In this document: piece by piece, positions 1-64,000 of the stretch
Numbering within the stretch: the first letter of the stretch is position 1
Layout: every line of letters begins with the position of its first letter
Virus record (IMG/VR): IMGVR_UViG_3300031237_000001
Coordinates: 1-64,000 of that record
Origin: a virus
Length of the DNA: 64,000 nt
Reading direction: 5' to 3' (one strand)
Position numbers and translations under genes: made by a program
The notes under the pieces: generated by a model
Database searches by the model: none
What the model was told of the DNA's origin: nothing
What the model saw: the letters and a program-made list of their open reading frames with translations, nothing else

Positions 1-1
1 T

Positions 2-52
2 CAGCGTTACGCTACGGAAATCGCGAAGAACCTAGGGCGGGAGGTCCGTTAA
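2..52 (+). CDS. 3' end of an unidentified gene (partial)
   Basis: An open frame runs in from the left edge and ends at TAA 50-52 with the residues QRYATEIAKNLGREVR. Its stop lies inside the ribosome-binding region of the next gene, the same arrangement as at the following junction, where the upstream product also ends in EVR. Only 16 codons are visible, so no function can be proposed. Confidence 0.45.
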   Translation, partial: QRYATEIAKNLGREVR

Positions 53-62
53 CATGACACGT
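40..62 (+). repeat. Copy 1 of a 23-bp repeat: stop, RBS and start
   Basis: This 23-bp stretch recurs exactly at 263-285. Each copy holds the end of the upstream gene (GTCCGTTAA), the GGAGGT ribosome-binding site and the start of the next gene (ATGACACGT). It therefore looks like a duplicated translation-initiation junction rather than a protein repeat. Confidence 0.85.
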
Positions 63-275
63 TATCCGTATTGCATTCAGTGTACCGACCAAAGGAGCGG
101 TAAGGTCGGCTGTTTTGCTTACGATCCGGCGGAAGGAAAAACAGCCGGAAATTTCCACGCGATTACACCCGTGTTCGATAACTTGGGTAAATTCTATACA
201 TGGGCGAAAAAGAACAGTTTTCCGTACCATCATGGAAGGTCAACCGAAATGTCAGGTAAAGAGGAGGTCCGTTAA
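54..275 (+). CDS. Small hypothetical phage protein (73 aa)
   Basis: The start is an ATG 9 nt after a GGAGGT ribosome-binding site, and the stop overlaps the junction with the next gene. The product is a soluble 73-residue protein with an N-terminal YCIQC pair of cysteines, a basic/aromatic middle (FYTWAKK) and a polar tail ending EVR. I do not recognise the family. It opens a run of closely packed small early genes, all on the + strand. Confidence 0.75.
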   Translation: MTRYPYCIQCTDQRSGKVGCFAYDPAEGKTAGNFHAITPVFDNLGKFYTWAKKNSFPYHHGRSTEMSGKEEVR

Positions 276-285
276 CATGACACGT
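263..285 (+). repeat. Copy 2 of the 23-bp junction repeat
   Basis: Identical to 40-62. It contains the stop of the preceding gene, its GGAGGT site and the ATG at 277 of the next gene. The shared start ATGACACGT gives both proteins the N-terminus MTR. Confidence 0.85.
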
Positions 286-699
286 CAATACGGCGCCCAG
301 CGTTTCCGTTCCTCCCTCCCTCTGGTACCACACGTCAAAACGCATACCAAACGCCTTAGAAACGGTAAGGTCACCGTTAGTATCACCTCCTGGGGTCCAC
401 AAGAGGGTGATTTCGGTTACCAGCATCGTGTCGGTATCGTCCCTGTAGGCACGATCCTCTATTTACAGGATCGAGGGAGCTGGTCCGAGTGGCACGGTCC
501 CACACTGCGTAACCCCTGGATCGTGGAAGCTTGGCTCAACAGAGAGTACTTCCCGTGCGTCCCTGGCCGTCCCAAGGTTACTTACACGACCGGAGGCCAC
601 CTGGCTCAAGTCCGGTCCCTGCGCAACGGCCAGCGGATGCGAGTAGCCGACCACATTATCCTACACGCCTACGATGCTGGTTTGACTAGGGAGGTTTAA
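277..699 (+). CDS. Hypothetical phage protein (140 aa)
   Basis: The ATG at 277 was chosen because it follows a perfect GGAGGT site; the frame is open further upstream but has no equally good signal. The 140-residue product is basic and rich in aromatic residues (NPWIVEAWLNREYF). It has no cysteine cluster, membrane span or motif I recognise. The following gene starts 1 nt after its stop, so the two are probably translated together. Confidence 0.7.
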   Translation: MTRQYGAQRFRSSLPLVPHVKTHTKRLRNGKVTVSITSWGPQEGDFGYQHRVGIVPVGTILYLQDRGSWSEWHGPTLRNPWIVEAWLNREYFPCVPGRPKVTYTTGGHLAQVRSLRNGQRMRVADHIILHAYDAGLTREV

Positions 700-700
700 C

Positions 701-1000
701 GTGTCCTGGGAGTCGTACAAAGATAACATTACAAAGGCCACGGTCTACACTCTAGTAGCGAATGGTGTACGCTGGTCCGCTGCTACGCACATAGACGGTC
801 ACGGTATTCAAGTGTTCGGCGAACGTGTACGGCCCTATCCTGGAGCGGACAAGGAGAAGCGGTACTTCCCTGTTATCCGCCACGGCCCTTACGGTGAGTC
901 CGAACATAGCACCGAGAAGGGTTTCAAGTCCATCCGAGAGGCGAAGTCGTGGGCCGTCGCAACGGCCAAAGAACTAGGTTTGATTCAAGGGGAGAACTGA
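701..1000 (+). CDS. Hypothetical phage protein (99 aa)
   Basis: It starts with GTG, 5 nt after a GGAGGT-like site that overlaps the end of the previous gene. The 99-residue soluble protein ends with an amphipathic helix (SIREAKSWAVATAKELG). This fold pattern, a short beta-rich part followed by a helix with AKxWA, is common in small phage proteins that sit in early operons. No function is known to me. Confidence 0.7.
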   Translation: MSWESYKDNITKATVYTLVANGVRWSAATHIDGHGIQVFGERVRPYPGADKEKRYFPVIRHGPYGESEHSTEKGFKSIREAKSWAVATAKELGLIQGEN

Positions 1001-1001
1001 C

Positions 1002-1181
1002 ATGGAGTTAACGGGTCAGTATGCGACCGGGGTAGACAAAGCAGAGTACTGGGGATTCTTTGAGCAGTGGGCCGCTAATTCTCAGTACGGTTACCCCTTG
1101 TCCTGGCATAGAACGGAGCAGGAAGCTCTTGCGGCCGCAGAAGAGTACTACAGAACCAGACCGTACTTACTGGACCAATAA
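1002..1181 (+). CDS. Small hypothetical protein (59 aa)
   Basis: A 59-codon frame starts at ATG 1002, 1 nt after the previous stop and behind GGGGAGAA. It ends at TAA 1179-1181, which overlaps the AGGAGGA site of the next gene. The protein has an aromatic N-terminal half (AEYWGFFEQWA) and a helical end (EALAAAEEYY). Tight packing on both sides is the main evidence that it is real. Confidence 0.65.
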   Translation: MELTGQYATGVDKAEYWGFFEQWAANSQYGYPLSWHRTEQEALAAAEEYYRTRPYLLDQ

Positions 1182-1191
1182 GGAGGATGAC

Positions 1192-1497
1192 ATGGAAGCG
1201 ACGAAGATGTACCCGTACACCTTCACGGTTGAAACGGCCGCTGAGTGGGACGCCTTACAATGGGCGTCCGCGCGCTGGGAGGGCGCCCGCGTCCTTTACG
1301 ATCTAGGCCACCTTGCCCAGTGGCCCGGCGACTCCGACGACTGGGACGGCGAGAGCTTCCCTGTAACCCTGGGATACGAGCAGTGGGAGGCGTGGCAGGT
1401 TCAAACGGCCATCGAAGAGGAGGACGCGGGTTTCATCCCGTGCCTCTGCGACTCCCTAAACGACCGCATCATGACTATGCTGGGGAGGATCGTCTAA
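1192..1497 (+). CDS. Acidic hypothetical protein (101 aa)
   Basis: ATG 1192 follows AAGGAGGATGAC, a strong ribosome-binding site; an earlier in-frame start at 1060 would run through the preceding gene. The product is acidic and rich in tryptophan (EWDALQWASARW, DDWDGESF). No domain is recognised. The stop TAA is followed directly by the ATG of the next gene. Confidence 0.75.
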   Translation: MEATKMYPYTFTVETAAEWDALQWASARWEGARVLYDLGHLAQWPGDSDDWDGESFPVTLGYEQWEAWQVQTAIEEEDAGFIPCLCDSLNDRIMTMLGRIV

Positions 1498-1788
1498 ATG
1501 ACCTACCCGACGCACGTTTCAAACGACATGGAGTACATCCCCGGGCACGGTTATTACTGGCTCCGCGGCGGCAAAGTCTATCAAGAGGAGCAGCTTATTG
1601 ACGGTACGCCCCTCCCCATCGGATACACCGACTACGGTAGAAGGTCCTGGACTATAGAGGCACAGTCTCACAGCGATGGCTTTTGGGTTAGCGACCGGCT
1701 GGGAAGCTACCACCGCCACCCGTTCAAGACGCTGCGGGCTGCGGAGGCTTACGCTGCGATCCTACGAGGGGAGGACGGCGGCGCGTAA
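1498..1788 (+). CDS. Hypothetical protein (96 aa)
   Basis: The start codon abuts the preceding stop (TAAATG), so translation is probably coupled. The 96-residue protein has a GHGYYWLRGGK segment and a C-terminal helix (TLRAAEAYAAILRG) like the end of the protein at 701. It has no known function. A 112-bp gap without a gene follows. Confidence 0.7.
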   Translation: MTYPTHVSNDMEYIPGHGYYWLRGGKVYQEEQLIDGTPLPIGYTDYGRRSWTIEAQSHSDGFWVSDRLGSYHRHPFKTLRAAEAYAAILRGEDGGA

Positions 1789-1900
1789 ATAGACTACCCC
1801 GCTTCCGTTCCGCCGTCGCTACACGTAAGGCGTTCCCGCCGAGAGAAAGGTTACACACGTCTGGTGCACGTTACGTGCCATTCGATAGGAGGTTAAGATT

Positions 1901-2125
1901 ATGAGCACTATGATTTCCAAAAGTCGGCAATCGCCCCGAGGTGCAACACAGACCGCTCTGTTTTGCCCTTGCGGAACCCAGCTTATCAAGTGGCATAACA
2001 CCGGGGAGATACCACGCGGGATCTATCCGGCGCAACGTCTTGCTTGCGGTAAGTGCGGCAACGTGGCGAGTCATGGCGCGTGGTCCAGCCGGATGACCCG
2101 CCACGCTCGGTATACGAAGGCGTGA
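1901..2125 (+). CDS. Zinc-ribbon-like small protein (74 aa)
   Basis: ATG 1901 lies 8 nt after TAGGAGGT. The protein has two cysteine pairs, CPCG near residue 23 and CGKCG near residue 51, spaced as in a zinc ribbon. No catalytic domain is present. Small zinc-ribbon proteins of this kind often bind nucleic acid or modulate host proteins, but that is only an inference here. Confidence 0.7.
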   Translation: MSTMISKSRQSPRGATQTALFCPCGTQLIKWHNTGEIPRGIYPAQRLACGKCGNVASHGAWSSRMTRHARYTKA

Positions 2126-2170
2126 CTTTACGAAGCAAAGTACTATGTTTCGCCGCGCCCCATTTTTCTC

Positions 2171-2201
2171 TTGACACGTCGGCAAAACGGGCGCATACTA
2201 T
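2171..2201 (+). promoter_or_regulatory. Sigma-70-like promoter
   Basis: A consensus -35 TTGACA at 2171-2176 is followed by a 17-nt spacer and CATACT at 2194-2199; TACTAT at 2196-2201 with a 19-nt spacer is the alternative. It stands just upstream of the ribosome-binding site AAGGAGGG of the gene at 2231. It could start a new transcript inside the early operon. Confidence 0.7.
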
Positions 2202-2230
2202 CCGTAGTCGTTTTTAAGGAGGGAAGCGAG

Positions 2231-2629
2231 ATGACCAAAACCTTTGAACACAACGGTTTCATCATCACAGTTACGCGGGAGCCCGACGAATACGGGGAGC
2301 TCGACTGGTTGAAGCAGGACTATGCCGACTGCTCGCCCGAGGAGCAAGCCGAGTACAAAGCCCAGGACGCGGCCCGCCTGGAAGCATACGAACGTGGCGA
2401 CTGGTACCTGGTTCGCGTCGGGGTCGAAGTCCAAGTTAAGACGGCGACTAACTGGGCCGTGCCTCCCACGGTCGGCCGCGCCTATCTGCACGGTATCGAG
2501 TCCGATTCGGAGGAGAGTTACTTCCTCCAGACCGAGGCCGAGCTGTTAGACGAAGCCCTGACCGACGCCCGCCACACTTACGAAGCCCTTTCCATACTAT
2601 TTGAGCAGGCAAGGAGCGAACTATGCTGA
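2231..2629 (+). CDS. Acidic hypothetical protein (132 aa)
   Basis: ATG 2231 follows AAGGAGGGAAGCGAG and lies about 30 nt from the predicted promoter. The product is strongly acidic (ESDSEESYF, EALTDARHTYEAL), starts with a beta-strand pattern (FEHNGFIITVTRE) and has two acidic helices. Acidity in an early phage protein can mean DNA mimicry, but nothing here shows it directly. The end overlaps the next start by 7 nt. Confidence 0.75.
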   Translation: MTKTFEHNGFIITVTREPDEYGELDWLKQDYADCSPEEQAEYKAQDAARLEAYERGDWYLVRVGVEVQVKTATNWAVPPTVGRAYLHGIESDSEESYFLQTEAELLDEALTDARHTYEALSILFEQARSELC

Positions 2630-2955
2630 CTTATGAGTACGACACGAAACCCGGCGGTCTCCTCATCCTGAAGGCCGACGCGGAGGAGCAGGTCAGAATC
2701 CGCGAGCTGGTCGCCGAGAAGGAGGGCGACTGGTCGCCGATGCAGATGGATGATGAGGTACTAGCCCCTCTGCTCTGCAACTCCGAACTTGAGTTCATTA
2801 ACGCGGAGGACTGCGGCGCCTTGACCGACGCCCCGATACTTGGCCTGCGTAAAGAGTCGGGCGAAGTAGAAGCGGCCTGGGCCTACATGGACTACCAGCT
2901 ACGCTCCTTTGTAGACGACCTGCTGGAAACGGGCCGGGCGGTGTTCCGGTCCTAA
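2623..2955 (+). CDS. Acidic hypothetical protein (110 aa)
   Basis: ATG 2623 lies inside the end of the preceding gene, behind AGGAGCG. The 110-residue product is acidic, helical and without known motifs. It is probably translated together with the gene at 2231. Unknown function. Confidence 0.7.
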   Translation: MLTYEYDTKPGGLLILKADAEEQVRIRELVAEKEGDWSPMQMDDEVLAPLLCNSELEFINAEDCGALTDAPILGLRKESGEVEAAWAYMDYQLRSFVDDLLETGRAVFRS

Positions 2956-2967
2956 GGAGGGTGTGAC

Positions 2968-3195
2968 ATGCACCAGAGACACCGAGAGTATGAACGACAG
3001 AACGCAATTATGACGCTCAATATGTGCCGCATTCCTTTGGGCGCCGACTTTCACACGTTGACGGTCGCCCAAGTCGCGGCCCTGGATGACGAAGCCGATA
3101 GAGTACGGTACCGCAAGCCCAAGACGGCCAATGGGAGCCGGTGTCGTTACTTCCACGACCTGCTGCAACGTCGGGCGCGGAGGGTGCAAGCATGA
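2968..3195 (+). CDS. Small basic hypothetical protein (75 aa)
   Basis: The ATG is 7 nt after AAGGAGGG. The protein is basic, with a middle segment AQVAALDDEADRVRYR and an RCRYFHDLLQRRARR end. A basic helical protein of this size could bind nucleic acid, but no family is recognised. ATGA overlap with the next gene at 3192. Confidence 0.7.
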   Translation: MHQRHREYERQNAIMTLNMCRIPLGADFHTLTVAQVAALDDEADRVRYRKPKTANGSRCRYFHDLLQRRARRVQA

Positions 3196-3560
3196 GTGCT
3201 CAAACGATGGCCGATGTCTTCGCTCCTGTAGAGGCGCGGAATTACGAGATTGTCTGTCAGAACACTTGGGGGCACCTAGCCCCGCGCCGGAACAAAACGT
3301 ATCGAGGCTCTTTGGTCTTTGCTGTCGGAGCGTTCGGGAATGATCCGCTGAATCCGACGCTTTTAACAATGGACTTCGGCGACCTTGACAGCTCACCGTG
3401 GTTGTTCGATGCTATGGAGGAGTTTGCCCGTGCACAAAAGGGCGAGCCCGGCGCGGTCTATCGTTTTGATGGTACGTTTAGAAACTACCAATTTAAAGGA
3501 GTGGTTAGGCGACTAACTCTTGTAATGACGGAGGATGTAAGTCATGCCGGCCCAGCCTAA
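3192..3560 (+). CDS. Hypothetical protein (122 aa)
   Basis: The start ATG 3192 overlaps the preceding stop (ATGA), a typical coupled junction in this operon; an upstream in-frame start at 3141 would cut far into the previous gene. The protein is soluble, mixed alpha/beta, with no motif I know. Its last 17 nt overlap the start of the next gene. Confidence 0.65.
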   Translation: MSAQTMADVFAPVEARNYEIVCQNTWGHLAPRRNKTYRGSLVFAVGAFGNDPLNPTLLTMDFGDLDSSPWLFDAMEEFARAQKGEPGAVYRFDGTFRNYQFKGVVRRLTLVMTEDVSHAGPA

Positions 3561-3756
3561 CCACGTCCAAACCGTACTTGACCGCATGTGGTCTACCATG
3601 GACTTCGCCCTCTCGCTGCGAGACACGGCCCGCGACCCGAAGCGTACCACCGATGTCCGGCGCGTCGTCCAGCTTCTACAAGAGGCCGACGAGCTGGAGA
3701 TACGCACCTTACGCGCCGTCCTCAGTGACTTTGACGAGCTAGACCGCATTCGATAG
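3544..3756 (+). CDS. Helical hypothetical protein (70 aa)
   Basis: ATG 3544 is preceded by GGAGGATGTAAGTC. The product is almost wholly helical, with a leucine-rich acidic C-terminal half (VVQLLQEADELEIRTLRAVL) that could form a coiled coil. Unknown function. Confidence 0.65.
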   Translation: MPAQPNHVQTVLDRMWSTMDFALSLRDTARDPKRTTDVRRVVQLLQEADELEIRTLRAVLSDFDELDRIR

Positions 3757-3776
3757 ATACGAAAGGAGATAAGACC

Positions 3777-4022
3777 ATGACTAAGAAGCACTTTATCGCA
3801 CTGGCCGACGCTGTAGCCCGTGCCAAACCTTCTGGGCCGATTTGCCCGGACGATCACGAGGACGAATTGATAAACGCTGCTTACTTCCAATGGGAGGCCG
3901 ACCGTGACATGCTGGCCGACTTCTGCCAAGCGCAAAACCCCGGCTTCGACCGCGCCCGCTGGCTCGGTTACATCGCCGGCGAGAACGGTTTTTCGGGTGG
4001 CGCCGTTAAGAAAGGGAGGTAA
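3777..4022 (+). CDS. Conserved-type phage hypothetical protein (81 aa)
   Basis: ATG 3777 follows AAAGGAGATAAGACC. The start MTKKHFIALADAV, a helix reading FQWEADRDMLADFCQAQNP and an end reading FDRARWLGYI resemble a small family seen in many phages, which runs MTKKHF...ALA...NPxFDRxRFL. I know of no assigned role for that family. Here it sits among other early small genes. Confidence 0.75.
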   Translation: MTKKHFIALADAVARAKPSGPICPDDHEDELINAAYFQWEADRDMLADFCQAQNPGFDRARWLGYIAGENGFSGGAVKKGR

Positions 4023-4027
4023 CGACC

Positions 4028-4843
4028 ATGAGAGAGTATGACTACAGCACGATTGACATGGACAGGTTAAGAAAGCTACCTATTGCCAAGCTTGCTCCCA
4101 CGTACCGGCTGCAAAACGGAGTGCCTGGGAACGGATGTTGCGGCGATCCTCCCGGTTACCCCACCTACTTCACCCGCAGCGTGTACACGTGCTTCGGTAA
4201 CAACCCGCGCCGAGGAGCCGAAATGGTATTGCTCGGTCACGTCGTACAAGATGCTTCGTGGTTGCCCGGCGAAGATTGGGACAAGCGGCACGCCCGTTTC
4301 CTGAAGCTCCTCCATTCCCTCTGGGTCCCGCTGCCCCTGGAGCACGAACGGACCCGCGAGTGGATCAAGCATCAGTACCAGTACCTCGCCCACTGTTATC
4401 AGGACGTGGAGCGGCCCGAGTACAACCGGTCCGGTATGCTCGTTTATCCCGTGCCGGACTACAAGCTGAAGCGGCCGACGATTGACCCGCACTGGACCGA
4501 GGAGTATAAGGGGGCGGTGCAGGCGGAGGCGGAGGTGTTCAACAGGCAGGAGATAGAGCGGGCGCAGAGAATAGCGACGGTTGACAATCATCTGGCGGTT
4601 GTTACGATCCGCCGATTTTACCCCGACTACCTGAAAGGCTGGGAGTACACTCTATCGTGTCAAGCGGACGTTAACTTGATTCACAACCCCCCACAACTAC
4701 GACAGGCCGACTGGTGGGAGCGGGAAGCGGAGCGCCCCTCCGAGACCGACTGTCCCGGCCACCTCGGTACGAAGCACGGGACACACGACCACTGCGGTTA
4801 CTGCGGCCGTACCGGGCTCAAGCTTGAGGAGGTCACGACATGA
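4028..4843 (+). CDS. Hypothetical protein with C-terminal zinc-ribbon-like end (271 aa)
   Basis: ATG 4028 follows AGGGAGGTAACGACC. It is one of the larger early proteins: an N-terminal Gly/Pro/Cys-rich part (NGCCGDPPGYPTYF), a long helical middle, and a C-terminal DCPGH...HDHCGYCGRTG cluster able to bind zinc. I recognise no enzyme motif. It overlaps the next gene by ATGA. Confidence 0.7.
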   Translation: MREYDYSTIDMDRLRKLPIAKLAPTYRLQNGVPGNGCCGDPPGYPTYFTRSVYTCFGNNPRRGAEMVLLGHVVQDASWLPGEDWDKRHARFLKLLHSLWVPLPLEHERTREWIKHQYQYLAHCYQDVERPEYNRSGMLVYPVPDYKLKRPTIDPHWTEEYKGAVQAEAEVFNRQEIERAQRIATVDNHLAVVTIRRFYPDYLKGWEYTLSCQADVNLIHNPPQLRQADWWEREAERPSETDCPGHLGTKHGTHDHCGYCGRTGLKLEEVTT

Positions 4844-5016
4844 CGCAAGACACGAGAGAACTTCTGGCCCGCGCCTTGAGACGGGCCGCCGAGGCTTGGG
4901 ACAAAGACGCGGATAAATGGGGTGCTCCAAAAGATCCGGAAGAAAGCCGCTTACGTTCTGATGCGGTTTACGCTCGGGGCTTCGCCGAGGCCCTGGAAAA
5001 CGGGTGCGACCTGTGA
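4840..5016 (+). CDS. Small helical protein (58 aa)
   Basis: An ATGA-coupled frame of 58 codons follows GAGGAGGTCACGAC. The product is an all-helix, charged protein (ARALRRAAEAWDKDADKWG). It ends with TGA overlapping the GTG start of the next gene. Such helical mini-proteins are typical of phage early operons; function unknown. Confidence 0.65.
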   Translation: MTQDTRELLARALRRAAEAWDKDADKWGAPKDPEESRLRSDAVYARGFAEALENGCDL

Positions 5017-5243
5017 GCCGCTGTGAAGACTGGGTCGGCCTGGAAGCTCCCGGCCTGGTCGTACCTTGCGGCGCCTACCGCCTCCACCCCCACTCTGTAA
5101 TCGGCCTGGCCTGTACGCTTCCCCAGGGACACAAGGGACCGCACCACGCTCACACATTTACCGCCTGCCTCTGCGTCTGGCCCCAGGCGTCGGCCTGTCC
5201 GCATTGGGAGGCGGCGGAGAAGGAGCACGTATGCACGAAGTAG
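5013..5243 (+). CDS. Cys/His-rich small protein (76 aa)
   Basis: GTG 5013 overlaps the previous stop (GTGA). The protein has a segment CTLPQGHKGPHHAHT followed by CLCVW and CPHW. The gene product at 15053 has a matching segment (CTREDKHPPSHHAHT, then CVAVW), so the two are paralogues. C-x-x-x-x-G-H-x-G-P-H is a common small phage motif, probably metal binding; role unknown. Confidence 0.65.
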   Translation: MSRCEDWVGLEAPGLVVPCGAYRLHPHSVIGLACTLPQGHKGPHHAHTFTACLCVWPQASACPHWEAAEKEHVCTK

Positions 5244-5443
5244 AAGCGATCATTCAGAAGTGCCCCGAAGATTGGCGCCGGTTCTGCGACGGCGAAAGCC
5301 TCTCCGTCTATACTTCGCAGCTCTACGAGCATCTTTACAACTTCTACCTAGCCGAAGGAGAAATGCCCTTGGGCGTGGCGAAGGCCCGGACGGGCGACCC
5401 GGACGAATGGATCGCTACGAAGCTGGAGCGATTTCTCCCTTGA
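5231..5443 (+). CDS. Hypothetical protein (70 aa)
   Basis: ATG 5231 follows AGAAGGAGCACGT inside the end of the previous gene. The 70-residue protein is soluble and helical. Its stop codon lies inside the -35 box of the next promoter. Unknown function. Confidence 0.65.
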   Translation: MHEVEAIIQKCPEDWRRFCDGESLSVYTSQLYEHLYNFYLAEGEMPLGVAKARTGDPDEWIATKLERFLP

Positions 5444-5468
5444 CAACGGGGTACGAAAGGCGTATAAT
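5440..5468 (+). promoter_or_regulatory. Strong sigma-70 promoter
   Basis: TTGACA at 5440-5445, a 17-nt spacer and TATAAT at 5463-5468 match the sigma-70 consensus fully. It is the best promoter in the window and drives the gene at 5489 and those after it. This implies that host RNA polymerase transcribes at least part of the early region. Confidence 0.9.
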
Positions 5469-5488
5469 CGACCGCAAGGAGGTCAACC

Positions 5489-5968
5489 ATGTGTTGCTGT
5501 GCGAAACCAAACGTAAACGGTGAGCCGGGATACTCCTGGGATGGGAAGCAGGTAGGAGTACACCCAGTCAATCCGCCGACCTTACAAGAAGGCGACAGGC
5601 TGCTATTCGATGAGCCTGGACGCTGTGGTGGTATGGATAGTCACTGCCACCACTACCGGATCGTCGGTGAGAGAACCTTGCTTGTTAAACACGGCGGGGG
5701 CGAAGAACGCATTCGCCTTTCCCTTCCGGGGGGAAAGTTTCCCTTCCGAGGATTCGAGACGATGGACTCGAACATGCGGTACTGGCTGCTCAACGCGATC
5801 TATCACGCCTATGTAGATGGACGAAGCGCCGGACATGACGCGACGGCGCGGGAGTACCGCGAGGCTCTTGTGGATGGCCGCCTACGAAAGCGTAAACTGC
5901 CAACGCGAGGCGTCAAAGTCTGGATCGAGCCCAGGGAAGCCGTTTTTCACCTCGGAGCTAAGGCGTGA
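5489..5968 (+). CDS. Cysteine-rich N-terminus hypothetical protein (159 aa)
   Basis: ATG 5489 lies 20 nt from the -10 box of a consensus promoter and behind AAGGAGGTCAACC. The protein begins MCCCAK, then has a C..H.HHYR cluster near residues 46-56 and a helical C-terminal half. As the first gene after a full-consensus promoter it is likely made early and in quantity. The family is unknown to me. Confidence 0.75.
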   Translation: MCCCAKPNVNGEPGYSWDGKQVGVHPVNPPTLQEGDRLLFDEPGRCGGMDSHCHHYRIVGERTLLVKHGGGEERIRLSLPGGKFPFRGFETMDSNMRYWLLNAIYHAYVDGRSAGHDATAREYREALVDGRLRKRKLPTRGVKVWIEPREAVFHLGAKA

Positions 5969-6183
5969 GTCCCCGCTACCCGTGCCAAGTCTGCGGGCGC
6001 CCCGTGACCTTCCTTTCCCGCGGTCCACACTCAGCGCGGCGCACCAAGGCCGACGCCCAGCACGATCTGTGCGGCGCCTGCTTCCGGGCCGAGCTGGACC
6101 GGCGCCGTCCCCGGCCCTCCCACTTTACTCAGGGAAACCTCATTTACGAGGCCCCTTTTTACGAGGAGATGAATCTAACATGA
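5965..6183 (+). CDS. Zinc-ribbon-like protein (72 aa)
   Basis: GTG 5965 overlaps the preceding stop (GTGA). The protein has CQVCGRPV near its start and LCGACFRAEL in the middle: two CxxC pairs about 30 residues apart, a zinc-ribbon arrangement. The C-terminus is acidic/aromatic. Function unknown. Confidence 0.7.
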   Translation: MSPRYPCQVCGRPVTFLSRGPHSARRTKADAQHDLCGACFRAELDRRRPRPSHFTQGNLIYEAPFYEEMNLT

Positions 6184-6548
6184 TGACGAATCAAAGCTGC
6201 CTGCGCCGGCCCAACGGCGACGGCTTCTACTTCCGTTACTACACGTCGGACGACTTCTTTCATCATGGGACCAAAGGTCTGCCGACGGTCGAAGTCCGCT
6301 TGGATTACAACGGCAACCGTTACACTGGCTGTGCCTGGTGCTCACCTCACGACGCCTGGTCGCCCGAGGTCGGCCGCAAGGTCGCCTTAGCCCGCGCCCT
6401 CTCGCAGATCCCGCGCCCCGCCCGCCGCCCCTTCTGGTCCATGTACTTCGCTCGTTCTCCTCGCTACGAACGTCAACTGCGGCGTTGCCTGCGACCCTTC
6501 GTTCTCGCTGCGTCTCAAGGAGATAAGCCATGTGCCTCTATCGAGTAA
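6180..6548 (+). CDS. Hypothetical protein (122 aa)
   Basis: The start at ATG 6180 follows CGAGGAGATGAATCTAAC and overlaps the previous gene by 4 nt. The product has a GCAWCSPHDAWSPEVGRK segment followed by a helix with ALARAL. This order (short beta sheet, then a Dx(W/F)SxxxGRxxA(L/I)xRA helix) is seen in many small phage proteins without a known role. Confidence 0.7.
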   Translation: MMTNQSCLRRPNGDGFYFRYYTSDDFFHHGTKGLPTVEVRLDYNGNRYTGCAWCSPHDAWSPEVGRKVALARALSQIPRPARRPFWSMYFARSPRYERQLRRCLRPFVLAASQGDKPCASIE

Positions 6549-6931
6549 CAAAGGTCAGAAACCTGCCCGTTCAGGTAACCGCCTGGAAGATCCTCGGTGT
6601 TTACGGGAACGATCTCAGAACGCCCGTTCAAAATACGAAGATTAAAAGGGACGAATGGAACGTCGTTCCTACCAAGTTTACACTGGAAGCGGAAAATAAT
6701 AGCGGTCGTTGTTATACAGGCGGTTTTCATGCTTATGCCCGCCTCGAAGACGCCCGCGTTTCCTGGATGCTAGAAGACTGTCCTGACAGAAAGATCTTCC
6801 GTGTCCATCTTCGAGGACTCCTTTGTTTTGGGCGGGGCGACGGCGGCAGTTGTAGCAAGCTTAGCGATCAGTGGGTCGCGTCCAAGATGCGCGTCGTCCG
6901 CGAGGAGCCTGGAGGTGCGTCATGTGTCTAG
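6530..6931 (+). CDS. Hypothetical protein, first of a tandem pair (133 aa)
   Basis: ATG 6530 follows AAGGAGATAAGCC and overlaps the gene before by 19 nt. The sequence starts MCLYRVTKV, and has WKIL near residue 20, GFHAY near residue 65 and QWVASKMRVVRE near the end. Each of these features recurs in the next gene, so the pair arose by tandem duplication. Beta-rich; function unknown. Confidence 0.75.
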   Translation: MCLYRVTKVRNLPVQVTAWKILGVYGNDLRTPVQNTKIKRDEWNVVPTKFTLEAENNSGRCYTGGFHAYARLEDARVSWMLEDCPDRKIFRVHLRGLLCFGRGDGGSCSKLSDQWVASKMRVVREEPGGASCV

Positions 6932-7317
6932 CTCGTGTCGTCACCACGTCCGATCTTCCCGCCTCGGTCGTCGCCTACAAGATTCTGAGAGAGAGGCCCC
7001 GCACAATGGAGCTGGGAGATCTGTATACCCCGGTGCGTTACGAGCCGCTTCACCCTGTTAACTGGAACGTAGCTGCGTGCGCTAATCAGTTGAGAGCAGA
7101 AGACGATAGTGGGATGTATGAAGCAGGCTTCCACGCCTATCAACGCCTGGAGGACGCCGCACGTTCTAGTTGGTCCGGCTCCGTTTACGAAGTCGAGTTG
7201 CGGGGGCTGACTGCCAGCGGTCTCGGAGACGGCACGACACATGGGGAGAAGACGCCGCAGTGGGTGGCCCGGGAAATGCGCGTCCTCCGCCGCCTGCTGC
7301 CTGAGGTGCTCCTGTGA
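6922..7317 (+). CDS. Hypothetical protein, second of a tandem pair (131 aa)
   Basis: ATG 6922 follows GGAGGTGCGTC inside the end of its paralogue. It shares the MCL.RV start, YKIL, AGFHAYQRLED, VELRGL and QWVAREMRVLR with the gene at 6530, but the sequences have diverged widely in between. Function unknown; the conserved GFHAY(A/Q)RLED is the best family signature. Confidence 0.75.
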   Translation: MCLARVVTTSDLPASVVAYKILRERPRTMELGDLYTPVRYEPLHPVNWNVAACANQLRAEDDSGMYEAGFHAYQRLEDAARSSWSGSVYEVELRGLTASGLGDGTTHGEKTPQWVAREMRVLRRLLPEVLL

Positions 7318-7400
7318 TCTGGCGGGACATAGCAAAGGCCGTCGCCTCCGCCTGCCTCCTCCTCGTCGCCCTCCTCGTCTGGGCCTGGCGGTCCCGGTGA
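7314..7400 (+). CDS. 28-residue single-span membrane peptide
   Basis: GTG 7314 overlaps the previous stop (GTGA), and the stop overlaps the next GTG start. The peptide is basic at both ends with a hydrophobic core (ACLLLVALLVWAW), enough for one membrane span. It is one of several such micro-genes in this operon; coupled junctions on both sides support it. Confidence 0.55.
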   Translation: MIWRDIAKAVASACLLLVALLVWAWRSR

Positions 7401-7519
7401 CGCCGGTTCAAGTCTGGAGGATAAAAAAGGGGGACCAGTTGACGGAGAATCAGCGGCGACTTCTACAGATAGAGCGTGTAACCTTTCCGCTCCAAGAACC
7501 GTCTCAAAGTAGAAGATGA
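7397..7519 (+). CDS. Small basic hypothetical peptide (40 aa)
   Basis: The frame starts at GTG 7397, overlapping the stop of the membrane peptide, and ends at TGA 7517-7519, overlapping the next ATG. It is a polar, basic peptide (VWRIKKGDQLTENQRRLL). The two coupled junctions are the evidence; no family known. Confidence 0.5.
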   Translation: MTPVQVWRIKKGDQLTENQRRLLQIERVTFPLQEPSQSRR

Positions 7520-7935
7520 AGAAGAAGTTCTGGACGGCGAAAGAGCAGGCGGTTTATAGAGCCCAGGGAGATCAAGGCCCCGATCCTGCCGCCGCTCCCT
7601 CGTTGCCCCGGGTCTTCCGCGTCTTCTTCTCACAGTTCGAGCCTGTGTACGCCCGCACAGGTAACACCGGCCGCATGTACTCCTTCACGTTGACCTGGGA
7701 GATCGCGGTCGGTACGAAGCTCCTCGGCATGTCGTTGACCCGCTGCCAGTTCCAGGTTCTCAAGTCTGGTGTGAAGGGGCCGCTCTACCGCTGGGCGCCG
7801 GCCCAGAACGTCAAAGGCTTCGCTCACTTCCACAACAACATACCGTACCCCGATCTGTACACCTACGTCCTCGACGAGTTGATGAAGACGCCCTATGCTG
7901 CCCGTCTTGGACGCCCCAAGGAGGAGGACCTTTAA
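7516..7935 (+). CDS. Hypothetical protein (139 aa)
   Basis: An ATGA-coupled start gives a basic N-terminus (MKKKFWTAKEQAVYRAQG). The remainder is a beta-rich domain (VFRVFFSQFEPVY, MYSFTLTWEIAVG) with a helical end. The opening 'FWTAxEQxxYRxxG' also occurs in the late protein at 38299 (FWTAAEQEAYRGAGD), an unexpected short match between an early and a late protein. Function unknown. Confidence 0.75.
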   Translation: MKKKFWTAKEQAVYRAQGDQGPDPAAAPSLPRVFRVFFSQFEPVYARTGNTGRMYSFTLTWEIAVGTKLLGMSLTRCQFQVLKSGVKGPLYRWAPAQNVKGFAHFHNNIPYPDLYTYVLDELMKTPYAARLGRPKEEDL

Positions 7936-7939
7936 GAAG

Positions 7940-8125
7940 ATGCGGCGAAACTACGTAGACACGGCGATCCTGGTAGGAAGTCTCGGCGGCAAGGTTCTGG
8001 TAGAAACTGTTGATGGTTTAGACGGGTGGGAACTGGAGCCCGCGAACGCTCGTCGCCTTGCCAAGAGCCTAGTGAAGTTCGCGGACATCGCCGAGCGCAA
8101 GATGCTGCTGGAGGACCTTTCATGA
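7940..8125 (+). CDS. Small hypothetical protein (61 aa)
   Basis: ATG 7940 follows AAGGAGGAGGACCTTTAAGA. The protein has a beta hairpin (AILVGSLGGKVLVETV) and two helices (ANARRLAKSLVKFADIAERK). The next gene overlaps by ATGA. Unknown function. Confidence 0.65.
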   Translation: MRRNYVDTAILVGSLGGKVLVETVDGLDGWELEPANARRLAKSLVKFADIAERKMLLEDLS

Positions 8126-8598
8126 TTCTGGAAGCTGTACCACCGGACGAGATCTTGCCGCCCGCTGAAGTAGTCAACGAACAGCCCGCGATGCGTCAAG
8201 TCGCCCGGCGCATCGTCGATCTGGTCGAGCAGACGGGCCTCAGTGAGGAGAAGGCCGCCAGTCAGGTCTGCCCTCTTCCGTGGGCCTCGTTGATGAAGCG
8301 GGACGACTTCGTAACCGCGATCACGGAGATCCGCTCTCGTTACGGTGCCATCAGCGACGAGGAGCAGAGGGAGTTGATAAAGGCTGGCTGGACGAAGCAG
8401 ATGGTAGACGGCCTTTTATCCGACGATCCCGTTACGAAGAAGCTGGGACAGGACGCCTCTAAGTTACTCGCCCCTCAAGTCGGCCTCGCTCAACAGCCGA
8501 GCGTCCAGGTCGGCGTTCAGATCGGCGGCGATCTAGCGCCTCTGCTCAAAGATGCCGACGTAGCTTCCGTAGTCAGGGAGGACGACGCCGATGTCTAA
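8122..8598 (+). CDS. Helical DNA-binding-like protein, possible small terminase-type (158 aa)
   Basis: ATGA-coupled start at 8122 behind GGAGGACC. Residues 25-95 form several helices (ARRIVDLVEQTGLSEEKAAS and so on) of helix-turn-helix appearance. A short helix (LLSDDPVTKKLGQDASKLLA) follows, then a beta-like tail ending VQVGVQIGGDLAPLL. Small terminase subunits often show helices, a multimerisation segment and such a tail, but the resemblance is loose, and the large subunit lies 43 kb away on the other strand. An early DNA-binding regulator is an equal possibility. Confidence 0.6.
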   Translation: MILEAVPPDEILPPAEVVNEQPAMRQVARRIVDLVEQTGLSEEKAASQVCPLPWASLMKRDDFVTAITEIRSRYGAISDEEQRELIKAGWTKQMVDGLLSDDPVTKKLGQDASKLLAPQVGLAQQPSVQVGVQIGGDLAPLLKDADVASVVREDDADV

Positions 8599-8869
8599 GG
8601 CGAGAATGACGCACGAAGAAACGCAGAAGCTGCGCGACCTCTGGGCCAGCCACGAGTTCAAGCGGGCCTCTCCTGTCAACCGCCTGATCCGCCGCTTCGT
8701 CGTCGGCCTTTTAGACGAGATCCTCCTTCGGGACGCCGAGATCGCTGCTATCGAGGAATGGACGGGTCAGTCGCGTCAGCAGATGACTCGGAAGCAGACG
8801 ATAAATGCTAGTCACTGTACATGCGGTGTCTGCCAAGAGTGTGACTGGGTGCGGAGTCACGCCGTATGA
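8591..8869 (+). CDS. Hypothetical protein with C-terminal Cys cluster (92 aa)
   Basis: ATG 8591 follows AGGGAGGACGACGCCG within the end of the previous gene. Helical N-terminal two thirds; the C-terminal third has HCTCGVCQECDW, a tight cluster able to bind zinc. Overlaps the next gene by 4 nt. Function unknown. Confidence 0.65.
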   Translation: MSKARMTHEETQKLRDLWASHEFKRASPVNRLIRRFVVGLLDEILLRDAEIAAIEEWTGQSRQQMTRKQTINASHCTCGVCQECDWVRSHAV

Positions 8870-9111
8870 TCCTGCGAGATAAGCCCGACGAAGACGACGA
8901 GGTACCGGATGACTTGCGCTTCCAGCTCTACCAGTGGGACCCGCGGTTGTCGCGGCCCAAGGTGCCGCACCTCTCGGGAGATGCTATCGCCTCCATCTGC
9001 GGGCGTCCCGACACGTCCAGGCGCATCCAGGACCTGATGAACGCAGTCGCCCAGAAGTTGAAGAAGGTAGAAGAGGCAAAGGAGAAGGAGACGAAAGATG
9101 GCGAGGTTTAA
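8866..9111 (+). CDS. Charged hypothetical protein (81 aa)
   Basis: ATG 8866 is coupled to the preceding stop. The start is acidic (DKPDEDDEVPDD), and the end is a lysine/glutamate-rich helix (AQKLKKVEEAKEKETK) that could be a coiled coil. No family recognised. Confidence 0.65.
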   Translation: MILRDKPDEDDEVPDDLRFQLYQWDPRLSRPKVPHLSGDAIASICGRPDTSRRIQDLMNAVAQKLKKVEEAKEKETKDGEV

Positions 9112-9307
9112 GGACGTGGAATGGAGCGTGGAAGCTGACAGGAGCAACCGCGTCTCTTGGGATCAAGTTCAAGCTTCTATTCTCATGGACATCCGCGACG
9201 AGTTGAAGCAGTTGAACCGGATCTTTTCGTGCCCCAACTTCTTGGCGATGCCCCGGGATCTACGTGCGATTCGTCTGAATACTACGAAGAGAAAGGCGAA
9301 GACGTGA
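9098..9307 (+). CDS. Conserved-type small phage protein (69 aa)
   Basis: ATG 9098 follows AAGGAGACGAAAG. The pattern 'DIRDELKQLNRIF SCPNF', then a short basic tail, is one I know from many phages: a helix followed by LNxxxxCPNF and RxLRxI. No function has been given to it as far as I know. It sits directly before the nuclease-like gene. Confidence 0.7.
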   Translation: MARFKDVEWSVEADRSNRVSWDQVQASILMDIRDELKQLNRIFSCPNFLAMPRDLRAIRLNTTKRKAKT

Positions 9308-10119
9308 AGGTAAACTGGGACCGGGTTAAAGCGGCTATTGAAGAGGAAGGCGTTAAGAGGGCGAAGAAGCCGCTGGCCCGCTTCGACCTGGAGGACGCGG
9401 TCGATCTCGTCCGCCTCGCCGCAAACAAGTGGCTCGACGAGGACCTGCGTCTCCTACGAGCCCCCGTCTTCGAGGTTAGCTTCCGTCAAGAAGTCGTCCC
9501 GGGCGTCTACGCCAAGGGCGTCCTGGACGTGTTCACCGAGCATCGTCCCGCGGTCGAAACCGAAGCCTACCTGCCCTGCGTCATCGACTGGAAGACTCGT
9601 CAAACGGCCGACGTTGACAGCGACTGGGCTCGTGACCTCCGCGACTCGGCTCAGTGGCGCATTTACGCCTGGGCCAGCCGGGCTCCTCACTTTTTCTACC
9701 GGGGTCTCTCCCGCCGCTCTCGTAAGTGCCGCGAAGTTCCCATTCAGGTGCCCGAGGACAATGACGCTTGGGTGGAGAACTACCTGCGGGGGATCGCTGC
9801 GCAGCACGTCGCTCTTACTTCTGCCGAGTTACCCGTGTGGCCTCAAGTCAAACCGCGGGCATGTAGGGCTTGGGGAAGAGACTGCGAAAGGCGAGATAGT
9901 CTACGCAATACTGGTAATTGCGGTCCTCCCGAGGCTTTGCGAGGCAGCAGGGACCTTAGTTATACGGCAATCGAAAGATTTCTGCTTTGTCCTGAGCGTT
10001 ATCGTTGTCATGCTCTAGCACCGGACGGCGAGTATGAGTCTGACGACTCTCTCTTCGGAAGTGCGTTCCATGCCGGTGCGGCCGAAGCATGGCGTCAGGC
10101 TTTTCAGGAGGAGAACTGA
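9304..10119 (+). CDS. Cas4/RecB-like nuclease with circularly permuted motif order (271 aa)
   Basis: GTG 9304 overlaps the previous stop (GTGA). Residues 66-121 carry the core of a PD-(D/E)XK RecB-type nuclease: GVLD at 72-75, IDWKT at 94-98 and the QWRIY motif at 117-121. Cysteines follow at 187, 194 and 206. Then, at 219-234, comes the segment SYTAIERFLLCPERYR and, at 252-256, GSAFH. In known Cas4/AddB/RecB-like nucleases those last two motifs come first. Here the halves are swapped, which still brings four cysteines (187, 194, 206, 229) together as for an iron-sulphur cluster. Expected role: DNA end processing in recombination or replication. Whether it is active is unknown. Confidence 0.75.
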   Translation: MKVNWDRVKAAIEEEGVKRAKKPLARFDLEDAVDLVRLAANKWLDEDLRLLRAPVFEVSFRQEVVPGVYAKGVLDVFTEHRPAVETEAYLPCVIDWKTRQTADVDSDWARDLRDSAQWRIYAWASRAPHFFYRGLSRRSRKCREVPIQVPEDNDAWVENYLRGIAAQHVALTSAELPVWPQVKPRACRAWGRDCERRDSLRNTGNCGPPEALRGSRDLSYTAIERFLLCPERYRCHALAPDGEYESDDSLFGSAFHAGAAEAWRQAFQEEN

Positions 10120-10120
10120 G

Positions 10121-10315
10121 ATGGAACACGATCTTATACTACGTCCAGATGGGAAAGCGTACTTCTGTAGGTCGTGTCTGCGCTTGTGGTTGAGCATGCC
10201 TCCCGACCCTGAAGCCGTGTGCCCCAGTACGCCACCGCAGAGCCGGCCCGAGGACTTTAACCGGAACCTTCAGGAGTTGGCGAAGTGCGCCGGAGCTGAA
10301 AGCGAGGGTTTGTGA
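10121..10315 (+). CDS. Small zinc-binding-like protein (64 aa)
   Basis: ATG 10121 follows AGGAGGAGAACTGAG. The protein has FCRSCLRLW near residue 17 and CPST near residue 34, one CxxC and a single CP; a helical acidic tail follows. Function unknown. Confidence 0.65.
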   Translation: MEHDLILRPDGKAYFCRSCLRLWLSMPPDPEAVCPSTPPQSRPEDFNRNLQELAKCAGAESEGL

Positions 10316-10515
10316 GAAGTACCACCGGCGCTCACACCTCTTTCGTACCCATACTCGGGGTCGCTACGCTGTACCGCTTCTCGAACCGGCGCTGGCTCGT
10401 TCAGTGGTGGTTCCAGATCGGAGCCGATCAGAAGCCGCCGCCGATTCGTGCCGAAGAGATCATCGCCCTTCTGGAAGAGGTCGTCGCCGAGAATCGGGAG
10501 CCGTTGACGAAATGA
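10312..10515 (+). CDS. Hypothetical protein (67 aa)
   Basis: GTG 10312 overlaps the previous stop. A beta-rich, tryptophan-containing first half (RWLVQWWFQIG) is followed by an acidic helix (EIIALLEEVVAENRE). Coupled to the next gene by ATGA. Function unknown. Confidence 0.6.
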   Translation: MRSTTGAHTSFVPILGVATLYRFSNRRWLVQWWFQIGADQKPPPIRAEEIIALLEEVVAENREPLTK

Positions 10516-10727
10516 GGACGCGCCCGGATTTTCGCCGTCCCGTTCCTGTTGAGGCCCGTCATCAATGCGGCCCGTTTAAGGGCGTAGCTTACCGTCCCGG
10601 CCTAGGCACCGTGCGCTGCCAAGGCTGTCGCCGTGTCAACCTTTACGAAGGCGGGCAGAGAGATTGGGACGACCTGCTCGCCGGGATGAAGTCTATGAGA
10701 CGAGGGGAACGTGGGGCGCTTCTCTAG
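10512..10727 (+). CDS. Small zinc-finger-like basic protein (71 aa)
   Basis: ATG 10512 is coupled to the preceding stop. The segment CGPFKGVAYRPG...CQGCRRVN contains one single Cys and one CxxC; arginine-rich overall. Possibly nucleic-acid binding. The next start lies 16 nt inside its end. Confidence 0.6.
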   Translation: MRTRPDFRRPVPVEARHQCGPFKGVAYRPGLGTVRCQGCRRVNLYEGGQRDWDDLLAGMKSMRRGERGALL

Positions 10728-11043
10728 GTTACGTCAGGCTCGCGAAGCCGCCGGGCGCCGGGAGAACGAAGATGACCTGGCTAAGGAGCTGAACATCATC
10801 TTGCGGACTACACACTATGAGGACCATGACCACTTCCGCCGGGCCGTATCTCGTTGCGTGCAGCGTGTGCCCGTTTGCTATCTCCCTACTCTTCTCGGCG
10901 GTGAGCCTCGGCGTATCTCTACTCGTTTGGGTATCGAGATACCTTCCGACGCTGAGTCGCCCCGGCCCCGGCGAAAGAGGCGCGTCACTGAAGCCCGCCT
11001 GCTCCAGTTGCAGAGAGCACGGGAGAGGAGACACGCCCGATGA
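10711..11043 (+). CDS. Basic helical protein (110 aa)
   Basis: GTG 10711 follows GAGGGGAAC. Arginine-rich at both ends (RLRQAREAAGRREN and LQLQRARERRHAR) with a helical centre, so it may bind nucleic acid. Another frame over 10817-11053 is also open but looks like a shadow. Coupled to the next gene by ATGA. Confidence 0.55.
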   Translation: MGRFSRLRQAREAAGRRENEDDLAKELNIILRTTHYEDHDHFRRAVSRCVQRVPVCYLPTLLGGEPRRISTRLGIEIPSDAESPRPRRKRRVTEARLLQLQRARERRHAR

Positions 11044-11156
11044 CGGTGGCTGAACCGCCCGAAGTCCTCCTCGGCGCCCTTCTCTGCTTCGTCCTGGCCG
11101 GCTTCCTGCTTTACCTAGCCTTCAGCGACGGGGACGGTACGAGGTTCAGATTCTAA
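11040..11156 (+). CDS. 38-residue single-span membrane peptide
   Basis: ATG 11040 overlaps the previous stop; the TAA stop overlaps the next ATG (TAATG). A hydrophobic core (VLLGALLCFVLAGFLLYLAF) makes one membrane span with a charged tail (SDGDGTRFRF). One of the series of micro-proteins in this arm. Confidence 0.6.
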   Translation: MTVAEPPEVLLGALLCFVLAGFLLYLAFSDGDGTRFRF

Positions 11157-11446
11157 TGACGTGGCCTTCTACGACGATCTTAGATGACCGCCGGGCGTCG
11201 GGTGACCACGGGGCGTCACGTCGCCTCCGCGGCTGGTACAGCCGTCGTCCGGGGCCAACGTCCTCATCTCGTTCAAAAAGCTGGGTCCACAGGCCGTGTT
11301 CCCGTCTCAACTGCCACAGTTTCAGTTCCGTCAGTGTCAAGATGCCTTCCTCCTGCCCCGTCTACATGCACGCCGCTTGTCATACGGGCTGCGTACAAAC
11401 GGCAAAAATAACCCTTGACATACGATGCGGATCTGTGCGAAGATAA
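11156..11446 (+). CDS. Doubtful open frame (96 aa)
   Basis: The TAATG junction with the preceding gene is the only support. The translated sequence is serine/arginine-rich and low in aliphatic residues, unlike a folded protein. A second frame over 11220-11418 gives more protein-like sequence (GANVLISFKKLGPQ) but has no normal start codon. This stretch may hold a decayed or frameshifted gene. Confidence 0.3.
   Translation: MTWPSTTILDDRRASGDHGASRRLRGWYSRRPGPTSSSRSKSWVHRPCSRLNCHSFSSVSVKMPSSCPVYMHAACHTGCVQTAKITLDIRCGSVRR
11415..11444 (+). promoter_or_regulatory. Possible promoter
   Basis: A perfect TTGACA at 11415-11420 is followed, 18 nt later, by GAAGAT at 11439-11444, which matches the -10 consensus at only three positions. 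It precedes a group of small Cys-rich and membrane-peptide genes. The -35 is convincing, the -10 is not. Confidence 0.4.
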
Positions 11447-11451
11447 CTGGT

Positions 11452-11733
11452 ATGGACGGCGACGTAGAGATCAAGTTCCAAACAGGGAGGCCGGAAGGAA
11501 ATGAGCTACGAGTGCGTGACGTGCGGTTCACTCTGCACCCTGAGTCGGAGAGACCTTCAGAACCGTCGGTCCAAGTAAGCCGAGTGCCCGACACGATGTG
11601 GTGGGATCAGAATTGCGTGACATGCCAAGAGATCTGGAGCGCGGGAGGCTTTGGTCCATCCCACGTTGGTTCTAAAGTACTGCGAGAGCGGTTCCTTAGC
11701 TTCGGGAGGCCAGAATGCCCACTGCACCTGTGA
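11452..11733 (+). CDS. Doubtful Cys-containing frame (93 aa)
   Basis: The frame from ATG 11452 (or 11425) to TGA 11731-11733 contains NCVTCQEIW and ends in PECPLHL. Its start has no clear ribosome-binding site. It overlaps two better-signalled small frames (11501-11578 and 11651-11746), so at most some of the three can be real. Confidence 0.35.
   Translation: MDGDVEIKFQTGRPEGNELRVRDVRFTLHPESERPSEPSVQVSRVPDTMWWDQNCVTCQEIWSAGGFGPSHVGSKVLRERFLSFGRPECPLHL
11501..11578 (+). CDS. 25-residue Cys-rich peptide
   Basis: ATG 11501 follows GGAAGGAA closely. The peptide has YECVTCGSLC, a tight three-cysteine knot like half a zinc ribbon, and a basic tail. It may be the N-terminal part of the zinc-binding protein whose C-terminal motif appears in another frame at 11651-11746. 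Confidence 0.35.
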   Translation: MSYECVTCGSLCTLSRRDLQNRRSK

Positions 11734-11746
11734 CACATGCTTTTAA
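11651..11746 (+). CDS. C-terminal fragment with a common phage Cys/His motif (31 aa)
   Basis: This frame ends in CESGSLASGGQNAHCTCDTCF. I recognise that pattern, C.SG..ASGG.NAHCTCD.CF, as a frequent C-terminus of small phage and actinobacterial proteins. The only possible start is a poorly placed TTG at 11651. The motif is intact while its N-terminal part is missing from the frame, which suggests a frameshift or a very short gene. Confidence 0.4.
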   Translation: MVHPTLVLKYCESGSLASGGQNAHCTCDTCF

Positions 11747-11843
11747 CTGCGCGGACGTTTTTACAGCGGTTGTCGGCGGTTCGTTTATCGTGGCGTTCGT
11801 GGTATTCGCTGTAATCGTGGCGGTGAAATTATGCAAGAAGTGA
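11715..11843 (+). CDS. 42-residue membrane peptide
   Basis: ATG 11715 follows CGGGAGGCCAGA, a good site. The product has a long hydrophobic stretch (GSFIVAFVVFAVIVAV) and a basic end (KLCKK), so one membrane span. The next gene starts 13 nt inside its end. Confidence 0.6.
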   Translation: MPTAPVTHAFNCADVFTAVVGGSFIVAFVVFAVIVAVKLCKK

Positions 11844-12058
11844 AGTGCGCGGGTAACCTGCCGGACGGCTGCGTCGACCCGTCGGACCTGGATTACTACG
11901 AGCGTGTGAACGGCCCCGACGAGGACCCGCAGGACGAGGACGACGAGTCCGATCTGCCGCCCGAGTGTGAGCTGGACGAGGACTACGAGGCGTGGCTGGA
12001 CGAGGTTTACAAGCAGGACGACCGGTTTTATCAGGACGCCTGCCGCGTTGCTTCTTAA
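11831..12058 (+). CDS. Very acidic protein (75 aa)
   Basis: ATG 11831 lies in the end of the membrane-peptide gene. Residues 20-60 are dominated by Asp and Glu (GPDEDPQDEDDESDLPPE and following), giving a strongly negative protein, with Cys at 6, 14, 46 and 71. Small, highly acidic phage proteins often mimic DNA to block host nucleases or regulators; here this is an inference from composition only. Confidence 0.7.
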   Translation: MQEVKCAGNLPDGCVDPSDLDYYERVNGPDEDPQDEDDESDLPPECELDEDYEAWLDEVYKQDDRFYQDACRVAS

Positions 12059-12067
12059 GGAGACGAG

Positions 12068-12097
12068 ATGCACATTAAGGTGTGGGCCGAGCGATGA
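12068..12097 (+). CDS. 9-codon leader-like frame
   Basis: AAGGAGACGAG, a strong ribosome-binding site, precedes ATG 12068, and the frame ends after nine codons (MHIKVWAER) at a TGA overlapping the next ATG pair. It may serve only to bring ribosomes to the membrane-protein gene at 12094. Confidence 0.35.
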   Translation: MHIKVWAER

Positions 12098-12246
12098 TGA
12101 AACTTGGTAGCGTCGGCGAGACACGGTTTGAGGCCGACAAACGTAGAGCTAATACAATCGGACTTTACGTGCCGCTTTTCATTTCCCTGCTTACGGGATT
12201 GGTTGGCTTTGTCTCGTGGTGGATAAGTCTTAGGGAGACAAGATGA
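12094..12246 (+). CDS. Small membrane protein (50 aa)
   Basis: The frame begins ATGATG at 12094 and ends at TGA 12244-12246, overlapping the next gene. Residues 1-22 are charged, and residues 25-45 (GLYVPLFISLLTGLVGFVSWW) form one membrane span with a basic tail. N-in/C-out or the reverse cannot be told. Function unknown. Confidence 0.6.
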   Translation: MMKLGSVGETRFEADKRRANTIGLYVPLFISLLTGLVGFVSWWISLRETR

Positions 12247-12641
12247 TGAAACTTGACTTGACGAAGCCGGTTCGTCTGAAGAATGGTAACGAGGTCAGGA
12301 TTTACTGCATGGACGGCGGCGGCAACTATCCTGTTCACGGCGCCTACAGGAGTAGCGTTGACAGTAACATCTGGATCGTGGCGGCGTGGGACATGAAAGG
12401 GTTCGCTAACATCTGGATAGGTACCACAGAGAACATGGCTAACTTGGTCAACGTCCCCGAGCCCTTCACTCGCAGCGGCTGGGTGAACATCTATCCTTAT
12501 GCCTCGGGGCGTCTTTGTAATCATCCTGGCGTCGGCGCAACGGTGTATGAATCGAAGTCAGACGCCGATAAGAATGCACTGAACGACCGAATCGCCGTCG
12601 TCCCCTTCACGATTACAGGTAACGTAGGAGACGGCCTGTGA
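12243..12641 (+). CDS. Hypothetical phage protein (132 aa)
   Basis: Starts ATGATG at 12243, four nt inside the previous gene, behind GGGAGACAAG. The opening MKLDLTKPVRLKNGNEVRIYC is a pattern I know from many phage proteins of unknown role (LDLTKPVxxxxGxxVRI). It ends in PFTITGNVGDGL. Beta-rich, soluble. Confidence 0.75.
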   Translation: MMKLDLTKPVRLKNGNEVRIYCMDGGGNYPVHGAYRSSVDSNIWIVAAWDMKGFANIWIGTTENMANLVNVPEPFTRSGWVNIYPYASGRLCNHPGVGATVYESKSDADKNALNDRIAVVPFTITGNVGDGL

Positions 12642-13153
12642 AGGTCGCCCGCGTCCTGCGCATCATCGAGTACGTCGGCCCCGAAGCGTGGGTAGAGCAG
12701 AACTGCATCGCCCAGCGCAAGATCAAGGGCCGTAAGGTTTTCCCGAACGGCGGCTACATCACCGAGGGTATCCTGGGCAACACCGCGGAGCTCCTAGAGT
12801 GTTCCGCGCTTCAAGAAGCCGCCGAAGCCCTCGTGAACCAGAAGCTCTGCCCGGACTGCGGCGGTGGTCAGAAGTTCGACTCGACACTGTGCCGTACCTG
12901 CGGGGGCCGCGCTTACGTCTCGGCCATCGTGGACTTCGACGAGACCGCCGAGGAGTTGCGCCGTGAGGCTGATAAGGCTACCACGCCGCCTCGTGAAGAT
13001 CATCGCCTGGGAGCTGAGGAGAGAGAAGACCCAGACGACCTTTGCGCCTGCGGTCACTACAGATCTCAGCATCGTCAGCTTGAGTATCAATGCGGCGGCG
13101 TCGGCCCCGACTGGCAGTGCCCCGCAGCCTGCCCCCACTTCGTAGCAAGTTAA
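12638..13153 (+). CDS. Zinc-finger protein with DnaJ-type cysteine repeats (171 aa)
   Basis: GTG 12638 overlaps the previous stop. Residues 1-50 form a beta-rich part seen in other phages (YVGPEAWVEQ...GGYITEG). Then CPDCGGGQ and CRTCGGRA, a DnaJ-like CxxCxGx pair, and a C-terminal CACGHY...C...CPAACPH cluster probably bind one or two zinc ions. Likely a nucleic-acid or protein-binding accessory factor; no enzymatic motif. Confidence 0.7.
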   Translation: MKVARVLRIIEYVGPEAWVEQNCIAQRKIKGRKVFPNGGYITEGILGNTAELLECSALQEAAEALVNQKLCPDCGGGQKFDSTLCRTCGGRAYVSAIVDFDETAEELRREADKATTPPREDHRLGAEEREDPDDLCACGHYRSQHRQLEYQCGGVGPDWQCPAACPHFVAS

Positions 13154-13162
13154 GGAGCGTTC

Positions 13163-13615
13163 ATGAATACACGTTATCTGTACATCGTAGCGGCCGTCCT
13201 CCTGTTGACAGCCGCTACCCCGCAGCACCCGAATCACTCGGTTCGCCTCGACCGCCTCCAGGTCTCTGCCGCCGACAATGACAAGTACCTTCAGATCGTC
13301 GCCGGCAAGGTGCAGCCGTCCTCCGGCGTTCCCCTGCCCGTCTTCGTCGATGCCGCGCTCAATGTGACGACAGGTGTCCTGCCGATTCTGCGCGACGGTA
13401 CGACGGGGGTACTCACCTTACCGTCTGCGCCTAATCCGCCGCAGTCCCTGCACCTCTATGTAAATGGACTTCGTCAAGTCCTGGGTCGGGACATCATCCT
13501 GAACGGCACTATCGCAACACCGGGGCCGGACCAGACTTTACCGGACGGCCGCGTGTACACACCGAAGGGAGCGATCTTGGATGCTGACGAGATCGTCGCC
13601 GATTATCGACGCTAG
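13163..13615 (+). CDS. Exported protein with tail-fibre-like domain (150 aa)
   Basis: ATG 13163 follows AAGGAGCGTTC. Residues 1-19 are a signal peptide (basic start, then YIVAAVLLLTAATP). The mature part includes SLHLYVNGLRQVLGRDIIL and ends DADEIVADYRR. This is the pattern of a short beta domain often found in phage tail fibres (LYVNGLRQ...D...LADYR). An exported fibre-like domain in the early operon is unusual. It could block receptors or act at the cell surface. Confidence 0.65.
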   Translation: MNTRYLYIVAAVLLLTAATPQHPNHSVRLDRLQVSAADNDKYLQIVAGKVQPSSGVPLPVFVDAALNVTTGVLPILRDGTTGVLTLPSAPNPPQSLHLYVNGLRQVLGRDIILNGTIATPGPDQTLPDGRVYTPKGAILDADEIVADYRR

Positions 13616-13627
13616 GAGGAGACCGTC

Positions 13628-14095
13628 ATGGAACTGGTAATTAACAGGTGCTATGGAGGCTTTTCCTTATCGCCTCTTGCTGTTCAGGAATTGGCGAAGA
13701 GAAAGGGTAAGAAGTGTTTCTTCTTTACGTATGACTGCGACAAGGGCTACGTGCCTACGACGCTGGAGAAGTTGTTAAGTAAGCGTACTCTGTTCTTCTG
13801 CGCCTTTTCTCGCGCTGACGCTCCGACACTACTTAACCGCAGCAAGGACTGGGGCGAGATGACGACGGAAGAACGACAGGCAGAGAATGCTTTGCACGAT
13901 GAACTAGATCTGCCATCTCGTCCGCCAAATCGTTCCGATCCTGATCTGATCGCCGTTGTTCGGGAACTTGGTGAGGCAGCTAACGGAGGCTGTGCCGAGT
14001 TGGCAATAGTGTCCGTTCCAGATGGCGTAGAGTGGGAAATCGACGAGTACGACGGCGTGGAGCACGTCGCCGAAACGCACAGAACTTGGAGATAA
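13628..14095 (+). CDS. Conserved-type phage protein (155 aa)
   Basis: ATG 13628 follows AGGAGGAGACCGTC. The features VINRCYGGFSLSPLAVQ at the start, RSDPDLIAVVRELGEAANG in the middle and VEWEIDEYDGVEHVAE...RTW at the end define a phage family I recognise, but whose activity I do not know. It precedes the RecA-like ATPase. Confidence 0.75.
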   Translation: MELVINRCYGGFSLSPLAVQELAKRKGKKCFFFTYDCDKGYVPTTLEKLLSKRTLFFCAFSRADAPTLLNRSKDWGEMTTEERQAENALHDELDLPSRPPNRSDPDLIAVVRELGEAANGGCAELAIVSVPDGVEWEIDEYDGVEHVAETHRTWR

Positions 14096-14114
14096 AAAAG
14101 GAGAACCTTGAAAC

Positions 14115-15056
14115 ATGGCCGAAGCCGACCGAAGCAAAACGATGATGCTGACGACGGGGAAGGGTAAGGGTGGCCCGACTAAAGCGGGTAAGCTGCCGGG
14201 CCACCGGGCCTCGGAACGAAAGGAGCCGCGCCCGTTCAAAGGCATGTGGTACGGCGAAAGTGGAATGGGCAAGACGTACATCGTCGTCCAGCTTTTACTG
14301 GTGGGCTTTAAGGTCCTCTACTTCTCGACGGAGATGGGTGGTGACGGTTTAAGGACGGTCGAGTCGGCCCTGAAGAAGCTGGGGCGTGAAGACCTCCTCG
14401 CCAACCTCTACGAGGCCCCGGCCTTCGCCGACTATGAGGAGGTCAGCGACTTCCTTCAGGACCCGGCGTCTCGCTGTCCCGGTTTGTGGACCGACTTCCA
14501 ACCGGACTTCATCTTCTGGGACGGCTTCACCGAGTTCCAGCTTCTCTACCTGGAGCGTTACATCGCCGACGAGCTCCAGCCTGATAACCCGCGGGCCGAT
14601 AGAGAAGCCGGTCTCATGTCTGTGGAGAAGGACTGGAACATGGTGATGAACGGTACGCTTCGAGGTAGCCACGATTTCTTCCAGATCCGGGATCCGCAGA
14701 CGGGCCGGGAGCCGCACAAGATCGTGACGTGTAAGCAGGCCGAGAAGGAGAGAGATGCCGTGCCGGGTGTCGAAGGTAAGCCGGCGCCGATGAAGGCGAA
14801 GAAGACCTTCATCCTTCAGGGGGCGGCGAAGAAGATCTTCGAGGGCGCCTTCGACTTCATCTTCCTCGCTGCCAAGAAGGACTCGCTCAAGCCGGGCGAG
14901 CCGCCCTCCTTTGTCTGGCGTGTGCAGGCGTCGGAGAAGCAGACGGCGAAGGTCCGCGGCTGTGAGTTTACCGAGAAGGAGATCCCGGCCGACTTCTCCT
15001 CTCTATGGTCACGCCTCGGCCTGCCGCTTCCCGAAGACAAGGAGAAGACGACGTGA
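14115..15056 (+). CDS. RecA/Sak4-like P-loop ATPase (313 aa)
   Basis: ATG 14115 follows AAAAGGAGAACC. A Walker A motif, GESGMGKT, is at residues 47-54; residues 64-74 give the next strand (VGFKVLYFSTE). A Walker B-like strand, FIFWDG, ends at residue 138. The overall size and order match the single-domain RecA-fold proteins of phages (Sak4 or related), which load on single-stranded DNA and promote annealing. It heads the replication cluster that leads to the polymerase at 19797. A general phage nucleotide-binding protein is the more cautious name. Confidence 0.75.
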   Translation: MAEADRSKTMMLTTGKGKGGPTKAGKLPGHRASERKEPRPFKGMWYGESGMGKTYIVVQLLLVGFKVLYFSTEMGGDGLRTVESALKKLGREDLLANLYEAPAFADYEEVSDFLQDPASRCPGLWTDFQPDFIFWDGFTEFQLLYLERYIADELQPDNPRADREAGLMSVEKDWNMVMNGTLRGSHDFFQIRDPQTGREPHKIVTCKQAEKERDAVPGVEGKPAPMKAKKTFILQGAAKKIFEGAFDFIFLAAKKDSLKPGEPPSFVWRVQASEKQTAKVRGCEFTEKEIPADFSSLWSRLGLPLPEDKEKTT

Positions 15057-15271
15057 AGATCATCCGCGACGAAGTCAACGAACCGTGTGAACAGTGGGAC
15101 GTTCTGGAGAAGGAACCGGAGACCTGCGGTGCTTTGTGCGAAGATCCTGAGATGCCGGTCTTTTTGTGGTACTCATGCACACGTGAAGACAAGCACCCAC
15201 CATCGCATCATGCTCATACATTGCGTGGTTGCGTCGCCGTCTGGGACGACGAGGTCAAGGAGACGACGTGA
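15053..15271 (+). CDS. Cys/His-rich small protein, paralogue of 5013 (72 aa)
   Basis: GTG 15053 overlaps the ATPase stop. It shares the C-terminal arrangement CT...H...HHAHTLRGCVAVWD with the product at 5013 and has two more cysteines (CGALC). Probably binds metal; role unknown. Confidence 0.65.
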   Translation: MKIIRDEVNEPCEQWDVLEKEPETCGALCEDPEMPVFLWYSCTREDKHPPSHHAHTLRGCVAVWDDEVKETT

Positions 15272-15783
15272 CGTTTAAGGGAGAAGTCTATCTGACGCAC
15301 GACGAGTTGAAGGACGCGGTTGAAGTGGAGAAGATCGTGGAGAGCGTCCTCCGTCAGCTCTACACGCCGTCTTACCTGCACGTCTCCGTCGCCCCGTGGG
15401 AAGGTGATCTGCCGAGCCCGTCTCAGGACGATCTCTCCGCGGCTCTATCCACGCTAGAAAAGGGCGTCGTCACAAGTCCCGTCGCCGAAGGTACCTTGGG
15501 AGAGCCGAAGCAGGGGCCTCCGGTGCCGGGCGCCCTGACATTCACCGAGTACTACGCCGCCTTCGCCGACATGACGTTCCGCGCCTTGCAGGGTCTCTTC
15601 CAGGACCCGAAGAACTGGATGCATACGTGGCGGGGCGGCTGGACGCAGATCGACGGCTCCTTTCGTTCGCAGAACATGCGGGTCCCCGAGACGTTCGGTC
15701 TCGTACTCGTCCTCGGCGACAAGGCCCTGATCGAGGTTCAGCGGCGTCTCGGCGACCCTTCTGCTCTGGAGGTCATCCAGTGA
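15268..15783 (+). CDS. Hypothetical protein (171 aa)
   Basis: GTG 15268 is coupled to the previous stop and follows AAGGAGACGAC. Soluble alpha/beta protein with an early helix (TLEKGV region) and a C-terminal TFGLVLVLGDKALIEVQRRLG. No known family. GTGA overlap with the next gene. Confidence 0.65.
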   Translation: MTFKGEVYLTHDELKDAVEVEKIVESVLRQLYTPSYLHVSVAPWEGDLPSPSQDDLSAALSTLEKGVVTSPVAEGTLGEPKQGPPVPGALTFTEYYAAFADMTFRALQGLFQDPKNWMHTWRGGWTQIDGSFRSQNMRVPETFGLVLVLGDKALIEVQRRLGDPSALEVIQ

Positions 15784-15959
15784 TAGCAAGTCAAAGACAG
15801 TTGTTTCTAAATTTACTAGCATCGTATGAAGGGGATGTGTCGGGCGACCCGGTAGAGATCAGTCGGCAGACTAGCGGAGACGTAAGCAAGGCTGCTACGA
15901 AAAGCGAGCTGTCGGAGCCGGGTCGTCCAGCAGATCCCCCTGAGACGAATGAACACTAA
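15780..15959 (+). CDS. Small hypothetical protein (59 aa)
   Basis: GTG 15780 overlaps the previous stop behind GGAGGTCATCCA. One N-terminal helix (SQRQLFLNLLASYEG) followed by a polar, probably disordered tail. Function unknown. Confidence 0.55.
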   Translation: MIASQRQLFLNLLASYEGDVSGDPVEISRQTSGDVSKAATKSELSEPGRPADPPETNEH

Positions 15960-15974
15960 CCGAAAAGGAGATGC

Positions 15975-17183
15975 ATGAGATACACACTTTTGACGCTACT
16001 CTTGACCGCGTGCTCTTGGGCCGCGTCTACGACCGCCGATTACGTTTCTGTCGTAAGCGGTCAAATCGTTAACATCAGTTCCAGTACGATTCAGTCCGTG
16101 CAGATCAGCGAGTACACACCGACGGGACGGCGTATGACGGGCGTACGAGGCCCTCTGAACTGGCTCCCCGGCGCGGTACTGCCTCAAGTCTTCGCGCAGA
16201 ACGCGGTGATTGACAGTCTTGTCCTCGACGATGGCACTGTGATCGGTGATGAGCAGTCGGTGATGGTACGCCGCATCCGCGGCATGGCTTCTGCGCGGCT
16301 CGCCTTGGAGAGTCTCGACGGCGCCGCCCTTCAGAAACAGGCCGCTAAGGAGGAGAGCATCGCCGGCATGGATACTGACTGGAGCGACCTCTTTCTTACC
16401 CGCCTAGCTAAGGAGAAGCTGGCAGCCGCCCCGACGATAGACGCAGCGTCTTCGCCTGAAGTCAACGCTCCGCCCATACCCGTAATGGTGGAGACTCTCT
16501 CGTGTCGGCCCGCAACGGTGCAGATGGGCAACTACTCATCTTGCACCTTTACGCTCAACCAAGTGTTACGAAAGACGACGAGCTTCGTAACTGGTAGTGA
16601 CTCACCTTACGCCCGGCCCGTGGTTAACACGGTGAGCGTACCCGCCGGAATAAACGCCGGATCGTTCTCCGTTTTGACGTACACGTTGCAGGATGGCGTC
16701 GATCAGGTATTGGCAACCATCAGCCTCTTCGGCCCTAACAACGGGGTGCAGACAACCATCCTGGTCAAAAGAGACAATTCTGGGGTGATAACGAGCGTCC
16801 ATCTACACGGTACTACTGGTCAGTGTCCCGACTACTTCAATCTTCCGCCGTATGAAGGCTTGGGATGCACCGCCACGAAGACCGATCCAGCTCCTGAAGG
16901 GTACACTCAGATGGTCTACGCTTCTATGGCCGGGTTCTGCTCGCCGGGCAGCGCAGTTACTCAGGTCTCGGTATACCCTGAGTCGTGGCATACCTGTTCG
17001 ACTCCGGTCTTCATTCAGATCAGGGTTGGCCTCCTGGCGGAGTTCCGAGGCGTTTGGTCCGAGGCATCGGCATCGGCTGTGAACCCGCCCATCGACGGTA
17101 GAACCTCGGCCTTTGCGGACTGCTTAGGTAATACTTACGCGGAGCCGTCTTTTGATTACGTCTGCGGCTCCTACAACCCGTAA
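15975..17183 (+). CDS. Exported, probably lipid-anchored surface protein (402 aa)
   Basis: ATG 15975 follows AAAAGGAGATGC. The N-terminus MRYTLLTLLLTACSWA is a short signal sequence with a lipobox-like LTAC, so Cys13 could be lipidated; cleavage after WA is the alternative. Residues 175-260 look like a bacterial Ig-type domain (VSVPAGINAGSFSVLTYTL). The C-terminal 130 residues hold six or more cysteines, fitting disulphides outside the cytoplasm. A large exported protein amid early genes suggests superinfection exclusion or changed surface properties. Its fold pattern resembles surface proteins of free-living GC-rich bacteria, so it may be host-derived. Confidence 0.6.
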   Translation: MRYTLLTLLLTACSWAASTTADYVSVVSGQIVNISSSTIQSVQISEYTPTGRRMTGVRGPLNWLPGAVLPQVFAQNAVIDSLVLDDGTVIGDEQSVMVRRIRGMASARLALESLDGAALQKQAAKEESIAGMDTDWSDLFLTRLAKEKLAAAPTIDAASSPEVNAPPIPVMVETLSCRPATVQMGNYSSCTFTLNQVLRKTTSFVTGSDSPYARPVVNTVSVPAGINAGSFSVLTYTLQDGVDQVLATISLFGPNNGVQTTILVKRDNSGVITSVHLHGTTGQCPDYFNLPPYEGLGCTATKTDPAPEGYTQMVYASMAGFCSPGSAVTQVSVYPESWHTCSTPVFIQIRVGLLAEFRGVWSEASASAVNPPIDGRTSAFADCLGNTYAEPSFDYVCGSYNP

Positions 17184-17278
17184 CCTTTGCGCAGAGAGAA
17201 ACGTCTTAACTTGTAGACAGGTAGCCTGATGCTACTTTAACCGTCAACCAAAACTAACCAAAACGCAAGAAGGAGATT

Positions 17279-17896
17279 ATGCCTCTACCCAGAACAGAAG
17301 TGAAGAAGAAGCCGACGCTAGCGTGCCTCGGCTACGTCAAGGATGTCGGCGCCCCCAAGGTCAACGAGACGACCGGGACGATCTCAGTGCCAATCGAGAT
17401 CGAAGCCTTAGAGCAGGGCCAGGGCCGCAAGTACTACTTCTCTTACAAGCAAGAGATGCTCGAACCGGGCTTCTCTCCCGCCGATGCGGACCCAGGAACG
17501 GAGTTCCTCTACCGGAAGAACCTCGCCGTCGAGGATGAGGACAGCTTCGACGAGGGCGATGTTTCCGCGTTGAAAGCGATGACCGGCGACGCTTACGAAG
17601 AGGTCACCGAGGAGCTCATCAAGGTGAACGGTCGCGGCGCCGAGGGCGTCGCCGAGGTCCTCCGCGAGCGGCTCCTGGCCCTGGCCGAGGACGGCTTGAA
17701 GTTCGGCTACGTCCTTCGACAGCAGTACGACAAGACGGGCGAGACCGACGACGCCGGCAAGGCGATCAAGAAGGCGACCAAGTGGTACGAGGTCGGTACG
17801 TTCGCTATCCCGACCGACGCGGTCCTGGCGCGGTGGGAGAAGCGGGCGAAGAAGGCCAAGGCCGACAAGCCCTTCATTCTCACCTTTGAGACGTAG
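17279..17896 (+). CDS. Hypothetical protein beside replication genes (205 aa)
   Basis: ATG 17279 follows AAGAAGGAGATT after a 95-bp gap. The product starts with a beta-rich domain (PTLACLGYVKDVG, TISVPIEIEALEQGQGRKYYFSY) like an OB-fold, has an acidic helical middle and ends with a basic segment (RWEKRAKKAKADK) before FILTFET. Its place between a RecA-like ATPase and PolA, and this layout, would fit a single-strand DNA-binding or accessory protein, but no signature proves it. It is followed by a structured non-coding region. Confidence 0.65.
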   Translation: MPLPRTEVKKKPTLACLGYVKDVGAPKVNETTGTISVPIEIEALEQGQGRKYYFSYKQEMLEPGFSPADADPGTEFLYRKNLAVEDEDSFDEGDVSALKAMTGDAYEEVTEELIKVNGRGAEGVAEVLRERLLALAEDGLKFGYVLRQQYDKTGETDDAGKAIKKATKWYEVGTFAIPTDAVLARWEKRAKKAKADKPFILTFET

Positions 17897-18243
17897 GTTA
17901 GCCGTGGTGCCCCGTACTGTCGGGCGGGGTTAAATGGGGTCCCTGGAGCGGGCGCAAGTCCGAATCCTCCAAGCAGTAGGCGTCGGATTAGACACCCGGC
18001 GAAACCCAGCCACTTAACGGAACGGGCTGAGTGCAGCGAGCGGCGAGAGCTGATGGGTGAATCGTGGTCGCTCTACGACCCCCGCGTCTGTACCATCCGA
18101 GAGGATCTAGCCCGATCATTTCTAACTTAACCAGTCAACCACGCATCTTTGCCACGAGAAGTTTAGTCGGGCTGAACTAAACGGGTGCTCAGTTAGGTCC
18201 TTCAGCGAAGGGCAAACCTGAGCATCAGCCCTCTACCTTAACT
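17897..18243 (+). ncRNA. Structured non-coding region, possible RNA with pseudoknot
   Basis: No coding frame fits these 347 nt, but paired segments fill them. Hairpins: 17910-14/17925-29; 17944-48/17967-71; 18066-70/18076-80; 18095-98/18103-06 with a GAGA tetraloop; 18161-66/18177-82; 18186-92/18218-24 enclosing 18199-203/18207-11. The loop of the 18161-82 hairpin holds TCGGGCT, which pairs perfectly with AGCCCGA at 18109-18115, so a pseudoknot is possible. A TTAAATGGGGT sequence at 17930-17940 resembles the late-region motif. It matches no RNA class I know. It could be an independent RNA or the processed end of the upstream message. Confidence 0.6.
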
Positions 18244-18438
18244 ATGCATATCATCGAAGCCTTACGGTCGTACCAGTCGAGGGTTGAAGCGAGACTCAGC
18301 GAGAAGACCTCCTGGGGCCGCGTCGAGTTGAAAGCCATCCTTGACGAGGAGTACCGCGCCATCCTGGAGAAAATCGTCGTGGACAGCATGGAGGCGTACC
18401 GAGCCGAGAGGGCCACTTCCGGTCTGGAGGACAGATGA
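18244..18438 (+). CDS. Small helical protein (64 aa)
   Basis: ATG 18244 directly follows the structured non-coding region, with no good ribosome-binding site (CTACCTTAACT), so its translation may depend on RNA structure. All-helical and charged. Coupled to the next gene by ATGA. Unknown function. Confidence 0.6.
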   Translation: MHIIEALRSYQSRVEARLSEKTSWGRVELKAILDEEYRAILEKIVVDSMEAYRAERATSGLEDR

Positions 18439-18707
18439 AGCAGACGAAAGTTCTATGCGACATATGCGGCCGGGAGAAGGCGACGACTATCTGGTTCACC
18501 ATCGACCGCCAGATGGACGCCGCAGGTAGCATGGACGACGTTTGCGAGTCCCTGGACCTGTGCGGCGAACATATGTTCGAGTGTTACTCGATTCTGCTCC
18601 TACGTGAAGAGGACCCGGCGAAGAGAAGGGGCGCGGCCCGCCACGTTTACATGACGTTGCGTGCCCGTACCAAGAACTCCCCGCTACGTTTGGAAGATCT
18701 GTCGTGA
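18435..18707 (+). CDS. Zinc-finger-like protein (90 aa)
   Basis: ATGA-coupled start behind GGAGGACAG. The protein has CDICGREK near residue 8 and LCGEHMFEC near residue 42: a CxxC and a C..H....C set. Helical, basic C-terminus. Function unknown; GTGA overlap with the UDG-like gene. Confidence 0.65.
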   Translation: MKQTKVLCDICGREKATTIWFTIDRQMDAAGSMDDVCESLDLCGEHMFECYSILLLREEDPAKRRGAARHVYMTLRARTKNSPLRLEDLS

Positions 18708-19354
18708 GCGTCCGTCGCAAACCTGCTCTGTGCAACCTCTGCCCGTACGCGAAGATCGGGGGCGGCTTCGTCCCCGACTGGTGGCCGCCGTCCGAACCTC
18801 GCCTCGCCGTCTTCCTGGAGGCACCAGGCGGCGACGAAGTCCTTCTCTGTGAACCTATGGTCGGTCGCGCTGGCCGCTTCTGGGAACGTGCCCTTCTACG
18901 CCCCCTCGGTCTCTGCCGCGACGAGGTCATCATCGCCAACTGCTTACGCTGCCGGCCGTGGGGACCGCCGAAGCTGCCGAATCAGTTCCCGTCTGGACCG
19001 CTCGCCAAGAAGGTCATGCAGATCTGTCGGCAGTACGACTTCTTTCACGGGCAAGCCGGCTCCCTCGTCCCGCGGGGCCTCGCCGACTGGGACCCGAATC
19101 TCTTCGTCATCACGTATCACCCGGCCGCGATCCTGCGTGAACGGGCCTTCTACCGGCTCGCCCTGGCCGACTTCGAGAAGGCCGGTAGGTACATGGAGAA
19201 GGGCTGGCGCGTCTGCGTCCTCTGCGGCGACAAGGCGGCGTCACTCGTCTGGCCTTTGGTTAATAAAGGCGGGGTTGAGGCTTGGCGCGGTCACGTTTTC
19301 ACCGCCTCGTTGAAGTCGCCGCGTGCATCTCAATTACCGAGAGGTTTACGATGA
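18704..19354 (+). CDS. Uracil-DNA glycosylase-like protein (216 aa)
   Basis: GTG 18704 overlaps the previous stop. The order of motifs is that of family 4/5 uracil-DNA glycosylases: CNLC at 10-13, EAPGGDE at 39-45, a helix with VGRAGRFWERAL, NCLRCRP at 79-85 and YHPAA at 138-142. Several of the usual iron-sulphur cysteines are present. Such enzymes remove uracil from DNA. Close relatives in phages also serve as polymerase accessory proteins without glycosylase activity. It lies just upstream of the polymerase gene. Motif 1 starts LEAPG rather than GEAPG. Confidence 0.75.
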   Translation: MSVRRKPALCNLCPYAKIGGGFVPDWWPPSEPRLAVFLEAPGGDEVLLCEPMVGRAGRFWERALLRPLGLCRDEVIIANCLRCRPWGPPKLPNQFPSGPLAKKVMQICRQYDFFHGQAGSLVPRGLADWDPNLFVITYHPAAILRERAFYRLALADFEKAGRYMEKGWRVCVLCGDKAASLVWPLVNKGGVEAWRGHVFTASLKSPRASQLPRGLR

Positions 19355-19509
19355 AGGTTACTCTGTGGTTATTCTGGCTCCTTATTAGAAATAGGGTCGT
19401 GGGCAACGTGTCGTCGGCGGGGTACAGCCATCGGGACGAGCAGTACGCCTTGGCCGATAAGATCGTCAGGGAGGTACTGCGCGATTTGGATGAGGAGTTT
19501 GTGAAGTGA
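19351..19509 (+). CDS. Small protein with N-terminal membrane anchor (52 aa)
   Basis: ATG 19351 overlaps the end of the UDG-like gene by 4 nt. Residues 3-13 (VTLWLFWLLIR) could anchor it in the membrane; the remainder is an acidic helix (KIVREVLRDLDEEF). Function unknown. Confidence 0.55.
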   Translation: MKVTLWLFWLLIRNRVVGNVSSAGYSHRDEQYALADKIVREVLRDLDEEFVK

Positions 19510-19522
19510 CAAGGAGACTGCA

Positions 19523-19711
19523 ATGAGATACATTTTAGCTCTGGACTTTGAACCGCTCGATCATGAACGTCGCAGTTTAGATCATGAGAATTGCAAACAG
19601 ATGCTTCGTATCTTGGAGAGTCTCCTGACGCTTTGGGGCGTCCCTTACTATCTGAGCCCGCCTTTGCGGGAGGACCTCGCCGAAATCGAAGCCGTCGTGG
19701 AGCAGAAGTGA
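19523..19711 (+). CDS. Small hypothetical protein (62 aa)
   Basis: ATG 19523 follows AAGGAGACTGCA. Helical protein with LDFEPLDHERRSLDHE near the start. Coupled to the next micro-gene by GTGA. Function unknown. Confidence 0.6.
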   Translation: MRYILALDFEPLDHERRSLDHENCKQMLRILESLLTLWGVPYYLSPPLREDLAEIEAVVEQK

Positions 19712-19791
19712 ACGAAGCTCTACATCTCGCCGCTTGGGGTCTCCTCCTCGTCGCCTTGGGCCACGTCATCGGTTCACGGCGTCAGGGCTGA
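19708..19791 (+). CDS. 27-residue membrane peptide
   Basis: GTG 19708 overlaps the previous stop; the frame ends 5 nt before the polymerase start. Hydrophobic core AAWGLLLVALGHVI and a basic tail (GSRRQG). One of the series of single-span micro-proteins. Confidence 0.5.
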   Translation: MNEALHLAAWGLLLVALGHVIGSRRQG

Positions 19792-19796
19792 CGAAC

Positions 19797-21917
19797 ATGG
19801 CGACTAAGTTCACGAAAATCGCCCTTCCCGAGTTGAACCTGCCGGTTCAAATGAGCCTGCTCGCCGGGCAGACGCCTCGGGCGGCCCGCGACCTTTACAC
19901 GCCGTTTCCACACGTCTACCGGAATCTGGAAGCTCTACCCAAAGTCATCCAGGACTGCGTGTCCAAGTCGCCTGGCCTCGTCGGTATGGACATGGAGTAC
20001 GATACGTCGAGGGGTAACAAGCCGTCGATCCTCGGCCTCTCCGGGTTGAACTACGCGATCTCGGTACCCTGGTCGGAAGAGTGCGTCGGCGCGTTACGTA
20101 CCTGCATCGACCGGGGCCTGAAGCTCGTCGCTTATTCTACGATGTCGGCGGATAAGCCCTGCGTGGACCCCTACGTGAAGACGCGACGAGAAGACTGGCT
20201 CGACGCGATGCTCAGTCACTACCTCGCTCATCAGGACCTGTGTAAGCGGCCTAGTAAAGAGGAGGATGATGACCCGGGTGCCCTCGGCTTCATGAACCTG
20301 TGGACCGCCTACTCGCTCGTCGGGGACGCGCCGAACTGGAAGCGCTGCCGGGGCATCGATTGTCACGGTCCCTGCCCGTCTCACTCCGTCTTCGACTACA
20401 ACGCCGCCGACTCCTGGGCCGGCCTCGTCATCGAGATAGAGAACGGTAAGGCGCTCGACGCCATGGGTGTCCCCGCTTCTCTACGCGCCGAGATGCTGGA
20501 GCTGAGCGACCTCTGCGCGTCGATGGAGCGGCGTGGGATCGGCGTAGACAGAAGCGTCGTCACCTCCTTAGACGCGGAATTGAAGTCTCGGCAAGCGGCC
20601 CTGTTCAAGTCGAACGAGCCGTTCAACCCGAAGTCTCCCAAGATGGTCGTCGCGTGGTTCAAGGAGCAGGCCCGCCTTCTCAAGCTGCCTGAGCTAGCCG
20701 TTGAGAAGAACGACAAGGAGAGCGTTCAGGAGGCGGTGCTCGCCTTGGGTAAACGCTACCTGATCGACGGCGAGAAGCCTGCCGAGATCGTCGAGGGCTT
20801 ACGAGACGTGGCTGATCTACCCGCGCCTGGCCTCGCCCTCTGTGATCTGTACGACTTCAAGGCGGGTGGAAAGGGTCTCAAAGCTTGGTTCGACGAGCGG
20901 TACTTCGGCCGCGATGGCCGTCTTCATCCTCGGTTCATCACTACTGGTGCTTCCACCGGCCGCCTCTCCTCGTCCCGTCCGAACTGGCACAACGTCGTCA
21001 AGGCCGGTTGGGGCCTGAAGATGCGCTCCGCTCTCGTCGCCGCCCCCGGCTACCAGATCCTGCGGGCCGACTGGAAGCAGCTTGAGTTACGTATGTGTCT
21101 CTACCTCTCCGGGTACGATCCCAAGGACATTCAGGGGGACGCCTTCACGTGGCTCGTCGAGCACAGCAGCGGCCAGTTCTCCCGCGCTTCTAAGTTGACG
21201 GGGAAGAAGGAACGGGACTTGGCGAAGATCACGTCGCACGGCACGGACTATCTCATGGGCTTCAAGGTCTTCACGTACGACGAGATGGACTCGCTCTCAA
21301 CGAAGCGGGCCGAGGCAGCGGGCGCCCTGCGTCTCTACCGGGACTGGGAGTACGGCGGTGGCGTCGTCGGGTTCACCGGCGTTCATCTCGCGGAGATGCT
21401 GTTCGGTGACAAGAGCTTCGAGTCCCGCCGTAAAGCCCTGGAGATTCAGGAGGACGTGTACATCGGCGCCTTCTCCTCCATTCGTAGATGGCAACGGCAG
21501 GTCCTGGCCGAGATCGAAGCCCGTGGCTACGTCAAGTACCCGACCGGCCGTTTCCTGCGTCTCTCCGGGTCCTCTTGGGACGAGGAGTCCCGGCCCCGGG
21601 CGATGGAAGAGGACGCGAAGATAGGCGTCGCTGCTCTGGGCCAAGGCGTCTCCGCCGATCACGTTCAGGCGGTGATGCTCCGTTTTCGGCGTGAGCACGG
21701 CGACCTAGGAGTACCGACGCTCCAGGTTCACGACGAGCTTCTCTACGAGGTCCCGCTTGAGTGGGGCCGCGAGAAGTGTGCCGAGTTCATCCGGCCGATG
21801 ACGGAGGAGACGTGGCGCCTACCCGGCTTCTCGGCGCCGGTTGACGCCGGCCTCGGCGCGTCGTGGCTCGAAGCGATGCAGGCCGCCGACGACCCGAAAA
21901 GGAGACTGCAAGTATGA
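19797..21917 (+). CDS. Family A DNA polymerase with 3'-5' exonuclease domain (706 aa)
   Basis: ATG 19797 was chosen over an upstream in-frame start that would overlap the micro-gene. An exonuclease motif, DMEYD, begins at residue 65. The polymerase part has the STGRLSS segment, motif A DWKQLELR from D425, motif B with R473, K477, H481 and Y485, and motif C VHDE at 644-647. There is no 5'-3' exonuclease domain, as usual for phage enzymes. H481 takes the place of Phe762 of E. coli Pol I, a position known to govern nucleotide choice and speed. Expected role: replication of the phage genome with the ATPases at 14115 and 27381. Its 3' end is part of a 28-bp repeat. Confidence 0.92.
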   Translation: MATKFTKIALPELNLPVQMSLLAGQTPRAARDLYTPFPHVYRNLEALPKVIQDCVSKSPGLVGMDMEYDTSRGNKPSILGLSGLNYAISVPWSEECVGALRTCIDRGLKLVAYSTMSADKPCVDPYVKTRREDWLDAMLSHYLAHQDLCKRPSKEEDDDPGALGFMNLWTAYSLVGDAPNWKRCRGIDCHGPCPSHSVFDYNAADSWAGLVIEIENGKALDAMGVPASLRAEMLELSDLCASMERRGIGVDRSVVTSLDAELKSRQAALFKSNEPFNPKSPKMVVAWFKEQARLLKLPELAVEKNDKESVQEAVLALGKRYLIDGEKPAEIVEGLRDVADLPAPGLALCDLYDFKAGGKGLKAWFDERYFGRDGRLHPRFITTGASTGRLSSSRPNWHNVVKAGWGLKMRSALVAAPGYQILRADWKQLELRMCLYLSGYDPKDIQGDAFTWLVEHSSGQFSRASKLTGKKERDLAKITSHGTDYLMGFKVFTYDEMDSLSTKRAEAAGALRLYRDWEYGGGVVGFTGVHLAEMLFGDKSFESRRKALEIQEDVYIGAFSSIRRWQRQVLAEIEARGYVKYPTGRFLRLSGSSWDEESRPRAMEEDAKIGVAALGQGVSADHVQAVMLRFRREHGDLGVPTLQVHDELLYEVPLEWGREKCAEFIRPMTEETWRLPGFSAPVDAGLGASWLEAMQAADDPKRRLQV
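21865..21892 (+). repeat. 28-bp direct repeat, copy 1 (polymerase 3' end)
   Basis: GGCTCGAAGCGATGCAGGCC and the next 8 nt occur here and again, identical, at 22065-22092. Both code for LEAMQAADD near a C-terminus ending RRLQV, and both are followed by AAGTATGAAG, the start of the next gene. The unit is the end of one gene plus the initiation site of the next. Confidence 0.85.
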
Positions 21918-22117
21918 AGGAAGGAACTCTTGTGCGAGCCGTCACAGACGGCGCAGAGTACGTAGGGTACTTCATTTCCGGCCAAGAATACGATTTCGTA
22001 CTGTCACGGAGATGGCCGTCTCGTGGACCGGATGACCGTTTTGGGCTTTTGACCGAGTGCTTCCGGCTCGAAGCGATGCAGGCCGCCGACGATTCTGCGA
22101 GGAGGTTACAAGTATGA
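21914..22117 (+). CDS. Small protein ending in a copy of the polymerase C-terminus (67 aa)
   Basis: ATG 21914 overlaps the polymerase stop, behind AGGAGACTGCAAGT. A beta-rich N-terminal part (GTLVRAVTDGAEYVGYFISG) is followed by LEAMQAADDSARRLQV, nearly the same as the last 16 residues of PolA (LEAMQAADDPKRRLQV). The gene may have arisen, or been joined here, through the 28-bp repeat. Function unknown. Confidence 0.7.
   Translation: MKEGTLVRAVTDGAEYVGYFISGQEYDFVLSRRWPSRGPDDRFGLLTECFRLEAMQAADDSARRLQV
22065..22092 (+). repeat. 28-bp direct repeat, copy 2
   Basis: Identical to 21865-21892, exactly 200 nt downstream. It lies at the 3' end of the small gene at 21914 and is followed by the same start context for the HD-domain gene. 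Confidence 0.85.
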
Positions 22118-22650
22118 AGTTCGCTGTCGAAGAAGCCTTTCGCACGATGTACGGTCTCGTTACAGATCGCGTAACATCTCTGGCGTTGCGAGAATGTTGT
22201 CGTTATGCCCTGGGAGACCCGAGGTTCGCTAAGGGCTACGGCTCCTCGGTGGACACGTCTCATAAGCACCACGCCTATTCAGGCGGCCTCGTCGTTCACA
22301 CCGCCGAGGTTGTTACCGCCGCGGTAAGCATGGGAGAGACAGTTGGCGCGGATCTGGACGTGCTCATCACAGCCGCGATCTGGCATGACTTCGCCAAGAT
22401 CCACGATTACGATGAGCACGGAAACGGCACGAAGTACCGGGATCTTATCCGGCACGTCTCTGGTAGTTTCGCTGAGTTTACATGGTACTGGGATGTGATA
22501 GAGCATCCAAAGTACGAGGAGATCAGCCACTGTATCCTGGCTCATCACGGCCGCAAGGAATGGGGCTCGCCTGTTGAGCCGCAGACGAAGGAAGCCGCCT
22601 GCCTGCATTACGCCGACATGCTTTCTATGCAGTTCGGAGCAGGTCGTTAA
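22114..22650 (+). CDS. HD-domain phosphohydrolase, YhaM-like (178 aa)
   Basis: ATG 22114 overlaps the preceding stop. The HD metal site is complete: HH at 52-53 in the segment KHHAYSGGLVVHT, H62, and HD at 91-92 in WHDFAK. Further residues follow in ILAHHG and LHYADMLSM. The order and wording are closest to the HD domain of YhaM-type 3'-5' exonucleases; the OB-fold part of YhaM is missing. Expected activity: a metal-dependent phosphodiesterase or nucleotidase acting on nucleic acid or nucleotides. Confidence 0.8.
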   Translation: MKFAVEEAFRTMYGLVTDRVTSLALRECCRYALGDPRFAKGYGSSVDTSHKHHAYSGGLVVHTAEVVTAAVSMGETVGADLDVLITAAIWHDFAKIHDYDEHGNGTKYRDLIRHVSGSFAEFTWYWDVIEHPKYEEISHCILAHHGRKEWGSPVEPQTKEAACLHYADMLSMQFGAGR

Positions 22651-22651
22651 C

Positions 22652-22729
22652 GTGTGGGTCCGACGCATCCTCCTCGCCTGTATCTTCTGGTACTTCGCCT
22701 TCCTCATCTGCTATGAGTTGGGCCGTTAA
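22652..22729 (+). CDS. 25-residue membrane peptide
   Basis: GTG 22652 comes 1 nt after the HD gene stop. Basic start (WVRR), then a hydrophobic stretch (ILLACIFWYFAFLICY). Likely one membrane span. The downstream neighbour is similar. Confidence 0.5.
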   Translation: MWVRRILLACIFWYFAFLICYELGR

Positions 22730-22732
22730 GGG

Positions 22733-22816
22733 GTGCTCGCCCTTCTCGATACCGCCGTCCTCGTCGTCGTCTTTGTCCTCGTCGTCTTCTCCCTCTACGT
22801 TCTGAGAAAATGGTAG
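22733..22816 (+). CDS. 27-residue membrane peptide
   Basis: GTG 22733 follows the TAA of the previous micro-gene within 3 nt. Hydrophobic throughout (TAVLVVVFVLVVFSLYVL) with a basic end (RKW). Two adjacent single-span peptides after the HD gene could act together, but nothing shows how. Confidence 0.5.
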   Translation: MLALLDTAVLVVVFVLVVFSLYVLRKW

Positions 22817-22857
22817 TCGCCCCGGGTAACCCTGTAACCTTCTTCTTACCAGGAGCG

Positions 22858-22952
22858 TCTTATCTATAGAAGCCGAAGATAAGATGCTTACCCACACGAA
22901 ACCAACCCACCGGACCCAAGAAGAGATACTCGTTTCAAACGAGTCCTCTCTT
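22858..22952 (+). promoter_or_regulatory. Two hairpins before a TTG-started gene
   Basis: TCTTATC 22858-64 pairs with GATAAGA 22878-84. ACTCGTT 22928-34 pairs with AACGAGT 22938-44, extended by AAGAG 22921-25 with CTCTT 22948-52. The second hairpin covers the TTG start at 22951, so it may regulate translation or be a weak terminator (no clear U run). A 24-codon frame, 22884-22958, begins between them. Confidence 0.5.
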
Positions 22953-23352
22953 GCCTGAGCCGAAGGTACCCCGTAAGAAGATAGTTTACGCGGCTCTGGA
23001 ACCGCCCGACGACGCCGACCCGCGCCGGACGCCGCGTGCTATTGGCATGGCGATTAACAACGCGGTCATAGAGGCGCGTGCCCCCGAGACCCTCGGCGGT
23101 CCTATTCAACCGGCCCGGCTGAGAAGCCTGCGTGAGTACACCTTGGCCTTTGTCGAGCCGGCCTTCAACCACATGGAGGAGGGCGTCTTCGACATGCGTC
23201 CCGAGGAGCTCGTCTTTATCTTCTGTGCCGCCGCCGCCTTCGTCCAGGCCAAGGTGATCGCCGCGCACGAGAAGGACGACAAGTTGGCGTCCAAGCTCTT
23301 GCAGAACTCCGTGGCCCTGGCCGACTTCTTCCGGCCGGAGAAAGCCTCCTAG
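22951..23352 (+). CDS. Helical hypothetical protein (133 aa)
   Basis: The first usable start is TTG 22951; no ATG or GTG lies nearby, and the codon sits in a hairpin stem. The first 25 residues are Pro/Lys-rich; the remainder is helical (VFIFCAAAAFVQAKVIAAHEK). The real start may be different. Function unknown. Confidence 0.6.
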   Translation: MPEPKVPRKKIVYAALEPPDDADPRRTPRAIGMAINNAVIEARAPETLGGPIQPARLRSLREYTLAFVEPAFNHMEEGVFDMRPEELVFIFCAAAAFVQAKVIAAHEKDDKLASKLLQNSVALADFFRPEKAS

Positions 23353-23355
23353 TCT

Positions 23356-23550
23356 ATGCCCCTCTCCAAAGTAACTCTGGAATCCATCCGGCGCTGCCAC
23401 GATTTGGCGTCTGAACGTATCTTGGTGAACACGAAAGCGTGGCCGGACACGTGGCGCGGCTCTGAGATCTGCTTCGTAGAGTGTGCTTGGCGCGATGTGG
23501 ACGAGCTTCTGCGGGAAGTCGAGAGACTTCAACGAGAGGTATCGTCGTGA
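23356..23550 (+). CDS. Small helical protein, first of a pair (64 aa)
   Basis: ATG 23356 comes 3 nt after the previous stop. It shares VTLxxIRR near the start and ELLREVERLQ at the end with the next gene, so the two are diverged duplicates. The C-terminal leucine pattern could make a short coiled coil. Function unknown. Confidence 0.65.
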   Translation: MPLSKVTLESIRRCHDLASERILVNTKAWPDTWRGSEICFVECAWRDVDELLREVERLQREVSS

Positions 23551-23771
23551 TCTCACCAGTTACGCTTCAGTGCATCCGACGGCAACTGGAAGGGACTTCC
23601 CGGGAGAAGTTGTGTCACTTCGCAAGTACCCTCTATGACCCGGAAGCAATGGACAGGAAGACGCCGGAAGCGCGGTTCATCGAGGACGCCTGGGATCACA
23701 TGGCCGATTTACTCAGAGAAGTCGAGAGGCTACGAGACGTGGAGTTCCGAATGAGAGGACTGGAAAAGTGA
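23547..23771 (+). CDS. Small helical protein, second of a pair (74 aa)
   Basis: GTG 23547 overlaps the stop of its paralogue. Shared features: VTLQCIRR, then DLLREVERLRD. GTGA overlap with the next gene. Function unknown. Confidence 0.65.
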   Translation: MISPVTLQCIRRQLEGTSREKLCHFASTLYDPEAMDRKTPEARFIEDAWDHMADLLREVERLRDVEFRMRGLEK

Positions 23772-24349
23772 CGACATTACTGACCGCAGCGATCATCCTT
23801 CTACAAGCTGTCGAGCCGCACCGCGTCCTGACCGAGGCGAAGTACGCGCCGCGGCAGAGGAACGTGATTTGGAAGATCAACCTGTATCAGGGCGAAGGGA
23901 GTGAGTACGTTCCTGTGCCCGGCGCTGTGGCGCAGAACTACCGCCTGGACTTTGCGAAGGCCGCTGTGTCCCGGGAGAAGCGAGTGAAGACGCTACCCCG
24001 CGACCGAAGCGACATGGCCGAGATCGTCATGGAGAGAGTCCTCATCCCTTACGTTTCCCTCGCCCGGGACGAGTGCTCGGTGAAAGACGAGCTTCCGTGG
24101 CGTTCCTTCTCGGTGGATACGTTTCAGGGAGTAGCCTCCTTCGAGTTTGCTGGTCTGCCCTTTCTGCCGACGATGGATCATCGAGGCGTCATCCACTGTG
24201 AGTCGCACGAAGTAGCTTTGCATCAGGAAGAGAATCAGAAGCTGGGCGAAACGATACGTTCCATCCTACGCCTGCTGAACGAACTGACCGCTTGGTTCGA
24301 CGACTTGGGCGTCATCAACGGCGAGGTCGTCGCAGGAGGATCTCGGTGA
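23768..24349 (+). CDS. Hypothetical protein (193 aa)
   Basis: GTG 23768 overlaps the previous stop. The first 12 residues are hydrophobic (TTLLTAAIILLQ), so it may be exported or anchored. The rest is alpha/beta with an acidic C-terminal helix. No family recognised. Confidence 0.65.
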   Translation: MTTLLTAAIILLQAVEPHRVLTEAKYAPRQRNVIWKINLYQGEGSEYVPVPGAVAQNYRLDFAKAAVSREKRVKTLPRDRSDMAEIVMERVLIPYVSLARDECSVKDELPWRSFSVDTFQGVASFEFAGLPFLPTMDHRGVIHCESHEVALHQEENQKLGETIRSILRLLNELTAWFDDLGVINGEVVAGGSR

Positions 24350-24588
24350 ATGTCTTCGCCGCGCGCGACAGGGAGAGACGTGAGAGACTGTGGGACGCCT
24401 CTTTCGTAACGTGTACCAAGCATCCTGAGCGTCGCTGTCAGAGAAGCTACTACGTAAGGAGAGGATGCCGCCGCTGTAACAGTTGTAAGAACGGAGCGAG
24501 GTGGAAAACGGAAGCTTATAGGATCTATCATCGCTGGTACTTGAGGAGCTACCGCCGTTACCGCGCCATACAGGAGAGGAAGATCTGA
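24346..24588 (+). CDS. Arginine-rich zinc-binding protein (80 aa)
   Basis: GTG 24346 overlaps the previous stop behind AGGAGGATCTCG. The segment CTKHPERRC...CRRCNSCKNG has a C..H....C and CxxCxxC arrangement, followed by a Tyr/Arg-rich helix (AYRIYHRWYLRSYRRYR). The layout resembles the N-terminus of HNH or endonuclease VII-like proteins that lack the catalytic half, so a DNA or RNA-binding protein is likely. Confidence 0.6.
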   Translation: MNVFAARDRERRERLWDASFVTCTKHPERRCQRSYYVRRGCRRCNSCKNGARWKTEAYRIYHRWYLRSYRRYRAIQERKI

Positions 24589-25433
24589 TGACGGTCACAC
24601 CCACGCAGGATTACCTGAACCGCCTGGAGAAGCAGGCGCCGAAAGATGTAGTCGCCCTGACCTACTCCATGCAGTATGGAGACGAGTCCAAGTATGTCTC
24701 GGCCGCTTTCTCGCCCCGCAAGTACCCCGACGGCCTGGAGATCCTGCACATTACCGACGTGCAGTTCGGTCATAAGTGCTGCAAGGTCGATAGGTTCATC
24801 GAGTATCGCGACTGGGTCCTCTCGGAGCCGAACCGCTTCGTCTTCTTTGGCGGCGACATGGTCGATAGTGCGACGGTCCTTTCCGTAGCATCTCCCTACG
24901 AGAACACGGAGGAGCCGCAGGGGCAGGTCTACCGCTTCGTTGAACTCGCCATGCCGATGCGCCACCGCATCCTCGGCTACGTCGGCGGCAATCATGAGCG
25001 GCGATCGGTGAAGACCTTCGGCGACTTGGGCCATCTGATCGCCACCCTTCTACGAGTCCCTTACTCGTCAGGCAAGCAGTTCGTGGACATTCATTACGGG
25101 AAGCACGCCCCCTTCAAGTCGAGTCTTTGGCACGGCGGGTCAGGTAGTCGTACCAAAGGCGCAAAAGCCCAGATGCTTCACCGCTTCATGACCCAAGGCG
25201 ACAGTCAAGTTTACTGGGTCGGACATCTGCACGACTGGATGATGATTGGCGACGTGCGCGAGCGTCGCGGCAACGGCGGCATCAAACTGGAAAAGTTCGC
25301 CGGTGTCATGTCCTCGTCGTTCCTAGAGCATTACGGTACCTACGCCGAGGTGGCCGGCCTTTCCGCCGGGGACATCAACATGTGGTGCCTAGAGTTGAAG
25401 CCCGATGGTAAATGGCTCCTGAGGATTCGCTAA
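24588..25433 (+). CDS. Metallophosphoesterase (281 aa)
   Basis: ATG 24588 overlaps the previous stop (TGATG). The calcineurin-like metal-site motifs appear in order: TDVQFGH near residue 60 (the D-x-H motif in a variant form), GGDMVD near 92, GGNHE near 134, HGG near 181 and GHLHD near 215. Such enzymes hydrolyse phosphodiesters in nucleic acid or nucleotides. The lone phage form lacks the Rad50/SbcC partner. TAATG overlap with the next micro-gene. Confidence 0.85.
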   Translation: MTVTPTQDYLNRLEKQAPKDVVALTYSMQYGDESKYVSAAFSPRKYPDGLEILHITDVQFGHKCCKVDRFIEYRDWVLSEPNRFVFFGGDMVDSATVLSVASPYENTEEPQGQVYRFVELAMPMRHRILGYVGGNHERRSVKTFGDLGHLIATLLRVPYSSGKQFVDIHYGKHAPFKSSLWHGGSGSRTKGAKAQMLHRFMTQGDSQVYWVGHLHDWMMIGDVRERRGNGGIKLEKFAGVMSSSFLEHYGTYAEVAGLSAGDINMWCLELKPDGKWLLRIR

Positions 25434-25507
25434 TGACAAGAATCGTCTTGCCAATAATTGTTGGTTTGTTGTTAGGTCTTGTATTTCTGCGAATAGTAAA
25501 GAGATGA
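25433..25507 (+). CDS. 24-residue membrane peptide
   Basis: TAATG junction at the start and ATGA at the end. One hydrophobic span (IVLPIIVGLLLGLVFLRI) with basic residues on both sides. It has more A/T than its neighbours. Part of the series of single-span micro-proteins. Confidence 0.55.
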   Translation: MTRIVLPIIVGLLLGLVFLRIVKR

Positions 25508-26097
25508 GCTACGATACAAGTTCTTTGACTCCTGTCGTTCGGCCCGTGCTTGATAAGATAAAGCCGAACTTCATCTGCGCCAAGTGCAAGGAGGGCTTCC
25601 ACAACTTGGGTAGCCTGGCGATTCACGAGGAGACGATTCACGAGGTTCCGTTCACCAAGACGATGCGCGGCTCACTTACCGAAACGGTCGGCCCTCCTTA
25701 TCCATCTTCAGGCGGACGTATCGACAACGACGTTCAGGACGGCCCTTATCCTGCTCTTGACGCGCCGAGACAAAAGGTCGTGTACATCTCGGGTCCCTAC
25801 CGAGCGGCGACGGAGAACGGTGTTTACGAGAACATTCAAAGGGCGCGTGTCGCCGCCATGAAGTACTGGAAGCTGGGGTACGCCGTCATCTGTCCGCACC
25901 TGAACACGGCCTTCATGGGCGAGCTCGGCGGTTCTCCCGAGGACGACCAGGAGATACTTATCAATGGGGACCTGGAGTTCGTACGGCGCAGTGACATCAT
26001 CGTCATGCTGCCTCGCTGGGCCGACTCAGACGGCGCCCGCCAGGAGTTGATGGAAGCTCGCCGTCGTGGTAAGGAGGTCGTGTGGGAGAGTCTATGA
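25504..26097 (+). CDS. C2H2 zinc finger fused to a deoxyribosyltransferase-like domain (197 aa)
   Basis: ATG 25504 overlaps the preceding stop. Residues 23-47 are a classical C2H2 finger (C..C....F.NLGSLAIHEETIH). From residue 92, YISGPYRAATENGVYENIQ, then a helix, CPHLNTAF and SDIIVMLPRWADSDGARQEL, match the DUF4406/DUF1937-type nucleoside 2-deoxyribosyltransferase fold. Family members act on nucleosides or nucleotides, and the ones without a known role are common in phages. The zinc-finger fusion is unusual and could direct the enzyme to DNA. Confidence 0.8.
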   Translation: MSYDTSSLTPVVRPVLDKIKPNFICAKCKEGFHNLGSLAIHEETIHEVPFTKTMRGSLTETVGPPYPSSGGRIDNDVQDGPYPALDAPRQKVVYISGPYRAATENGVYENIQRARVAAMKYWKLGYAVICPHLNTAFMGELGGSPEDDQEILINGDLEFVRRSDIIVMLPRWADSDGARQELMEARRRGKEVVWESL

Positions 26098-26273
26098 GCC
26101 CGGTTCAAGAAGCGGTGATGACGGAGGAGAGAGGGCAGAAGCCCTGCACGGTAAGCATCGTACTGTATTGGGATGGAGAGGCGGGAAGTGAAGCTGATGC
26201 CCGCCACCTCTGCCGGCGCGAAGGCGAGATGGTGGACTGGAACGTGACGTGGAAGGACGAGGAGGACGGATGA
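26094..26273 (+). CDS. Small acidic protein (59 aa)
   Basis: ATGA-coupled start. Soluble, acidic, one beta hairpin (TVSIVLYWDGEAG) and a WNVTWKDEEDG tail. Function unknown. Confidence 0.6.
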   Translation: MSPVQEAVMTEERGQKPCTVSIVLYWDGEAGSEADARHLCRREGEMVDWNVTWKDEEDG

Positions 26274-26527
26274 TGAATTTTCTTCGTAACTTAGCATGGC
26301 GGTTTCTCCTCACAAAGGAGGAGGCTGCTAACTTCAATGCCGAAGTGGATGCTTTGTGGGCTCGCGTCATCTCCTTGGAGAAGGCTGAGAAACGGCACCT
26401 GGAGTACATCGAGTATCTACAAACGTCGATGCGGATACGAGAGGGCGAGGCCAACGAGTTCCGGGACCGCCTGTTCAAGCTGGAGGCACGCCGCGCAAAG
26501 ACGGCGAAGAAACGGAGGAAGACATGA
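26270..26527 (+). CDS. Coiled-coil protein (85 aa)
   Basis: Starts ATGATG at 26270, overlapping the previous stop. After a short hydrophobic start (MMNFLRNLAWRFLL) it is one long charged helix with heptad-like spacing, ending in a lysine/arginine-rich tail (RRAKTAKKRRKT). May bind membrane and nucleic acid; function unknown. Confidence 0.65.
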   Translation: MMNFLRNLAWRFLLTKEEAANFNAEVDALWARVISLEKAEKRHLEYIEYLQTSMRIREGEANEFRDRLFKLEARRAKTAKKRRKT

Positions 26528-26778
26528 GTGGAGACGCTAAGGTACGGAAGAACTACTGCCGGGCCTGCGGCGAGAACAAAGGACACAACTTCTCGACGTG
26601 CAAGAACGTCAACGGTCTGAGGAAGATCATCGTGTCGCAGGACGGCCAGATAGAGAGCGGCCTCGACCTTCAGGCTCGGCTGAAGAGGGCTGAGACGTTA
26701 GCTCGGGACTACGAGATCACCGCTCGGTTCTACCAGAGGATCATCGAGAAGTTGTGTGAAGTAAAGGAGAGCAAGTAG
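26524..26778 (+). CDS. Zinc-knuckle-like protein (84 aa)
   Basis: ATGA-coupled start. CRACGENKGHNFSTC is a CCHC-type zinc knuckle (C-x2-C-x4-H-x4-C), the kind used to hold single-stranded nucleic acid. The remainder is a helix. Stop directly followed by the ATG of the next gene. Confidence 0.65.
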   Translation: MSGDAKVRKNYCRACGENKGHNFSTCKNVNGLRKIIVSQDGQIESGLDLQARLKRAETLARDYEITARFYQRIIEKLCEVKESK

Positions 26779-27240
26779 ATGAGACGTGAAGACTTTCTAA
26801 AGGAGATTGGCGAGACCTTCGTCGCCGCGGGCCGCCTGATCTCGGCGAAGAATGACGACTATGCGGCGGACGACGACGCCTTCCTGAACTTCCGCAAGGC
26901 CGCCGAGATCGCCGGGACGGACGTGGCAACCGGCATCCTCGTGCGCTTCGGCGATAAGGTGACACGTCTTGGTAACCTCATCGACCGGGACCCCAGCGTC
27001 GTCGGCGAGACGGTGGACGACACGATCCTCGACGCCATCAACTACCTGGCGATCCTGCGCGTCTGGCTCAGCTTTCAAGCGTCTGCTCATTATGCACAAA
27101 CGACCGTGGACACGATAAACGATTTCCCGTCTGTCAACGAGGAGAAGACGTGGGGCGAGAAGGCCGCGGACTTCCTGGGAGGTCTCTTGGGAAAACGAGG
27201 GACCGAGAACCTGGAAGACTACTCGATGACAGGGAGATGA
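26779..27240 (+). CDS. DUF1599/MazG-like nucleotide-associated protein (153 aa)
   Basis: ATG 26779 abuts the previous stop and follows AAAGGAGAGCAAGTAG. Residues 20-95 show the pattern KNDDYAADDDAFLNFRKAAE ... RFGDKVTRLGNLI ... ETVDDTILDAINYL. This is the all-alpha nucleotide modification-associated domain 1 (DUF1599), related to MazG/dUTPase helical folds. The acidic residues would bind magnesium. Expected role: nucleotide hydrolysis or base modification. It stands next to the deoxyribosyltransferase-like gene. Confidence 0.75.
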   Translation: MRREDFLKEIGETFVAAGRLISAKNDDYAADDDAFLNFRKAAEIAGTDVATGILVRFGDKVTRLGNLIDRDPSVVGETVDDTILDAINYLAILRVWLSFQASAHYAQTTVDTINDFPSVNEEKTWGEKAADFLGGLLGKRGTENLEDYSMTGR

Positions 27241-27244
27241 CTAC

Positions 27245-27349
27245 GTGACTGAGGTTGTCCGGCTGGTGAAGCAACGGGCGCGTCGTTACCGGCGCCTGTC
27301 GTTACGAAGCAAGCTGCGGCAGGTCTACGCCTACATCTACTTGAGCTAA
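27245..27349 (+). CDS. 34-residue basic peptide
   Basis: GTG 27245 follows GGGAGATGACTAC. Very basic (KQRARRYRRLSLRSKLRQ) with a Tyr-rich end. May bind nucleic acid. No family known; the frame is short and only moderately supported. Confidence 0.45.
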   Translation: MTEVVRLVKQRARRYRRLSLRSKLRQVYAYIYLS

Positions 27350-27380
27350 GAAGGGAATACTCCGACGAGGAGAAGGTGAG

Positions 27381-28214
27381 ACGAGCTACGAAAACGACAA
27401 CTTCGGCCGCGAGATCGTCGCGCAGAGGCTGGGAGACCTCGTCACGAAGGAACTCCCTAACGAACCGGCTTGGATCGGTCCTTACCTCCTCCCCCGCGGC
27501 GGCCGTCTTCTCTTCGGCGGCGAGACGAAGATCGGTAAGTCGTGGCTCTTACTCGAACTGGCACGCGCTCTATCTCTCGTTGCTTCCCCTTTCGACTCAG
27601 CCCTCTTCCAAACGGAGCCCGGCGCCCGCGTCCTCATCGTCGAGCAGGAGTTAGGTGAGAGAGGCTTGCAGGAGAGGGTGCGACCTATTTTCGCGGAGCA
27701 CGAGACGGACGACCGACTCTGGTACGTCAGCCGCGTCCCTCAGTTACAACTGAACTCTATGGAAGGCCGGGACCTGCTCTGCCGGCTCATCGAGCAGGCG
27801 GAAGCGAACGTGCTCATGATCGACCCTATCGGCAAGTGCCATACTTACGACGAGAACTCGAACACGGACATCGCCCGGCTGTGGGCGCACCTGGAGACGA
27901 TCCAATGGCAGTACCGGGCCGAGTCCCTAAGCTTAGTAATCTCCCATCACTTCGGGAAGCCGTCTACGGACCCGAAGTATCACCGCGACCCCCTGGACAT
28001 CAACAACTTTCGGGGCGCGTCCAAGTGGATTTCAGACCCGGACACCCTCGTCGCCGTTCAGCGACTCGGCGACATCTCCGGTCCATACAAGGCGTGGCGT
28101 TTGAAGGTAGGCTTCACGTTGAGACACGGCGAGGGCTTGCCGGACATGATTCTGACGGTCAACCGAGATAACGACCGGCGCGTGCTCTTTGAGAAGTTTG
28201 CCTCGGAGACCTAG
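27381..28214 (+). CDS. RepA-type (AAA_25) replicative ATPase, start apparently ACG (277 aa)
   Basis: The frame holds GETKIGKS (Walker A, residues 47-54 if ACG 27381 is the start), RVLIVEQELGER, VLMIDPIGKCHTYDEN (Walker B region), VISHHFGKP and RGASKWISDPD, in the order of the RepA/AAA_25 helicase family. There is no ATG, GTG or TTG in frame between the upstream stop near 27342 and residue 60. ACG 27381 lies 8 nt after AGGAG, the ideal distance. The product would begin MSYENDNFGREIV. The GTG at 27376 is in another frame. Either the gene uses ACG or an ATG was mutated or misread. Expected role: DNA unwinding or helicase loading in replication. Confidence 0.75.
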   Translation, partial: TSYENDNFGREIVAQRLGDLVTKELPNEPAWIGPYLLPRGGRLLFGGETKIGKSWLLLELARALSLVASPFDSALFQTEPGARVLIVEQELGERGLQERVRPIFAEHETDDRLWYVSRVPQLQLNSMEGRDLLCRLIEQAEANVLMIDPIGKCHTYDENSNTDIARLWAHLETIQWQYRAESLSLVISHHFGKPSTDPKYHRDPLDINNFRGASKWISDPDTLVAVQRLGDISGPYKAWRLKVGFTLRHGEGLPDMILTVNRDNDRRVLFEKFASET

Positions 28215-29497
28215 CGAGGCGGAGATGGTAAGAATGCTTCCCTCAGGCGCATCCCCAAGTCCCGCCCCGTGCCGCCGATAAAGAGTTTCTCTAGCGGATC
28301 GGTGCCTTTCTCCGCCAGTTCCCGCAGCTCCTTGGACAGAACGAACGGTAGGATCGTCTTCTCTGCTGCGGCCGTAGCTACCGCGCCGCCAGGACCGCCC
28401 ATCATTCGGAAGGCTACGCGGGAAGCCATGGCCTCGTGTGGATTGCGTAGGATACCAGCCGGATTCGGAGAGGACAGGACCTCTTCGCGCAGGTCCTTAA
28501 GAGAGTCTCTCCAAACATCGGGTAGCGCGTTGATGAGATCCGCGTCCTTGTCGAGCCTCTCTATAAACGCTTTCTTGTTGAGCAGGTACTTGCCCGTGTT
28601 CATGTCCAGCGTAGCGGATTTGCCGGGACGGGTAACGTCGTCGAGGTACAGGGAGATCAGCTTCGCCTGATCCTCCACGTCGGAGATCTTCATGATGCCG
28701 GCGAAGCCCGGAGCCGACTTGAGCATCTTCTCCGCCGCCCCCTTGTCCTTCGACCGGATGATCTCACGGGCCGCTCGGGTCTGCTCTCGCGTGAGAGATG
28801 ACATCCCAGACGGCTGATACGCGCCGGCCCTTGGCACTCGCACTTTGTCGAGCAGGTCGATCAGGGCCGTCTCCCCCCACTTCTTGATACGTCCCGGGGG
28901 CATCGTGGTCTGCGCCGTCCCCTGTATCGTTTGCTCCAGGTCCTTCTGTACATTCTTGGCACCGAGCCGGGCATGAAGCGGCAGACTAGCGCCAGCGACG
29001 AGCCCTTCAGCCCCCGCGCCTCCAAGTAGCGTCGCCCCTCCTGACAGGGCTGCCTGCGTCGGGTCCTTAGTTTCCAGCCCCGTTCCAGCCGCGGCTCCCA
29101 AAGCGGGGCCGAGAAGCCGCGCCGGTAGTTTGGCTCCGGGGGGCAGGGCGGCTTGAACCATGTTGGCGCCGGTCGAACCCGCCGAGAAGTTCGGGTTGAG
29201 TGCTACGTCCAGAAGACCGGATGCCGCTCCGGTCAAGCCTCCGATGGCAGCGCCGCCTGGGCCGCCGAGCAGACCTGCCGCCGCTCCCGATGCAGTAGGT
29301 AGAGCGACTCGGGCCAGAGCGCCGCCCAGGAACTTAGAGAAGTCCTGCGGCTTCTTCTGCGCCGCCACTACCTTCTCGGCCTTCTCCAACGCGGCGAGAC
29401 CGGCGCCCGGCTTCATCTCCGTGTAGATCTTCCCGCCTTCACGGTAAGTGATGGAGGACTCGTCTTCCTCTAAGATCTGTCGTTCAGCCTGGGGCAT
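28211..29497 (-). CDS. Candidate internal virion (ejection) protein, glycine-zipper type (428 aa)
   Basis: Last gene of the late operon; its stop overlaps the stop of the convergent early operon. ATG 29497 is 1 nt from the previous stop. Residues 50-190 are small-residue-rich hydrophobic segments (AAAGLLGGPGGAAIGGLTGA) of glycine-zipper type that can insert in membranes; the C-terminal half is helical and charged. Position beside two other large Ala/Gln/Gly-rich proteins at the end of the tail module fits podovirus ejection proteins. Confidence 0.6.
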   Translation of the reverse strand: MPQAERQILEEDESSITYREGGKIYTEMKPGAGLAALEKAEKVVAAQKKPQDFSKFLGGALARVALPTASGAAAGLLGGPGGAAIGGLTGAASGLLDVALNPNFSAGSTGANMVQAALPPGAKLPARLLGPALGAAAGTGLETKDPTQAALSGGATLLGGAGAEGLVAGASLPLHARLGAKNVQKDLEQTIQGTAQTTMPPGRIKKWGETALIDLLDKVRVPRAGAYQPSGMSSLTREQTRAAREIIRSKDKGAAEKMLKSAPGFAGIMKISDVEDQAKLISLYLDDVTRPGKSATLDMNTGKYLLNKKAFIERLDKDADLINALPDVWRDSLKDLREEVLSSPNPAGILRNPHEAMASRVAFRMMGGPGGAVATAAAEKTILPFVLSKELRELAEKGTDPLEKLFIGGTGRDLGMRLREAFLPSPPR

Positions 29498-29498
29498 C

Positions 29499-31085
29499 TT
29501 ACTTCGCCTCCACGCCGACGACCCGCCGCTGATCGTCCAGGACGAGCCGCTTCCCTCTCTTGTCCGCAGCCATTCTCAGCAGGGCGACGGCCGAGGGCAC
29601 GTCGATCTTAGCCGGGTCCTTGCCGATCTGTGCCGTGACCGCGTCGGCATACTGGTCCATGACGCTGTTCAGGTCCAGGTCGTCTGGTGTAATCCCCGCC
29701 TGCTTCATCATCCTTGACGCCACGGTCCCGACGTAGAGGAGCGACAGCCCGTGGATGTACAAGCGCGGGTCCTTGGCCAGAACAGTAGGGAAGACCTGTT
29801 CCAACCACTTCGCTTCTCGGAAGCCGTACTGTACACCCGTCTGCTGTTTCAGGTAGGATGAGACCATCCGAACCTGCTCCTGCAACAGCGTCTGTTGCGG
29901 GCGGCTCAATGAGCCGACGGTGGCCAGGATCGTAGCGCCCGGTAGGTTCTGCAAGCCGAGCGACTCAGGATTCTTCACGACGTTGGCCAAGACACCGCGG
30001 ATCTGCGACTCGATTCCGTAAAGCTGCTGGACAGTATCGCGGGTCTTCGCGTCAATAGTCCTCTTCGGTAGGGCAACCTGTGTCGGATCGCCGCCTGCTT
30101 TGGGAAAGTTGAAGTAGACCGGCTCGTTCGTGTACGGATCGTACCCGGCGAAGCGAGGGGCGAAGTTCGGAGCCATCCCGGCCTGCGGTGGGTACTTGCC
30201 GGACTTGCCGATCTCGTCCAGGTTGCGCAGGAAGATAGGCTGGTACGCCTCGAAGTCGTTCGGGTCCAAGCCCTTCGACTGCATCTCCTGCACAGTCATC
30301 TCCTGTGCTTTCTGCACTACGTTGGACGGCCCTAAGGAAGTCGCTTTCTTGAGCGCCTCAGTCCGAGCCTCAGCCTGCGCCGTTTGTGCCTTCTTCAACT
30401 CGTTCTGGAACTGTTCCGAGGTGAGGTCTCCCTGCAAGCGCCTCTGGGCGATGTCCTGCATTCCTTCTTGATAAGCTATTTTCGCGTCGGTCGTGCGGTT
30501 CCTCCACTCCATCTGCTGTTGGAACTGATCCGCCTTCTGTCGCATGACGTTCAGCTCCGACTGTTCCCGGCGTGCCCGTTCTTCTGCCGCCCGCCTCTCC
30601 GCCGATGCCGTCGCCAGTTCCCGCTGCATAGAAGGGGCGACCTTCGCGTACTCCTGCTCGGCCTCGGCCCGTGCCTTCTCCCGCGTCGATGGCCCGCCTT
30701 GTCCTAAGGTACGGACGATCTCGGCGAAGATGTTCGCCTTCTGCTTCCCGGTCCTCTCGCCCTTCTTCCCGAAGAGTTCCTCCATGCGCCGCTGCGCCCG
30801 CTTCTCCGGCGTCTCTTCCAGGTAGGCCCGCGCCTTTCTCTCCGTCTGCTTTCGCGCCTCCTCCTCTTCGTCCTCCAGGCTCGGCACGGCAACGGTAGGC
30901 GCTTCTGCTTGGGGTGGAGTCTGCGCGAGCAACCCTCGGATGATGTCGTCCGGCGAGATCTGAGGCTGTAGTTGCTGTGGTAAGCCCGCCTGCACCCCGG
31001 GTGGTAGAGAACCTGGAGCTTGACCGGGGACGCCGAGGAGAACGTCCAGACCGCCTGCGTCGAAAGGTTGAGTGAAGCCGTCCAT
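29499..31085 (-). CDS. Candidate internal virion protein with long coiled coil (528 aa)
   Basis: ATG 31085, 2 nt after the previous stop. Residues 70-260 are charged helix with heptad-like spacing and many Glu/Arg/Gln (EEARKQTERKARAYLEE and onwards), so a long coiled coil; the C-terminal half is mixed. Length, charge and place match internal core or ejection proteins of short-tailed phages. No enzymatic domain (such as a transglycosylase) is seen. Confidence 0.6.
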   Translation of the reverse strand: MDGFTQPFDAGGLDVLLGVPGQAPGSLPPGVQAGLPQQLQPQISPDDIIRGLLAQTPPQAEAPTVAVPSLEDEEEEARKQTERKARAYLEETPEKRAQRRMEELFGKKGERTGKQKANIFAEIVRTLGQGGPSTREKARAEAEQEYAKVAPSMQRELATASAERRAAEERARREQSELNVMRQKADQFQQQMEWRNRTTDAKIAYQEGMQDIAQRRLQGDLTSEQFQNELKKAQTAQAEARTEALKKATSLGPSNVVQKAQEMTVQEMQSKGLDPNDFEAYQPIFLRNLDEIGKSGKYPPQAGMAPNFAPRFAGYDPYTNEPVYFNFPKAGGDPTQVALPKRTIDAKTRDTVQQLYGIESQIRGVLANVVKNPESLGLQNLPGATILATVGSLSRPQQTLLQEQVRMVSSYLKQQTGVQYGFREAKWLEQVFPTVLAKDPRLYIHGLSLLYVGTVASRMMKQAGITPDDLDLNSVMDQYADAVTAQIGKDPAKIDVPSAVALLRMAADKRGKRLVLDDQRRVVGVEAK

Positions 31086-31087
31086 GT

Positions 31088-32818
31088 TTAGAATCCTAAG
31101 AAAGATCCGGCGAGATCGCCGAGGCCGCCGGTCCAGCCGCGTACCCCCGCCCCTTCTCGATTGCCGTAAGCATCGGAGAACATCGGATTGAACAAGTTCG
31201 TTTCGCTTCCGTACCGGCCGCCTGCGAAGTTGAGTTGGTTATTCGCCATCCCCGTCCACGGCGCGTAGATGTTACTCAGAGCTGTCTGCGCCGTATTCGT
31301 CACGCCGCCTAAATTGCTGAACGCTTGGTTCTGCGCCTGACTAATGTTGCCGAAACGCTGGTTCCCGAGGGCGCCGCCCGTCAGGAGATTGTTGATGTAC
31401 GTGTCGTACAGACCGCCCTGCGTACCCAGGAGTTGGTTGTACAGGCCGCCACCGCCGAGCGCCATCCGGTTCATCCCTTCGAGTGCCCCTTCTGCCTGAC
31501 CCAAGCCGCCCAGCCGCTGCCGGTTGTACTGATCGAGTAGGGAACCGCCGAGCTGCATCCGCTGCGTCTCCGCCCCGAGCCCGCCGAGGCCCAGCCGACC
31601 CAGTTCACTTTGAAGGGCCGTCTGCTGCCCTTGAGCCTGACCAAGCAGGCCGCCGGCGCCGAGCCAGCGTCGAGAGGCCATGTCCTCCAGGTTCCCCAGG
31701 AGTCCGGCGTTGATCCCGAGCCGTTGGTTCTCTAGGGCTCCTTGACTTTGCGCGAGTTGGCCGCCCTGCGCTTGTCTCTGTAACATCAGCGCCTGCCGTT
31801 CGAGCAGGGCTTTCTGCACCGCGTCGGCCTCTTGCGCCATCGCGGCATCGGAGAACTCCCGCATCCCCTGGTTCTGCAAACCCGAGGCTACCGTCGCGCC
31901 GGGGCCGCCCCCACGAGCCAAGGCTCGCTGCATGTACGCCTGTCTCTGCTGAGCCGAGGCTCGACCGGCCGTGTCCCGGGCGAAGCTCAGGACCGTTTCA
32001 AATGGCAGGAGCGGTTCGTCCGCCGCCTGTGTCGCCCCAAGTTGCTGCATGTAGGCGGAGATCGGCGACGCCCCCTGCTGTAGAAGACCCTGAAGAGCCG
32101 CGCCCTCTCCTACCGCTCCAGTCGGCGTCAGGCCGCCCGTGCCGAACATCCCGGCCAAGCCGCCCTGGCCAGCCTCGGCCATCTGCTGAGTCAGCGGCGT
32201 CTGCCCACCCCACTGAAGGGCCTGGTTCGCATAGTCCATGAGGCCCCGGGTGAAGGCCGTCTGACCCTCCCGGCCCAGGAGCTGGCCGCCTGTGTCCGCC
32301 TGCTGGCCCATCTCCCAACCCCGGCCCGTCCCGATGTCCATAGCGCGGTCCAGGATGTTCTGACCGGGTTGCGACCAACCGCCGCCCAGGAAGAGTTGCG
32401 CCGCGGTAGGCATGACCTGCGGACCGCCGCCCGCCCCACCCTGCGCGAGTCCCTGGATACCACTCTGGGCGCCCTCCATCTCGGGCGTCGTCCACTGACC
32501 GAGGTTCCGGGCCAGATCGAGCAGACCGCCCTGCGCCCACGGCTGCTGCATGTCCCAAGTCTGCGGCAGGATGCCCGGGCCGCCTTCGCCGCCGCCCCAG
32601 AGGAAGCCCTGCCCGGCGTTCGCCCCGCCGAGAAAGAGGTCTCGTAGAGGATTCTGATTGGAGATGTACGCGTTCTGGCCAAACTCCTGCGCCGCCCGCT
32701 GATTGTTCAGGATGCTGATGAGCGCGGCCTGAAGCCAGTCGTTCAGATTCTGCTGGCTGACTCCGGTGAAGATGGAGCCGAGAGGTCCGGTAACATCGCT
32801 GGTTCCAACAACTGGCAC
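31088..32818 (-). CDS. Gly/Gln/Leu-rich candidate internal virion protein (576 aa)
   Basis: GTG 32818 follows GAGGTGAGGTAAAG. Low-complexity sequence built of Gly, Gln, Leu and Ala (GGLGAETQRMQLGGSLLDQY and similar blocks repeated several times). The pattern LGxxxxALxxQRLGxxxGLL recurs, suggesting amphipathic helices that line up in repeats. Position among late genes supports a virion role, probably ejected with the DNA. Confidence 0.6.
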   Translation of the reverse strand: MPVVGTSDVTGPLGSIFTGVSQQNLNDWLQAALISILNNQRAAQEFGQNAYISNQNPLRDLFLGGANAGQGFLWGGGEGGPGILPQTWDMQQPWAQGGLLDLARNLGQWTTPEMEGAQSGIQGLAQGGAGGGPQVMPTAAQLFLGGGWSQPGQNILDRAMDIGTGRGWEMGQQADTGGQLLGREGQTAFTRGLMDYANQALQWGGQTPLTQQMAEAGQGGLAGMFGTGGLTPTGAVGEGAALQGLLQQGASPISAYMQQLGATQAADEPLLPFETVLSFARDTAGRASAQQRQAYMQRALARGGGPGATVASGLQNQGMREFSDAAMAQEADAVQKALLERQALMLQRQAQGGQLAQSQGALENQRLGINAGLLGNLEDMASRRWLGAGGLLGQAQGQQTALQSELGRLGLGGLGAETQRMQLGGSLLDQYNRQRLGGLGQAEGALEGMNRMALGGGGLYNQLLGTQGGLYDTYINNLLTGGALGNQRFGNISQAQNQAFSNLGGVTNTAQTALSNIYAPWTGMANNQLNFAGGRYGSETNLFNPMFSDAYGNREGAGVRGWTGGLGDLAGSFLGF

Positions 32819-32972
32819 GGGGCTTTACCTCACCTCTACTTTACCTTCCAGGACGTGCGGAACCGTCTGTAACGAGGCGGGACAGGCAAAGGGGCAGGGG
32901 CAGCAAAAACGTCTGTATAAGTTGTTGATTCGACGTGATTCCCGAGCCGGGATTTCGGGGCAGGCTACTGGG

Positions 32973-33140
32973 TCAGTCTTCACGGGACCAGTCTCTCAGA
33001 ACCTGCCCGGCGTCCTCCCGCTCGTAGGCCGCCCAGCCCCGGTAGAAGCCGCGGCGGAACCCCCAGGCGTAGGCCCCGAGGACGCCGAGGAGGAAAGCGG
33101 CGGCGACGATCTTCGCCACGATTACTGGGTCAGTCGGCAT
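32973..33140 (-). CDS. Small single-span membrane protein (55 aa)
   Basis: The start ATG 33140 overlaps the previous stop (TGATG) and follows GGAAGGT; an upstream ATG at 33158 lacks a site. Residues 6-27 (VIVAKIVAAAFLLGVLGAYAWGF) are a membrane span, followed by a charged, basic-then-acidic tail. A holin or spanin-type role is possible. The 13-bp GACTGACCCAGTA is found at the start of the gene and again just after its stop. Confidence 0.6.
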   Translation of the reverse strand: MPTDPVIVAKIVAAAFLLGVLGAYAWGFRRGFYRGWAAYEREDAGQVLRDWSRED

Positions 33141-33361
33141 CAGATGATTACCTTCCATCCTGTAGATTTCAAGAGGTACAGCTTCTCTTCACTTTCGACG
33201 AAGGCCATAGTGCCTGTCTCAAGTCCGGCCTCGGTTACCAGCCAGTCTCTTTCAGCTACCGTCGCGCAACGGTGCGTGGCGAGCATCACGTACTTCGTGT
33301 CGTCGCCGTAGAAGCGAACGAACTTTCCGTTGTCGATGATAAAGCGGGTAAGTTTTTTCAC
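33140..33361 (-). CDS. Small virion-associated hypothetical protein (73 aa)
   Basis: GTG 33361 overlaps the fibre gene stop (GTGA). A longer start, GTG 33397, would add 12 residues inside the fibre gene. The product is a beta-rich protein (KFVRFYGDDTKYVML, KLYLLKSTGWKVII) like the short strand-repeat domains attached to fibres. Function unknown. Confidence 0.6.
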   Translation of the reverse strand: MKKLTRFIIDNGKFVRFYGDDTKYVMLATHRCATVAERDWLVTEAGLETGTMAFVESEEKLYLLKSTGWKVII

Positions 33362-34809
33362 GACGACACCCCGTAAGTCCTCAAAGTAAGATGCCACGTC
33401 ACGTTATTGTCCAGGGCGCCGGTGACCTCGACGAGCACGTCGCCCGCCGACAGAGTGAAGTTAGCATCCCACCCCGCCTGATCTTCGTCGGCGTTCTTCG
33501 ATACGGCGCCGATTAGCGTCGCCGTTCCTGCGACATTCTTGTACACGGCTGATAGCTTGTACCGCGCCCCGTCCTCAGCCGTCCCGGCCGTCCCGCCCGT
33601 CCGCCGCGCCACGACGACGGCCTCCAGGGCCAGCGTAGTCGTCGCTGGCACCGCCACGGTATGAAGCGTCGTGACTGTCGCATCAGTCGTCGCCACGCGA
33701 TTCTGGTAAACCTTCTCTGTCGGGTCATCTCCCGTCGCCGTAGACGAGAGCCTCTGGACCTCCGCGCCCAACGTCGTTTCCTGGACGTGCAGGCGAGCCC
33801 CTGGAGTCGCCGTTCCCACGCCGAGGAAGTTCGACGTGTCGTCCCAGAAGAGATTCGCATTGTCCTCGGTCAGGATAGTTCCATTTGAGAAAGGCACGGA
33901 CCCGGCGGTGAACGCGGTCGCCCCGGTTCCGCCGTTACCTAGAGGCAGGGTCCCCGTCACATCCGCGGTCAGGGAGACGGCCCCGAAGCTCGGGGCGCCC
34001 GCAGCGTTTCCGTGCAACACCGTCGTCGTCGTACCAAGGCCGACCGGAGTAGACGGCGTCGCGCCGGCCCCGCCACCGAGTACCAGCGCATTCGCGGTCA
34101 GGGCTGCGGACGATGCTAAGGTCGTCGCGGCCGTGAAGCCCAGGACGCCTCCCGACGTACCCCCCGTCAAACCCGTCCCGCCGCGGGTGACGGGTAAGGT
34201 GCCGGTTACATCGGCGGTCAGACTCACCGCCGAGAAAGCCGGTGCCCCTGCCGCGTTCCCGTGTAGTACTGTGGTCGTCGTTCCAAGCGAGCCTAGCTGC
34301 GTCAGCGAGCCTGCCGTCGTTCCGACGAGGACGATTCGATTAGGTGTCGTCAAAGCCCCTGCACCGAGGGCAACGTCGCTCACCTCCGTCGTGAAGCTAA
34401 CCGAGGGCGACTGGAACAGGTCGCTGACGACGCCGGATTTCATCTGCGTCTGTACGTACGCGGTCACCGGCAGACCGCCCGAGGACTCCAGCTTCAAAGT
34501 GGCAGGCGACGTGGTGAAGGACGAGGGTCCCTGCGGCGTATCACCGCCCTCGAAGAGGCCGGTGACATACACGTTGTAATGGTCGATGAACCTGTGTAAC
34601 GGCGGCTCGGGATTGTCCCAGACAAGGGTGACCTGCGTTCCTCCGACGAACGGCTCGACCTTCAGGACGCGCAGGGAAGAGACGATGGGGACGCGGGTCA
34701 GCCCTCGTTGTCTCGGTGGCAGCCCCGTTCCCTCCGCTGCGCCGAGCTGGTTGACGAGCGTCTCCGTGATGAAGGTCGTCTCGGCGTTGATGTCTCTTTG
34801 ACGGGGCAT
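33358..34809 (-). CDS. Tail fibre-like protein with internal repeats (483 aa)
   Basis: ATG 34809, 1 nt after the previous micro-gene. Residues 45-150 resemble a fibronectin type III-like domain (VTLVWDNPEPPLHRFIDHYNVY). Then LGTTTTVLHGNAAGAP is found twice, each with VSLTADVTGTLP, a repeat typical of phage fibre shafts, followed by a LGVGTATPGARLHV segment common in carbohydrate-contacting fibres. The C-terminal 120 residues are beta-rich. Likely a host-contact fibre. Confidence 0.75.
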   Translation of the reverse strand: MPRQRDINAETTFITETLVNQLGAAEGTGLPPRQRGLTRVPIVSSLRVLKVEPFVGGTQVTLVWDNPEPPLHRFIDHYNVYVTGLFEGGDTPQGPSSFTTSPATLKLESSGGLPVTAYVQTQMKSGVVSDLFQSPSVSFTTEVSDVALGAGALTTPNRIVLVGTTAGSLTQLGSLGTTTTVLHGNAAGAPAFSAVSLTADVTGTLPVTRGGTGLTGGTSGGVLGFTAATTLASSAALTANALVLGGGAGATPSTPVGLGTTTTVLHGNAAGAPSFGAVSLTADVTGTLPLGNGGTGATAFTAGSVPFSNGTILTEDNANLFWDDTSNFLGVGTATPGARLHVQETTLGAEVQRLSSTATGDDPTEKVYQNRVATTDATVTTLHTVAVPATTTLALEAVVVARRTGGTAGTAEDGARYKLSAVYKNVAGTATLIGAVSKNADEDQAGWDANFTLSAGDVLVEVTGALDNNVTWHLTLRTYGVSS

Positions 34810-34810
34810 G

Positions 34811-34909
34811 TTACGAAACTTTTACCCAGCCGCTTTTCAGAAGCGCCTTGATTATCTTCGGTAGGTCCTTCCGCTTCGGGAGAATGATGGGGCCATAGTC
34901 GATAGCCAT
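34811..34909 (-). CDS. 32-residue basic peptide
   Basis: ATG 34909 starts 1 nt after the preceding stop, and its TAA ends 1 nt before the fibre start. MAIDYGPIILPKRKDLPK continues to a basic helix and GWVKVS. The exact fit between two genes suggests a real coupled gene. Function unknown. Confidence 0.5.
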   Translation of the reverse strand: MAIDYGPIILPKRKDLPKIIKALLKSGWVKVS

Positions 34910-34910
34910 T

Positions 34911-35168
34911 TTACTTCACATCCTCTCGGAAGAGTTCGCGGGCACGCGCCTGCGCCCGGTTGAACGCACCCACGTCCAGGCGCCGCCGAACCGAGGAGCA
35001 CTGTTCAGCCTCGGTGAGTAAAACGCCCTCGGGGCAGCCGAAGTACCGCCGTATGAACGTGTCCCAGGCTACCTCGAAGCGCACGATGCGCTGCGTAAAG
35101 ACCGGGTCCAGTTCAGGGGCACGTAGACCGCCTGCCAGAAGCAGGAAGAGAAGGAGGAGTCGCAGCAT
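34911..35168 (-). CDS. Exported small protein (85 aa)
   Basis: ATG 35168. Signal peptide at residues 1-17 (LRLLLLFLLLAGGLRA), then a helical, two-cysteine domain (GCPEG and QCSS) that would form a disulphide outside the cytoplasm. A late exported small protein might be part of the lysis or spanin machinery, but it has no lipobox. Confidence 0.6.
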   Translation of the reverse strand: MLRLLLLFLLLAGGLRAPELDPVFTQRIVRFEVAWDTFIRRYFGCPEGVLLTEAEQCSSVRRRLDVGAFNRAQARARELFREDVK

Positions 35169-35169
35169 C

Positions 35170-35958
35170 CTACTTTACTCCGCGGGCCTCTTCGCTTTGC
35201 AGTTTTTTCTCAAGCGCTTCGAGCCTTTCTATTGCTGAATCAATCCAGTTCTTTTTTCGTGGTGGAGCTACTGGTTGCGTATCGCCTCCGGGACGGATCA
35301 TCCTTGCAAGAACCTCTCCTGCTCTTGGGCTTGCAATCTTAACGTGTTTTAGAAGCGCCTTCAAATACGCTTCTCGTGTATCGGAGTCAACGGGGAGCCG
35401 TCCAGGATTAGCAGCGAGATACGCCGGGGCTTCATAGTCCGAGTCTCCAAATACATCTACTGATCGAAAAGCCGAGGCCACTTTTTGAAATAGCGGCTTT
35501 ATGTCGGAACGAGAATTGAAAGCGTGCATGTCCACACCTAATTGCGACAGTAGATTGTGAACGCTCTCGTGCCGGATGATGCGGTTGGTTTCGTCGGTAG
35601 AAGCTGCCGGGTTGACGTAGATCGAGCCCCTATCCTTCGGAATACGCCGTTGAAGTTCTGTCGGCAAACGCTCGATGTCACCAGGCACCGGCGAGTAATC
35701 CGAGGTAAGACCCGTGCCCGGAAGGGACAGGTCTGCATCGGGAAGTTCCTTCTCCGATCCTAAGAAGACGGGAGCGCGGGTGAATCTGCTCTCACCGTAT
35801 CGAGGTGCTGGCAAATTCGATGGTCCAGTAAGCCCAGGAGGCAACGGAGGTCGTGGCAATGGCGGCGGAGCCGTCCCGCCAAAGGCAGCGGACCTCTTGA
35901 ACGCGCCTGGCTTAAAGAACAAGTCCATCAGTTCTTCTTCGGCTATTCGTTGCGGCAT
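35170..35958 (-). CDS. Virion-associated protein with HExxH metallopeptidase-like motif (262 aa)
   Basis: ATG 35958. The N-terminal third is proline-rich. Residues 123-140 contain NRIIRHESVHNLLSQL, an HExxH zinc-peptidase-like helix. A further Glu or His ligand cannot be fixed by eye. Late position between nozzle and fibre suggests a particle component, perhaps opening the cell wall or processing virion proteins. The base composition is more A/T-rich than the neighbours. Confidence 0.6.
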   Translation of the reverse strand: MPQRIAEEELMDLFFKPGAFKRSAAFGGTAPPPLPRPPLPPGLTGPSNLPAPRYGESRFTRAPVFLGSEKELPDADLSLPGTGLTSDYSPVPGDIERLPTELQRRIPKDRGSIYVNPAASTDETNRIIRHESVHNLLSQLGVDMHAFNSRSDIKPLFQKVASAFRSVDVFGDSDYEAPAYLAANPGRLPVDSDTREAYLKALLKHVKIASPRAGEVLARMIRPGGDTQPVAPPRKKNWIDSAIERLEALEKKLQSEEARGVK

Positions 35959-35960
35959 CC

Positions 35961-38285
35961 TTAGACTCCTGAGTTCGGCGCGAAGGCCACCTGAAGGGAG
36001 CAGAGTTGAAAGAGGTCCCGTGTCCCCTTCTTGAGGATCTCTACCGCGATCCTCTGCCCCGTCGTATTCACCGGGTACGTCGCCGTCTTGTACGCGATAC
36101 TCTGCCGTCGCCGCGCCGGTTCCTCCGCCGGGTCCACGCTGATCGGGTCGTTGTACAGATCGTCCCAGTAGTAGTAGACGCTCGGGTCCCGGTCAGGTAG
36201 GTTGTCCAGGCCTGTGAAAACGAGCCGCTCCATGACGATGTTGTAGGCGGTTGGCACGGCGGCGGGCGCCCGAAGTGCGTTGACGTGATTACCGGGTGGA
36301 ACGCGGAAGAGAGACGTGACCGCGTCGAAGTCGTAGCCGATGACCGTACCCGACGTGGTCCCTGTGCCGATGACATCCTGCCCCGTTCGTAACGTCGGGT
36401 CGATACGCACCAAACGGCCCTGTCCCGCCGAGGGGTCCCAGACGTAGAAGACGAGCCTTCTCTGCGACTGGCCCTCGAAGATGCGGCCTGAAAGCATCGC
36501 TGTGGAGCGGATCGTCCAGGGCGTGGACCAGAAGTCCATCTTCCTCTGTGCCGACAGCTTCAGGTCGTAGATCCACTGGCGAGACAGCCGCGGGTCCGCA
36601 TCATTGTGGGACGCGACGACGAGCCACTCCTTCTCCAGGTCGCCGAAGTACGCTAACTCCACACGGCCCCCAGCGTTCACCGCGTCGATGATGTCGGTGA
36701 AGAGGGGATCGGAGATGACTTTCATGTCACCCCCGGAGATGAGCACGATACGAAAGTCGTGTGACAGAAGGGCGACGACGCCGCCGAAGCGCGTGATCGC
36801 CCCGGGGTGTCCCGCGGGCGCCCCCAGGTTGTCGAAGATGGGCCGGATGTTGAATGTCGCCAGATTCGTCCCCGTCACCTGATACGTCGCTTGGAGAGTG
36901 AACACGTAAAGAGCGTCGTCCGTCTCCTTCACATTGATAACGGTGGTCGGCAGCCGGAAGAAGTTTCCATTCGTCCCGTAGAACCAGCTCTCCTCGGGTA
37001 TCCCAATGCTGACCTCCTCGTCGCCGGAGAAGAAGAGTACGTTGTCCACACCGTACCAGAGACGGCCGGCGTAAACGGCCATCGGCGTCGATCTCTTCAC
37101 CGGGTCCGTCCCGACGATGAGTGGCGCCGTCGTTGTCGGCGGCGGGTTGTTCGAGTCCTCCGACGGTGCGATCTGCGCCGTGTCCAGGAACTCGTCCGGC
37201 AGCGGGTCGTTGAAGGTCGTCGAGGACGCGCCGGTCCCGAGTGAATCGTCCGTGTAGTTCACCGTGACCGCTCCAGGATTCGCCAGCTCCTCCAGGAGGA
37301 AACCGGCACCGCCACCATCGGTCGAGCGGAAGACGGCTAGGGTAGGCACATTCGTCGTATCCGCGAAGCCCGTCAACTGCATCACCGGCTTGAGATCTCG
37401 GAAGGGTCCCGTTCGACTGGGTAGCTTGTCGGGATTCGTCTCTATCGGAGCGCGGGACGAGTAGTGATTGGTTAGCGTCTTGCCCGCATACGTGTACTGC
37501 CAGAAGAAGTTCACGTCCACCTGATGGTCTGAGGCCGACCAGTTGCGCCACAGTACCGCCGCATCATCCCTGTGAGCGGCGGCCGTAGTCCCTTCGATGG
37601 CGCGGGTCACCGTCCAAGCGGTGCCGGGCAGACCCGCCGTGACTGTCATCCGCTCGAAGTCCACTTGGATGTTGAAGGGTACGGCGGGGAAGCCTGTGTC
37701 GGCATCCACATTGATCGTCAAGTCCCCGGCGGCAGCATCGGCAGAGAGTTTCGTGATCGCGCCGACGACGTGCGCCGGCTCGCTCGGCGGTAACAGCCCC
37801 CAGAGACTGACGGTTACCGAACCGCCCGTCCCGTCGAAGATGACCGAGCACAGTTTGTCCTCCGTCGCATCGGGCGTTCCCTTAATGTACGCCTTACCAC
37901 GGGAGAAGCCGACCTCGTGAGGCACCGTAGACCTGTTGATGTTCCGCAGCGTGCCGACGGTCGTCCAGGCAGGAGACGCCGCGTCGAGCCGCAGGTACTC
38001 CATCTGATACCGGCCCGTCGTCGAGTTGAAGACGGAAGCGAGGACGAAGAGTTTCGACGGCTTGTCGAGCGTCTCGTAAAGCCACGTGCGGCTGACTCGC
38101 CTCGTAGACTGCGACGACGACAGCTCGATAGTGCCCGGCCTCTTCGCTAACTTGCCACCGAAGGTAACGTAAGTATTCTCGCCCCTGACGAGCCGAACCG
38201 GCTCCTCCTCCAGCTCATTGAGGATGCGGTTGTACGGCAGGTAAAGCGGGATGTCTTTGGTATCCCACTGAGTAGAGTAGCTCAA
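35961..38285 (-). CDS. Nozzle-like tail protein, T7 gp12-type (774 aa)
   Basis: TTG 38285 follows GGAGGCGCGTCG. The start of the protein (ENTYVTFGGKLAKRPGT) and the many short beta repeats, including LFVLASVFNSTTGRY, MEYLRLD and NVLFFSGDEEVSIG, match large beta-propeller nozzle or tail tubular B proteins of podoviruses. Length (774) is within the usual range. It would form the distal tube of the short tail, attached to the adaptor proteins encoded upstream (41215, 42910). Confidence 0.7.
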   Translation of the reverse strand: MSYSTQWDTKDIPLYLPYNRILNELEEEPVRLVRGENTYVTFGGKLAKRPGTIELSSSQSTRRVSRTWLYETLDKPSKLFVLASVFNSTTGRYQMEYLRLDAASPAWTTVGTLRNINRSTVPHEVGFSRGKAYIKGTPDATEDKLCSVIFDGTGGSVTVSLWGLLPPSEPAHVVGAITKLSADAAAGDLTINVDADTGFPAVPFNIQVDFERMTVTAGLPGTAWTVTRAIEGTTAAAHRDDAAVLWRNWSASDHQVDVNFFWQYTYAGKTLTNHYSSRAPIETNPDKLPSRTGPFRDLKPVMQLTGFADTTNVPTLAVFRSTDGGGAGFLLEELANPGAVTVNYTDDSLGTGASSTTFNDPLPDEFLDTAQIAPSEDSNNPPPTTTAPLIVGTDPVKRSTPMAVYAGRLWYGVDNVLFFSGDEEVSIGIPEESWFYGTNGNFFRLPTTVINVKETDDALYVFTLQATYQVTGTNLATFNIRPIFDNLGAPAGHPGAITRFGGVVALLSHDFRIVLISGGDMKVISDPLFTDIIDAVNAGGRVELAYFGDLEKEWLVVASHNDADPRLSRQWIYDLKLSAQRKMDFWSTPWTIRSTAMLSGRIFEGQSQRRLVFYVWDPSAGQGRLVRIDPTLRTGQDVIGTGTTSGTVIGYDFDAVTSLFRVPPGNHVNALRAPAAVPTAYNIVMERLVFTGLDNLPDRDPSVYYYWDDLYNDPISVDPAEEPARRRQSIAYKTATYPVNTTGQRIAVEILKKGTRDLFQLCSLQVAFAPNSGV

Positions 38286-38298
38286 CGACGCGCCTCCT

Positions 38299-39669
38299 TT
38301 AGAAGCCGCCGCGACTCTGCTGGGCGAAGGCCGGGTAGAGCATTGACGCGCCGCCTCGTCCTAAAGAGGGAGGCCGCGCTTGGAACCGGGGCTGGAACGG
38401 ATTCATGCCGCCGCCTTGCGGCTGAAAGGGACGGACGCCGCCGTAGATACTTTGCAGACCTTGGAGGAGGGAAAGCATGTCCATGACGCCACCACCGCCG
38501 GGCACGCCGCCCGGACTTCCCAGGCCGAAGCCGCCTCCGCCGCCGCCCAGAAGCATCTGGAGAAGACTGCCGATGTCCAAGCTACCGCCCCCTAGATTCG
38601 CCGGGCCGCCGGGGCCACCGAGACTCGCACCGCCGAGGCCGCCTCCTTGCGGAGTAGGAGCAGGAGCCGCCGCCGGTCGTGCCTGCGCCGCCGGACCGCC
38701 GCCGCCCGGTCTACCAGGGCCGCCGGGGCCGAACGCACCCGGACCTTGGTGAAGGCCCGCCTGAGCATAAGCATCGGGCGCCGGGTTCGCCATAGCTTGG
38801 CCACCCGTCAACTGACCGGGGAGCCACGGAGAAAGCGGGCCGCTAACCGTCTGCCCCGGATTCTGCAACTGCTGTTGTTGTAGACCGGCGGTGAAGAGGC
38901 CGGGGTTCGACCTCATCAACTCGGTTGAGTACGACGTACCGACGTTCTGGTAACCCGGTAAGAAGGACTGACCGCGCCGTCCGAGGACCGGTGGTTGAAT
39001 ACCCTGCGGGCCGTAGATGGAGCCGAGGTCCGTGGGGCCGCCTAGGTTGCGACCCGACTGAGGATCGAACGGAGCCAAGCCGGTGAAGTCCACCATGGAA
39101 GCGCCCGGCTCCCACTTCTGCTGCCCACCGAACCAGTCCATGAAAGCCTGGAAAGGATTGCCTTGAGCCTGTGCAGACGGGGCGACCATTTGGCCGCCCG
39201 GATTCATCGCCGCCTGCCTGGACCGCGCTGGCAGGTTCATCGTCGCAGACGGCTGTTCGGCCGGTGCGCCACCGCCCGGGTTGTACCCGCCGCCGTACAG
39301 ACCTCTACCCTGCATCGTCGCCAGGATGTTCGTCCCGGCGCCGAAGGTGTCAGGAGCCATGTCGCGCAGCATCGTGGAGAAGCCTGCTGGATTCGCCCGC
39401 GATGCCGAACCGGCGCCCCAGTCCCGCCCCGCTTCTCCGGGCATCCACAGACCGCCGCCCGCCGCGCCCGCTAGAGGATCAGCCTGCCAGGAGCCCTCCC
39501 AGCCTCGAACCGCCGCGCCAGTCGGATCTGTGTAGGTCTGCGTACCATAGGTCTGTTCGCGCCGCGCCTGACGGTCCTCCTCGGTCGTGCCCGGAGCCTC
39601 GCCGCCGTCGCCCGCGCCTCGGTATGCCTCTTGCTCCGCCGCCGTCCAGAAACCGTTCTCGTCAGGCAT
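38299..39669 (-). CDS. Gly/Pro-rich virion-associated protein (456 aa)
   Basis: ATG 39669 follows GGAGACATG. Low complexity: glycine, proline, alanine and glutamine dominate (GGGSLDIGSLLQMLLGGGGG). The opening NGFWTAAEQEAYRGAG is shared with the early protein at 7516. Likely disordered or fibrous; part of the tail or ejection set by position only. Confidence 0.6.
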   Translation of the reverse strand: MPDENGFWTAAEQEAYRGAGDGGEAPGTTEEDRQARREQTYGTQTYTDPTGAAVRGWEGSWQADPLAGAAGGGLWMPGEAGRDWGAGSASRANPAGFSTMLRDMAPDTFGAGTNILATMQGRGLYGGGYNPGGGAPAEQPSATMNLPARSRQAAMNPGGQMVAPSAQAQGNPFQAFMDWFGGQQKWEPGASMVDFTGLAPFDPQSGRNLGGPTDLGSIYGPQGIQPPVLGRRGQSFLPGYQNVGTSYSTELMRSNPGLFTAGLQQQQLQNPGQTVSGPLSPWLPGQLTGGQAMANPAPDAYAQAGLHQGPGAFGPGGPGRPGGGGPAAQARPAAAPAPTPQGGGLGGASLGGPGGPANLGGGSLDIGSLLQMLLGGGGGGFGLGSPGGVPGGGGVMDMLSLLQGLQSIYGGVRPFQPQGGGMNPFQPRFQARPPSLGRGGASMLYPAFAQQSRGGF

Positions 39670-39687
39670 CTTACATGTCTCCTCTGC

Positions 39688-39921
39688 TTACTTCATCACT
39701 GGCTTCGCCCTAGGGATCGCCAGCTCATCAGCCTGCCTCTTCTGCCGGGCCTTCACCTCATCCGCGTAGTTCTGCGCCCGTTTCTTCGCTGCTTGATAGT
39801 CAGCCGGGCTTGGGGCGGGTGACGCCGCGGACTTCTTGCCCTGACCGGCGGCCGCTTTCAACGCAGCTGAGCCGAAGAGGAAGTCCCCGAGTTTATCCCA
39901 AGCAGACCTCTCCTCGGCCAT
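39688..39921 (-). CDS. Small helical late protein (77 aa)
   Basis: ATG 39921, its start 2 nt from the preceding gene. Ala/Lys-rich helix (YQAAKKRAQNYADEVKARQKRQADEL) with a hydrophobic early segment. Function unknown. Confidence 0.6.
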   Translation of the reverse strand: MAEERSAWDKLGDFLFGSAALKAAAGQGKKSAASPAPSPADYQAAKKRAQNYADEVKARQKRQADELAIPRAKPVMK

Positions 39922-39922
39922 G

Positions 39923-40351
39923 CTAGTCCGCCTTCTTCTTCGCCAGGTTCATCAAGTCCACGGCGGTCGAGTAGGTACCGAAGCGCTTGATGTACTCCAC
40001 GTCGAAGGCTTGGAAGTTGCCCGTTCCCACGTGCTTCGCCAGCATGTAGACGCGGGGATGGACACCCACGCTACCCTGGAAGCTGCCCTTACTCACAGCG
40101 AAGACGAACTCGAAGTCGCCGATCTTAACCTTGTCGGGATTCAGGCCCCACGTCTCGAAGCGGGCCAGAGCCTTGCCTAGGTCTCCAACGATCTCGGGCG
40201 CAGCGTCGGCGGGCAGAATCTTCGCGCCCTTTGTCAGGTGGTACTCAACGTCACTGAGCGTAATGGGCGGCGCGGCGTAGACCGCCGGGGCCGCGCAGAG
40301 AACCAGCGCTATCAGAAGCGCCGTTAGACTTCGGTAGATTTTCGTTTTCAC
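39923..40351 (-). CDS. Exported late protein (142 aa)
   Basis: GTG 40351 follows AGGAGGAGAGACA. Residues 1-26 form a classic signal peptide (MKTKIYRSLTALLIALVLC ... VYA). The mature part is a compact alpha/beta domain with no cysteines. It is the second exported product of the late operon. A periplasmic role during lysis or a particle protein acting in the periplasm are both possible. Confidence 0.7.
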   Translation of the reverse strand: MKTKIYRSLTALLIALVLCAAPAVYAAPPITLSDVEYHLTKGAKILPADAAPEIVGDLGKALARFETWGLNPDKVKIGDFEFVFAVSKGSFQGSVGVHPRVYMLAKHVGTGNFQAFDVEYIKRFGTYSTAVDLMNLAKKKAD

Positions 40352-40402
40352 TGTCTCTCCTCCTGGACTGCGACGGGTGAACCACCCGCCTTTACATCCT
40401 CG

Positions 40403-40564
40403 TCACTTCTTTCGTTTCGTGCTCAGTTCCCTCTGGCCCGCCTCGTGCTTGCGGGCGTTTTCCGTCGCGTAAAACACGCGCTTGGCCTTCTCCGTCCCGT
40501 ACTGCTTTTGCATCGAGGCCATCACCTTCTCGCCGTGACCTTTGAAATGTTCTGACAGCGGCAC
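40403..40564 (-). CDS. Conserved-type small basic protein (53 aa)
   Basis: GTG 40564 follows GACGGAGATTAACCC. The sequence MPLSEHFKGHGEKVMASMQK, then QYG and VFYATENARK, matches a small protein I know from many unrelated phages and prophages (SKHFxGxGxKVMxSMxxxYGxxKGxxVFYATxNK). Its role is unknown. Basic C-terminus (STKRKK). Confidence 0.8.
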   Translation of the reverse strand: MPLSEHFKGHGEKVMASMQKQYGTEKAKRVFYATENARKHEAGQRELSTKRKK

Positions 40565-40567
40565 GGG

Positions 40568-40738
40568 TTAATCTCCGTCTACACACTCGACATCGACCAC
40601 GTCGGAGAAGACCGTCTCCATCGGGGCCGGCCCGCCCCACAAGCCGTACTCCCTGAACTCCTTTTCCTCTTCGCTCTGCTCGGCCTTGACGCGGGCGTCC
40701 GGGTCATACGGGCCGAAACTCATAAGTCTAACGTGCAT
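40568..40738 (-). CDS. Small acidic late protein (56 aa)
   Basis: ATG 40738 lies 9 nt behind GGAGAGG. Acidic product (EQSEEEKEFREYGLWGGPAP). It is preceded by the TAAAATGGGGT motif at 40754-40764. Function unknown. Confidence 0.65.
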   Translation of the reverse strand: MHVRLMSFGPYDPDARVKAEQSEEEKEFREYGLWGGPAPMETVFSDVVDVECVDGD

Positions 40739-40753
40739 AGACGGAACCTCTCC

Positions 40754-40764
40754 ACCCCATTTTA
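40754..40764 (-). promoter_or_regulatory. Recurring late-region motif TAAAATGGGGT
   Basis: Reads TAAAATGGGGT on the - strand before the gene at 40568-40738. The same or near-same sequence is found at 48932, 51249, 53441, 54743 and 61294. TAAAAT resembles a -10 box, but no -35 is seen. Confidence 0.45.
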
Positions 40765-40804
40765 TCGTCGTCCCTCTACCCGACCGTTTCTACGTAAAAA
40801 AGCC

Positions 40805-40833
40805 TTGACTTCTCCTCGGGGACCTGCTAACAT
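40805..40833 (+). promoter_or_regulatory. Promoter of the structured RNA
   Basis: TTGACT at 40805-40810, a 17-nt spacer and TAACAT at 40828-40833. The 36 nt from CTTGAC to the next ATG align without gaps to the promoter at 61941-61976, with ACCTGCTAA identical. It points to the + strand, against the late operon, and transcription would start near 40840. Confidence 0.7.
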
Positions 40834-40840
40834 GACTTTA

Positions 40841-41206
40841 TGAGCAGACGGTTCGCGCCCTCGGTGGCTCCGCTTCCCAACCCTAACCTTGGCCACCGAG
40901 GGTCTGCTCATCGTTACGATGCGCGACCAAAGGATGAAGGGGGCCAGCCGAGGGACGCCGGCGGCGACCCCGCCGGAACCGCGGAGATACTGGCCTATGT
41001 CCGCCCGTCGGCAGCCCCCTTCACAAGTTGCAGGACCGAACCGCCTAGCGTGGACGTAGGCCCTGCTCAGAAGCTGTGCGATGATCTAAGCCGCCTTTAG
41101 GGGGTAGGAGAAGATGCCGTCAGTTGTTGCTTGGGGCCGTCTTGGTCCCCGCTTGCAAGGAGCGACACAATGCGCGGCTATGCAGGTTCGAGTCCTGCTC
41201 GCACAG
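40841..41206 (+). ncRNA. Large structured RNA with tRNA-like 3' domain
   Basis: About 366 nt downstream of a promoter, on the strand opposite to its neighbours. Perfect helices: 40841-48/40903-10; 40858-68/40892-902 (11 bp); 40935-44/41014-23 (10 bp); 40947-51/41008-12; 40958-64/40970-76; 41030-34/41062-66 with 41043-47/41057-61. The 3' part copies a tRNA: CTGTGCGA 41074-81 pairs with TCGCACAG 41199-206; the 3' strand directly follows a T-arm GCAGG-TTCGAGT-CCTGC (41182-98). A 6-bp helix (41089-94/41174-79) stands where tmRNA has its P2. Between them is 41125-31/41161-67. It is not a normal tRNA (133 nt, no D-arm). A tmRNA-like element, another phage RNA, or a tRNA relic at an attachment site are the alternatives. 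Confidence 0.7.
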
Positions 41207-41214
41207 TTCCATTT

Positions 41215-41967
41215 CTAAGCCATCAGTAAGGAGTTCGGGGAGTAGATGGAGGACCCGGTCGGCCCGGCCAAGGCTTCCCTCGGGGCGATAGCCGGGGCGC
41301 CCAACTCTAAGCCCTCAGCCGACGCCATCCCGGCGATTCGCTCCAGGCACAGGGCTAGTTGACCTGTGTACTGCGACCCCTGACCCTTGACGTGGATGAC
41401 TTGACCCGCCCGAGGGTCCCCGGCGATCTGCCATGCGGCCCACTTGAGGGCCTCGACCCAAACGTCGAAGTAGATGTCGTCGAAGGGCAGGGCGGTTGAC
41501 AGGAGCGTCGAGGCGAGTACCTTCGTCGGCCTCTTCTTGTACGTGCCCTGAACGATGTACGTGGAGCACGCCGCGTTCGATGGGACGCGGGGATAGACGC
41601 GGAAGGCCCGCCGTGCCCGCTCGTACCCGATGGCGTGGGGCATCGCTCGAACGTGCGTCTCTCTCAAGTCCTGGATGACGGAGAGATCGAAGCGAGCCGG
41701 CGGGTCCGAGTTCAGTAGTAGTAGGGCGGCCAGTCTCAGCCCGTAGAAGTCGGCCGGTACGCTCACCGCGGGCGGCCCGTGATCCTGTTCATCGGGGATG
41801 AGGTAGAAGGGCGGTAGGGAAGCCAGCGTCTCGCGCCAGTCGAAGGACATCCAGATCAGGTTCGTCGCCATGTTCGCTATCGCCGCGGCGAACTCGTCCT
41901 CCACGTTCCGGTTGAGCTGCTTCGCCGCGATCTGAATAGCATCCTGATACTTGTACGTCGCCGCCAT
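41215..41967 (-). CDS. Adaptor-like head-tail protein, copy A (250 aa)
   Basis: ATG 41967. Helical N-terminus (DAIQIAAKQLNRNVEDEF), then IWMSFDWRETLASL, a beta part ending in GTYKK, and GDPRAG with (Y)xGQLA near the C-terminus. These points recur in the protein at 42910 (MWMAAPWRWTVGAF, GTYKK, DDPRAG, SGQRA), so the two are paralogues. The layout resembles tail tubular A (T7 gp11-type) adaptors, which join portal and nozzle. A phage with two different copies might stack two rings. Confidence 0.65.
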   Translation of the reverse strand: MAATYKYQDAIQIAAKQLNRNVEDEFAAAIANMATNLIWMSFDWRETLASLPPFYLIPDEQDHGPPAVSVPADFYGLRLAALLLLNSDPPARFDLSVIQDLRETHVRAMPHAIGYERARRAFRVYPRVPSNAACSTYIVQGTYKKRPTKVLASTLLSTALPFDDIYFDVWVEALKWAAWQIAGDPRAGQVIHVKGQGSQYTGQLALCLERIAGMASAEGLELGAPAIAPREALAGPTGSSIYSPNSLLMA

Positions 41968-42462
41968 TTACTCCACGATTCCTTTCAACAGGCCGAGAAG
42001 TGTACCGACGCCCTCTTCCTTACCAAGCTGCTTCTCTGTCCGGCGCGACCACGTCCACTTCTTGACGGCCTGCTTGAGAGACTCGGTCTCCTCGGTCAGC
42101 TCCTTGGCCGACTTCACTTCGACGCCGCGTCCTCGCAAGACCTTCGACAGGGCTATCGTCTCGGTGATCTGCCCGCCCAGGTTCGGTAGAGAAGCCTTCT
42201 CCTTCTGAACCTCCTCTAGGAAGTCCTTCAAGCCTCGGGCCGAGTCCCACGGTCGCGGCGCCCGTTTCATCTTTACCGATGCTAGCACAGGTAACAGGGC
42301 GCCTGCAATCGGCAGGTAGTCCAGGAGCTGCTCCGTTATAGCACCGCCGAAGAGGGCGCCAGGAGACGCGGCGATCTCCGGTCTCAGGGCCTGGGACTGG
42401 GCGGCGGCGTCCAGGTCGGCCTGCGTCTTCGGGGGCCACGTAGCTTGAGGGGCGACTGCCAT
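41968..42462 (-). CDS. Hypothetical late protein with hydrophobic segment (164 aa)
   Basis: ATG 42462 follows AAGGTGAG; its stop abuts the next gene. Residues 45-62 (QLLDYLPIAGALLPVLAS) may touch a membrane; the rest is a charged helix (ELTEETESLKQAVKKW). Function unknown. Confidence 0.6.
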   Translation of the reverse strand: MAVAPQATWPPKTQADLDAAAQSQALRPEIAASPGALFGGAITEQLLDYLPIAGALLPVLASVKMKRAPRPWDSARGLKDFLEEVQKEKASLPNLGGQITETIALSKVLRGRGVEVKSAKELTEETESLKQAVKKWTWSRRTEKQLGKEEGVGTLLGLLKGIVE

Positions 42463-42480
42463 CTCACCTTCAGTTTACAC

Positions 42481-42510
42481 TTGACAGGGGCCGAAGACAT
42501 CCGTTAGAAT
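42481..42510 (+). promoter_or_regulatory. Sigma-70-like promoter of the inverted gene
   Basis: TTGACA at 42481-42486 and TAGAAT at 42505-42510 with an 18-nt spacer (or TTAGAA with 17). It faces right, opposite to the late genes around it. The -10 ends only 7 nt before the ATG at 42518, so the message would have almost no leader. Confidence 0.8.
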
Positions 42511-42517
42511 AGAGGAC

Positions 42518-42913
42518 ATGAGCTTAGAAAGATGGATTCACTTCCAACCCGCCTTCGACAAGAGAAGTTCAGATCCCAACAAAAGCTACGGTATACACGG
42601 CGTTGACATGACGTGGTACGTTCGTGGTTCGGAAGGGGCGGTGCAATGGAAGGTCTACACACACTGGCACTGGCTGAAAATGTCAATACAAGAACCAATG
42701 ACGGTAGATCTGGGTTACCATTCTTATAAGCCTCGTTATGAAGGGCAGGACTGCATTACCGAATCCTGCGAGATTTTGTACGGAAAGCCCTGTTACTACG
42801 ATGGTTCTTCATTGAATGCGGAACCTGTGTTTAAGATCCTTTTGGAAAAGGGTAGCGATGCGGTCTGGGAACACTTAGAGGGGTTTTACCGCTCGGTCTT
42901 CTCTGAAGGCTAA
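42518..42913 (+). CDS. Accessory (moron-like) gene with its own promoter (131 aa)
   Basis: A lone + strand gene inside the - strand late operon, with its own promoter and A/T-richer codons than its neighbours. These are the marks of a moron. ATG 42518 is close behind GAGGAC and lies nearly at the expected transcription start. The protein is soluble, aromatic and His/Tyr-rich (MTWYVRG, WKVYTHWHWLKMS, GYHSYKPRYEG, CYYDGSS). No family recognised. Such genes often alter the host (superinfection exclusion, anti-defence). The stop overlaps that of the adaptor gene opposite by 4 nt. Confidence 0.75.
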   Translation: MSLERWIHFQPAFDKRSSDPNKSYGIHGVDMTWYVRGSEGAVQWKVYTHWHWLKMSIQEPMTVDLGYHSYKPRYEGQDCITESCEILYGKPCYYDGSSLNAEPVFKILLEKGSDAVWEHLEGFYRSVFSEG

Positions 42914-43623
42914 CGACGGTCGCTCTGCGCCTCGGGAGCCGTCCGCGTCGAGAACAGCGGCATCTTCTCCCGTTCCCGCATGATCTGCAACGCAGCCTCG
43001 AACTGCGCCCGCTGCCCTGAGAAACTGTACCTGTTACCGTCCACCTTCACGTCGCCGGCCCGCGGGTCGTCCGCGTACTTGTACGCATAGTAGAGGACGC
43101 CCTCTTCATAAACCCAGGCCCACTCGTCGTTGAAGCCGAGGAGGCCCTGCGTCGAGGAGTTCGCCCGGGTCACCGTCGTCGCCGCCTTCTTGTACGTCCC
43201 CAAGAGCTTCGTCGTCCCCGAGGACAGAGCGCCGGGCTTCGGTTGCAACCGCAGGACCCCGGCCTGTCCGGGTGTCCCAGTAACCGCAACCTTCGACGGG
43301 TTGCCGACGATGCCTACGTCCGTGTGGAGGAACTCCTCTACGTCGAGCCCTCTGACCGTCTGCTCCGAGCCGCTATCGGTCGTCACGATGTAGGCGTCGA
43401 GCAGGTAGAGGAAGTCGGACGGTAGGCTAGGCGCATAATCCTGAGTATTGGCGAGGACGGTCACAGAGGGGAACGCGCCGACCGTCCAGCGCCACGGAGC
43501 GGCCATCCACATGACCTTGTGCGCCGAGTCGAGGATGCGGGCGTCCACGTCCTCTAGCGGCATGTTCTTTACGAACGTCTTCGCGTAGTCGAAGGCTTCG
43601 ATAGGTCGGTAGATAGTAGCCAT
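42910..43623 (-). CDS. Adaptor-like head-tail protein, copy B (237 aa)
   Basis: ATG 43623. Paralogue of the protein at 41215: helical start, MWMAAPWRWTVGAFPSV, LPSDFLYLLDAYIV, GTYKK, an EWAWVYEEG helix, DDPRAG and SGQRAQFEAAL. Similar to podovirus adaptor (tail tubular A) proteins. The inverted accessory gene lies between the two copies. Confidence 0.65.
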   Translation of the reverse strand: MATIYRPIEAFDYAKTFVKNMPLEDVDARILDSAHKVMWMAAPWRWTVGAFPSVTVLANTQDYAPSLPSDFLYLLDAYIVTTDSGSEQTVRGLDVEEFLHTDVGIVGNPSKVAVTGTPGQAGVLRLQPKPGALSSGTTKLLGTYKKAATTVTRANSSTQGLLGFNDEWAWVYEEGVLYYAYKYADDPRAGDVKVDGNRYSFSGQRAQFEAALQIMREREKMPLFSTRTAPEAQSDRR

Positions 43624-43626
43624 GGG

Positions 43627-43833
43627 CTAGCTCGTCGCCGTCCATAATGGCGTCCAGGGGGTGTTCCAAGGATTCGTGCCGCCTGGATAAGCCGGGTATG
43701 GTTGCTGCCAAATCGGCGGGTAGGAGATGAACGGGAACCAAGGAGGGCGGCCACACGTTTTACACGTGCCGCAGTACGGGCACACGTGCGGATCGTTCTG
43801 CTCCAGCTTGCCAGTTGTACTTTCGTTAAGCAC
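43627..43833 (-). CDS. Small Cys-rich, Pro/Trp-rich protein (68 aa)
   Basis: GTG 43833 follows GTAGGAGGCCCG. CPYCGTCKTCG near residue 18 is a compact zinc-binding cluster; the rest is Pro/Trp/Tyr-rich (PPIWQQPYPAYPGG). Function unknown. Confidence 0.6.
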   Translation of the reverse strand: MLNESTTGKLEQNDPHVCPYCGTCKTCGRPPWFPFISYPPIWQQPYPAYPGGTNPWNTPWTPLWTATS

Positions 43834-44211
43834 CTAGATCGGGCCTCCTACGAGCTGCGGGTCCGGCCGCAGATGCTGTGGAGTTTCCTGACTGGTAAAC
43901 TCTTTCGCGCAATAGGCGCAGATAAAGTGTTCATCGCGGTGATGGTCCCTCTGCCCCGCCAGCGCCGTGCGCATACTGGGCTTGATGTGCATACAGGCGG
44001 CCTGTGCGGCGATGATGCCGGCCCGGTCCTTCGCGGCAGCCTCGGCGTTCATCCGCTTGAACGCGATCATCTGCTCCTTCTGCTCATTCTCCCGGTCCTG
44101 CTCCTTCTTGGCGCGGGAGATATTCAACCGGGCCTGCTCGATTTGCAGACGCATGTACTCGTCTTGCAGGTTCTCCCCCGGCAGACCGGGCATCTTTTCA
44201 ACAGCCGCCAT
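43834..44211 (-). CDS. Helical protein with C-terminal zinc finger (125 aa)
   Basis: ATG 44211 follows AAAGAGGAGAGCATAC inside the end of the preceding gene. A charged coiled-coil-like first half (QIEQARLNISRAKKEQDREN) is followed by C...H ... HHRDEHFICAYC, a His/Cys zinc finger. Function unknown. Confidence 0.65.
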   Translation of the reverse strand: MAAVEKMPGLPGENLQDEYMRLQIEQARLNISRAKKEQDRENEQKEQMIAFKRMNAEAAAKDRAGIIAAQAACMHIKPSMRTALAGQRDHHRDEHFICAYCAKEFTSQETPQHLRPDPQLVGGPI

Positions 44212-44368
44212 GTATGCTCTCCTCTTTGTAAACTGCTTTGAAACAGACCTCGTGCATGAGACCCTTTATAAGAATCCCACTTTTTGCGTCGATCCTCTCC
44301 TGTTCTTCTTGACTGATAGGTTCCCTGCACCAGGAGCAGATAGTCAACCGTTGGTCTGCGTCGTTCAC
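44198..44368 (-). CDS. Small zinc-finger protein (56 aa)
   Basis: GTG 44368 to TGA 44198. The protein has ICSWCREPI and, 26 residues later, HEVCF, an arrangement (CxxC...HExC) seen in many small phage zinc-binding proteins. The stop lies in the start of the next gene (14-nt overlap). Function unknown. Confidence 0.65.
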   Translation of the reverse strand: MNDADQRLTICSWCREPISQEEQERIDAKSGILIKGLMHEVCFKAVYKEESIHGGC

Positions 44369-44390
44369 TAGGTCCTCACGACCTCCACGT

Positions 44391-44768
44391 CTATTTTACC
44401 GCACGACTTTTCTCGTAAAGCCGCCAGAACTGCGCGGTCATCTTCTCCACAGCCTGGGCAAGCTTCTCCTCGCCGCGTTTGGTGAGGACGCGGACCTTAC
44501 GCCTGGCGGCCCACGTCATGCCGGCATGGACCATTTCGTGCGTCACAATACCGGGCACGACGCTTCGGGGAGCGAAGAAGATCTGTCCGAGTTCGGGTCC
44601 GTCAGCGCACCAGGATACAACGATGGCTCGAAAGTCCATTCTGCGCAGGTTCGTCAGAGCATGATAGAAACGGAACATCTTGTGCTCCGAACGAAACAAG
44701 CGCACGGTAAAGTAGCTCTTTTGACGGCGACCTTCGGGATAGACGCGGAAGTGAAGGGGCGTGGACAT
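44391..44768 (-). CDS. HExxH metallopeptidase-like protein (125 aa)
   Basis: ATG 44768 follows AAGGTAG. Residues 75-83 read THEMVHAGM, an HExxH zinc site in a helix, after a beta-rich part (DFRAIVVSW). The C-terminal half is a basic helix. Small phage proteins with HE(x)(x)HA are related to SprT/WLM-like or M78-like peptidases. It lies near small membrane proteins and could be part of a lysis module, since no normal endolysin is seen; a particle-maturation protease is the alternative. Confidence 0.65.
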   Translation of the reverse strand: MSTPLHFRVYPEGRRQKSYFTVRLFRSEHKMFRFYHALTNLRRMDFRAIVVSWCADGPELGQIFFAPRSVVPGIVTHEMVHAGMTWAARRKVRVLTKRGEEKLAQAVEKMTAQFWRLYEKSRAVK

Positions 44769-44786
44769 CTACCTTGGCCGTGTGAC

Positions 44787-45428
44787 CTACCAGGGCCGTG
44801 TGAAAGGACGCCGTCCCGTATTCTGAGCCCACTCCGGAGAATTGTCGGGGCCGTAGAAGTGCTTCTCGGCGTCGGGTATACGGACGATGCCGTCGGCGAT
44901 CAACTGGAGGAGGATGGAACGCCAGCCTTTCATCCACGGCCGCCACGGCTGCTCCACCCGTTTGAATCCCGGCCGCAGGTCACGAGGGTCCCAGATGTAC
45001 CCGTGCCCCGGCTTGAACTCGTAGTGCGGCAGGTCAGAGCGGTGCAGGACCTTCTGGGACAGGTCCGGTACATCCTCGACCTTGCGAGTCATCGGACTTC
45101 TCTCCGGCATGATGTCGGCGTGGTAGAGCGTCGCCCAACGGACTTGACCGTCCGCGTCTCGAAGGGACATGCGGTTGAAGCGGTAACCGGGGACGATCAC
45201 AGTGAACTCAACCTGCGGTAGGAGCCGTCTCATCCGACGCTCGAACTCCGCCGCGGTCATCATCCGTCCCATACGGCGCGGCGTATTCGTCGGGTCCGTT
45301 TCCTCGTCGAGTAGGTACTGTGAGTTGACCGTCTCCATCTTTAACCAGTTAGAGACCTGCTCCTCGTGCTCCCTGACCCGCTTTTCTTCGGCGAGCCGTT
45401 CAACCGCTGCGCTGTCCAGAGTTAGCAT
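44787..45428 (-). CDS. Hypothetical late protein (213 aa)
   Basis: ATG 45428 follows TAGAGGTCGT; a longer frame to 45476 has no site. Helical N-terminus (SAAVERLAEEKRVREHEEQV), then an alpha/beta part (VEFTVIVPGYRFN) and an aromatic C-terminus (WRPWMKGWRS). No domain recognised. Overlaps the 28-residue membrane peptide gene. Confidence 0.65.
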   Translation of the reverse strand: MLTLDSAAVERLAEEKRVREHEEQVSNWLKMETVNSQYLLDEETDPTNTPRRMGRMMTAAEFERRMRRLLPQVEFTVIVPGYRFNRMSLRDADGQVRWATLYHADIMPERSPMTRKVEDVPDLSQKVLHRSDLPHYEFKPGHGYIWDPRDLRPGFKRVEQPWRPWMKGWRSILLQLIADGIVRIPDAEKHFYGPDNSPEWAQNTGRRPFTRPW

Positions 45429-45508
45429 ACGACCTCTATAAGTAAGGCGATGACGGCTCCGACGAGGAGAATCCAAGGGACGACAGGGTCAAGTAAAACG
45501 CGGGTCAT
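45422..45508 (-). CDS. 28-residue membrane peptide
   Basis: ATG 45508 overlaps the previous stop (ATGA), and the stop overlaps the next start by 7 nt. Hydrophobic core (VPWILLVGAVIALLI). With the neighbour at 45505 it could make a two-part holin-like unit; this is an inference from position and size. Confidence 0.5.
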   Translation of the reverse strand: MTRVLLDPVVPWILLVGAVIALLIEVVC

Positions 45509-45759
45509 CGACCCCTCTGGGACATCTTCTCCAACGCCGCCTCGATCTTCTCCAGCCGTTTATCCACGATGCGCCATCGCTCCTCGCTTACCGCATGGTT
45601 CGCCGTTATCTCGACCAACTTCGCTTGCAGCCGCTCATTGGTAAACGTCGAGTAGAGAAGCAAGGCGGCGACGACAGAGGCAATCAACTTCATGGCCCAC
45701 GGCCCGAAGGCGGTCGGATTCTGTTCGGTGGGCGACGTAGATGTGATGAGATCGGGCAT
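45505..45759 (-). CDS. Holin/spanin-like small membrane protein (84 aa)
   Basis: ATG 45759. One membrane span at residues 24-38 (LIASVVAALLLYSTF) and a charged helical tail with coiled-coil spacing (RWRIVDKRLEKIEAALEKMSQ). This is the layout of inner-membrane spanins and of some class III holins. It lies in the late operon between capsid and metallopeptidase-like genes. Confidence 0.65.
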   Translation of the reverse strand: MPDLITSTSPTEQNPTAFGPWAMKLIASVVAALLLYSTFTNERLQAKLVEITANHAVSEERWRIVDKRLEKIEAALEKMSQRGR

Positions 45760-45764
45760 AGGCT

Positions 45765-46175
45765 CTATACAGTAGCGTCGGGCGAAGGCGGCGCGGCGCC
45801 GACGGACGGGGAAGTCAGCGTCGGAGTCGGTGGAGTGAACGGGTCGGTCGTCACGGTGAACTGAGCGGACGGCCCGTTGATCTGCCTGTCCGTCGAGTCG
45901 TACCAGTAAGCGACGTAGCGTGTATTCGGCGGGCTCAGGTCCTCGTTGTAGAAGAGGGCCGCTTCCGTGTGGTACTTGCCCGCCTTAATCGGGACGCGGG
46001 CGAAGTTCGGCACTCTCTGCTGCGGCTGAAAACCCTTGACGGAGATGTTCGCGTAGTTCACGCCGCCGACCGTAGGCGGCACGAGGACGGCTAGGAGGTA
46101 GCCTTCAAACGTCTCGCCTGTGGACCACGCGAGCGTCGGCGTCTGTGAGAACTTCCCTTGACGCGGAAGGGCCAT
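45765..46175 (-). CDS. Beta-rich virion-associated protein (136 aa)
   Basis: ATG 46175 abuts the previous stop. Ig-like pattern (TPTLAWSTGETFEGYLLAVL, YVAYWYDSTDRQI) ending in a Pro/Thr tail (PPTPTLTSPSVG). Located downstream of the major capsid gene, it could be a decoration or fibre-attachment protein. No direct family match. Confidence 0.6.
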   Translation of the reverse strand: MALPRQGKFSQTPTLAWSTGETFEGYLLAVLVPPTVGGVNYANISVKGFQPQQRVPNFARVPIKAGKYHTEAALFYNEDLSPPNTRYVAYWYDSTDRQINGPSAQFTVTTDPFTPPTPTLTSPSVGAAPPSPDATV

Positions 46176-46334
46176 CTACTTCGCTCCTTTCAAGGGGGCC
46201 ATGACCTTATCGACGAAGGCGTACCAGTCGCGCCACGCCTGCACGCGGTTCTCCTTGGGGATGTCCGTCAAGATGATCTCGAAGATTCGCAGGCCGGTGT
46301 TCACGGCCTGTAGAGCCAAAGTTAACGGGTCCAC
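46176..46334 (-). CDS. Small late protein (52 aa)
   Basis: GTG 46334; the stop TAG is followed at once by the next ATG. Helical, amphipathic start (MDPLTLALQAVNTGLRIFEI) and a WRDWYAFVDK segment. Small helical proteins of this kind often sit beside holins; function unknown. Confidence 0.6.
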   Translation of the reverse strand: MDPLTLALQAVNTGLRIFEIILTDIPKENRVQAWRDWYAFVDKVMAPLKGAK

Positions 46335-46388
46335 CAGTTACGTCCTCAAGACCAGTTTAGCATCCATGCAGTGACGGTCCAGAAACAG

Positions 46389-46424
46389 GAAAGGCGGGGC
46401 AGCCGAAGCTGCGCCCGCCTTACC
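46389..46424 (-). terminator. Rho-independent terminator after the capsid gene
   Basis: On the - strand AAGGCGGG-C-GCAGC, a TTCG tetraloop, GCTGC-CCCGCCTT form a 13-bp stem with one bulge (46391-46421), followed by a U-rich tract (TTTCCTGTTTCTGG). It would lower expression of the genes after the major capsid gene. Confidence 0.85.
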
Positions 46425-46442
46425 CAGCCTTTCGCCAAACGT

Positions 46443-47444
46443 CTAGCCGAGGGTGCTTTGGGGCTTCAGGGTGATGAAGCGGTAGGAACCGCCGATACCC
46501 GCCGGACCTTCCAGGACCACCGAGGAGAAGATGAAGTTGTAGCTCACCGCAGCCCCGATCACACCTTCCGGGTCGGCGATGGTAGCATTCTGCGGCCCGC
46601 CGGGGATGACCCGGATAGCGAACCGCTCCTTCGCCGGGTCCACGATGCGCTGCGGGCCACGACCTTCCAGGTCCACGGTGCCGACGCCGTTCTTCCCGAA
46701 GACGTACACCTTGTACGTATTCGGGCCGGCGGCCGTCTTCACGTTGGTCGATTCGATGACGCGGCACCCACCCCATACAGTAACCTGCCCGCGGTCCTCG
46801 TACTTGACCAGCGGCGAGTTCATGACGTTGGTGTTGTACTTGAAGGTGTCCGCCAAGCCCACGACCGTCGGGTCGTTGACCAGGTCGAAGCTGACGAAGG
46901 GCGACATCACGACGAAGAAATTGCCATCGTCCATGGGCTGCACGTCTCGGTTGCTCAGGATGTGCTTGGCCGCCCGGATGTCGGCGCCCTTCAGCGTAGT
47001 CCCTGACAACAGGGCTTGGTTCGTCGAAGCGTCCTCGGCGTCGAAGACGTTCCGGGTGATGGTGTCCACGGAGAGACCGGCCTGGTAACCCAGCCGCTCA
47101 CTCGCGTTCTGGACCGCCGGGTCGATGGCGGTGGACACGAGAAAGTCGCTCAGGTTGATGAAGGCCGAGTACTGAGAGACCGTAGACTGCACGACGCGGG
47201 TTCCCACGGAGAGCGAGGTCCCCACGGTGCCCTCGGTCGTGGCCGTGGTATTCGCCGACAGGTTCTGGTAGCGGTACCACTGCACGGTCTTGCCGCTCTG
47301 CTTGTCCACGGTGTCCTTCATACAGGGCTCGTGGAAGCGGAACTTCTTGGTCAGGATGTCCAGGCCCCTCTTCTTGTACAGAATCGCCTGAAGGTGCGGG
47401 AGACCCGCCGAGGTCGTCAAGTTTACAGCCGGTGCGTAAGCCAC
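46443..47444 (-). CDS. Major capsid protein, N4 gp56-like HK97-fold family (333 aa)
   Basis: GTG 47444 follows AGGAGGCTTTAGACT. The segment SGKTVQWYRYQNLSANTT..TEG, then TVSQYSAFINLSDFLVSTAID, and later NDPTVVGLADTFKY with a FGKNGVGTV region, follow the N4 gp56 major capsid family in order. It lies between the scaffold gene and a strong terminator, a normal place for the most abundant late product. A long-range hairpin precedes its ribosome-binding site. Confidence 0.88.
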   Translation of the reverse strand: MAYAPAVNLTTSAGLPHLQAILYKKRGLDILTKKFRFHEPCMKDTVDKQSGKTVQWYRYQNLSANTTATTEGTVGTSLSVGTRVVQSTVSQYSAFINLSDFLVSTAIDPAVQNASERLGYQAGLSVDTITRNVFDAEDASTNQALLSGTTLKGADIRAAKHILSNRDVQPMDDGNFFVVMSPFVSFDLVNDPTVVGLADTFKYNTNVMNSPLVKYEDRGQVTVWGGCRVIESTNVKTAAGPNTYKVYVFGKNGVGTVDLEGRGPQRIVDPAKERFAIRVIPGGPQNATIADPEGVIGAAVSYNFIFSSVVLEGPAGIGGSYRFITLKPQSTLG

Positions 47445-47468
47445 AGTCTAAAGCCTCCTGATAGCGGA

Positions 47469-47524
47469 GCGGCACAAGGCCATCCGCATCTCCTACTTCA
47501 AGGGTAGACTTCGCTGTGTGCCGC
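47469..47524 (-). promoter_or_regulatory. Leader hairpin of the major capsid gene
   Basis: GCGGCACA at one end pairs perfectly with TGTGCCGC at the other (47469-47476 with 47517-47524), enclosing 40 nt, upstream of the ribosome-binding site. It may stabilise the message or be an RNase III-type processing site. Confidence 0.5.
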
Positions 47525-47556
47525 CCCGTCCGCTTTGGGCGGTGTTCAAGGAGGGG

Positions 47557-48450
47557 CTACTGACCGGGAGCGAAGAGGTGACTCTGCTTGCGCAGGAACT
47601 CTTCCAGTTGTGGGGCCGTCATCTGCTCTGCCATGGAGACGAGGTCAGGGGGCGGCTCGGCCCCGCCACGTCCACCGAGACTGGGCGGCGGTAAGGCGCG
47701 GCCCCCGCCGAAGCCTCCGAGGCCGTACTGCTGAATGGATGCGGGCGGCTGGTTGACCTGTGGCTGGGCGTACGGAGACTGTGCCGGCTGCGTCGGCGCC
47801 TGCCCTGGAACCGCGTCCTGCCGGGGCTGAAGCTGAAGCGCCCCACGATTAGCCGCGACGAGATAGGCGGCTTCGAGCCCGTCCACGGTATAGGGCAGGT
47901 TCAAGTAGGCCCGGGTCTGATTGATGATTGAAGCATTCTGCTGGTTCGGGATGAACTCGGGATGCAGGTCCTTGAAGCGCCCGGCGACCATGGCTTCCTG
48001 GGTCTGCGTCATCATCTGCGCCGCCTGCACGAGGTCCTCGATGCCAACGCCGTACTTCTCCCGCAGTGCGTAGTTGATGCCCTCAGCCGGGTCCTGCTTC
48101 AACCGCTCGACGAAGGTTTCGAGGTCCGGCCCCTTCGGCGGGGCGGCCGGTGTCTGCGCCGGCTGGGGCGTCTGGGCCTGAGCCTGCGCGGCCTGGATAG
48201 CCGCCTGACTCTCCTGGACGACCTTCTGAATCGCCTCCCCGAGCTGCTTCTCGTCGGCGAACTCATAGACCTGCCCGCCGACGGGTACTTTCAAGGTCGT
48301 TGACGCGGGTACCGGGGGAAGCGCGTTGGGGTCGACCGCCGCCTGACCAGGCTGTGGCGTGGTGAGAATCTTCTGCATCTCCTGGCGGATCAGGTCGGTC
48401 AGGGCGTCGGCTTGCGGGGTACCGTTGTTCGGCAGGGCGGGTGAAGTCAT
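47557..48450 (-). CDS. Scaffolding-like protein (297 aa)
   Basis: ATG 48450 follows AAGGAGACTGAGTTAA. Ala/Gln/Pro-rich and helical (QKVVQESQAAIQAAQAQAQ), with an acidic middle and a Pro/Gln linker before a short helical C-terminus (TAPQLEEFLRKQ). It lies directly before the capsid gene. All of this fits an internal scaffold that guides procapsid assembly and then leaves. Confidence 0.75.
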   Translation of the reverse strand: MTSPALPNNGTPQADALTDLIRQEMQKILTTPQPGQAAVDPNALPPVPASTTLKVPVGGQVYEFADEKQLGEAIQKVVQESQAAIQAAQAQAQTPQPAQTPAAPPKGPDLETFVERLKQDPAEGINYALREKYGVGIEDLVQAAQMMTQTQEAMVAGRFKDLHPEFIPNQQNASIINQTRAYLNLPYTVDGLEAAYLVAANRGALQLQPRQDAVPGQAPTQPAQSPYAQPQVNQPPASIQQYGLGGFGGGRALPPPSLGGRGGAEPPPDLVSMAEQMTAPQLEEFLRKQSHLFAPGQ

Positions 48451-48476
48451 TTAACTCAGTCTCCTTAAAAGTGCAA

Positions 48477-48534
48477 GGGCAGGTTCGCGGCCGGGAGCAT
48501 CCCGCTCCAGGAAATTCTTCTCGGTCACCTGCCC
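48477..48534 (-). promoter_or_regulatory. Leader hairpin of the scaffold gene
   Basis: GGGCAGGT (48534-48527 on the - strand) pairs with ACCTGCCC (48484-48477), enclosing 42 nt, just before the ribosome-binding site of the scaffold gene. Same arrangement as before the capsid gene. Confidence 0.5.
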
Positions 48535-48558
48535 CACGTCCATTCTACACGACCGTCT

Positions 48559-48930
48559 TCATTCACTTTCCTGTGCGGCGGCGGCTTCTCTCAACTCGTG
48601 GTAACGTCGCAGCGTCGCTAAGATCTGGGCCTTGGCCGACGGGGACGCGGTCTCCTCGGTCACGCCGTCCGGCTCCTTCGCTCGGGCCTCCTCCTCCAGG
48701 TCCTCGGCGAGAGCCTCGGGCGTCCATTTGAGTAAGGCGGCGACTTCGCGTAGAGCCTGCCACTTGGCGAGGATGCGCAGAGCTTTAGGACCATCCTCCT
48801 CGGCGTCGAGACGATCCGCCGTCCAGTCGATCCGGGCCTGCAAGGCGTCCAGTAAAAGGGGCCAGCCGGGCGTGTACTTCAACTCGACGACAGCCTGTTT
48901 CTGTTCGGGGGTCAGCGCGACGCTCGTCAC
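48559..48930 (-). CDS. Helical late protein (123 aa)
   Basis: GTG 48930, 6 nt after a TAAAAT sequence and 12 nt from the portal stop. Charged all-helical protein (EQKQAVVELKYTPGWPLLLDALQ). The position between portal and scaffold suggests a head-assembly role. Function unknown. Confidence 0.65.
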   Translation of the reverse strand: MTSVALTPEQKQAVVELKYTPGWPLLLDALQARIDWTADRLDAEEDGPKALRILAKWQALREVAALLKWTPEALAEDLEEEARAKEPDGVTEETASPSAKAQILATLRRYHELREAAAAQESE

Positions 48931-48931
48931 T

Positions 48932-48942
48932 GACCCATTTTA
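48932..48942 (-). promoter_or_regulatory. Late-region motif TAAAATGGGTC
   Basis: On the - strand between portal and the gene at 48559, 6 nt before the GTG start. Same core as at 40754, 51249, 53441, 54743. Confidence 0.4.
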
Positions 48943-51240
48943 CTACTTGGGTTTTCGGCTCGATTGGGCCGGGGCCTTCGTCGTCCGCGCCCGCCCGATC
49001 TTCGCCGCAGCCTTGGCCTTGGCCTCGCCGGTGACGCGCTCCGTCTCCACCTTCTGTTCGTTCATCCGGCTCTGCATCTGCGCGTCCATCTGCGCCTGCA
49101 TCATCTGCTGCCGGGCCGAGTTGACGAAGTCCATGTGCCCCAGAGCCATCGCTTGCTGGCCCTTAGCCGCTTCGAGCTGCATGGACTGCCTGCCCTTGGC
49201 CATCTCGAAGTCCATCTTCTGCCGCTGGGCCGCCGCATCCAGGACCATCTTCTGCTGGGCCGTGGTCAGTTCCATTTCGGCCAGGGCCTTCTCGATACCG
49301 AACTCCATGATGGACTTCTGCATTTCCATCTGGGCCTTCTGCGTCTCGATCTGAGCCTGCATCGGGTCGGCCTGCTTGGCGATGAGCGCCTTCTGAATGT
49401 CGCCCTTGACCTTCTCCTGGACGGCGACGATTTTCTTGTCGGCCATTTGAAGCCGGGTCTGAGCGTCCATCTGAGCCTTCTCGCGGGCCGCGACGACTTC
49501 GGGCGGCGGCTGCTTCCTCGCCTCGACCTCCTCCTCGGTCATCTTCCGAACGAGGTTGTAGTTGCGTCCGACGCCGGTCGAGTCCTTCAGCATCGTCAGC
49601 ATCTCGTCCCAGTCGATGGTCTTCTTAACCCGGGCGAGCTCCGACATGAACGGTCCCTGAACGAGGAACTGCATGAGGAAGGGGAAGGTCGCGGCCAACT
49701 TCTGCTGCGTATTCACCCGGCTGGCGGCCGACATCTTGAAGCGTACCGGTTCTCTAAGGACCTCGCCCCGGACGAAGGTGGTGCGGCCTCCGTCTCGCGC
49801 CGGTAAGAACTGATTCGGCTCGGTGTGAACGCGCATCATCGCGTACATCTTCGTCAGCATGGGTACGATCAGGTAGTCCTCAATGTTCTTGATGATGTAG
49901 CTGATACGACCGGCCCCGCCCTGGAGCTGCGCATCGACCCCGCCCTTCGTCCGGTTCACGTTCCCCGGTCGAGGCACGCCCATGCCCATGGAGTTGACGC
50001 CGGTTCTCCTCTCAGCCAGCATAGATAGGTACTCGACTTCGGGGAAGACGTTCAGCAGTTGGCCCGCAGGCATGAGGACCTGCATGTCGTCGGCCGCTTC
50101 CATGGAGTAGAGGGCGCCGGGCCGCCATCGCTGTTGGGACGGCGTCAGCATCCCGTTCCGCTTCATCGACCGCGGCGGGTGGATTCGCAGGCTGACCTCG
50201 TCCAGGTGATTGTTCATCAGCCCTTCGATGTACCGTTGATTGCCCTCGTTCATGTCGGCGAGGCAGGAGGCGTAGAAGCGGCCCGGTACGATGTAGCACG
50301 GCGCGATAGCGAAGGGGATGAAGCCATACGGATTCTCTATGTTCAGGGCGACCCAGACGCGGTTGAGCACCCACGTTATTCTGGACTTCGTGTACCGAAT
50401 GAGTACCTCGACTTTGCGCTCAGAAGGAACCGGCGAGAAGTTCTCCGTCCCCGGATGGTAAGCGACGCCCCTCATCGCCTCCGCGTACTGCTTCGTCGTA
50501 TCCGCGTTCGAGATCGGCGTCGTCCGTGAGAGATAGGCAAGGACTGCACGAGACGGGATCTTCAGGCGCGAATCCCCGGCCTTCATCTCTTCTAGGTCAT
50601 CGAGACTGACCGTGCGACGCCAGATGACCGACCGGGCCTCGTCCACATTGGGCGTCGGACATGTCGGGTCCACGTAAATGTCCCGAATGTCCACCCACTC
50701 TGGCTTCGGCAGGCTGGCCGAGCCGTCCCAGGCGAGGTGGACGCCACCGTTCCCATACTGCAAGATCTCGTGAATCGCCAGGTTCAGCTCGGCCATGCCG
50801 GTCAGTCCCGAGGGACCCTTCGCGTGTTCCAGGGCGTACTTCAGGACCGCCTTGATCTGCCGGCCCCGCTTCTGCTCCCCAATCTCGTCGAACTCGGCGT
50901 CCACGGAGAACCAGTCGTCGTCCCCGTTAGCTGTGACCGCCGCGTTGATGAAGGGCAGGGCCGAGAGAATCTGGTCGAAGACGAGAGGCATTCCCAAGGA
51001 GCTGCGCGGTATGCCAGTGCCCTCCCAGACCTTCGGGGGAACCCAACCCCAGTAGAGACTATCGTTATTGTTCCAGCGCCGGTCGTGGTTCAGTGTGCGG
51101 AACGTCTCATACTTGAAGAAGTTCTGGAGAACCTCCTGAAGCGCATACTGGTCGGTGACGCTCTCCTGGAGGAGACGCAGGTCCTCCGACTCTAAGTTGA
51201 CGGCGGGCAGGGTGGGAGGTGCAGTCTCGACGGCGGGCAT
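48943..51240 (-). CDS. Portal protein (765 aa)
   Basis: ATG 51240 follows GGGGTGAGCCCAC. The length, the central alpha/beta part (YIEGLMNNHLDEVSLRIHPP, RPGALYSMEAADDMQVLMPA), and a C-terminal 190-residue helix rich in Gln/Met/Lys (a barrel or coiled-coil crown) follow the portal proteins of P22-like and N4-like podoviruses. It sits next to the terminase gene. It forms the dodecameric ring for DNA entry and exit. Confidence 0.85.
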   Translation of the reverse strand: MPAVETAPPTLPAVNLESEDLRLLQESVTDQYALQEVLQNFFKYETFRTLNHDRRWNNNDSLYWGWVPPKVWEGTGIPRSSLGMPLVFDQILSALPFINAAVTANGDDDWFSVDAEFDEIGEQKRGRQIKAVLKYALEHAKGPSGLTGMAELNLAIHEILQYGNGGVHLAWDGSASLPKPEWVDIRDIYVDPTCPTPNVDEARSVIWRRTVSLDDLEEMKAGDSRLKIPSRAVLAYLSRTTPISNADTTKQYAEAMRGVAYHPGTENFSPVPSERKVEVLIRYTKSRITWVLNRVWVALNIENPYGFIPFAIAPCYIVPGRFYASCLADMNEGNQRYIEGLMNNHLDEVSLRIHPPRSMKRNGMLTPSQQRWRPGALYSMEAADDMQVLMPAGQLLNVFPEVEYLSMLAERRTGVNSMGMGVPRPGNVNRTKGGVDAQLQGGAGRISYIIKNIEDYLIVPMLTKMYAMMRVHTEPNQFLPARDGGRTTFVRGEVLREPVRFKMSAASRVNTQQKLAATFPFLMQFLVQGPFMSELARVKKTIDWDEMLTMLKDSTGVGRNYNLVRKMTEEEVEARKQPPPEVVAAREKAQMDAQTRLQMADKKIVAVQEKVKGDIQKALIAKQADPMQAQIETQKAQMEMQKSIMEFGIEKALAEMELTTAQQKMVLDAAAQRQKMDFEMAKGRQSMQLEAAKGQQAMALGHMDFVNSARQQMMQAQMDAQMQSRMNEQKVETERVTGEAKAKAAAKIGRARTTKAPAQSSRKPK

Positions 51241-51248
51241 GTGGGCTC

Positions 51249-51259
51249 ACCCCATTCTA
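51249..51259 (-). promoter_or_regulatory. Late-region motif TAGAATGGGGT
   Basis: On the - strand, 9 nt before the portal start. Same core as the other sites of this motif; TAGAAT would fit a -10 box, but no -35 is present. Confidence 0.45.
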
Positions 51260-51286
51260 CCCGTCGTTGCGCGGGCACTCGTAGAC

Positions 51287-53164
51287 CTAGAAGCCGGTAC
51301 GGTTGACGTAGAAGGAGTCGTAAGGACCGGGGAAGACGCCGGGCGGCGCGACATCAGCGTAGATCTTGTCCAGGGGCTCCTGACCGGTCAGCCGCTCCCA
51401 AGCGTCCTGAATGTACTGCTGCCGACGTGATAGTAGAGGGATGCGCCCTTTAACGCCTTCTCTCTGGGCCGTGCGACCGAACCAGTCGCGCCCCTGGAAG
51501 ATGTCCGAAAGAGCGTCGAGCATGTCGTCGTGCTCGGTGACGCCGAAGCCGGTCATCTCCCTTTTTAACCAAGTCAGCGTCTGACAGAACGTGCAGGTCC
51601 CGCCTCGTGGTCCGTCCTCAGTCGTGCGGCACGAGCACATGTCCACGAAGATAATGTCCTTGTGCCGGTACCACGGCTGCAACGTGTTGAGTATCCTCTC
51701 CTGTTTCCTCTGCGTATTGTCCCGCTTGAGCAGCTCCCAGGGTATCCAGTACTTGGGCTGGTCCGGGTGCGTGTCCTGCTCCCGCCGGAAGCCGGTCATG
51801 AGTCCCCGGTTGAAGCTGACATCCTCTATCTTGACCTTGTCGGGCGCCCAGGCTTCGTTCAGACGGAAGACCAGGTCGATGACCTGATCCGGGTTCATCT
51901 TCTCCCGAATCATCGTCACGACGTAGGGCAGGCCGTCCTCGCCCCAGCCGACGACGAAGGCGGCGGTCGCGTTGCTGCGAGGCCCGGCGGTCTCGCTGGT
52001 GTCGATACTCATCTCGTAGGAGGTGATCCTCACGTGCTGGAGGAAGTACTTCTGCGGGATGAACCGGGGGTAGTTCAGCTTCTCGTCCCAGGGAAAGGGC
52101 GAGAAGAGGTACTCCGACGGGCAGTTAAGCTGCTGGGCCGGGAAGTTCTCGCTTCTCAGCGGGTCCAGGCGCTTCGCTTCCAGGGCCTCGACCGGGAACC
52201 GCTCGGGCCACCAGGGCTGCCGGCGCAGGTCCGGTTCCTTCTCCGGGTCCTTTGGGGCCGGCTTCGTCTCGTCCAGCAGGTAAGGTAAATCGAGCTCGTC
52301 GGGGGTGAACTGCTGTGGCCTGCCGTCCGGCGTCCGCTTCTTGTAGCAGCCTCGTGCATGGATCGTCCACTGCTTCTTCTCCGGCGGTCGCTTCGCCTCC
52401 TCGACGATGATCGTCCCGTAGAGGTCCTCCTCGTGGTAGCGCGTACCCTCTACGTCGATCCAGCCGTCGAAGCGCACGAGCAGGTTCTCCATCATGGCGA
52501 AGCTGCGGATGATCGAGCGGTTCTGCTCGACCGACTTCGAGTTGTTCTCCTCGACCACATCGGAGAACTTCATCACGTCGTAGTGGTAACCCGCCGTCCC
52601 TTTATCAATGGAGGCCGTCATCACCGTAGCCTCTTTGCGGATCACGCCGCGGCCCCGCGCTTCGGACGTGAACTGCGCCCGCGTCCCCCAGTCGAGGACC
52701 TTCTTCTGCGGGCAGTGCTCAGGGAAGAGGGCGCGGAAACGCGGGTTCGCCTGGAAGTGCCGCTTGACCTCGAAGAGGAAGTCCTCGGCCTTACCGTTCG
52801 TCGCCTGAACGACGAGCATGGCGATGTCCGGGTAGTTAATGATCCATTGGATCGTGTGGGCCGCCACGTTGATCGTCGTCTTCAGATGGCCCCGGGGGTC
52901 CAGGATGAGCAGGCGCCGCTTCTCAGACGGCAGGCTGTACAGAGGTACCAGAGGCGTGTACATCCAACGGCCGTCGAAGATGTCGTTGGCCGCGAACTGA
53001 GCGCGATTGGGGCGGGGGAACTTCTGGAGCCGGTCCAGGAAGGGATGGACCTCTCGTTTAACGTCCGTGTAGCCGAGGACCTCTCTACAGAGCCACTCTA
53101 GGTCGGTCCTGGCCCGCCACCTCTGGACCTTCCAGGCGTCGATCTCTTTTTGCGTCAGGGCCAT
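51287..53164 (-). CDS. terL: Terminase large subunit (625 aa)
   Basis: ATG 53164. The ATPase part has a P-loop DPRGHLKTT at residues 89-97 (the G-H-L-K-T form seen in some phage terminases), then VQATNGKAEDFLFEVKRHF and a Walker B-like MKFSDVVEE. A nuclease domain begins near SIDTSETAGPRSNATAAFVVG, with the usual first aspartate. It packages DNA into the procapsid through the portal encoded next. The small subunit is not certain (candidates at 8122, 53180 and 61367). Confidence 0.9.
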   Translation of the reverse strand: MALTQKEIDAWKVQRWRARTDLEWLCREVLGYTDVKREVHPFLDRLQKFPRPNRAQFAANDIFDGRWMYTPLVPLYSLPSEKRRLLILDPRGHLKTTINVAAHTIQWIINYPDIAMLVVQATNGKAEDFLFEVKRHFQANPRFRALFPEHCPQKKVLDWGTRAQFTSEARGRGVIRKEATVMTASIDKGTAGYHYDVMKFSDVVEENNSKSVEQNRSIIRSFAMMENLLVRFDGWIDVEGTRYHEEDLYGTIIVEEAKRPPEKKQWTIHARGCYKKRTPDGRPQQFTPDELDLPYLLDETKPAPKDPEKEPDLRRQPWWPERFPVEALEAKRLDPLRSENFPAQQLNCPSEYLFSPFPWDEKLNYPRFIPQKYFLQHVRITSYEMSIDTSETAGPRSNATAAFVVGWGEDGLPYVVTMIREKMNPDQVIDLVFRLNEAWAPDKVKIEDVSFNRGLMTGFRREQDTHPDQPKYWIPWELLKRDNTQRKQERILNTLQPWYRHKDIIFVDMCSCRTTEDGPRGGTCTFCQTLTWLKREMTGFGVTEHDDMLDALSDIFQGRDWFGRTAQREGVKGRIPLLSRRQQYIQDAWERLTGQEPLDKIYADVAPPGVFPGPYDSFYVNRTGF

Positions 53165-53179
53165 GTTGAGGACGCCAGC

Positions 53180-53440
53180 CTAACCCCCAATTCCGATTGT
53201 CGATGAAGTCCCAGAGGCTGGTGTCGTCGTCTTCCCACATAGATCGATCTCTCCCAGCTCCGAGCCTAGTCTCGCCGGGTCGTCCCCCGGTTCGGCGGCG
53301 GGCAAGTCCATGTAGGCCAGTAGCTTCTGGAGAGTGTCGATGCTACCCAGAGTGGCGTTCAACTCGGCAAGCTGACGCCCTTTAGTATCAGCAAGTTGCG
53401 CGAGGCCATCGACGAGTAAGGCGCGTGTTATCTGCGGCAT
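53180..53440 (-). CDS. Small helical late protein before terminase (86 aa)
   Basis: ATG 53440 is 5 nt after TAAAAT in the late motif and has no typical ribosome-binding site, so it may be read from a leaderless message. Helical first half (LLVDGLAQLADTKGRQLAELN), Gly/Ser/Thr-rich tail. Its place directly before terL would suit a small terminase subunit, but it shows no DNA-binding motif. Confidence 0.6.
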   Translation of the reverse strand: MPQITRALLVDGLAQLADTKGRQLAELNATLGSIDTLQKLLAYMDLPAAEPGDDPARLGSELGEIDLCGKTTTPASGTSSTIGIGG

Positions 53441-53451
53441 ACCCCATTTTA
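53441..53451 (-). promoter_or_regulatory. Late-region motif TAAAATGGGGT
   Basis: On the - strand, directly touching the ATG of the gene at 53180-53440. Exact copy of the motif at 40754-40764. Confidence 0.45.
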
Positions 53452-53482
53452 CACGCTCGGTTTACACGCGGGCCTGAGTAAA

Positions 53483-54091
53483 CTAGGAGAAGTTCGGCTT
53501 CCGCCACCCTTCGACGGTGACTTCCAGGCCGGTCGCCGAGGCGTAGAAGACGGCGCCCTCCTCACACTTCTCAGGCGGCCGGTAACCTTCCGGTGGGTTC
53601 GGTGACGGCGCCGTGTTGGCCGCAACCGAGAAGGCTTGGTACCTGTAGTTCGGTCCCGTCGGCGTCGTCCCGCCGTCCAGGTTGTCGGTCAGGTTGAAGG
53701 TGATCGCCCCGCCAGTCGTGTTGTTCAGTCGCGTCTTCACGAGCCAGATGTCCCGCGAAGAGACGATGCCCCCGGTGGAGGAAGCCTTGGCCGACGTACC
53801 GTTGACCGTGTAGGCCCCGTTACCCGCCACGTTCGTCCCGTCCAGGTGCGTCAACTCATAGTCGTTGACCGTCTTGTTGGCTACGAGCCGCCAGCCGTTG
53901 GCCGCCGTGTTCCCTTCAACTGCGGCGACGAGGATGAGGTCACCATTCGAGTAGCCGTGCCCCGCCGACGTGATGACGATGGGAGTCGCGTTGGTCGCCC
54001 CGGTAATCGCCTTGGTCGCGGCGAGGGTCGGTGCGTTGACCCTCACCCGCACGAACTGCTCAGGTACGTTGACGCCGTCGATGTGAGGCAT
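53483..54091 (-). CDS. Fibre-type protein with FCCH-like domain (202 aa)
   Basis: ATG 54091 follows GTAGGAGGCTGGCTAACT; a longer frame to 54250 crosses the previous gene. The segment ATNATPIVITSAGHGYSNGD, then GNTAANGWRLV and GNGAYTVNGT, matches the short beta domain (E1 FCCH-like) repeated in many phage fibres and also present in the protein at 59499. A tail fibre or decoration protein. Confidence 0.7.
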   Translation of the reverse strand: MPHIDGVNVPEQFVRVRVNAPTLAATKAITGATNATPIVITSAGHGYSNGDLILVAAVEGNTAANGWRLVANKTVNDYELTHLDGTNVAGNGAYTVNGTSAKASSTGGIVSSRDIWLVKTRLNNTTGGAITFNLTDNLDGGTTPTGPNYRYQAFSVAANTAPSPNPPEGYRPPEKCEEGAVFYASATGLEVTVEGWRKPNFS

Positions 54092-54105
54092 AGTTAGCCA
54101 GCCTC

Positions 54106-54723
54106 CTACGCCGCGTAAAGCTGAATGTGATACTCGGTGCCGTTGGCGATGACCTTGATAGTCCCCGACTTCGCGTTCCCCGTCTTGTCCGCGTTGGTCG
54201 TCATCGAGTGAGTGCCCAGAGCCTCGGAGAACTTCAAAAGCCCGTCCCAAGCCTGGCTGCCCTCGTGATTCACGATCTTGGCGAAGACGATGTGCCCCGT
54301 CGGGTTCGTCGATACCTCCGAGCGAACTCGGATGAAACAGACATCGCCGCCGATGACGTGGGCCGCGGCGGTTGCCCCAGCATACATGTTCAGGCCGCGC
54401 ATGTCGCTGGTCACGGTGGTAGCGCCCGAGCCCTTCAGCTCGAAGTCGATGCCGAGGCCGTTGACAGTGGCCGCCGAGATAGCTGAGGCGATACGCGGCT
54501 TGATCTGCCCGCCGAAGACCTCGCCGGTCGTAGTGACTGTCTGATTCGGCGTCACTGAGAAGGCGATGGTGTCACCCGACGCCTGCACGTAATCCTTGGA
54601 GTTCAGCTTGATCTGCTTGTTGTCGTTGACCGTCTCCAACTCCATGTGTTGGTTGATGCCCGAGTCGGTCTTCCCAGTGATGCTGTGGGGGATCGTCGCC
54701 CCCGGCTTCTTTCCAGTAGCCAT
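54106..54723 (-). CDS. Beta-rich virion-associated protein (205 aa)
   Basis: ATG 54723 follows AGGAGACTTAGTTAA. Beta-rich, Thr/Gly/Ala-rich sequence with few charges in the middle (VTSDMRGLNMYAGATAAAHV). Genes before the terminase in this operon all look like surface or fibre proteins. No closer assignment possible. Confidence 0.65.
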   Translation of the reverse strand: MATGKKPGATIPHSITGKTDSGINQHMELETVNDNKQIKLNSKDYVQASGDTIAFSVTPNQTVTTTGEVFGGQIKPRIASAISAATVNGLGIDFELKGSGATTVTSDMRGLNMYAGATAAAHVIGGDVCFIRVRSEVSTNPTGHIVFAKIVNHEGSQAWDGLLKFSEALGTHSMTTNADKTGNAKSGTIKVIANGTEYHIQLYAA

Positions 54724-54742
54724 TTAACTAAGTCTCCTCTTC

Positions 54743-54753
54743 AACCCATTTTA
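54743..54753 (-). promoter_or_regulatory. Late-region motif TAAAATGGGTT
   Basis: On the - strand in the gap before the gene at 54106. Differs from the consensus at the last G only. Confidence 0.4.
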
Positions 54754-54764
54754 CGCAGCCGCTA

Positions 54765-54995
54765 TCAGGGCTCCGTCCCGCCGCAGTCCGTCACGGAAGT
54801 CTCCCCGCGCTCAATAGTGATGAACGCAATGGGCATGTTCACCGTTATCTGACTGCCCAGGAGGTCCTCCGTGATCTCGCCGTCCGGGCACGTTCCCGAA
54901 CCGCCCGAAGCGATGACCTCCGGCGCCAAACCGAGGAGGAGCAGGCCGGGAAGGGCCAGGGACGTACCGAGCATCGCGCCTGAAGGTGTCGCCAT
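54765..54995 (-). CDS. Small protein with hydrophobic start (76 aa)
   Basis: ATG 54995 follows AGAGGAGGAGGTAAC. Residues 10-28 (TSLALPGLLLLGLAPEVIAS) look like a signal or anchor; two cysteines (GTCPDG and TDCGG) follow in a short beta part. Function unknown. Confidence 0.6.
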   Translation of the reverse strand: MATPSGAMLGTSLALPGLLLLGLAPEVIASGGSGTCPDGEITEDLLGSQITVNMPIAFITIERGETSVTDCGGTEP

Positions 54996-55015
54996 GTTAC
55001 CTCCTCCTCTCCGTA

Positions 55016-55192
55016 CTAAACGACCAAAGGCATGTTGACGATGTTCGCGGCGATGACGACGGCCGGCGGGATGACGCCGGCGGCGCCCATCTCGACTAAA
55101 GGCTGACCCTCGAACCAGTAGACGAAGGCCCCGTCGCTCTCGTCGCTGCCAAAAGGCTGCCCTTCATACCAGAAGGCTAAGTTCGCTGCCAT
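55016..55192 (-). CDS. Small virion-type protein with duplicated motif (58 aa)
   Basis: ATG 55192 lies 2 nt from the stop of the large gene before it. The motif (F/V)(W/Y)(Y/F)EGQP occurs twice (FWYEGQPF and YWFEGQPL), followed by a hydrophobic end (PPAVVIAANIVNMPLVV). Seen in the tail modules of other phages; role unknown. Confidence 0.65.
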   Translation of the reverse strand: MAANLAFWYEGQPFGSDESDGAFVYWFEGQPLVEMGAAGVIPPAVVIAANIVNMPLVV

Positions 55193-55194
55193 AC

Positions 55195-57693
55195 CTACAC
55201 CACGCTTCTATCGTCCACTGAAATCCAGCCGGCCGTCCCGTCACAGTCCACGAAGAGTTCCCAGACGCCGTTGTCTCCCGTCGCAGTAGGGGTCGCCCCG
55301 GTCAACTGCTCCCACGTTTGCAAGCCAGCCGTCATCGTGTCGATAACCGTGTCCGAGTTGACGCCAAGGGCTGGGTTGGCCCGCAGAACCAGCCGGGGCT
55401 GATTGCCATTGTAGTCCGCGCCGCCCGCGTCACTGACGCCGCTTTTACGGACGTAGATGCTGACCGTGCGGGTACCGCCGCTCGTCGCCGTAACGCGCCA
55501 CGGCCCGCTCTCCATCTTCTTCGAGGCGCTCAGGGGCGTCACACGCTGCGACGGAGAAGCGGTGCGGAAGATGACCGAGTCTATCTGCCTCGTCCCCATA
55601 CCGAGGTGCCGTCGATGAGACCCGGCGGTCTGCTGCCACTTCTCGTGCGCTAAGTAGCTCGACCCCTGCATACTGGACTGGTTCAGAATCGGCGTGGCCG
55701 ACGCCAAGTTGCAGTTCTCAAACGTGATGAGTAAGACAGATTTTTCAATCGCGTTGAAGTCTTGCGTATGTGCCGTCTTGATCCCCGAGACGACGCCGAA
55801 AGTTGAGTTCCGAATCTTCAGGTTGACAAGGTTCTGCCGCGCTCCGCTGAAGTCGATGCCTGTAGCCGTTGCAAAAGACGTATCCCCCGAACTTACAATG
55901 CCGTCCCAGATACAATCTTGCAGGTAAGAAATGGTAGCAGCCGTGAAGAAGATGTTCGCCGTCGTATTTCCGAAGAGAGTCACCGTCGTCAATTGCTGCC
56001 GGACCCAGTTCATGCTGCCTTGGAACTGAATGCCATAAGAAGCATTGCGCCAAATAGTCAGGGTTGACAGCGTAGCTCCAGTGATAACGGAGCTGGCCGG
56101 AGGGTTGAACGACAGTCCTATACCGGAGTTCGAGTGAATCACGTTGTTGCTGAACGCGGTCTGTAAATCAGCGGCCAGATAGATGATGCACGCATCGTTG
56201 CACGACGAGAGCCTGTTTCCAGTGAAAGTCCCGATGGCTCCATTTGAAATAGCAATGGCGCCGTTGAAACCGCTGCCGTTGTCGGTTCCCATCGCGGTGT
56301 TATTCGTGAAGGACCACCCGGTCGAGGTCGTGCCCCAGAAGGCGATGAAGTGCGTCGCCTTGTAGAACACACAGTTGTCCACCGCCCACGTGCCCGTCTT
56401 CGCCCCCGCATCTACCAGGAAGCCCGAGTTATTGACGCGGAAGTCATGGATCGAGCAGTACGACAGGCTAAAGGTTCCCGAAGTCGTCTCAGTATTGATA
56501 CCTCGCTTGTCGGTCGTGCTCGACCCCATGAAGGTGATCTCGACGTAGGCTGCGGTGAAGGACGCGGTCGCCTTGATTCGTATGTACCCCTGGAGCGTCG
56601 CCGACTCTCCGGTAATGACCACGTTCCGTGTCAGGTTGACGACTTCGGCCTGTGTCGGCGAGGTCCCCGAGTGCGCGTTCGTCAGGCCCGCCGCTAGCGT
56701 CACCTGAACGCCTGAGTCCACCGTTTGAATAGCCTTGGTCTCGTACTGACTGTAAGTCCGCGTCGTCGAAGCGAAACCGAGTACATCGCCCGCCGCCCAG
56801 TCGGTAGTAGCCGCCACGTCGATCACCGTAGAGGCCGCCGCCTCATCCGCGGTCAGCAGCGTGGAGACGACCGTTTTCGTCGCCCCACGCGCCTCGAAGG
56901 TCCCGCCGTTCTCGATGACGAGTCCCGAGTCCACGTTCGTCGTGCAGTCGAAGCTGAGAGTCGCCGAGGACGTGGCGGGCATCGGAGTGCCGGACGTGCC
57001 CTGTTGCCACGTGCCGCCCCCGAAGATGTTCACCAGACCCGCTACCTTGAGCACGTAAGCTGTAGACGCCGTCGTGCCCCAGAGGAGAGTGCCGCGAACG
57101 CCGACGCCGACGGAGGAAGTCGCCGCAACGGTGCCGAAGGTAGTCGTCGCAGTGTTGTCCATCGTTACGGTGAAGCTATTACCCGTGCCCGCCCCAGTCA
57201 ACTCGCCGTTGATGTAGAGGAGATCGGCCGCGCCCGGGGCCGCCGTCGTCGTCGTTCGAGGGATGCGGAACCAGTTGCCCGCCGTTCCGTCCCGGTAGAA
57301 GGCGGCGTTGTTCGCCGAGGACGCTTTGATACCGATCTTATAGTCGGCCCCGCCGTCTCCGGTCAGCGTGGACGGGAAAAGAAAGAAGTGGGTCGAGTCG
57401 TCTGCTGACAGGTCCGAGGCGTTGACGGTGACCTCCTTCGTGGCCGTGACGCCGTTGTCGTCGGAGATGGCGATGGTGATCGTGCCGGTCGTATTCAACC
57501 GGCGCCCGTAGAGAACGACGCCGTCGATCACGTCGAGGTTCGTGACGGTGAAGGCGGACGAGTACACGTAGGAGCCGGTCGTATTCGTGCTGGCCGACCG
57601 CGTCGTCTGGATAGCGGCGGCCCCAGCTTCTCCTACGCCCCAGGTGCCGGCGGCGGTGAAGTTCCCCGTCGCTTTGCTGACCAGCGTAGCCAT
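55195..57693 (-). CDS. Large beta-helix tail spike or fibre-like protein (832 aa)
   Basis: ATG 57693. After a Thr/Ala-rich beta region (residues 1-220), the segment LVIENGGTFEARG recalls a G8-like domain. From about residue 350, short strand repeats with stacked Asn, Ser and aromatic residues (NNSGFLVDAG, NCVFYKATHFIAFWG, NNTAMG) form a parallel beta-helix as in spikes that bind or cut polysaccharide. The C-terminal 140 residues look like a separate carbohydrate-binding beta domain. It is the best candidate receptor-binding protein. Confidence 0.75.
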   Translation of the reverse strand: MATLVSKATGNFTAAGTWGVGEAGAAAIQTTRSASTNTTGSYVYSSAFTVTNLDVIDGVVLYGRRLNTTGTITIAISDDNGVTATKEVTVNASDLSADDSTHFFLFPSTLTGDGGADYKIGIKASSANNAAFYRDGTAGNWFRIPRTTTTAAPGAADLLYINGELTGAGTGNSFTVTMDNTATTTFGTVAATSSVGVGVRGTLLWGTTASTAYVLKVAGLVNIFGGGTWQQGTSGTPMPATSSATLSFDCTTNVDSGLVIENGGTFEARGATKTVVSTLLTADEAAASTVIDVAATTDWAAGDVLGFASTTRTYSQYETKAIQTVDSGVQVTLAAGLTNAHSGTSPTQAEVVNLTRNVVITGESATLQGYIRIKATASFTAAYVEITFMGSSTTDKRGINTETTSGTFSLSYCSIHDFRVNNSGFLVDAGAKTGTWAVDNCVFYKATHFIAFWGTTSTGWSFTNNTAMGTDNGSGFNGAIAISNGAIGTFTGNRLSSCNDACIIYLAADLQTAFSNNVIHSNSGIGLSFNPPASSVITGATLSTLTIWRNASYGIQFQGSMNWVRQQLTTVTLFGNTTANIFFTAATISYLQDCIWDGIVSSGDTSFATATGIDFSGARQNLVNLKIRNSTFGVVSGIKTAHTQDFNAIEKSVLLITFENCNLASATPILNQSSMQGSSYLAHEKWQQTAGSHRRHLGMGTRQIDSVIFRTASPSQRVTPLSASKKMESGPWRVTATSGGTRTVSIYVRKSGVSDAGGADYNGNQPRLVLRANPALGVNSDTVIDTMTAGLQTWEQLTGATPTATGDNGVWELFVDCDGTAGWISVDDRSVV

Positions 57694-58830
57694 CTATAAC
57701 GTCCTCGTGCCGCTGAACTGCAAGGAGATGATGTCGGCCGATTCGGTCGCCAGCGTGTCTGAGCCAGAGGAGCCGACGCGCCCGAACTTCCAGACGAGCT
57801 CCTGCCCGGCGGTCAGCCCCGTCAGGTTGCTAATCGTAATCGTGGACTTCGTAACGGGCCGCGTCGCCCCGGCTAGGACGGCGGCGACCACCGTTTGCTG
57901 CGCGTTGAAAGCCGGGTCGTACGTCGCCGAGTCCCCCGCCCCTGCGACCTGCACGCCCCACACTACGTTCTTCGTATTATCATTCGTCGCATTTCTCCAT
58001 CTTATGTCCAGCGTCAGGTTGCCGCCGTTCCACCCGGCGGGCAGGACGAAGTGGTCCTGCACGTAATTGTCCGCGCTCTGCACGAACTGCGCCACGGTCA
58101 GGTCGGTGTTGACCAGACCAGCGATACGCGATGCCGTCGGGGACGTAGCCCCGGAGGGTATCGAGAAGGCCAGAGAGGAGGTCGCGTCCTGTGTGACGCC
58201 GGCCCGGTAGTAGAAGCTGAAGGCGGTCGTCGTCGCCGGTGCCGATCCTGACGAGGCCGCGGTCAACCGTCCTTTCGCGTCTACGGTCAAGGAGGAGTAC
58301 GTGTAGCTACCTGGTGTGACCGCCGTGTCGTTAAGTGAGATAGCAGGCGTTGCGCCGCCGGTCGAGGCGATAGGCGCAGTTCCGGTCACCGAGGTCACGG
58401 CAGCGGCCCCCGAGGAAGCGGCGGTCAAGCGGCCCTTGGCGTCTACCGTAATCGACGCCAGCGTGTAGCTGCCGGGGGTGACCGCGGTGTCGGCCAAGGA
58501 GATCGCAGGAGTCGAGCCGCCCGAGGAGACGATAGGAGCGGTGCCTGTGACGCCCTGAACGAGCAAGTCCAGGGAACCGGCGGTGAGAACGTGCCAGACA
58601 TCGGCTCCCGAGGAGTGAGCGGCCCCGGTCGTTCCTTCTATCCCGCGTGTCAGAGACGAGAAGGTTGTACCGGCGACGGCCCCGACGAGGATGTACTCAG
58701 TGCCGATGATGATGCGGAAGTTACCCGTCGTGGGAAAGAGGGCGGCGGACGCGACGACGAGGCTGGTCGCCCCGGCCGAGACATCCGAGGCCAGCGTCGT
58801 GTGACTTTGATTAGCCCACTTCTCAGCCAT
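57694..58830 (-). CDS. Repeat-containing tail fibre protein (378 aa)
   Basis: ATG 58830. A 60-residue N-terminal domain (SLVVASAALFPTTGNFRI, TRGIEGT) is one I know from phage fibre N-termini. Then the unit VTGTAPI.S.GG.TPAISL, with DTAVTPGSYT and TVDAKGRLTAASSG, occurs twice, a common fibre-shaft repeat. The C-terminal 180 residues form a beta domain. Confidence 0.75.
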   Translation of the reverse strand: MAEKWANQSHTTLASDVSAGATSLVVASAALFPTTGNFRIIIGTEYILVGAVAGTTFSSLTRGIEGTTGAAHSSGADVWHVLTAGSLDLLVQGVTGTAPIVSSGGSTPAISLADTAVTPGSYTLASITVDAKGRLTAASSGAAAVTSVTGTAPIASTGGATPAISLNDTAVTPGSYTYSSLTVDAKGRLTAASSGSAPATTTAFSFYYRAGVTQDATSSLAFSIPSGATSPTASRIAGLVNTDLTVAQFVQSADNYVQDHFVLPAGWNGGNLTLDIRWRNATNDNTKNVVWGVQVAGAGDSATYDPAFNAQQTVVAAVLAGATRPVTKSTITISNLTGLTAGQELVWKFGRVGSSGSDTLATESADIISLQFSGTRTL

Positions 58831-58844
58831 TTATCTACCTAGCC

Positions 58845-59489
58845 TCACGGATCGGTCACATTCGGCAGAACGATCAGGTAGCCGCGCCGGATCGTCTTAT
58901 TCTTCCCTGCCGCAGTCGTCGCCCGCACCGCGTAGTAGAGACGAGTCCGGTGGTTCGGCAGAGATGCAGTGGACGCCGCCGGTATCTCCACGGTCCCTTC
59001 GCCCGCCGTCGCCGAGGTAATAGTGACCCCGCCCAGTGCAGAGTTGTCGAGACGGATGACGGCGGAAGCGTCGGCGTCGAAGGTCTCGTATTTGGCGGTG
59101 AATCGAACTGTGGCGCCGGTCAAGTCGAACGCGGCTCCGTTCAATGACGCGACGAAGTCGAAAACGAAGTCGTCTTTCCGAACCATTACGAGATTCACGC
59201 CAAAATGCTCCCTTTGATAGATGTTGCCCGTCGGATACGGCCAGATCGGCGGGAAAGGCGGGTCCTCTCCATCCGGTTCATCGGTCGTCTCCGGTTCTAT
59301 TGTCTCATTGAAGAGACAGTCACTCCACGTGCTCAGAGTCAGCGCCGGCTGGTAGCCCCCGACGATCCACGACTTACCCTGCATCGTGACGCCGCCGAAA
59401 CCGGCCATGGTAAAAGTAGACGCGGTAAGGATGTCTACCCAGTCGCCGATCCCGCTCGTTCTAAGCGGGTTGAAGGTTGCCGACGGCAT
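58845..59489 (-). CDS. BppU-like baseplate or fibre protein (214 aa)
   Basis: ATG 59489. The N-terminal 95 residues are Pro/Trp/Gly-rich. From residue 100, DFVFDFVASLNGAAFDLTGA, then VRFTAKYE and GEGTVEIPA, follow the Ig-like N-terminal domain of BppU-type upper baseplate proteins. In other phages such domains attach fibres to the particle. Confidence 0.7.
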   Translation of the reverse strand: MPSATFNPLRTSGIGDWVDILTASTFTMAGFGGVTMQGKSWIVGGYQPALTLSTWSDCLFNETIEPETTDEPDGEDPPFPPIWPYPTGNIYQREHFGVNLVMVRKDDFVFDFVASLNGAAFDLTGATVRFTAKYETFDADASAVIRLDNSALGGVTITSATAGEGTVEIPAASTASLPNHRTRLYYAVRATTAAGKNKTIRRGYLIVLPNVTDP

Positions 59490-59498
59490 CTCGTCACC

Positions 59499-60980
59499 CT
59501 ACGGGACAACGAGGAGCAGGGAACCTTCTGCGCCGTTAGCTCCCGTGTTGTTATCCGTGTAATTCCACCAGTTCTTGGAGTCGAAGGACCCGGTCAGGTC
59601 CCTTGTCAACGCCTTCCTCACCGTAACAGCATCCCAGAGCTGGCCGATCATCCAGAACTGAGCGGCGACGGCGGTGGACCAACCGATGAGAGGCTCCGAG
59701 ACGACCGCCGTCTGGTTGAACCACAGGAGCTCGTCGGCCATGTCGTTGCTGACCGCCTGGACTGGGACGGCGAGCCGTATGTTCCCGGTCCCGGTCGTCC
59801 CCGCCGTATTTTCCACCGTCGAGGAGTTCAGGATGTAGTGGTTCTCTGCGTCTCGGGCATGAAGTTGGTTGCGGAAGGATCGGACGCCCGTTGTGGAGCC
59901 GACCATCCAAACTGCGTTGTAAATCTCGTAGCCGTCACGAGCAACGCGGCCTCCAGACGTGTACGCCCCGTTCCCTACGGAACCGTCGATGGTGAAGGTC
60001 GTCGCACCCGTGACCGTAATCGCGTTCGACGTAACATTCGCAGCCGTATTTCCGCCGACACCCCGGATCGTGACGATGTACCCGGTCGAGTACCCGTGGG
60101 CGGCGGAAGTCGTAATCTCAATCGGCGTGGCGTTCGTCGCGCCCGTAACCGTCTTCGGCTTCTGGAAATCGGGCAGCCACGGGACGCCGCCGTGCCCGGC
60201 CCCGAACTGTGTAGTACCGACCGCGTTATCCTGCGTGAAGAAGAACTGGTACTTATCAGCGATGATACGCATGTCGATGCCGCTTCCCAGAAGCCGCATC
60301 CCGTAAGTACCGGAGCTGTTGTTCGTCGCCGTCGCCGCATCGGGCGGCGTGTGCGTTGAGACCGCGCCCTCCTCGTTGTAGAGGATGATCCGAAGCCCAT
60401 CGTAGTTCGGCGCTCCCGTAGCAGTCTCATGAAAGACGTACATCTGCGTGCGCATCAACTCCGGCGTCAAGGCGCTCAGGAACTTGTAACCGCCGAAGAG
60501 AAGGTCTACGTTGGTGAAGCTCAGGGTGGCAAAGGAAGCCTGAGTACAAGCAAGTCCATTGGCGGCCGGCCCGCCCGTCTTCGCTCGCACGTCCAGGGTC
60601 GTCGCCGTTAGTCCGTACGACTCAATCGTAGGGTGCAGCGTCGTCGCCGTGGAATAGGCCGTTCCCGAACCGGCACCGAGAGTAATCGCAGCGTGCAGGT
60701 TCGACAGGGAATCGGCAAGGGAGACGCCCCGGGTAACCTCCCCGTCATTCGCATTGTTAATCGTCGTCTTGAACGTGTAGGTCTTAGCGTCGAGCGTGAC
60801 CGTTGAGGTGTCCGGGGGATCGCCCGTGCCAGTCAGGCGGTTCAGTGCCTTGACCGCCTCCGTCTGCGTCCAACCGGCGGCGAGCAGAGTCGTGCGCCAG
60901 TTCTCTACGGCGGCTGTCCTGGACGCTACTGCGACGTAGAGATCGTTCCGATTCGTACCTCCGGCGTATTGTATGGCCAC
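59499..60980 (-). CDS. Large tail protein with FCCH-like repeat (493 aa)
   Basis: ATG 60980. Helical/beta N-terminus, a region GATNATPIEITTSAAHGYST ... GNTAANVTSNA ... GSVGNGAYTSGG matching the domain in the protein at 53483, and a beta C-terminal part. It is the second gene of the late operon and probably part of the tail or fibre base. Confidence 0.7.
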   Translation of the reverse strand: MAIQYAGGTNRNDLYVAVASRTAAVENWRTTLLAAGWTQTEAVKALNRLTGTGDPPDTSTVTLDAKTYTFKTTINNANDGEVTRGVSLADSLSNLHAAITLGAGSGTAYSTATTLHPTIESYGLTATTLDVRAKTGGPAANGLACTQASFATLSFTNVDLLFGGYKFLSALTPELMRTQMYVFHETATGAPNYDGLRIILYNEEGAVSTHTPPDAATATNNSSGTYGMRLLGSGIDMRIIADKYQFFFTQDNAVGTTQFGAGHGGVPWLPDFQKPKTVTGATNATPIEITTSAAHGYSTGYIVTIRGVGGNTAANVTSNAITVTGATTFTIDGSVGNGAYTSGGRVARDGYEIYNAVWMVGSTTGVRSFRNQLHARDAENHYILNSSTVENTAGTTGTGNIRLAVPVQAVSNDMADELLWFNQTAVVSEPLIGWSTAVAAQFWMIGQLWDAVTVRKALTRDLTGSFDSKNWWNYTDNNTGANGAEGSLLLVVP

Positions 60981-61017
60981 TACCTAGCTCCTTTCCGCGC
61001 CAGCCGCGGGACCGAAG

Positions 61018-61257
61018 CTAAGCGGGAGCCCCGGACGCAGCAAGCCGGTTGTACATGGCCGCAGAAGCGGCCGCGATGGCGGTCTTCAGGTTGGTCGTGG
61101 TCGTGTCGCCCGAGCCGCTGTGCGAGTTCTCGATCCAGGGCATGCTCACCGAGGTCGCTCCCGAGCCCATCGTCAAGTCATTCGCCGTCGAGACACGGAC
61201 CACCGGCGTCCAGACGCCCGCATTGTAAGTCAAAGCCAAATTGAAGCCTACTGCCAC
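61018..61257 (-). CDS. First gene of the late operon (79 aa)
   Basis: GTG 61257 lies 8 nt behind AGGAGGG; a longer frame to 61296 has no site. Beta hairpin start (MAVGFNLALTYNAGVWTPVV), then a helical C-terminus (KTAIAAASAAMYNRLAAS). Function unknown; the late motif is 37 nt upstream. Confidence 0.65.
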   Translation of the reverse strand: MAVGFNLALTYNAGVWTPVVRVSTANDLTMGSGATSVSMPWIENSHSGSGDTTTTNLKTAIAAASAAMYNRLAASGAPA

Positions 61258-61293
61258 GATGATACCCTCCTGCGGGCGTCCGAAATCGCCCTG

Positions 61294-61306
61294 CACCCCT
61301 ATGCTA
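61294..61306 (-). promoter_or_regulatory. Late-region motif TAGCATAGGGGTG at the operon head
   Basis: On the - strand before the first late gene. It is flanked so that CACCCC and GGGGTG form a 6-bp hairpin (61294-61299/61312-61317). A variant of the TAAAATGGGG motif; a likely place for the late promoter. Confidence 0.45.
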
Positions 61307-61366
61307 CTATCGGGGTGACGGGCGGTCGTCCCCTGGCGGTGATGCCTCCTCGTCCAAGGAGGTTAA

Positions 61367-61744
61367 GTGTCGCTGTCAAAAGGTTTACGGGCGCCCCGAC
61401 AGATCCCGCCGGCCCGCGGGGAGAAGGTCAAGTCCTCGAAGCTCCTCGAAGAGGACATCCGCGGCATACGGATGATGCACGCCGACGGGTACAGCCTCGG
61501 GTACGTCGCCAAGTGCTACGCGGCCTACAAGGGTTTCAAGATCTCGAAGCAGCAGATTCACCGGATCGTCAAGGGCCAGCATTGGGACCACGTCAAGGAC
61601 AGGTTTCGCTTCGTGGACGTTCCCGGGCCGGCCGCTTCGTCCGAGGTGCGCTTCGATGCGAGCGGTCCTCCCAACGTGTCGCTGACCGGGAACGCCAGCG
61701 TAACCCCGGAAAATAAATCTGTGGAAAACGCCGTTTCGACGTAA
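61367..61744 (+). CDS. Helix-turn-helix DNA-binding protein (125 aa)
   Basis: GTG 61367 follows CCAAGGAGGTTAA, divergent from the late operon. Residues 28-74 (EEDIRGIRMMHADGYSLGYVAK ... ISKQQIHRIVKGQHWDHV) form a resolvase/HTH-type DNA-binding domain like those in phage regulators and homing-endonuclease tails. The C-terminal 50 residues look disordered. A late-gene regulator or small terminase subunit are possible roles because of its place between the two operons. Confidence 0.7.
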   Translation: MSLSKGLRAPRQIPPARGEKVKSSKLLEEDIRGIRMMHADGYSLGYVAKCYAAYKGFKISKQQIHRIVKGQHWDHVKDRFRFVDVPGPAASSEVRFDASGPPNVSLTGNASVTPENKSVENAVST

Positions 61745-61941
61745 CCTTTTGCCTCCGGGAAGCGTCCTAAGGAGCGTAGGACGACGAAGCGACGACGCCG
61801 AACTCTGTCTACGACAGACCTCCCCGGCCCCTCCCGCTTTAGGCTCCGGGGCCTCGGTCGCTCGCCGAGACCAGGGGGGCAAGCCCCCCGACCTCTGAAC
61901 TGACCCGTCGACACCCCCGTCGACGCCCCCGCAGATTTACC
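61745..61941 (+). other. Non-coding stretch with several hairpins
   Basis: No gene fits here. Hairpins: GTCCTA/TAGGAC near 61764-61782; GGGGGG-CAAG-CCCCCC at 61874-61889; CGTCGAC-ACCCCC-GTCGACG at about 61906-61925. Very GC-rich. No U-run follows any of them, so they are not clear terminators. It leads into the promoter at 61942. Confidence 0.5.
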
Positions 61942-61970
61942 TTGACTTCCTCCCCGTAACCTGCTAAGCT
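61942..61970 (+). promoter_or_regulatory. Promoter twin of the one at 40805
   Basis: TTGACT at 61942-61947, 17-nt spacer, TAAGCT at 61965-61970. The -10 is poor on its own, but the whole 36-nt block aligns without gaps to 40804-40839, including ACCTGCTAA. The ATG at 61977 lies at the expected start point of transcription. Confidence 0.65.
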
Positions 61971-61976
61971 ACCTTC

Positions 61977-62198
61977 ATGGCACTTCGAGATTCTGTAGGG
62001 ACCGAGCCGCTGCCTGAGTGGCTAGCTTCCATTGAAAGCTACTTGGCGACGTTCGCGGAGGATGAGCCAGACATGACCCGTCTCCTCGAACTGGCGAAGG
62101 CGCAGCGGGAGGCGCTGGCCGTCCTGTTAATGTATGCTGATGGCGCAGAACCGCTAGCCTATGACCGCGCCCGGCGGCTGTGGGAGGGGAAGTCATGA
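61977..62198 (+). CDS. Small acidic helical protein, probably leaderless (73 aa)
   Basis: ATG 61977 begins 7 nt after the -10 box and has no ribosome-binding site, so it is probably read from a leaderless message. Helical, acidic protein (WLASIESYLATFAEDEP). Coupled to the next gene by ATGA. Confidence 0.65.
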   Translation: MALRDSVGTEPLPEWLASIESYLATFAEDEPDMTRLLELAKAQREALAVLLMYADGAEPLAYDRARRLWEGKS

Positions 62199-62551
62199 CG
62201 CACCTGCGGGCCGAGGCGGAGAAGGTGGCGCGGCGTGTCTTGCACGTCCTGCATCTTATTCCTGACCACATGAGTTATGAGCAGGATTTAGCGGAGACAG
62301 CGGAAGTCATACTGGACTTCGCCCAGAAGCACGCCGCCCAAGCCGTGAAGCGGGCGCGGCTGGAGGGGCGCAAAGAACAGGAACTAGTGCTGGATGATGT
62401 CCGTCGTGAACTGATTGCGATCCATAGTCGTATTGATTTAGGGCAGCGTGAATCCGCCATGAGCCTTGTAGGACTGGCGGTAACGACTATTGACGTGGCA
62501 GCGGAGAAGCTCCGCGCCGAACTGGGCGCCCTGGAGCGCAACGACCCATGA
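62195..62551 (+). CDS. Helical hypothetical protein (118 aa)
   Basis: ATGA-coupled, behind GGGAGGGGAAGTC. All-alpha, charged protein with coiled-coil pattern (EVILDFAQKHAAQAVKRARLEGRK). Function unknown; coupled on to 62548. Confidence 0.65.
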   Translation: MTHLRAEAEKVARRVLHVLHLIPDHMSYEQDLAETAEVILDFAQKHAAQAVKRARLEGRKEQELVLDDVRRELIAIHSRIDLGQRESAMSLVGLAVTTIDVAAEKLRAELGALERNDP

Positions 62552-62739
62552 AGACGCCTCCCCTAGCGCGTAAAGGTCCCCTGGAGACTAAGCAGGCGTG
62601 GATGCGCGGCGAGGTCGACGAGGTCCGGCGCCCTGTAGGACGGCCCAGGAGACCGGCTGAGCCCGCCCCCTGGTCCGAGCAGGTCGAGCGGTATACTTCT
62701 CTAATCTTCTTCGGTGTCGAGGAACGATTACTTCCCTAG
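62548..62739 (+). CDS. Small basic protein (63 aa)
   Basis: ATGA-coupled start. Arg/Pro-rich (RRPVGRPRRPAEPAPW) and ends in YTSLIFFGVEERLLP. That end lies in a direct repeat whose second copy is at 63189-63218. Its stop overlaps the 3' end of the convergent NADAR gene. Confidence 0.6.
   Translation: MKTPPLARKGPLETKQAWMRGEVDEVRRPVGRPRRPAEPAPWSEQVERYTSLIFFGVEERLLP
62691..62720 (+). repeat. Direct repeat flanking the NADAR gene, copy 1
   Basis: TATACTTCTCTAATCTTCTTCGG and the 7 nt after it align with 63189-63218 (GATACGTCTCTCTCATCTTC and on). The last 18 nt differ at three positions. The copies enclose the NADAR gene. Confidence 0.55.
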
Positions 62740-63183
62740 AAGGTCTGCTCGTATCTTCATCAACAGTTTTCCCAAACGGTTCTCCCCGAGCCACGTCCAG
62801 CCGTTGTTCGTCCACATTTTAACGGAGCCCCAGTACTTGTCGCCCCAGGAGTTCCCCTCGATCAACTCAGCCTCACCCGTCGCCTTCAACTTCTCAGCGA
62901 GTTCTCCACCCGGCGCGAACTTTTGTCGCAGTAAGCCCTCCATAACTTCCAGGCGCACGTCCATCCAATCTGGCCGCTGTTCAACGCGCCGACCCCGCCG
63001 CTTTGCTTCTCCCGGCGTCTTCGCGCCTTCTATGAACATCCGGCCCACATCATCCGCCGCCTTCGCCGCTTGGTAGGCGTGCTCCACAGTCGGGAAGACG
63101 TACCCGACATACTGAACCTCGGCCAGCCAGAAGTTGCTCAACCATCTGTACTCGCCATGGAAACTCGTTATCTGGTTACTCAT
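62728..63183 (-). CDS. NADAR (YbiA-like) N-glycosidase-type protein (151 aa)
   Basis: ATG 63183 was chosen: it gives the usual family start ITSFHGEYRWLSNFW; a longer frame to 63267 crosses the upstream repeat. The conserved order is all present: F.GE.RWLSNF, FPTVEHAYQAAKA, a GR...R.DW...R..VM..GL..KF segment, ATGEAELIEGN and WG..WG. Known NADAR enzymes cleave N-glycosidic bonds of ADP-ribose compounds. Some reverse ADP-ribosylation of guanine in DNA made by DarT-type toxins, and phage copies can counter such defence. Here it may do the same. Flanked by direct repeats, as an inserted cassette would be. Confidence 0.88.
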   Translation of the reverse strand: MSNQITSFHGEYRWLSNFWLAEVQYVGYVFPTVEHAYQAAKAADDVGRMFIEGAKTPGEAKRRGRRVEQRPDWMDVRLEVMEGLLRQKFAPGGELAEKLKATGEAELIEGNSWGDKYWGSVKMWTNNGWTWLGENRLGKLLMKIRADLLGK

Positions 63184-63188
63184 AGTCG

Positions 63189-63218
63189 ATACGTCTCTCT
63201 CATCTTCTTCGGCGTTGA
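63189..63218 (+). repeat. Direct repeat flanking the NADAR gene, copy 2
   Basis: Second copy of the element at 62691-62720. In the + direction it would still read YVSLIFFGVD, like the YTSLIFFGVE end of the gene at 62548, so it is a relic of that gene end on the other side of NADAR. Confidence 0.55.
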
Positions 63219-63244
63219 CCGGCCGCGCCAACTGGGGGCTAAGA

Positions 63245-63601
63245 CTACTCGTCGTCGTTCCCGCCAAGCGGCGTTCCCCACAGCGTCTTCACACCCTTCT
63301 TCGCCAAGTTGCGTTGCAGGTCCACCCACTCGTCCCAGTCTTCCTGTTCGCCCAGCCGCTTCAGGACCTCGTCGACATCGTCGCAAACGTCCCCCATGTG
63401 ATCGCACAGAGTCAGGCTCGCTATGAAGCTCAGTAGGAGATCCCGGCTCTCCTGCGCAGCCTCGTCAAGCGCGGCCTCGATCTCCCGGGCCGCGTCCTCC
63501 ACGTCGCCCCGGCACTTCAGCCGAGGGTCCTGCCCCTCTACGTCGCAGTATCGACAGTGCCAGGCTTCTGCCAGCTCTCGCGCCTTCTCCTTGTGGCTCA
63601 T
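63245..63601 (-). CDS. Hypothetical protein with N-terminal zinc pair (118 aa)
   Basis: ATG 63601 overlaps the methyltransferase stop (ATGA). CRYCDVEGQDPRLKC near residue 16 could bind zinc. The rest is acidic helix (AAREIEAALDEAAQES) with more Cys (LCDHMGDVC). Function unknown; co-transcribed with the methyltransferase. Confidence 0.65.
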   Translation of the reverse strand: MSHKEKARELAEAWHCRYCDVEGQDPRLKCRGDVEDAAREIEAALDEAAQESRDLLLSFIASLTLCDHMGDVCDDVDEVLKRLGEQEDWDEWVDLQRNLAKKGVKTLWGTPLGGNDDE

Positions 63602-64000
63602 GTCTCCTCCTCCGTTTCCGTCCAGGCCCGGATCACTTCCGCCGCGATTTGCGGGACGATGGCGTTTCCGAGGGCGCGTAGTTTAGCCACTCGACCGGGA
63701 ACCCCATGAGCCAGGAGACGAACTCCGGGTTTAACGCGCCGGTACTTCCCTTGCGGGTCTGGTCCGATGAGCGCATAGTCGTCCCAAGTTTCACGTAAGC
63801 TACGTTCTCCAACAAGTTCCCTCTCTTCCGATCCCAGTGATCCCCCATTCCGGTAGTTGGATTGGCACTCAGTTTCTCCCCGTTGCTGGTCGGCGTCGCC
63901 CACCCGCTCAAGTCGTGTGCTACTCCAGCCAGCGTCAAGCCGTGTGTCTCCCCGTGGCTCGGCGCCGACTTGGTGTTGCGATTCTCGTTTGGACTGCTTC
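63598..64000 (-). CDS. C-terminal part of a DNA cytosine-type methyltransferase (partial)
   Basis: The frame is open from the right edge to TGA 63600-63598. The end reads GKYRRVKPGVRLLAHG, then VAKLRALGNAIVPQIAAEVI. This is the C-terminal (motif X-like, GNAIVPQ) end of phage cytosine C5 methyltransferases. Catalytic motifs lie beyond the window. It would methylate phage DNA against host restriction. The same DNA read one base off (63633-64000) also resembles this protein family; see the findings. Confidence 0.75.
   Translation of the reverse strand, partial: KQSKRESQHQVGAEPRGDTRLDAGWSSTRLERVGDADQQRGETECQSNYRNGGSLGSEERELVGERSLRETWDDYALIGPDPQGKYRRVKPGVRLLAHGVPGRVAKLRALGNAIVPQIAAEVIRAWTETEEET
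63633..64000 (-). other. Second methyltransferase-like frame over the same DNA
   Basis: This overlapping frame is also open to the window edge and gives HGLTLAGVAHDLSGWATPT, then GALNPEFVSWLMGFP and EWLNYAPSETPSSRKSRRK. That is another common C-terminal pattern of phage DNA methyltransferases (GWATPT...LNPxFxxWLMGFP...SSRKSR). It ends 35 nt before the other frame. Only one can continue into the catalytic part. Confidence 0.6.

Follow-up and report, generated by a model that had tools for sequence, protein, structure and literature searches.

Between two structural genes of a soil-type virus with a bacterial host lies a stretch of DNA that probably encodes a functional structured RNA, and the tRNA-like end of this RNA is very likely a genuine feature. 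The best explanation, which we hold with modest conviction, is an inserted non-coding gene, the tail of which RNase P and 3' exonucleases would turn into a non-decoding tRNA mimic, leaving the 5' domain with a defined end. It is supported by a T-arm and acceptor combination far above chance, an encoded CCA in register, a stable two-domain fold of the + strand, a well-placed promoter, and the occurrence of the same long tRNA-like layout in T4 rnaC and several phage RNAs. Against it count the absence of a homolog from any collection and the fold z-score of the 3' domain, which is only -1.9. The window, that is, the whole stretch of DNA analysed, comprises 64.0 kb out of a 68,180-bp IMG/VR virus record. 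The features of the element are as follows.

40739-41214, no strand assigned: inserted stretch between two late genes, from comparison with the relatives L126 and L127
40805-40833, + strand: sigma-70-like promoter TTGACT-17-TAACAT with an extended -10 (TGC before it, the TG one base 5' of the -10)
40841-41069, + strand: 5' structured domain with closing helix TGAGCAG/CTGCTCA (40841-47/41063-69), pair probabilities near 1
40858-40902, + strand: 11-bp hairpin CCCTCGGTGGC/GCCACCGAGGG, from the fold
40935-41023, + strand: branched arm TGAAGGGGGC/GCCCCCTTCA with GCCGA/TCGGC, CCGGCGG/CCGCCGG and GCGGA/TCCGC, from the fold
41043-41061, + strand: small hairpin GCCTA/TAGGC on the 3' side of the 5' domain, from the fold
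41072-41081, + strand: 5' strand of the acceptor-like helix, AGCTGTGCGA, from the pair list of the fold
41085-41111, + strand: weak D-like hairpin GCC-G-CC TTTA GG-G-GGT, fold probability about 0.65
41116-41178, + strand: long stacked arm GCCGT/GCGGC, TGTTGCT/AGCGACA, GGGGCC/GGTCCC, from the fold
41182-41198, + strand: T-arm GCAGG-TTCGAGT-CCTGC, the sole GGTTCRANYCC in the window on either strand
41199-41211, + strand: 3' strand of the acceptor-like helix, TCGCACAGTT (41199-41208), followed by CCA (41209-41211)

Genomic setting and promoter

The window has the early genes of the virus (DNA polymerase, PD-(D/E)XK nuclease, Sak4-like protein) in + orientation; beyond about 28 kb follow the structural genes (terminase, portal, capsid), in - orientation. 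The element is situated inside a 476-bp gap, and the frames that flank it are both on the - strand, in agreement with a preliminary description of this DNA that had placed late genes of the opposite strand on either side. The capsid protein has a weak match (27%) to that of a Tunturiibacter phage, and this sequence likeness only hints at a host among the Acidobacteriota; a major-capsid search of genome contigs for a host or a prophage found none. Elsewhere in the window, a 55-nt stretch is present in two copies (21865-21919 and 22065-22119), 84% identical and 200 nt apart, at the 3' ends of the DNA polymerase gene and the next small frame.

Relatives were gathered through searches with the capsid protein and the adjacent gene. 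In the closest two that cover the region, about 10 nt separate the homologs of the flanking genes, which points to an insertion in the window phage or a loss in both relatives. None of the related loci reached via the capsid and the adjacent gene carries the element. Several relatives have ordinary tRNA genes in their late region (tRNA-Met, Asn, Ala, Gln, Tyr, Leu and Pro), and in the window phage no conventional tRNA or tmRNA was found by ARAGORN or Rfam. An 8-nt repeat, TCTAAGCC, occurs at 41085-41092, inside the tRNA-like domain, and again at 41214-41221, at the right edge of the insertion; the likeness extends over 21 nt at 71% and is possibly a trace of the insertion event.

A second + strand insert is found 1.3 kb away, at 42481-42913. 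It has its own promoter, TTGACA-18-TAGAAT at 42481, and contains a foreign-looking, apparently leaderless gene for a protein of 131 aa (42518-42913), with a G+C content of 0.56 at codon position 3 as against about 0.84 in its neighbours. The phage matches of this protein, all in actinophages, are hypothetical proteins from Microbacterium and Mycobacterium phages that share about 30% identity with it. The late region therefore takes up such genes, and two inserts with promoters of their own are side by side in it, one with a protein and the other apparently with an RNA.

The promoter before the element, already named in the preliminary description, is among the five best in the window and is the sole promoter-like match between 40300 and 41700. 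Sites scoring at least 10.5 number five, compared with 1.15 expected in 128 kb of strand, and all of them are on the + strand, like the early genes. On the same strand, no intrinsic-terminator-like site was found 3' of the element up to 41700.

The predicted transcript start coincides with an ATG at 40840, which opens an 86-codon frame (40840-41100), and it could be imagined that the insert holds a leaderless small protein gene. The nearby + strand gene at 42518-42913 likewise starts with ATGAGC right after its promoter, and this resemblance to a neighbouring moron keeps the protein reading alive. It is nevertheless quite improbable. The frame has a codon score of -12 and a flat G+C content at the three positions (0.70/0.60/0.66), gives no Pfam match, no PHROG match better than E = 0.32 and no tblastn match in phages; it consists of perfect inverted repeats and runs into the tRNA-like domain, where it ends.

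Fold of the predicted RNA

The fold of the predicted RNA (40840-41206) has a z-score of -3.9, none of 100 shuffles being as stable. By itself, the 5' domain (40840-41072) reaches -4.94, with none of 200 shuffles as stable, and the 3' domain is mildly more stable than its shuffles (-1.88). As the complementary strand of the same stretch gives only -1.86, the + strand is favoured. In a coarse scan of the window in 200-nt pieces, the element is the third most over-stable piece and the second such place. The most over-stable piece (22818-22995, + strand, dE -25.8 kcal/mol) is located 5' of the gene at 22951 and has a long-range closure CTTCTTAC/GTAAGAAG; it has no Rfam match, and no sequence match in the examined parts of the two closest relatives.

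The fold ensemble of the element (40805-41211 with its promoter) is nearly single-valued and consists of two closed domains, 40841-41069 and 41072-41211, with two bases between them. The helices listed in the preliminary description are real and well defined in this ensemble, except that a local 10-bp pairing, ATGAGCAGAC/GTCTGCTCAT (40840-49/40902-11), competes with the long-range closing helix of the 5' domain and loses in the model, where the latter has a probability near 1; consequently, the helices listed earlier cannot all coexist.

In the 3' domain, the acceptor-like helix that had been described as 41074-81/41199-206 is confirmed and extends to 10 bp, A41072-A41081 with T41199-T41208, including one G-U pair. 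The T-stem (41182-86/41194-98) is perfect and abuts this helix without a gap, its TTCGAGT loop being as first reported, and the encoded CCA, which had escaped the preliminary description, follows the acceptor strand directly and in register. A T-arm with a perfect 7-nt acceptor partner 20-200 nt upstream is observed once, compared with 0.0033 expected per shuffled 64 kb. At the position of the anticodon arm of a tRNA is the 63-nt stacked arm, which is without an anticodon loop. The earlier statement that both a D-stem and an anticodon arm are missing is correct for the latter; a weak D-like hairpin does exist, with pairs 41090-92/41103-05 and a sequence, GGTAGGAG at 41103-41110, that by eye resembles a D-loop. 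A reading as tRNA-Sec, suggested by an acceptor of 8-9 bp and the GGGGCC/GGTCCCC arm, was dropped because there is no anticodon arm.

Searches for similar sequences gave little. With blastn, no match above chance was obtained in INPHARED phages, plasmids and 16 related phage records, and an exact-pattern scan with a 19-mer of the 5' domain had zero matches. Rfam, at gathering and at permissive thresholds, returned only an antisense match of the T-arm to Plastid-ycf2 (16.7 bits), and its tRNA model did not match the element. ARAGORN recognised no tRNA at this place with default settings and gave only noise with the intron and low-threshold options. The earlier view, according to which this is a structured phage RNA not described before and ending like a tRNA at its 3' side, finds support within the limits of an RNA known from one sequence.

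The tRNA-like end could also be a remnant. According to this alternative, which we regard as unlikely, a tRNA gene has degenerated, its anticodon region being replaced by an insert and its function lost, and the 5' hairpins are unrelated inserted DNA. The T-arm, the CCA and the D-loop-like GGTAGGAG indeed look tRNA-derived, relatives carry several tRNA genes, and tRNAs with large insertions are seen in the contigs L048, L075 and L078. However, perfect pairing of acceptor and T-stem would not be maintained in a gene that has lost its function, the tRNA-like part is preceded by a strong promoter and by a 5' domain with z = -4.9, and the ordinary tRNAs of the nearest relatives are located elsewhere, mostly on the late strand.

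Alternatively, the T-arm and the 3' acceptor strand could represent the 3' end of a host tRNA (ending in GCAGGTTCGAGTCCTGCTCGCACAG) used by an integrase, and a number of the T-arms outside recognised tRNAs in viral contigs are similar by eye. The element is probably not such an attP site, and very little weight can be given to the idea: in an exact-pattern scan the tRNA-like 3' end occurred in 0 of 84,980 species genomes and in no viral contig, a scan of the larger proteins found no integrase, the 5' acceptor strand is present too, and the sequence before the T-arm is not an anticodon half.

The preliminary description had also considered a reduced tmRNA. With its length of about 370 nt, its tRNA-like end and its long arm, the element is similar to tmRNA and permuted tmRNA (RF04321), and the late operon of one relative contains a true permuted tmRNA. 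The covariance-model search proposed at that time, carried out with Rfam, gave no match to any tRNA or tmRNA model, and for the tmRNA and permuted tmRNA models this holds up to E = 10 (cmscan). The characteristic properties of tmRNA are absent from the element: three-frame translation yields no tag frame with an end like ALAA-stop, the D-loop motif GGNTTCGACGGG (SmpB site) does not occur on the + strand even when 3 substitutions are allowed, and there is no acceptor G3-U70, the sole G-U being 41073/41207, pair 1 or 2. Furthermore, the acceptor strands are in non-permuted order and only 117 nt apart. A tmRNA, whether complete, reduced or permuted, is thus the least probable of the readings. The permuted tmRNA gene of the relative (L163:1033-1438; 84.5 bits) encodes the tag AKPNGFALPLAA. 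A 22-nt stretch of it is 86% alike to 40932-40953, which was judged a chance likeness in view of its E value of 0.54 and the different pairing partners.

Proposed processing and role

The preferred reading is that of a non-coding RNA gene of the "moron" type, placed in the late region with an orientation opposite to that of its genes. Transcription by the host RNA polymerase would begin at about 40840, driven by a sigma-70 promoter like those before the early genes, and the transcript would fold into the two closed domains, a 5' domain of about 230 nt and a tRNA-like domain of about 139 nt. The latter may be taken as a tRNA by the tRNA-processing enzymes of the host. RNase P would then cut at about 41072-41074, and 3' exonucleases would trim to the encoded CCA. 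The preliminary description had already proposed a precursor cut by RNase P at 41074; this idea fits the anatomy of the element, in which 41072-41074 is the likely cut region. The outcome would be a stable tRNA mimic, unable to decode since it has no anticodon arm. On a strand without a nearby terminator, the same cut would also provide the 5' domain with a defined 3' end. Other tRNA-like RNAs of phages and viruses are known substrates of RNase P (review PMC11143913). It must be noted that the acceptor-like helix has 10 bp compared with the 7 bp of a tRNA, a length at which RNase P, the CCA enzymes or EF-Tu might reject it. The consensus promoter, the fold, the tRNA-like ends including the CCA, and the insertion with its absence from relatives are observed; we infer transcription, the RNase P cut, stability and function of the element, and function is the weakest step of the proposal.

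The likeliest purpose would be directed against the host, with the RNA acting as a stable tRNA mimic or a sponge for a host factor that binds or attacks tRNA. It is known that phage tRNAs counteract defences which attack tRNAs (PMC10264068, PMC11555353), and this makes a role as tRNA mimic plausible; as the element lacks an anticodon loop, it is less likely to be a decoy specifically for anticodon nucleases. Alternatively, the tRNA-like part could be a carrier that stabilises the 5' domain, the latter being the working part. No antisense target of the element was found. A more far-reaching speculation, and a rather doubtful one, sees in the element the first known case of a mobile phage gene for an RNA that joins a compact domain to a non-decoding tRNA mimic processed by host tRNA enzymes. 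This RNA would be made early from a host-type promoter against a tRNA-acting defence of the host and would belong to a broader unnamed set of long tRNA-like phage RNAs, with T4 species 1 RNA as another member. In any case, the element provides a small, testable case for RNase P processing, CCA handling, EF-Tu binding and protection from tRNA-cutting defences.

Relation to other phage RNAs

Ornate phage-encoded RNAs near tRNAs are also represented by GOLLD and ROOL, and GOLLD linkers sometimes contain tRNAs (PMC12286853). These RNAs are far longer than the element (many GOLLD members exceed 800 nt), which has no Rfam match. M3 RNA and C4 antisense RNA are phage RNAs that are cleaved by RNase P (PMC11143913), whereas such processing of the element is only proposed.

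Long tRNA-like RNAs may be commoner in phages than annotated. A survey of 1.45 Mb of phage contigs revealed 54 T-arms outside ARAGORN genes. For about a dozen of these, a stretch located 20-300 nt upstream can pair perfectly as a 7-bp acceptor, where a simple count gives about one expected. Several of them, among others in L102, L111, L075 and L074, have a total length of 105-160 nt. Long tRNA-like RNAs of this size, with acceptor and T-arm and missed by ARAGORN, are located in unrelated phage contigs at about 7812 (-) in L102, 7192 (+) in L111, 1210 (-) in L075, 9633 (+) in L074 and 3925 (+) in L061. Near 5104 (+) in L078, a whole tRNA gene is apparently contained in the anticodon region of another.

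The stable species 1 and 2 RNAs of T4 have been known for about fifty years, and no role has been assigned to them. Species 1 RNA (rnaC, band C) has 139 nt, belongs to the T4 tRNA cluster and is of unknown role (PMC3014915, PMC12685909). In eight diverged copies, its fold comprises a T-arm, acceptor-like ends and two arms without an anticodon arm, and both the 10-bp arm and the T-stem show covariation. A homolog in Enterobacter phage EnC15 (L150:319-471) keeps the tRNA-like ends but differs strongly between them, as though arms of the interior had been swapped. A model built from the eight phages has no match across the whole window and, when compared with the element itself, matches just the 17-nt T-arm (5.6 bits); the two RNAs therefore share a shape and, as far as can be tested, not descent. 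From its sequence, the element can be regarded as rnaC-like in layout and, within the same limits, not homologous. It would be a second, unrelated phage RNA with this layout, encoded by an inserted gene that stands alone under its own promoter, and this suggests that phages repeatedly select tRNA mimics without a decoding arm. T4 rnaC and the tRNA-like part of the element (41073-41211) are both 139 nt long, and both have acceptor-like ends, a canonical T-arm adjoining the acceptor, two arms in the interior and no anticodon arm. In contrast, rnaC resides among tRNA genes and has neither the encoded CCA nor the 230-nt 5' domain that the element possesses.
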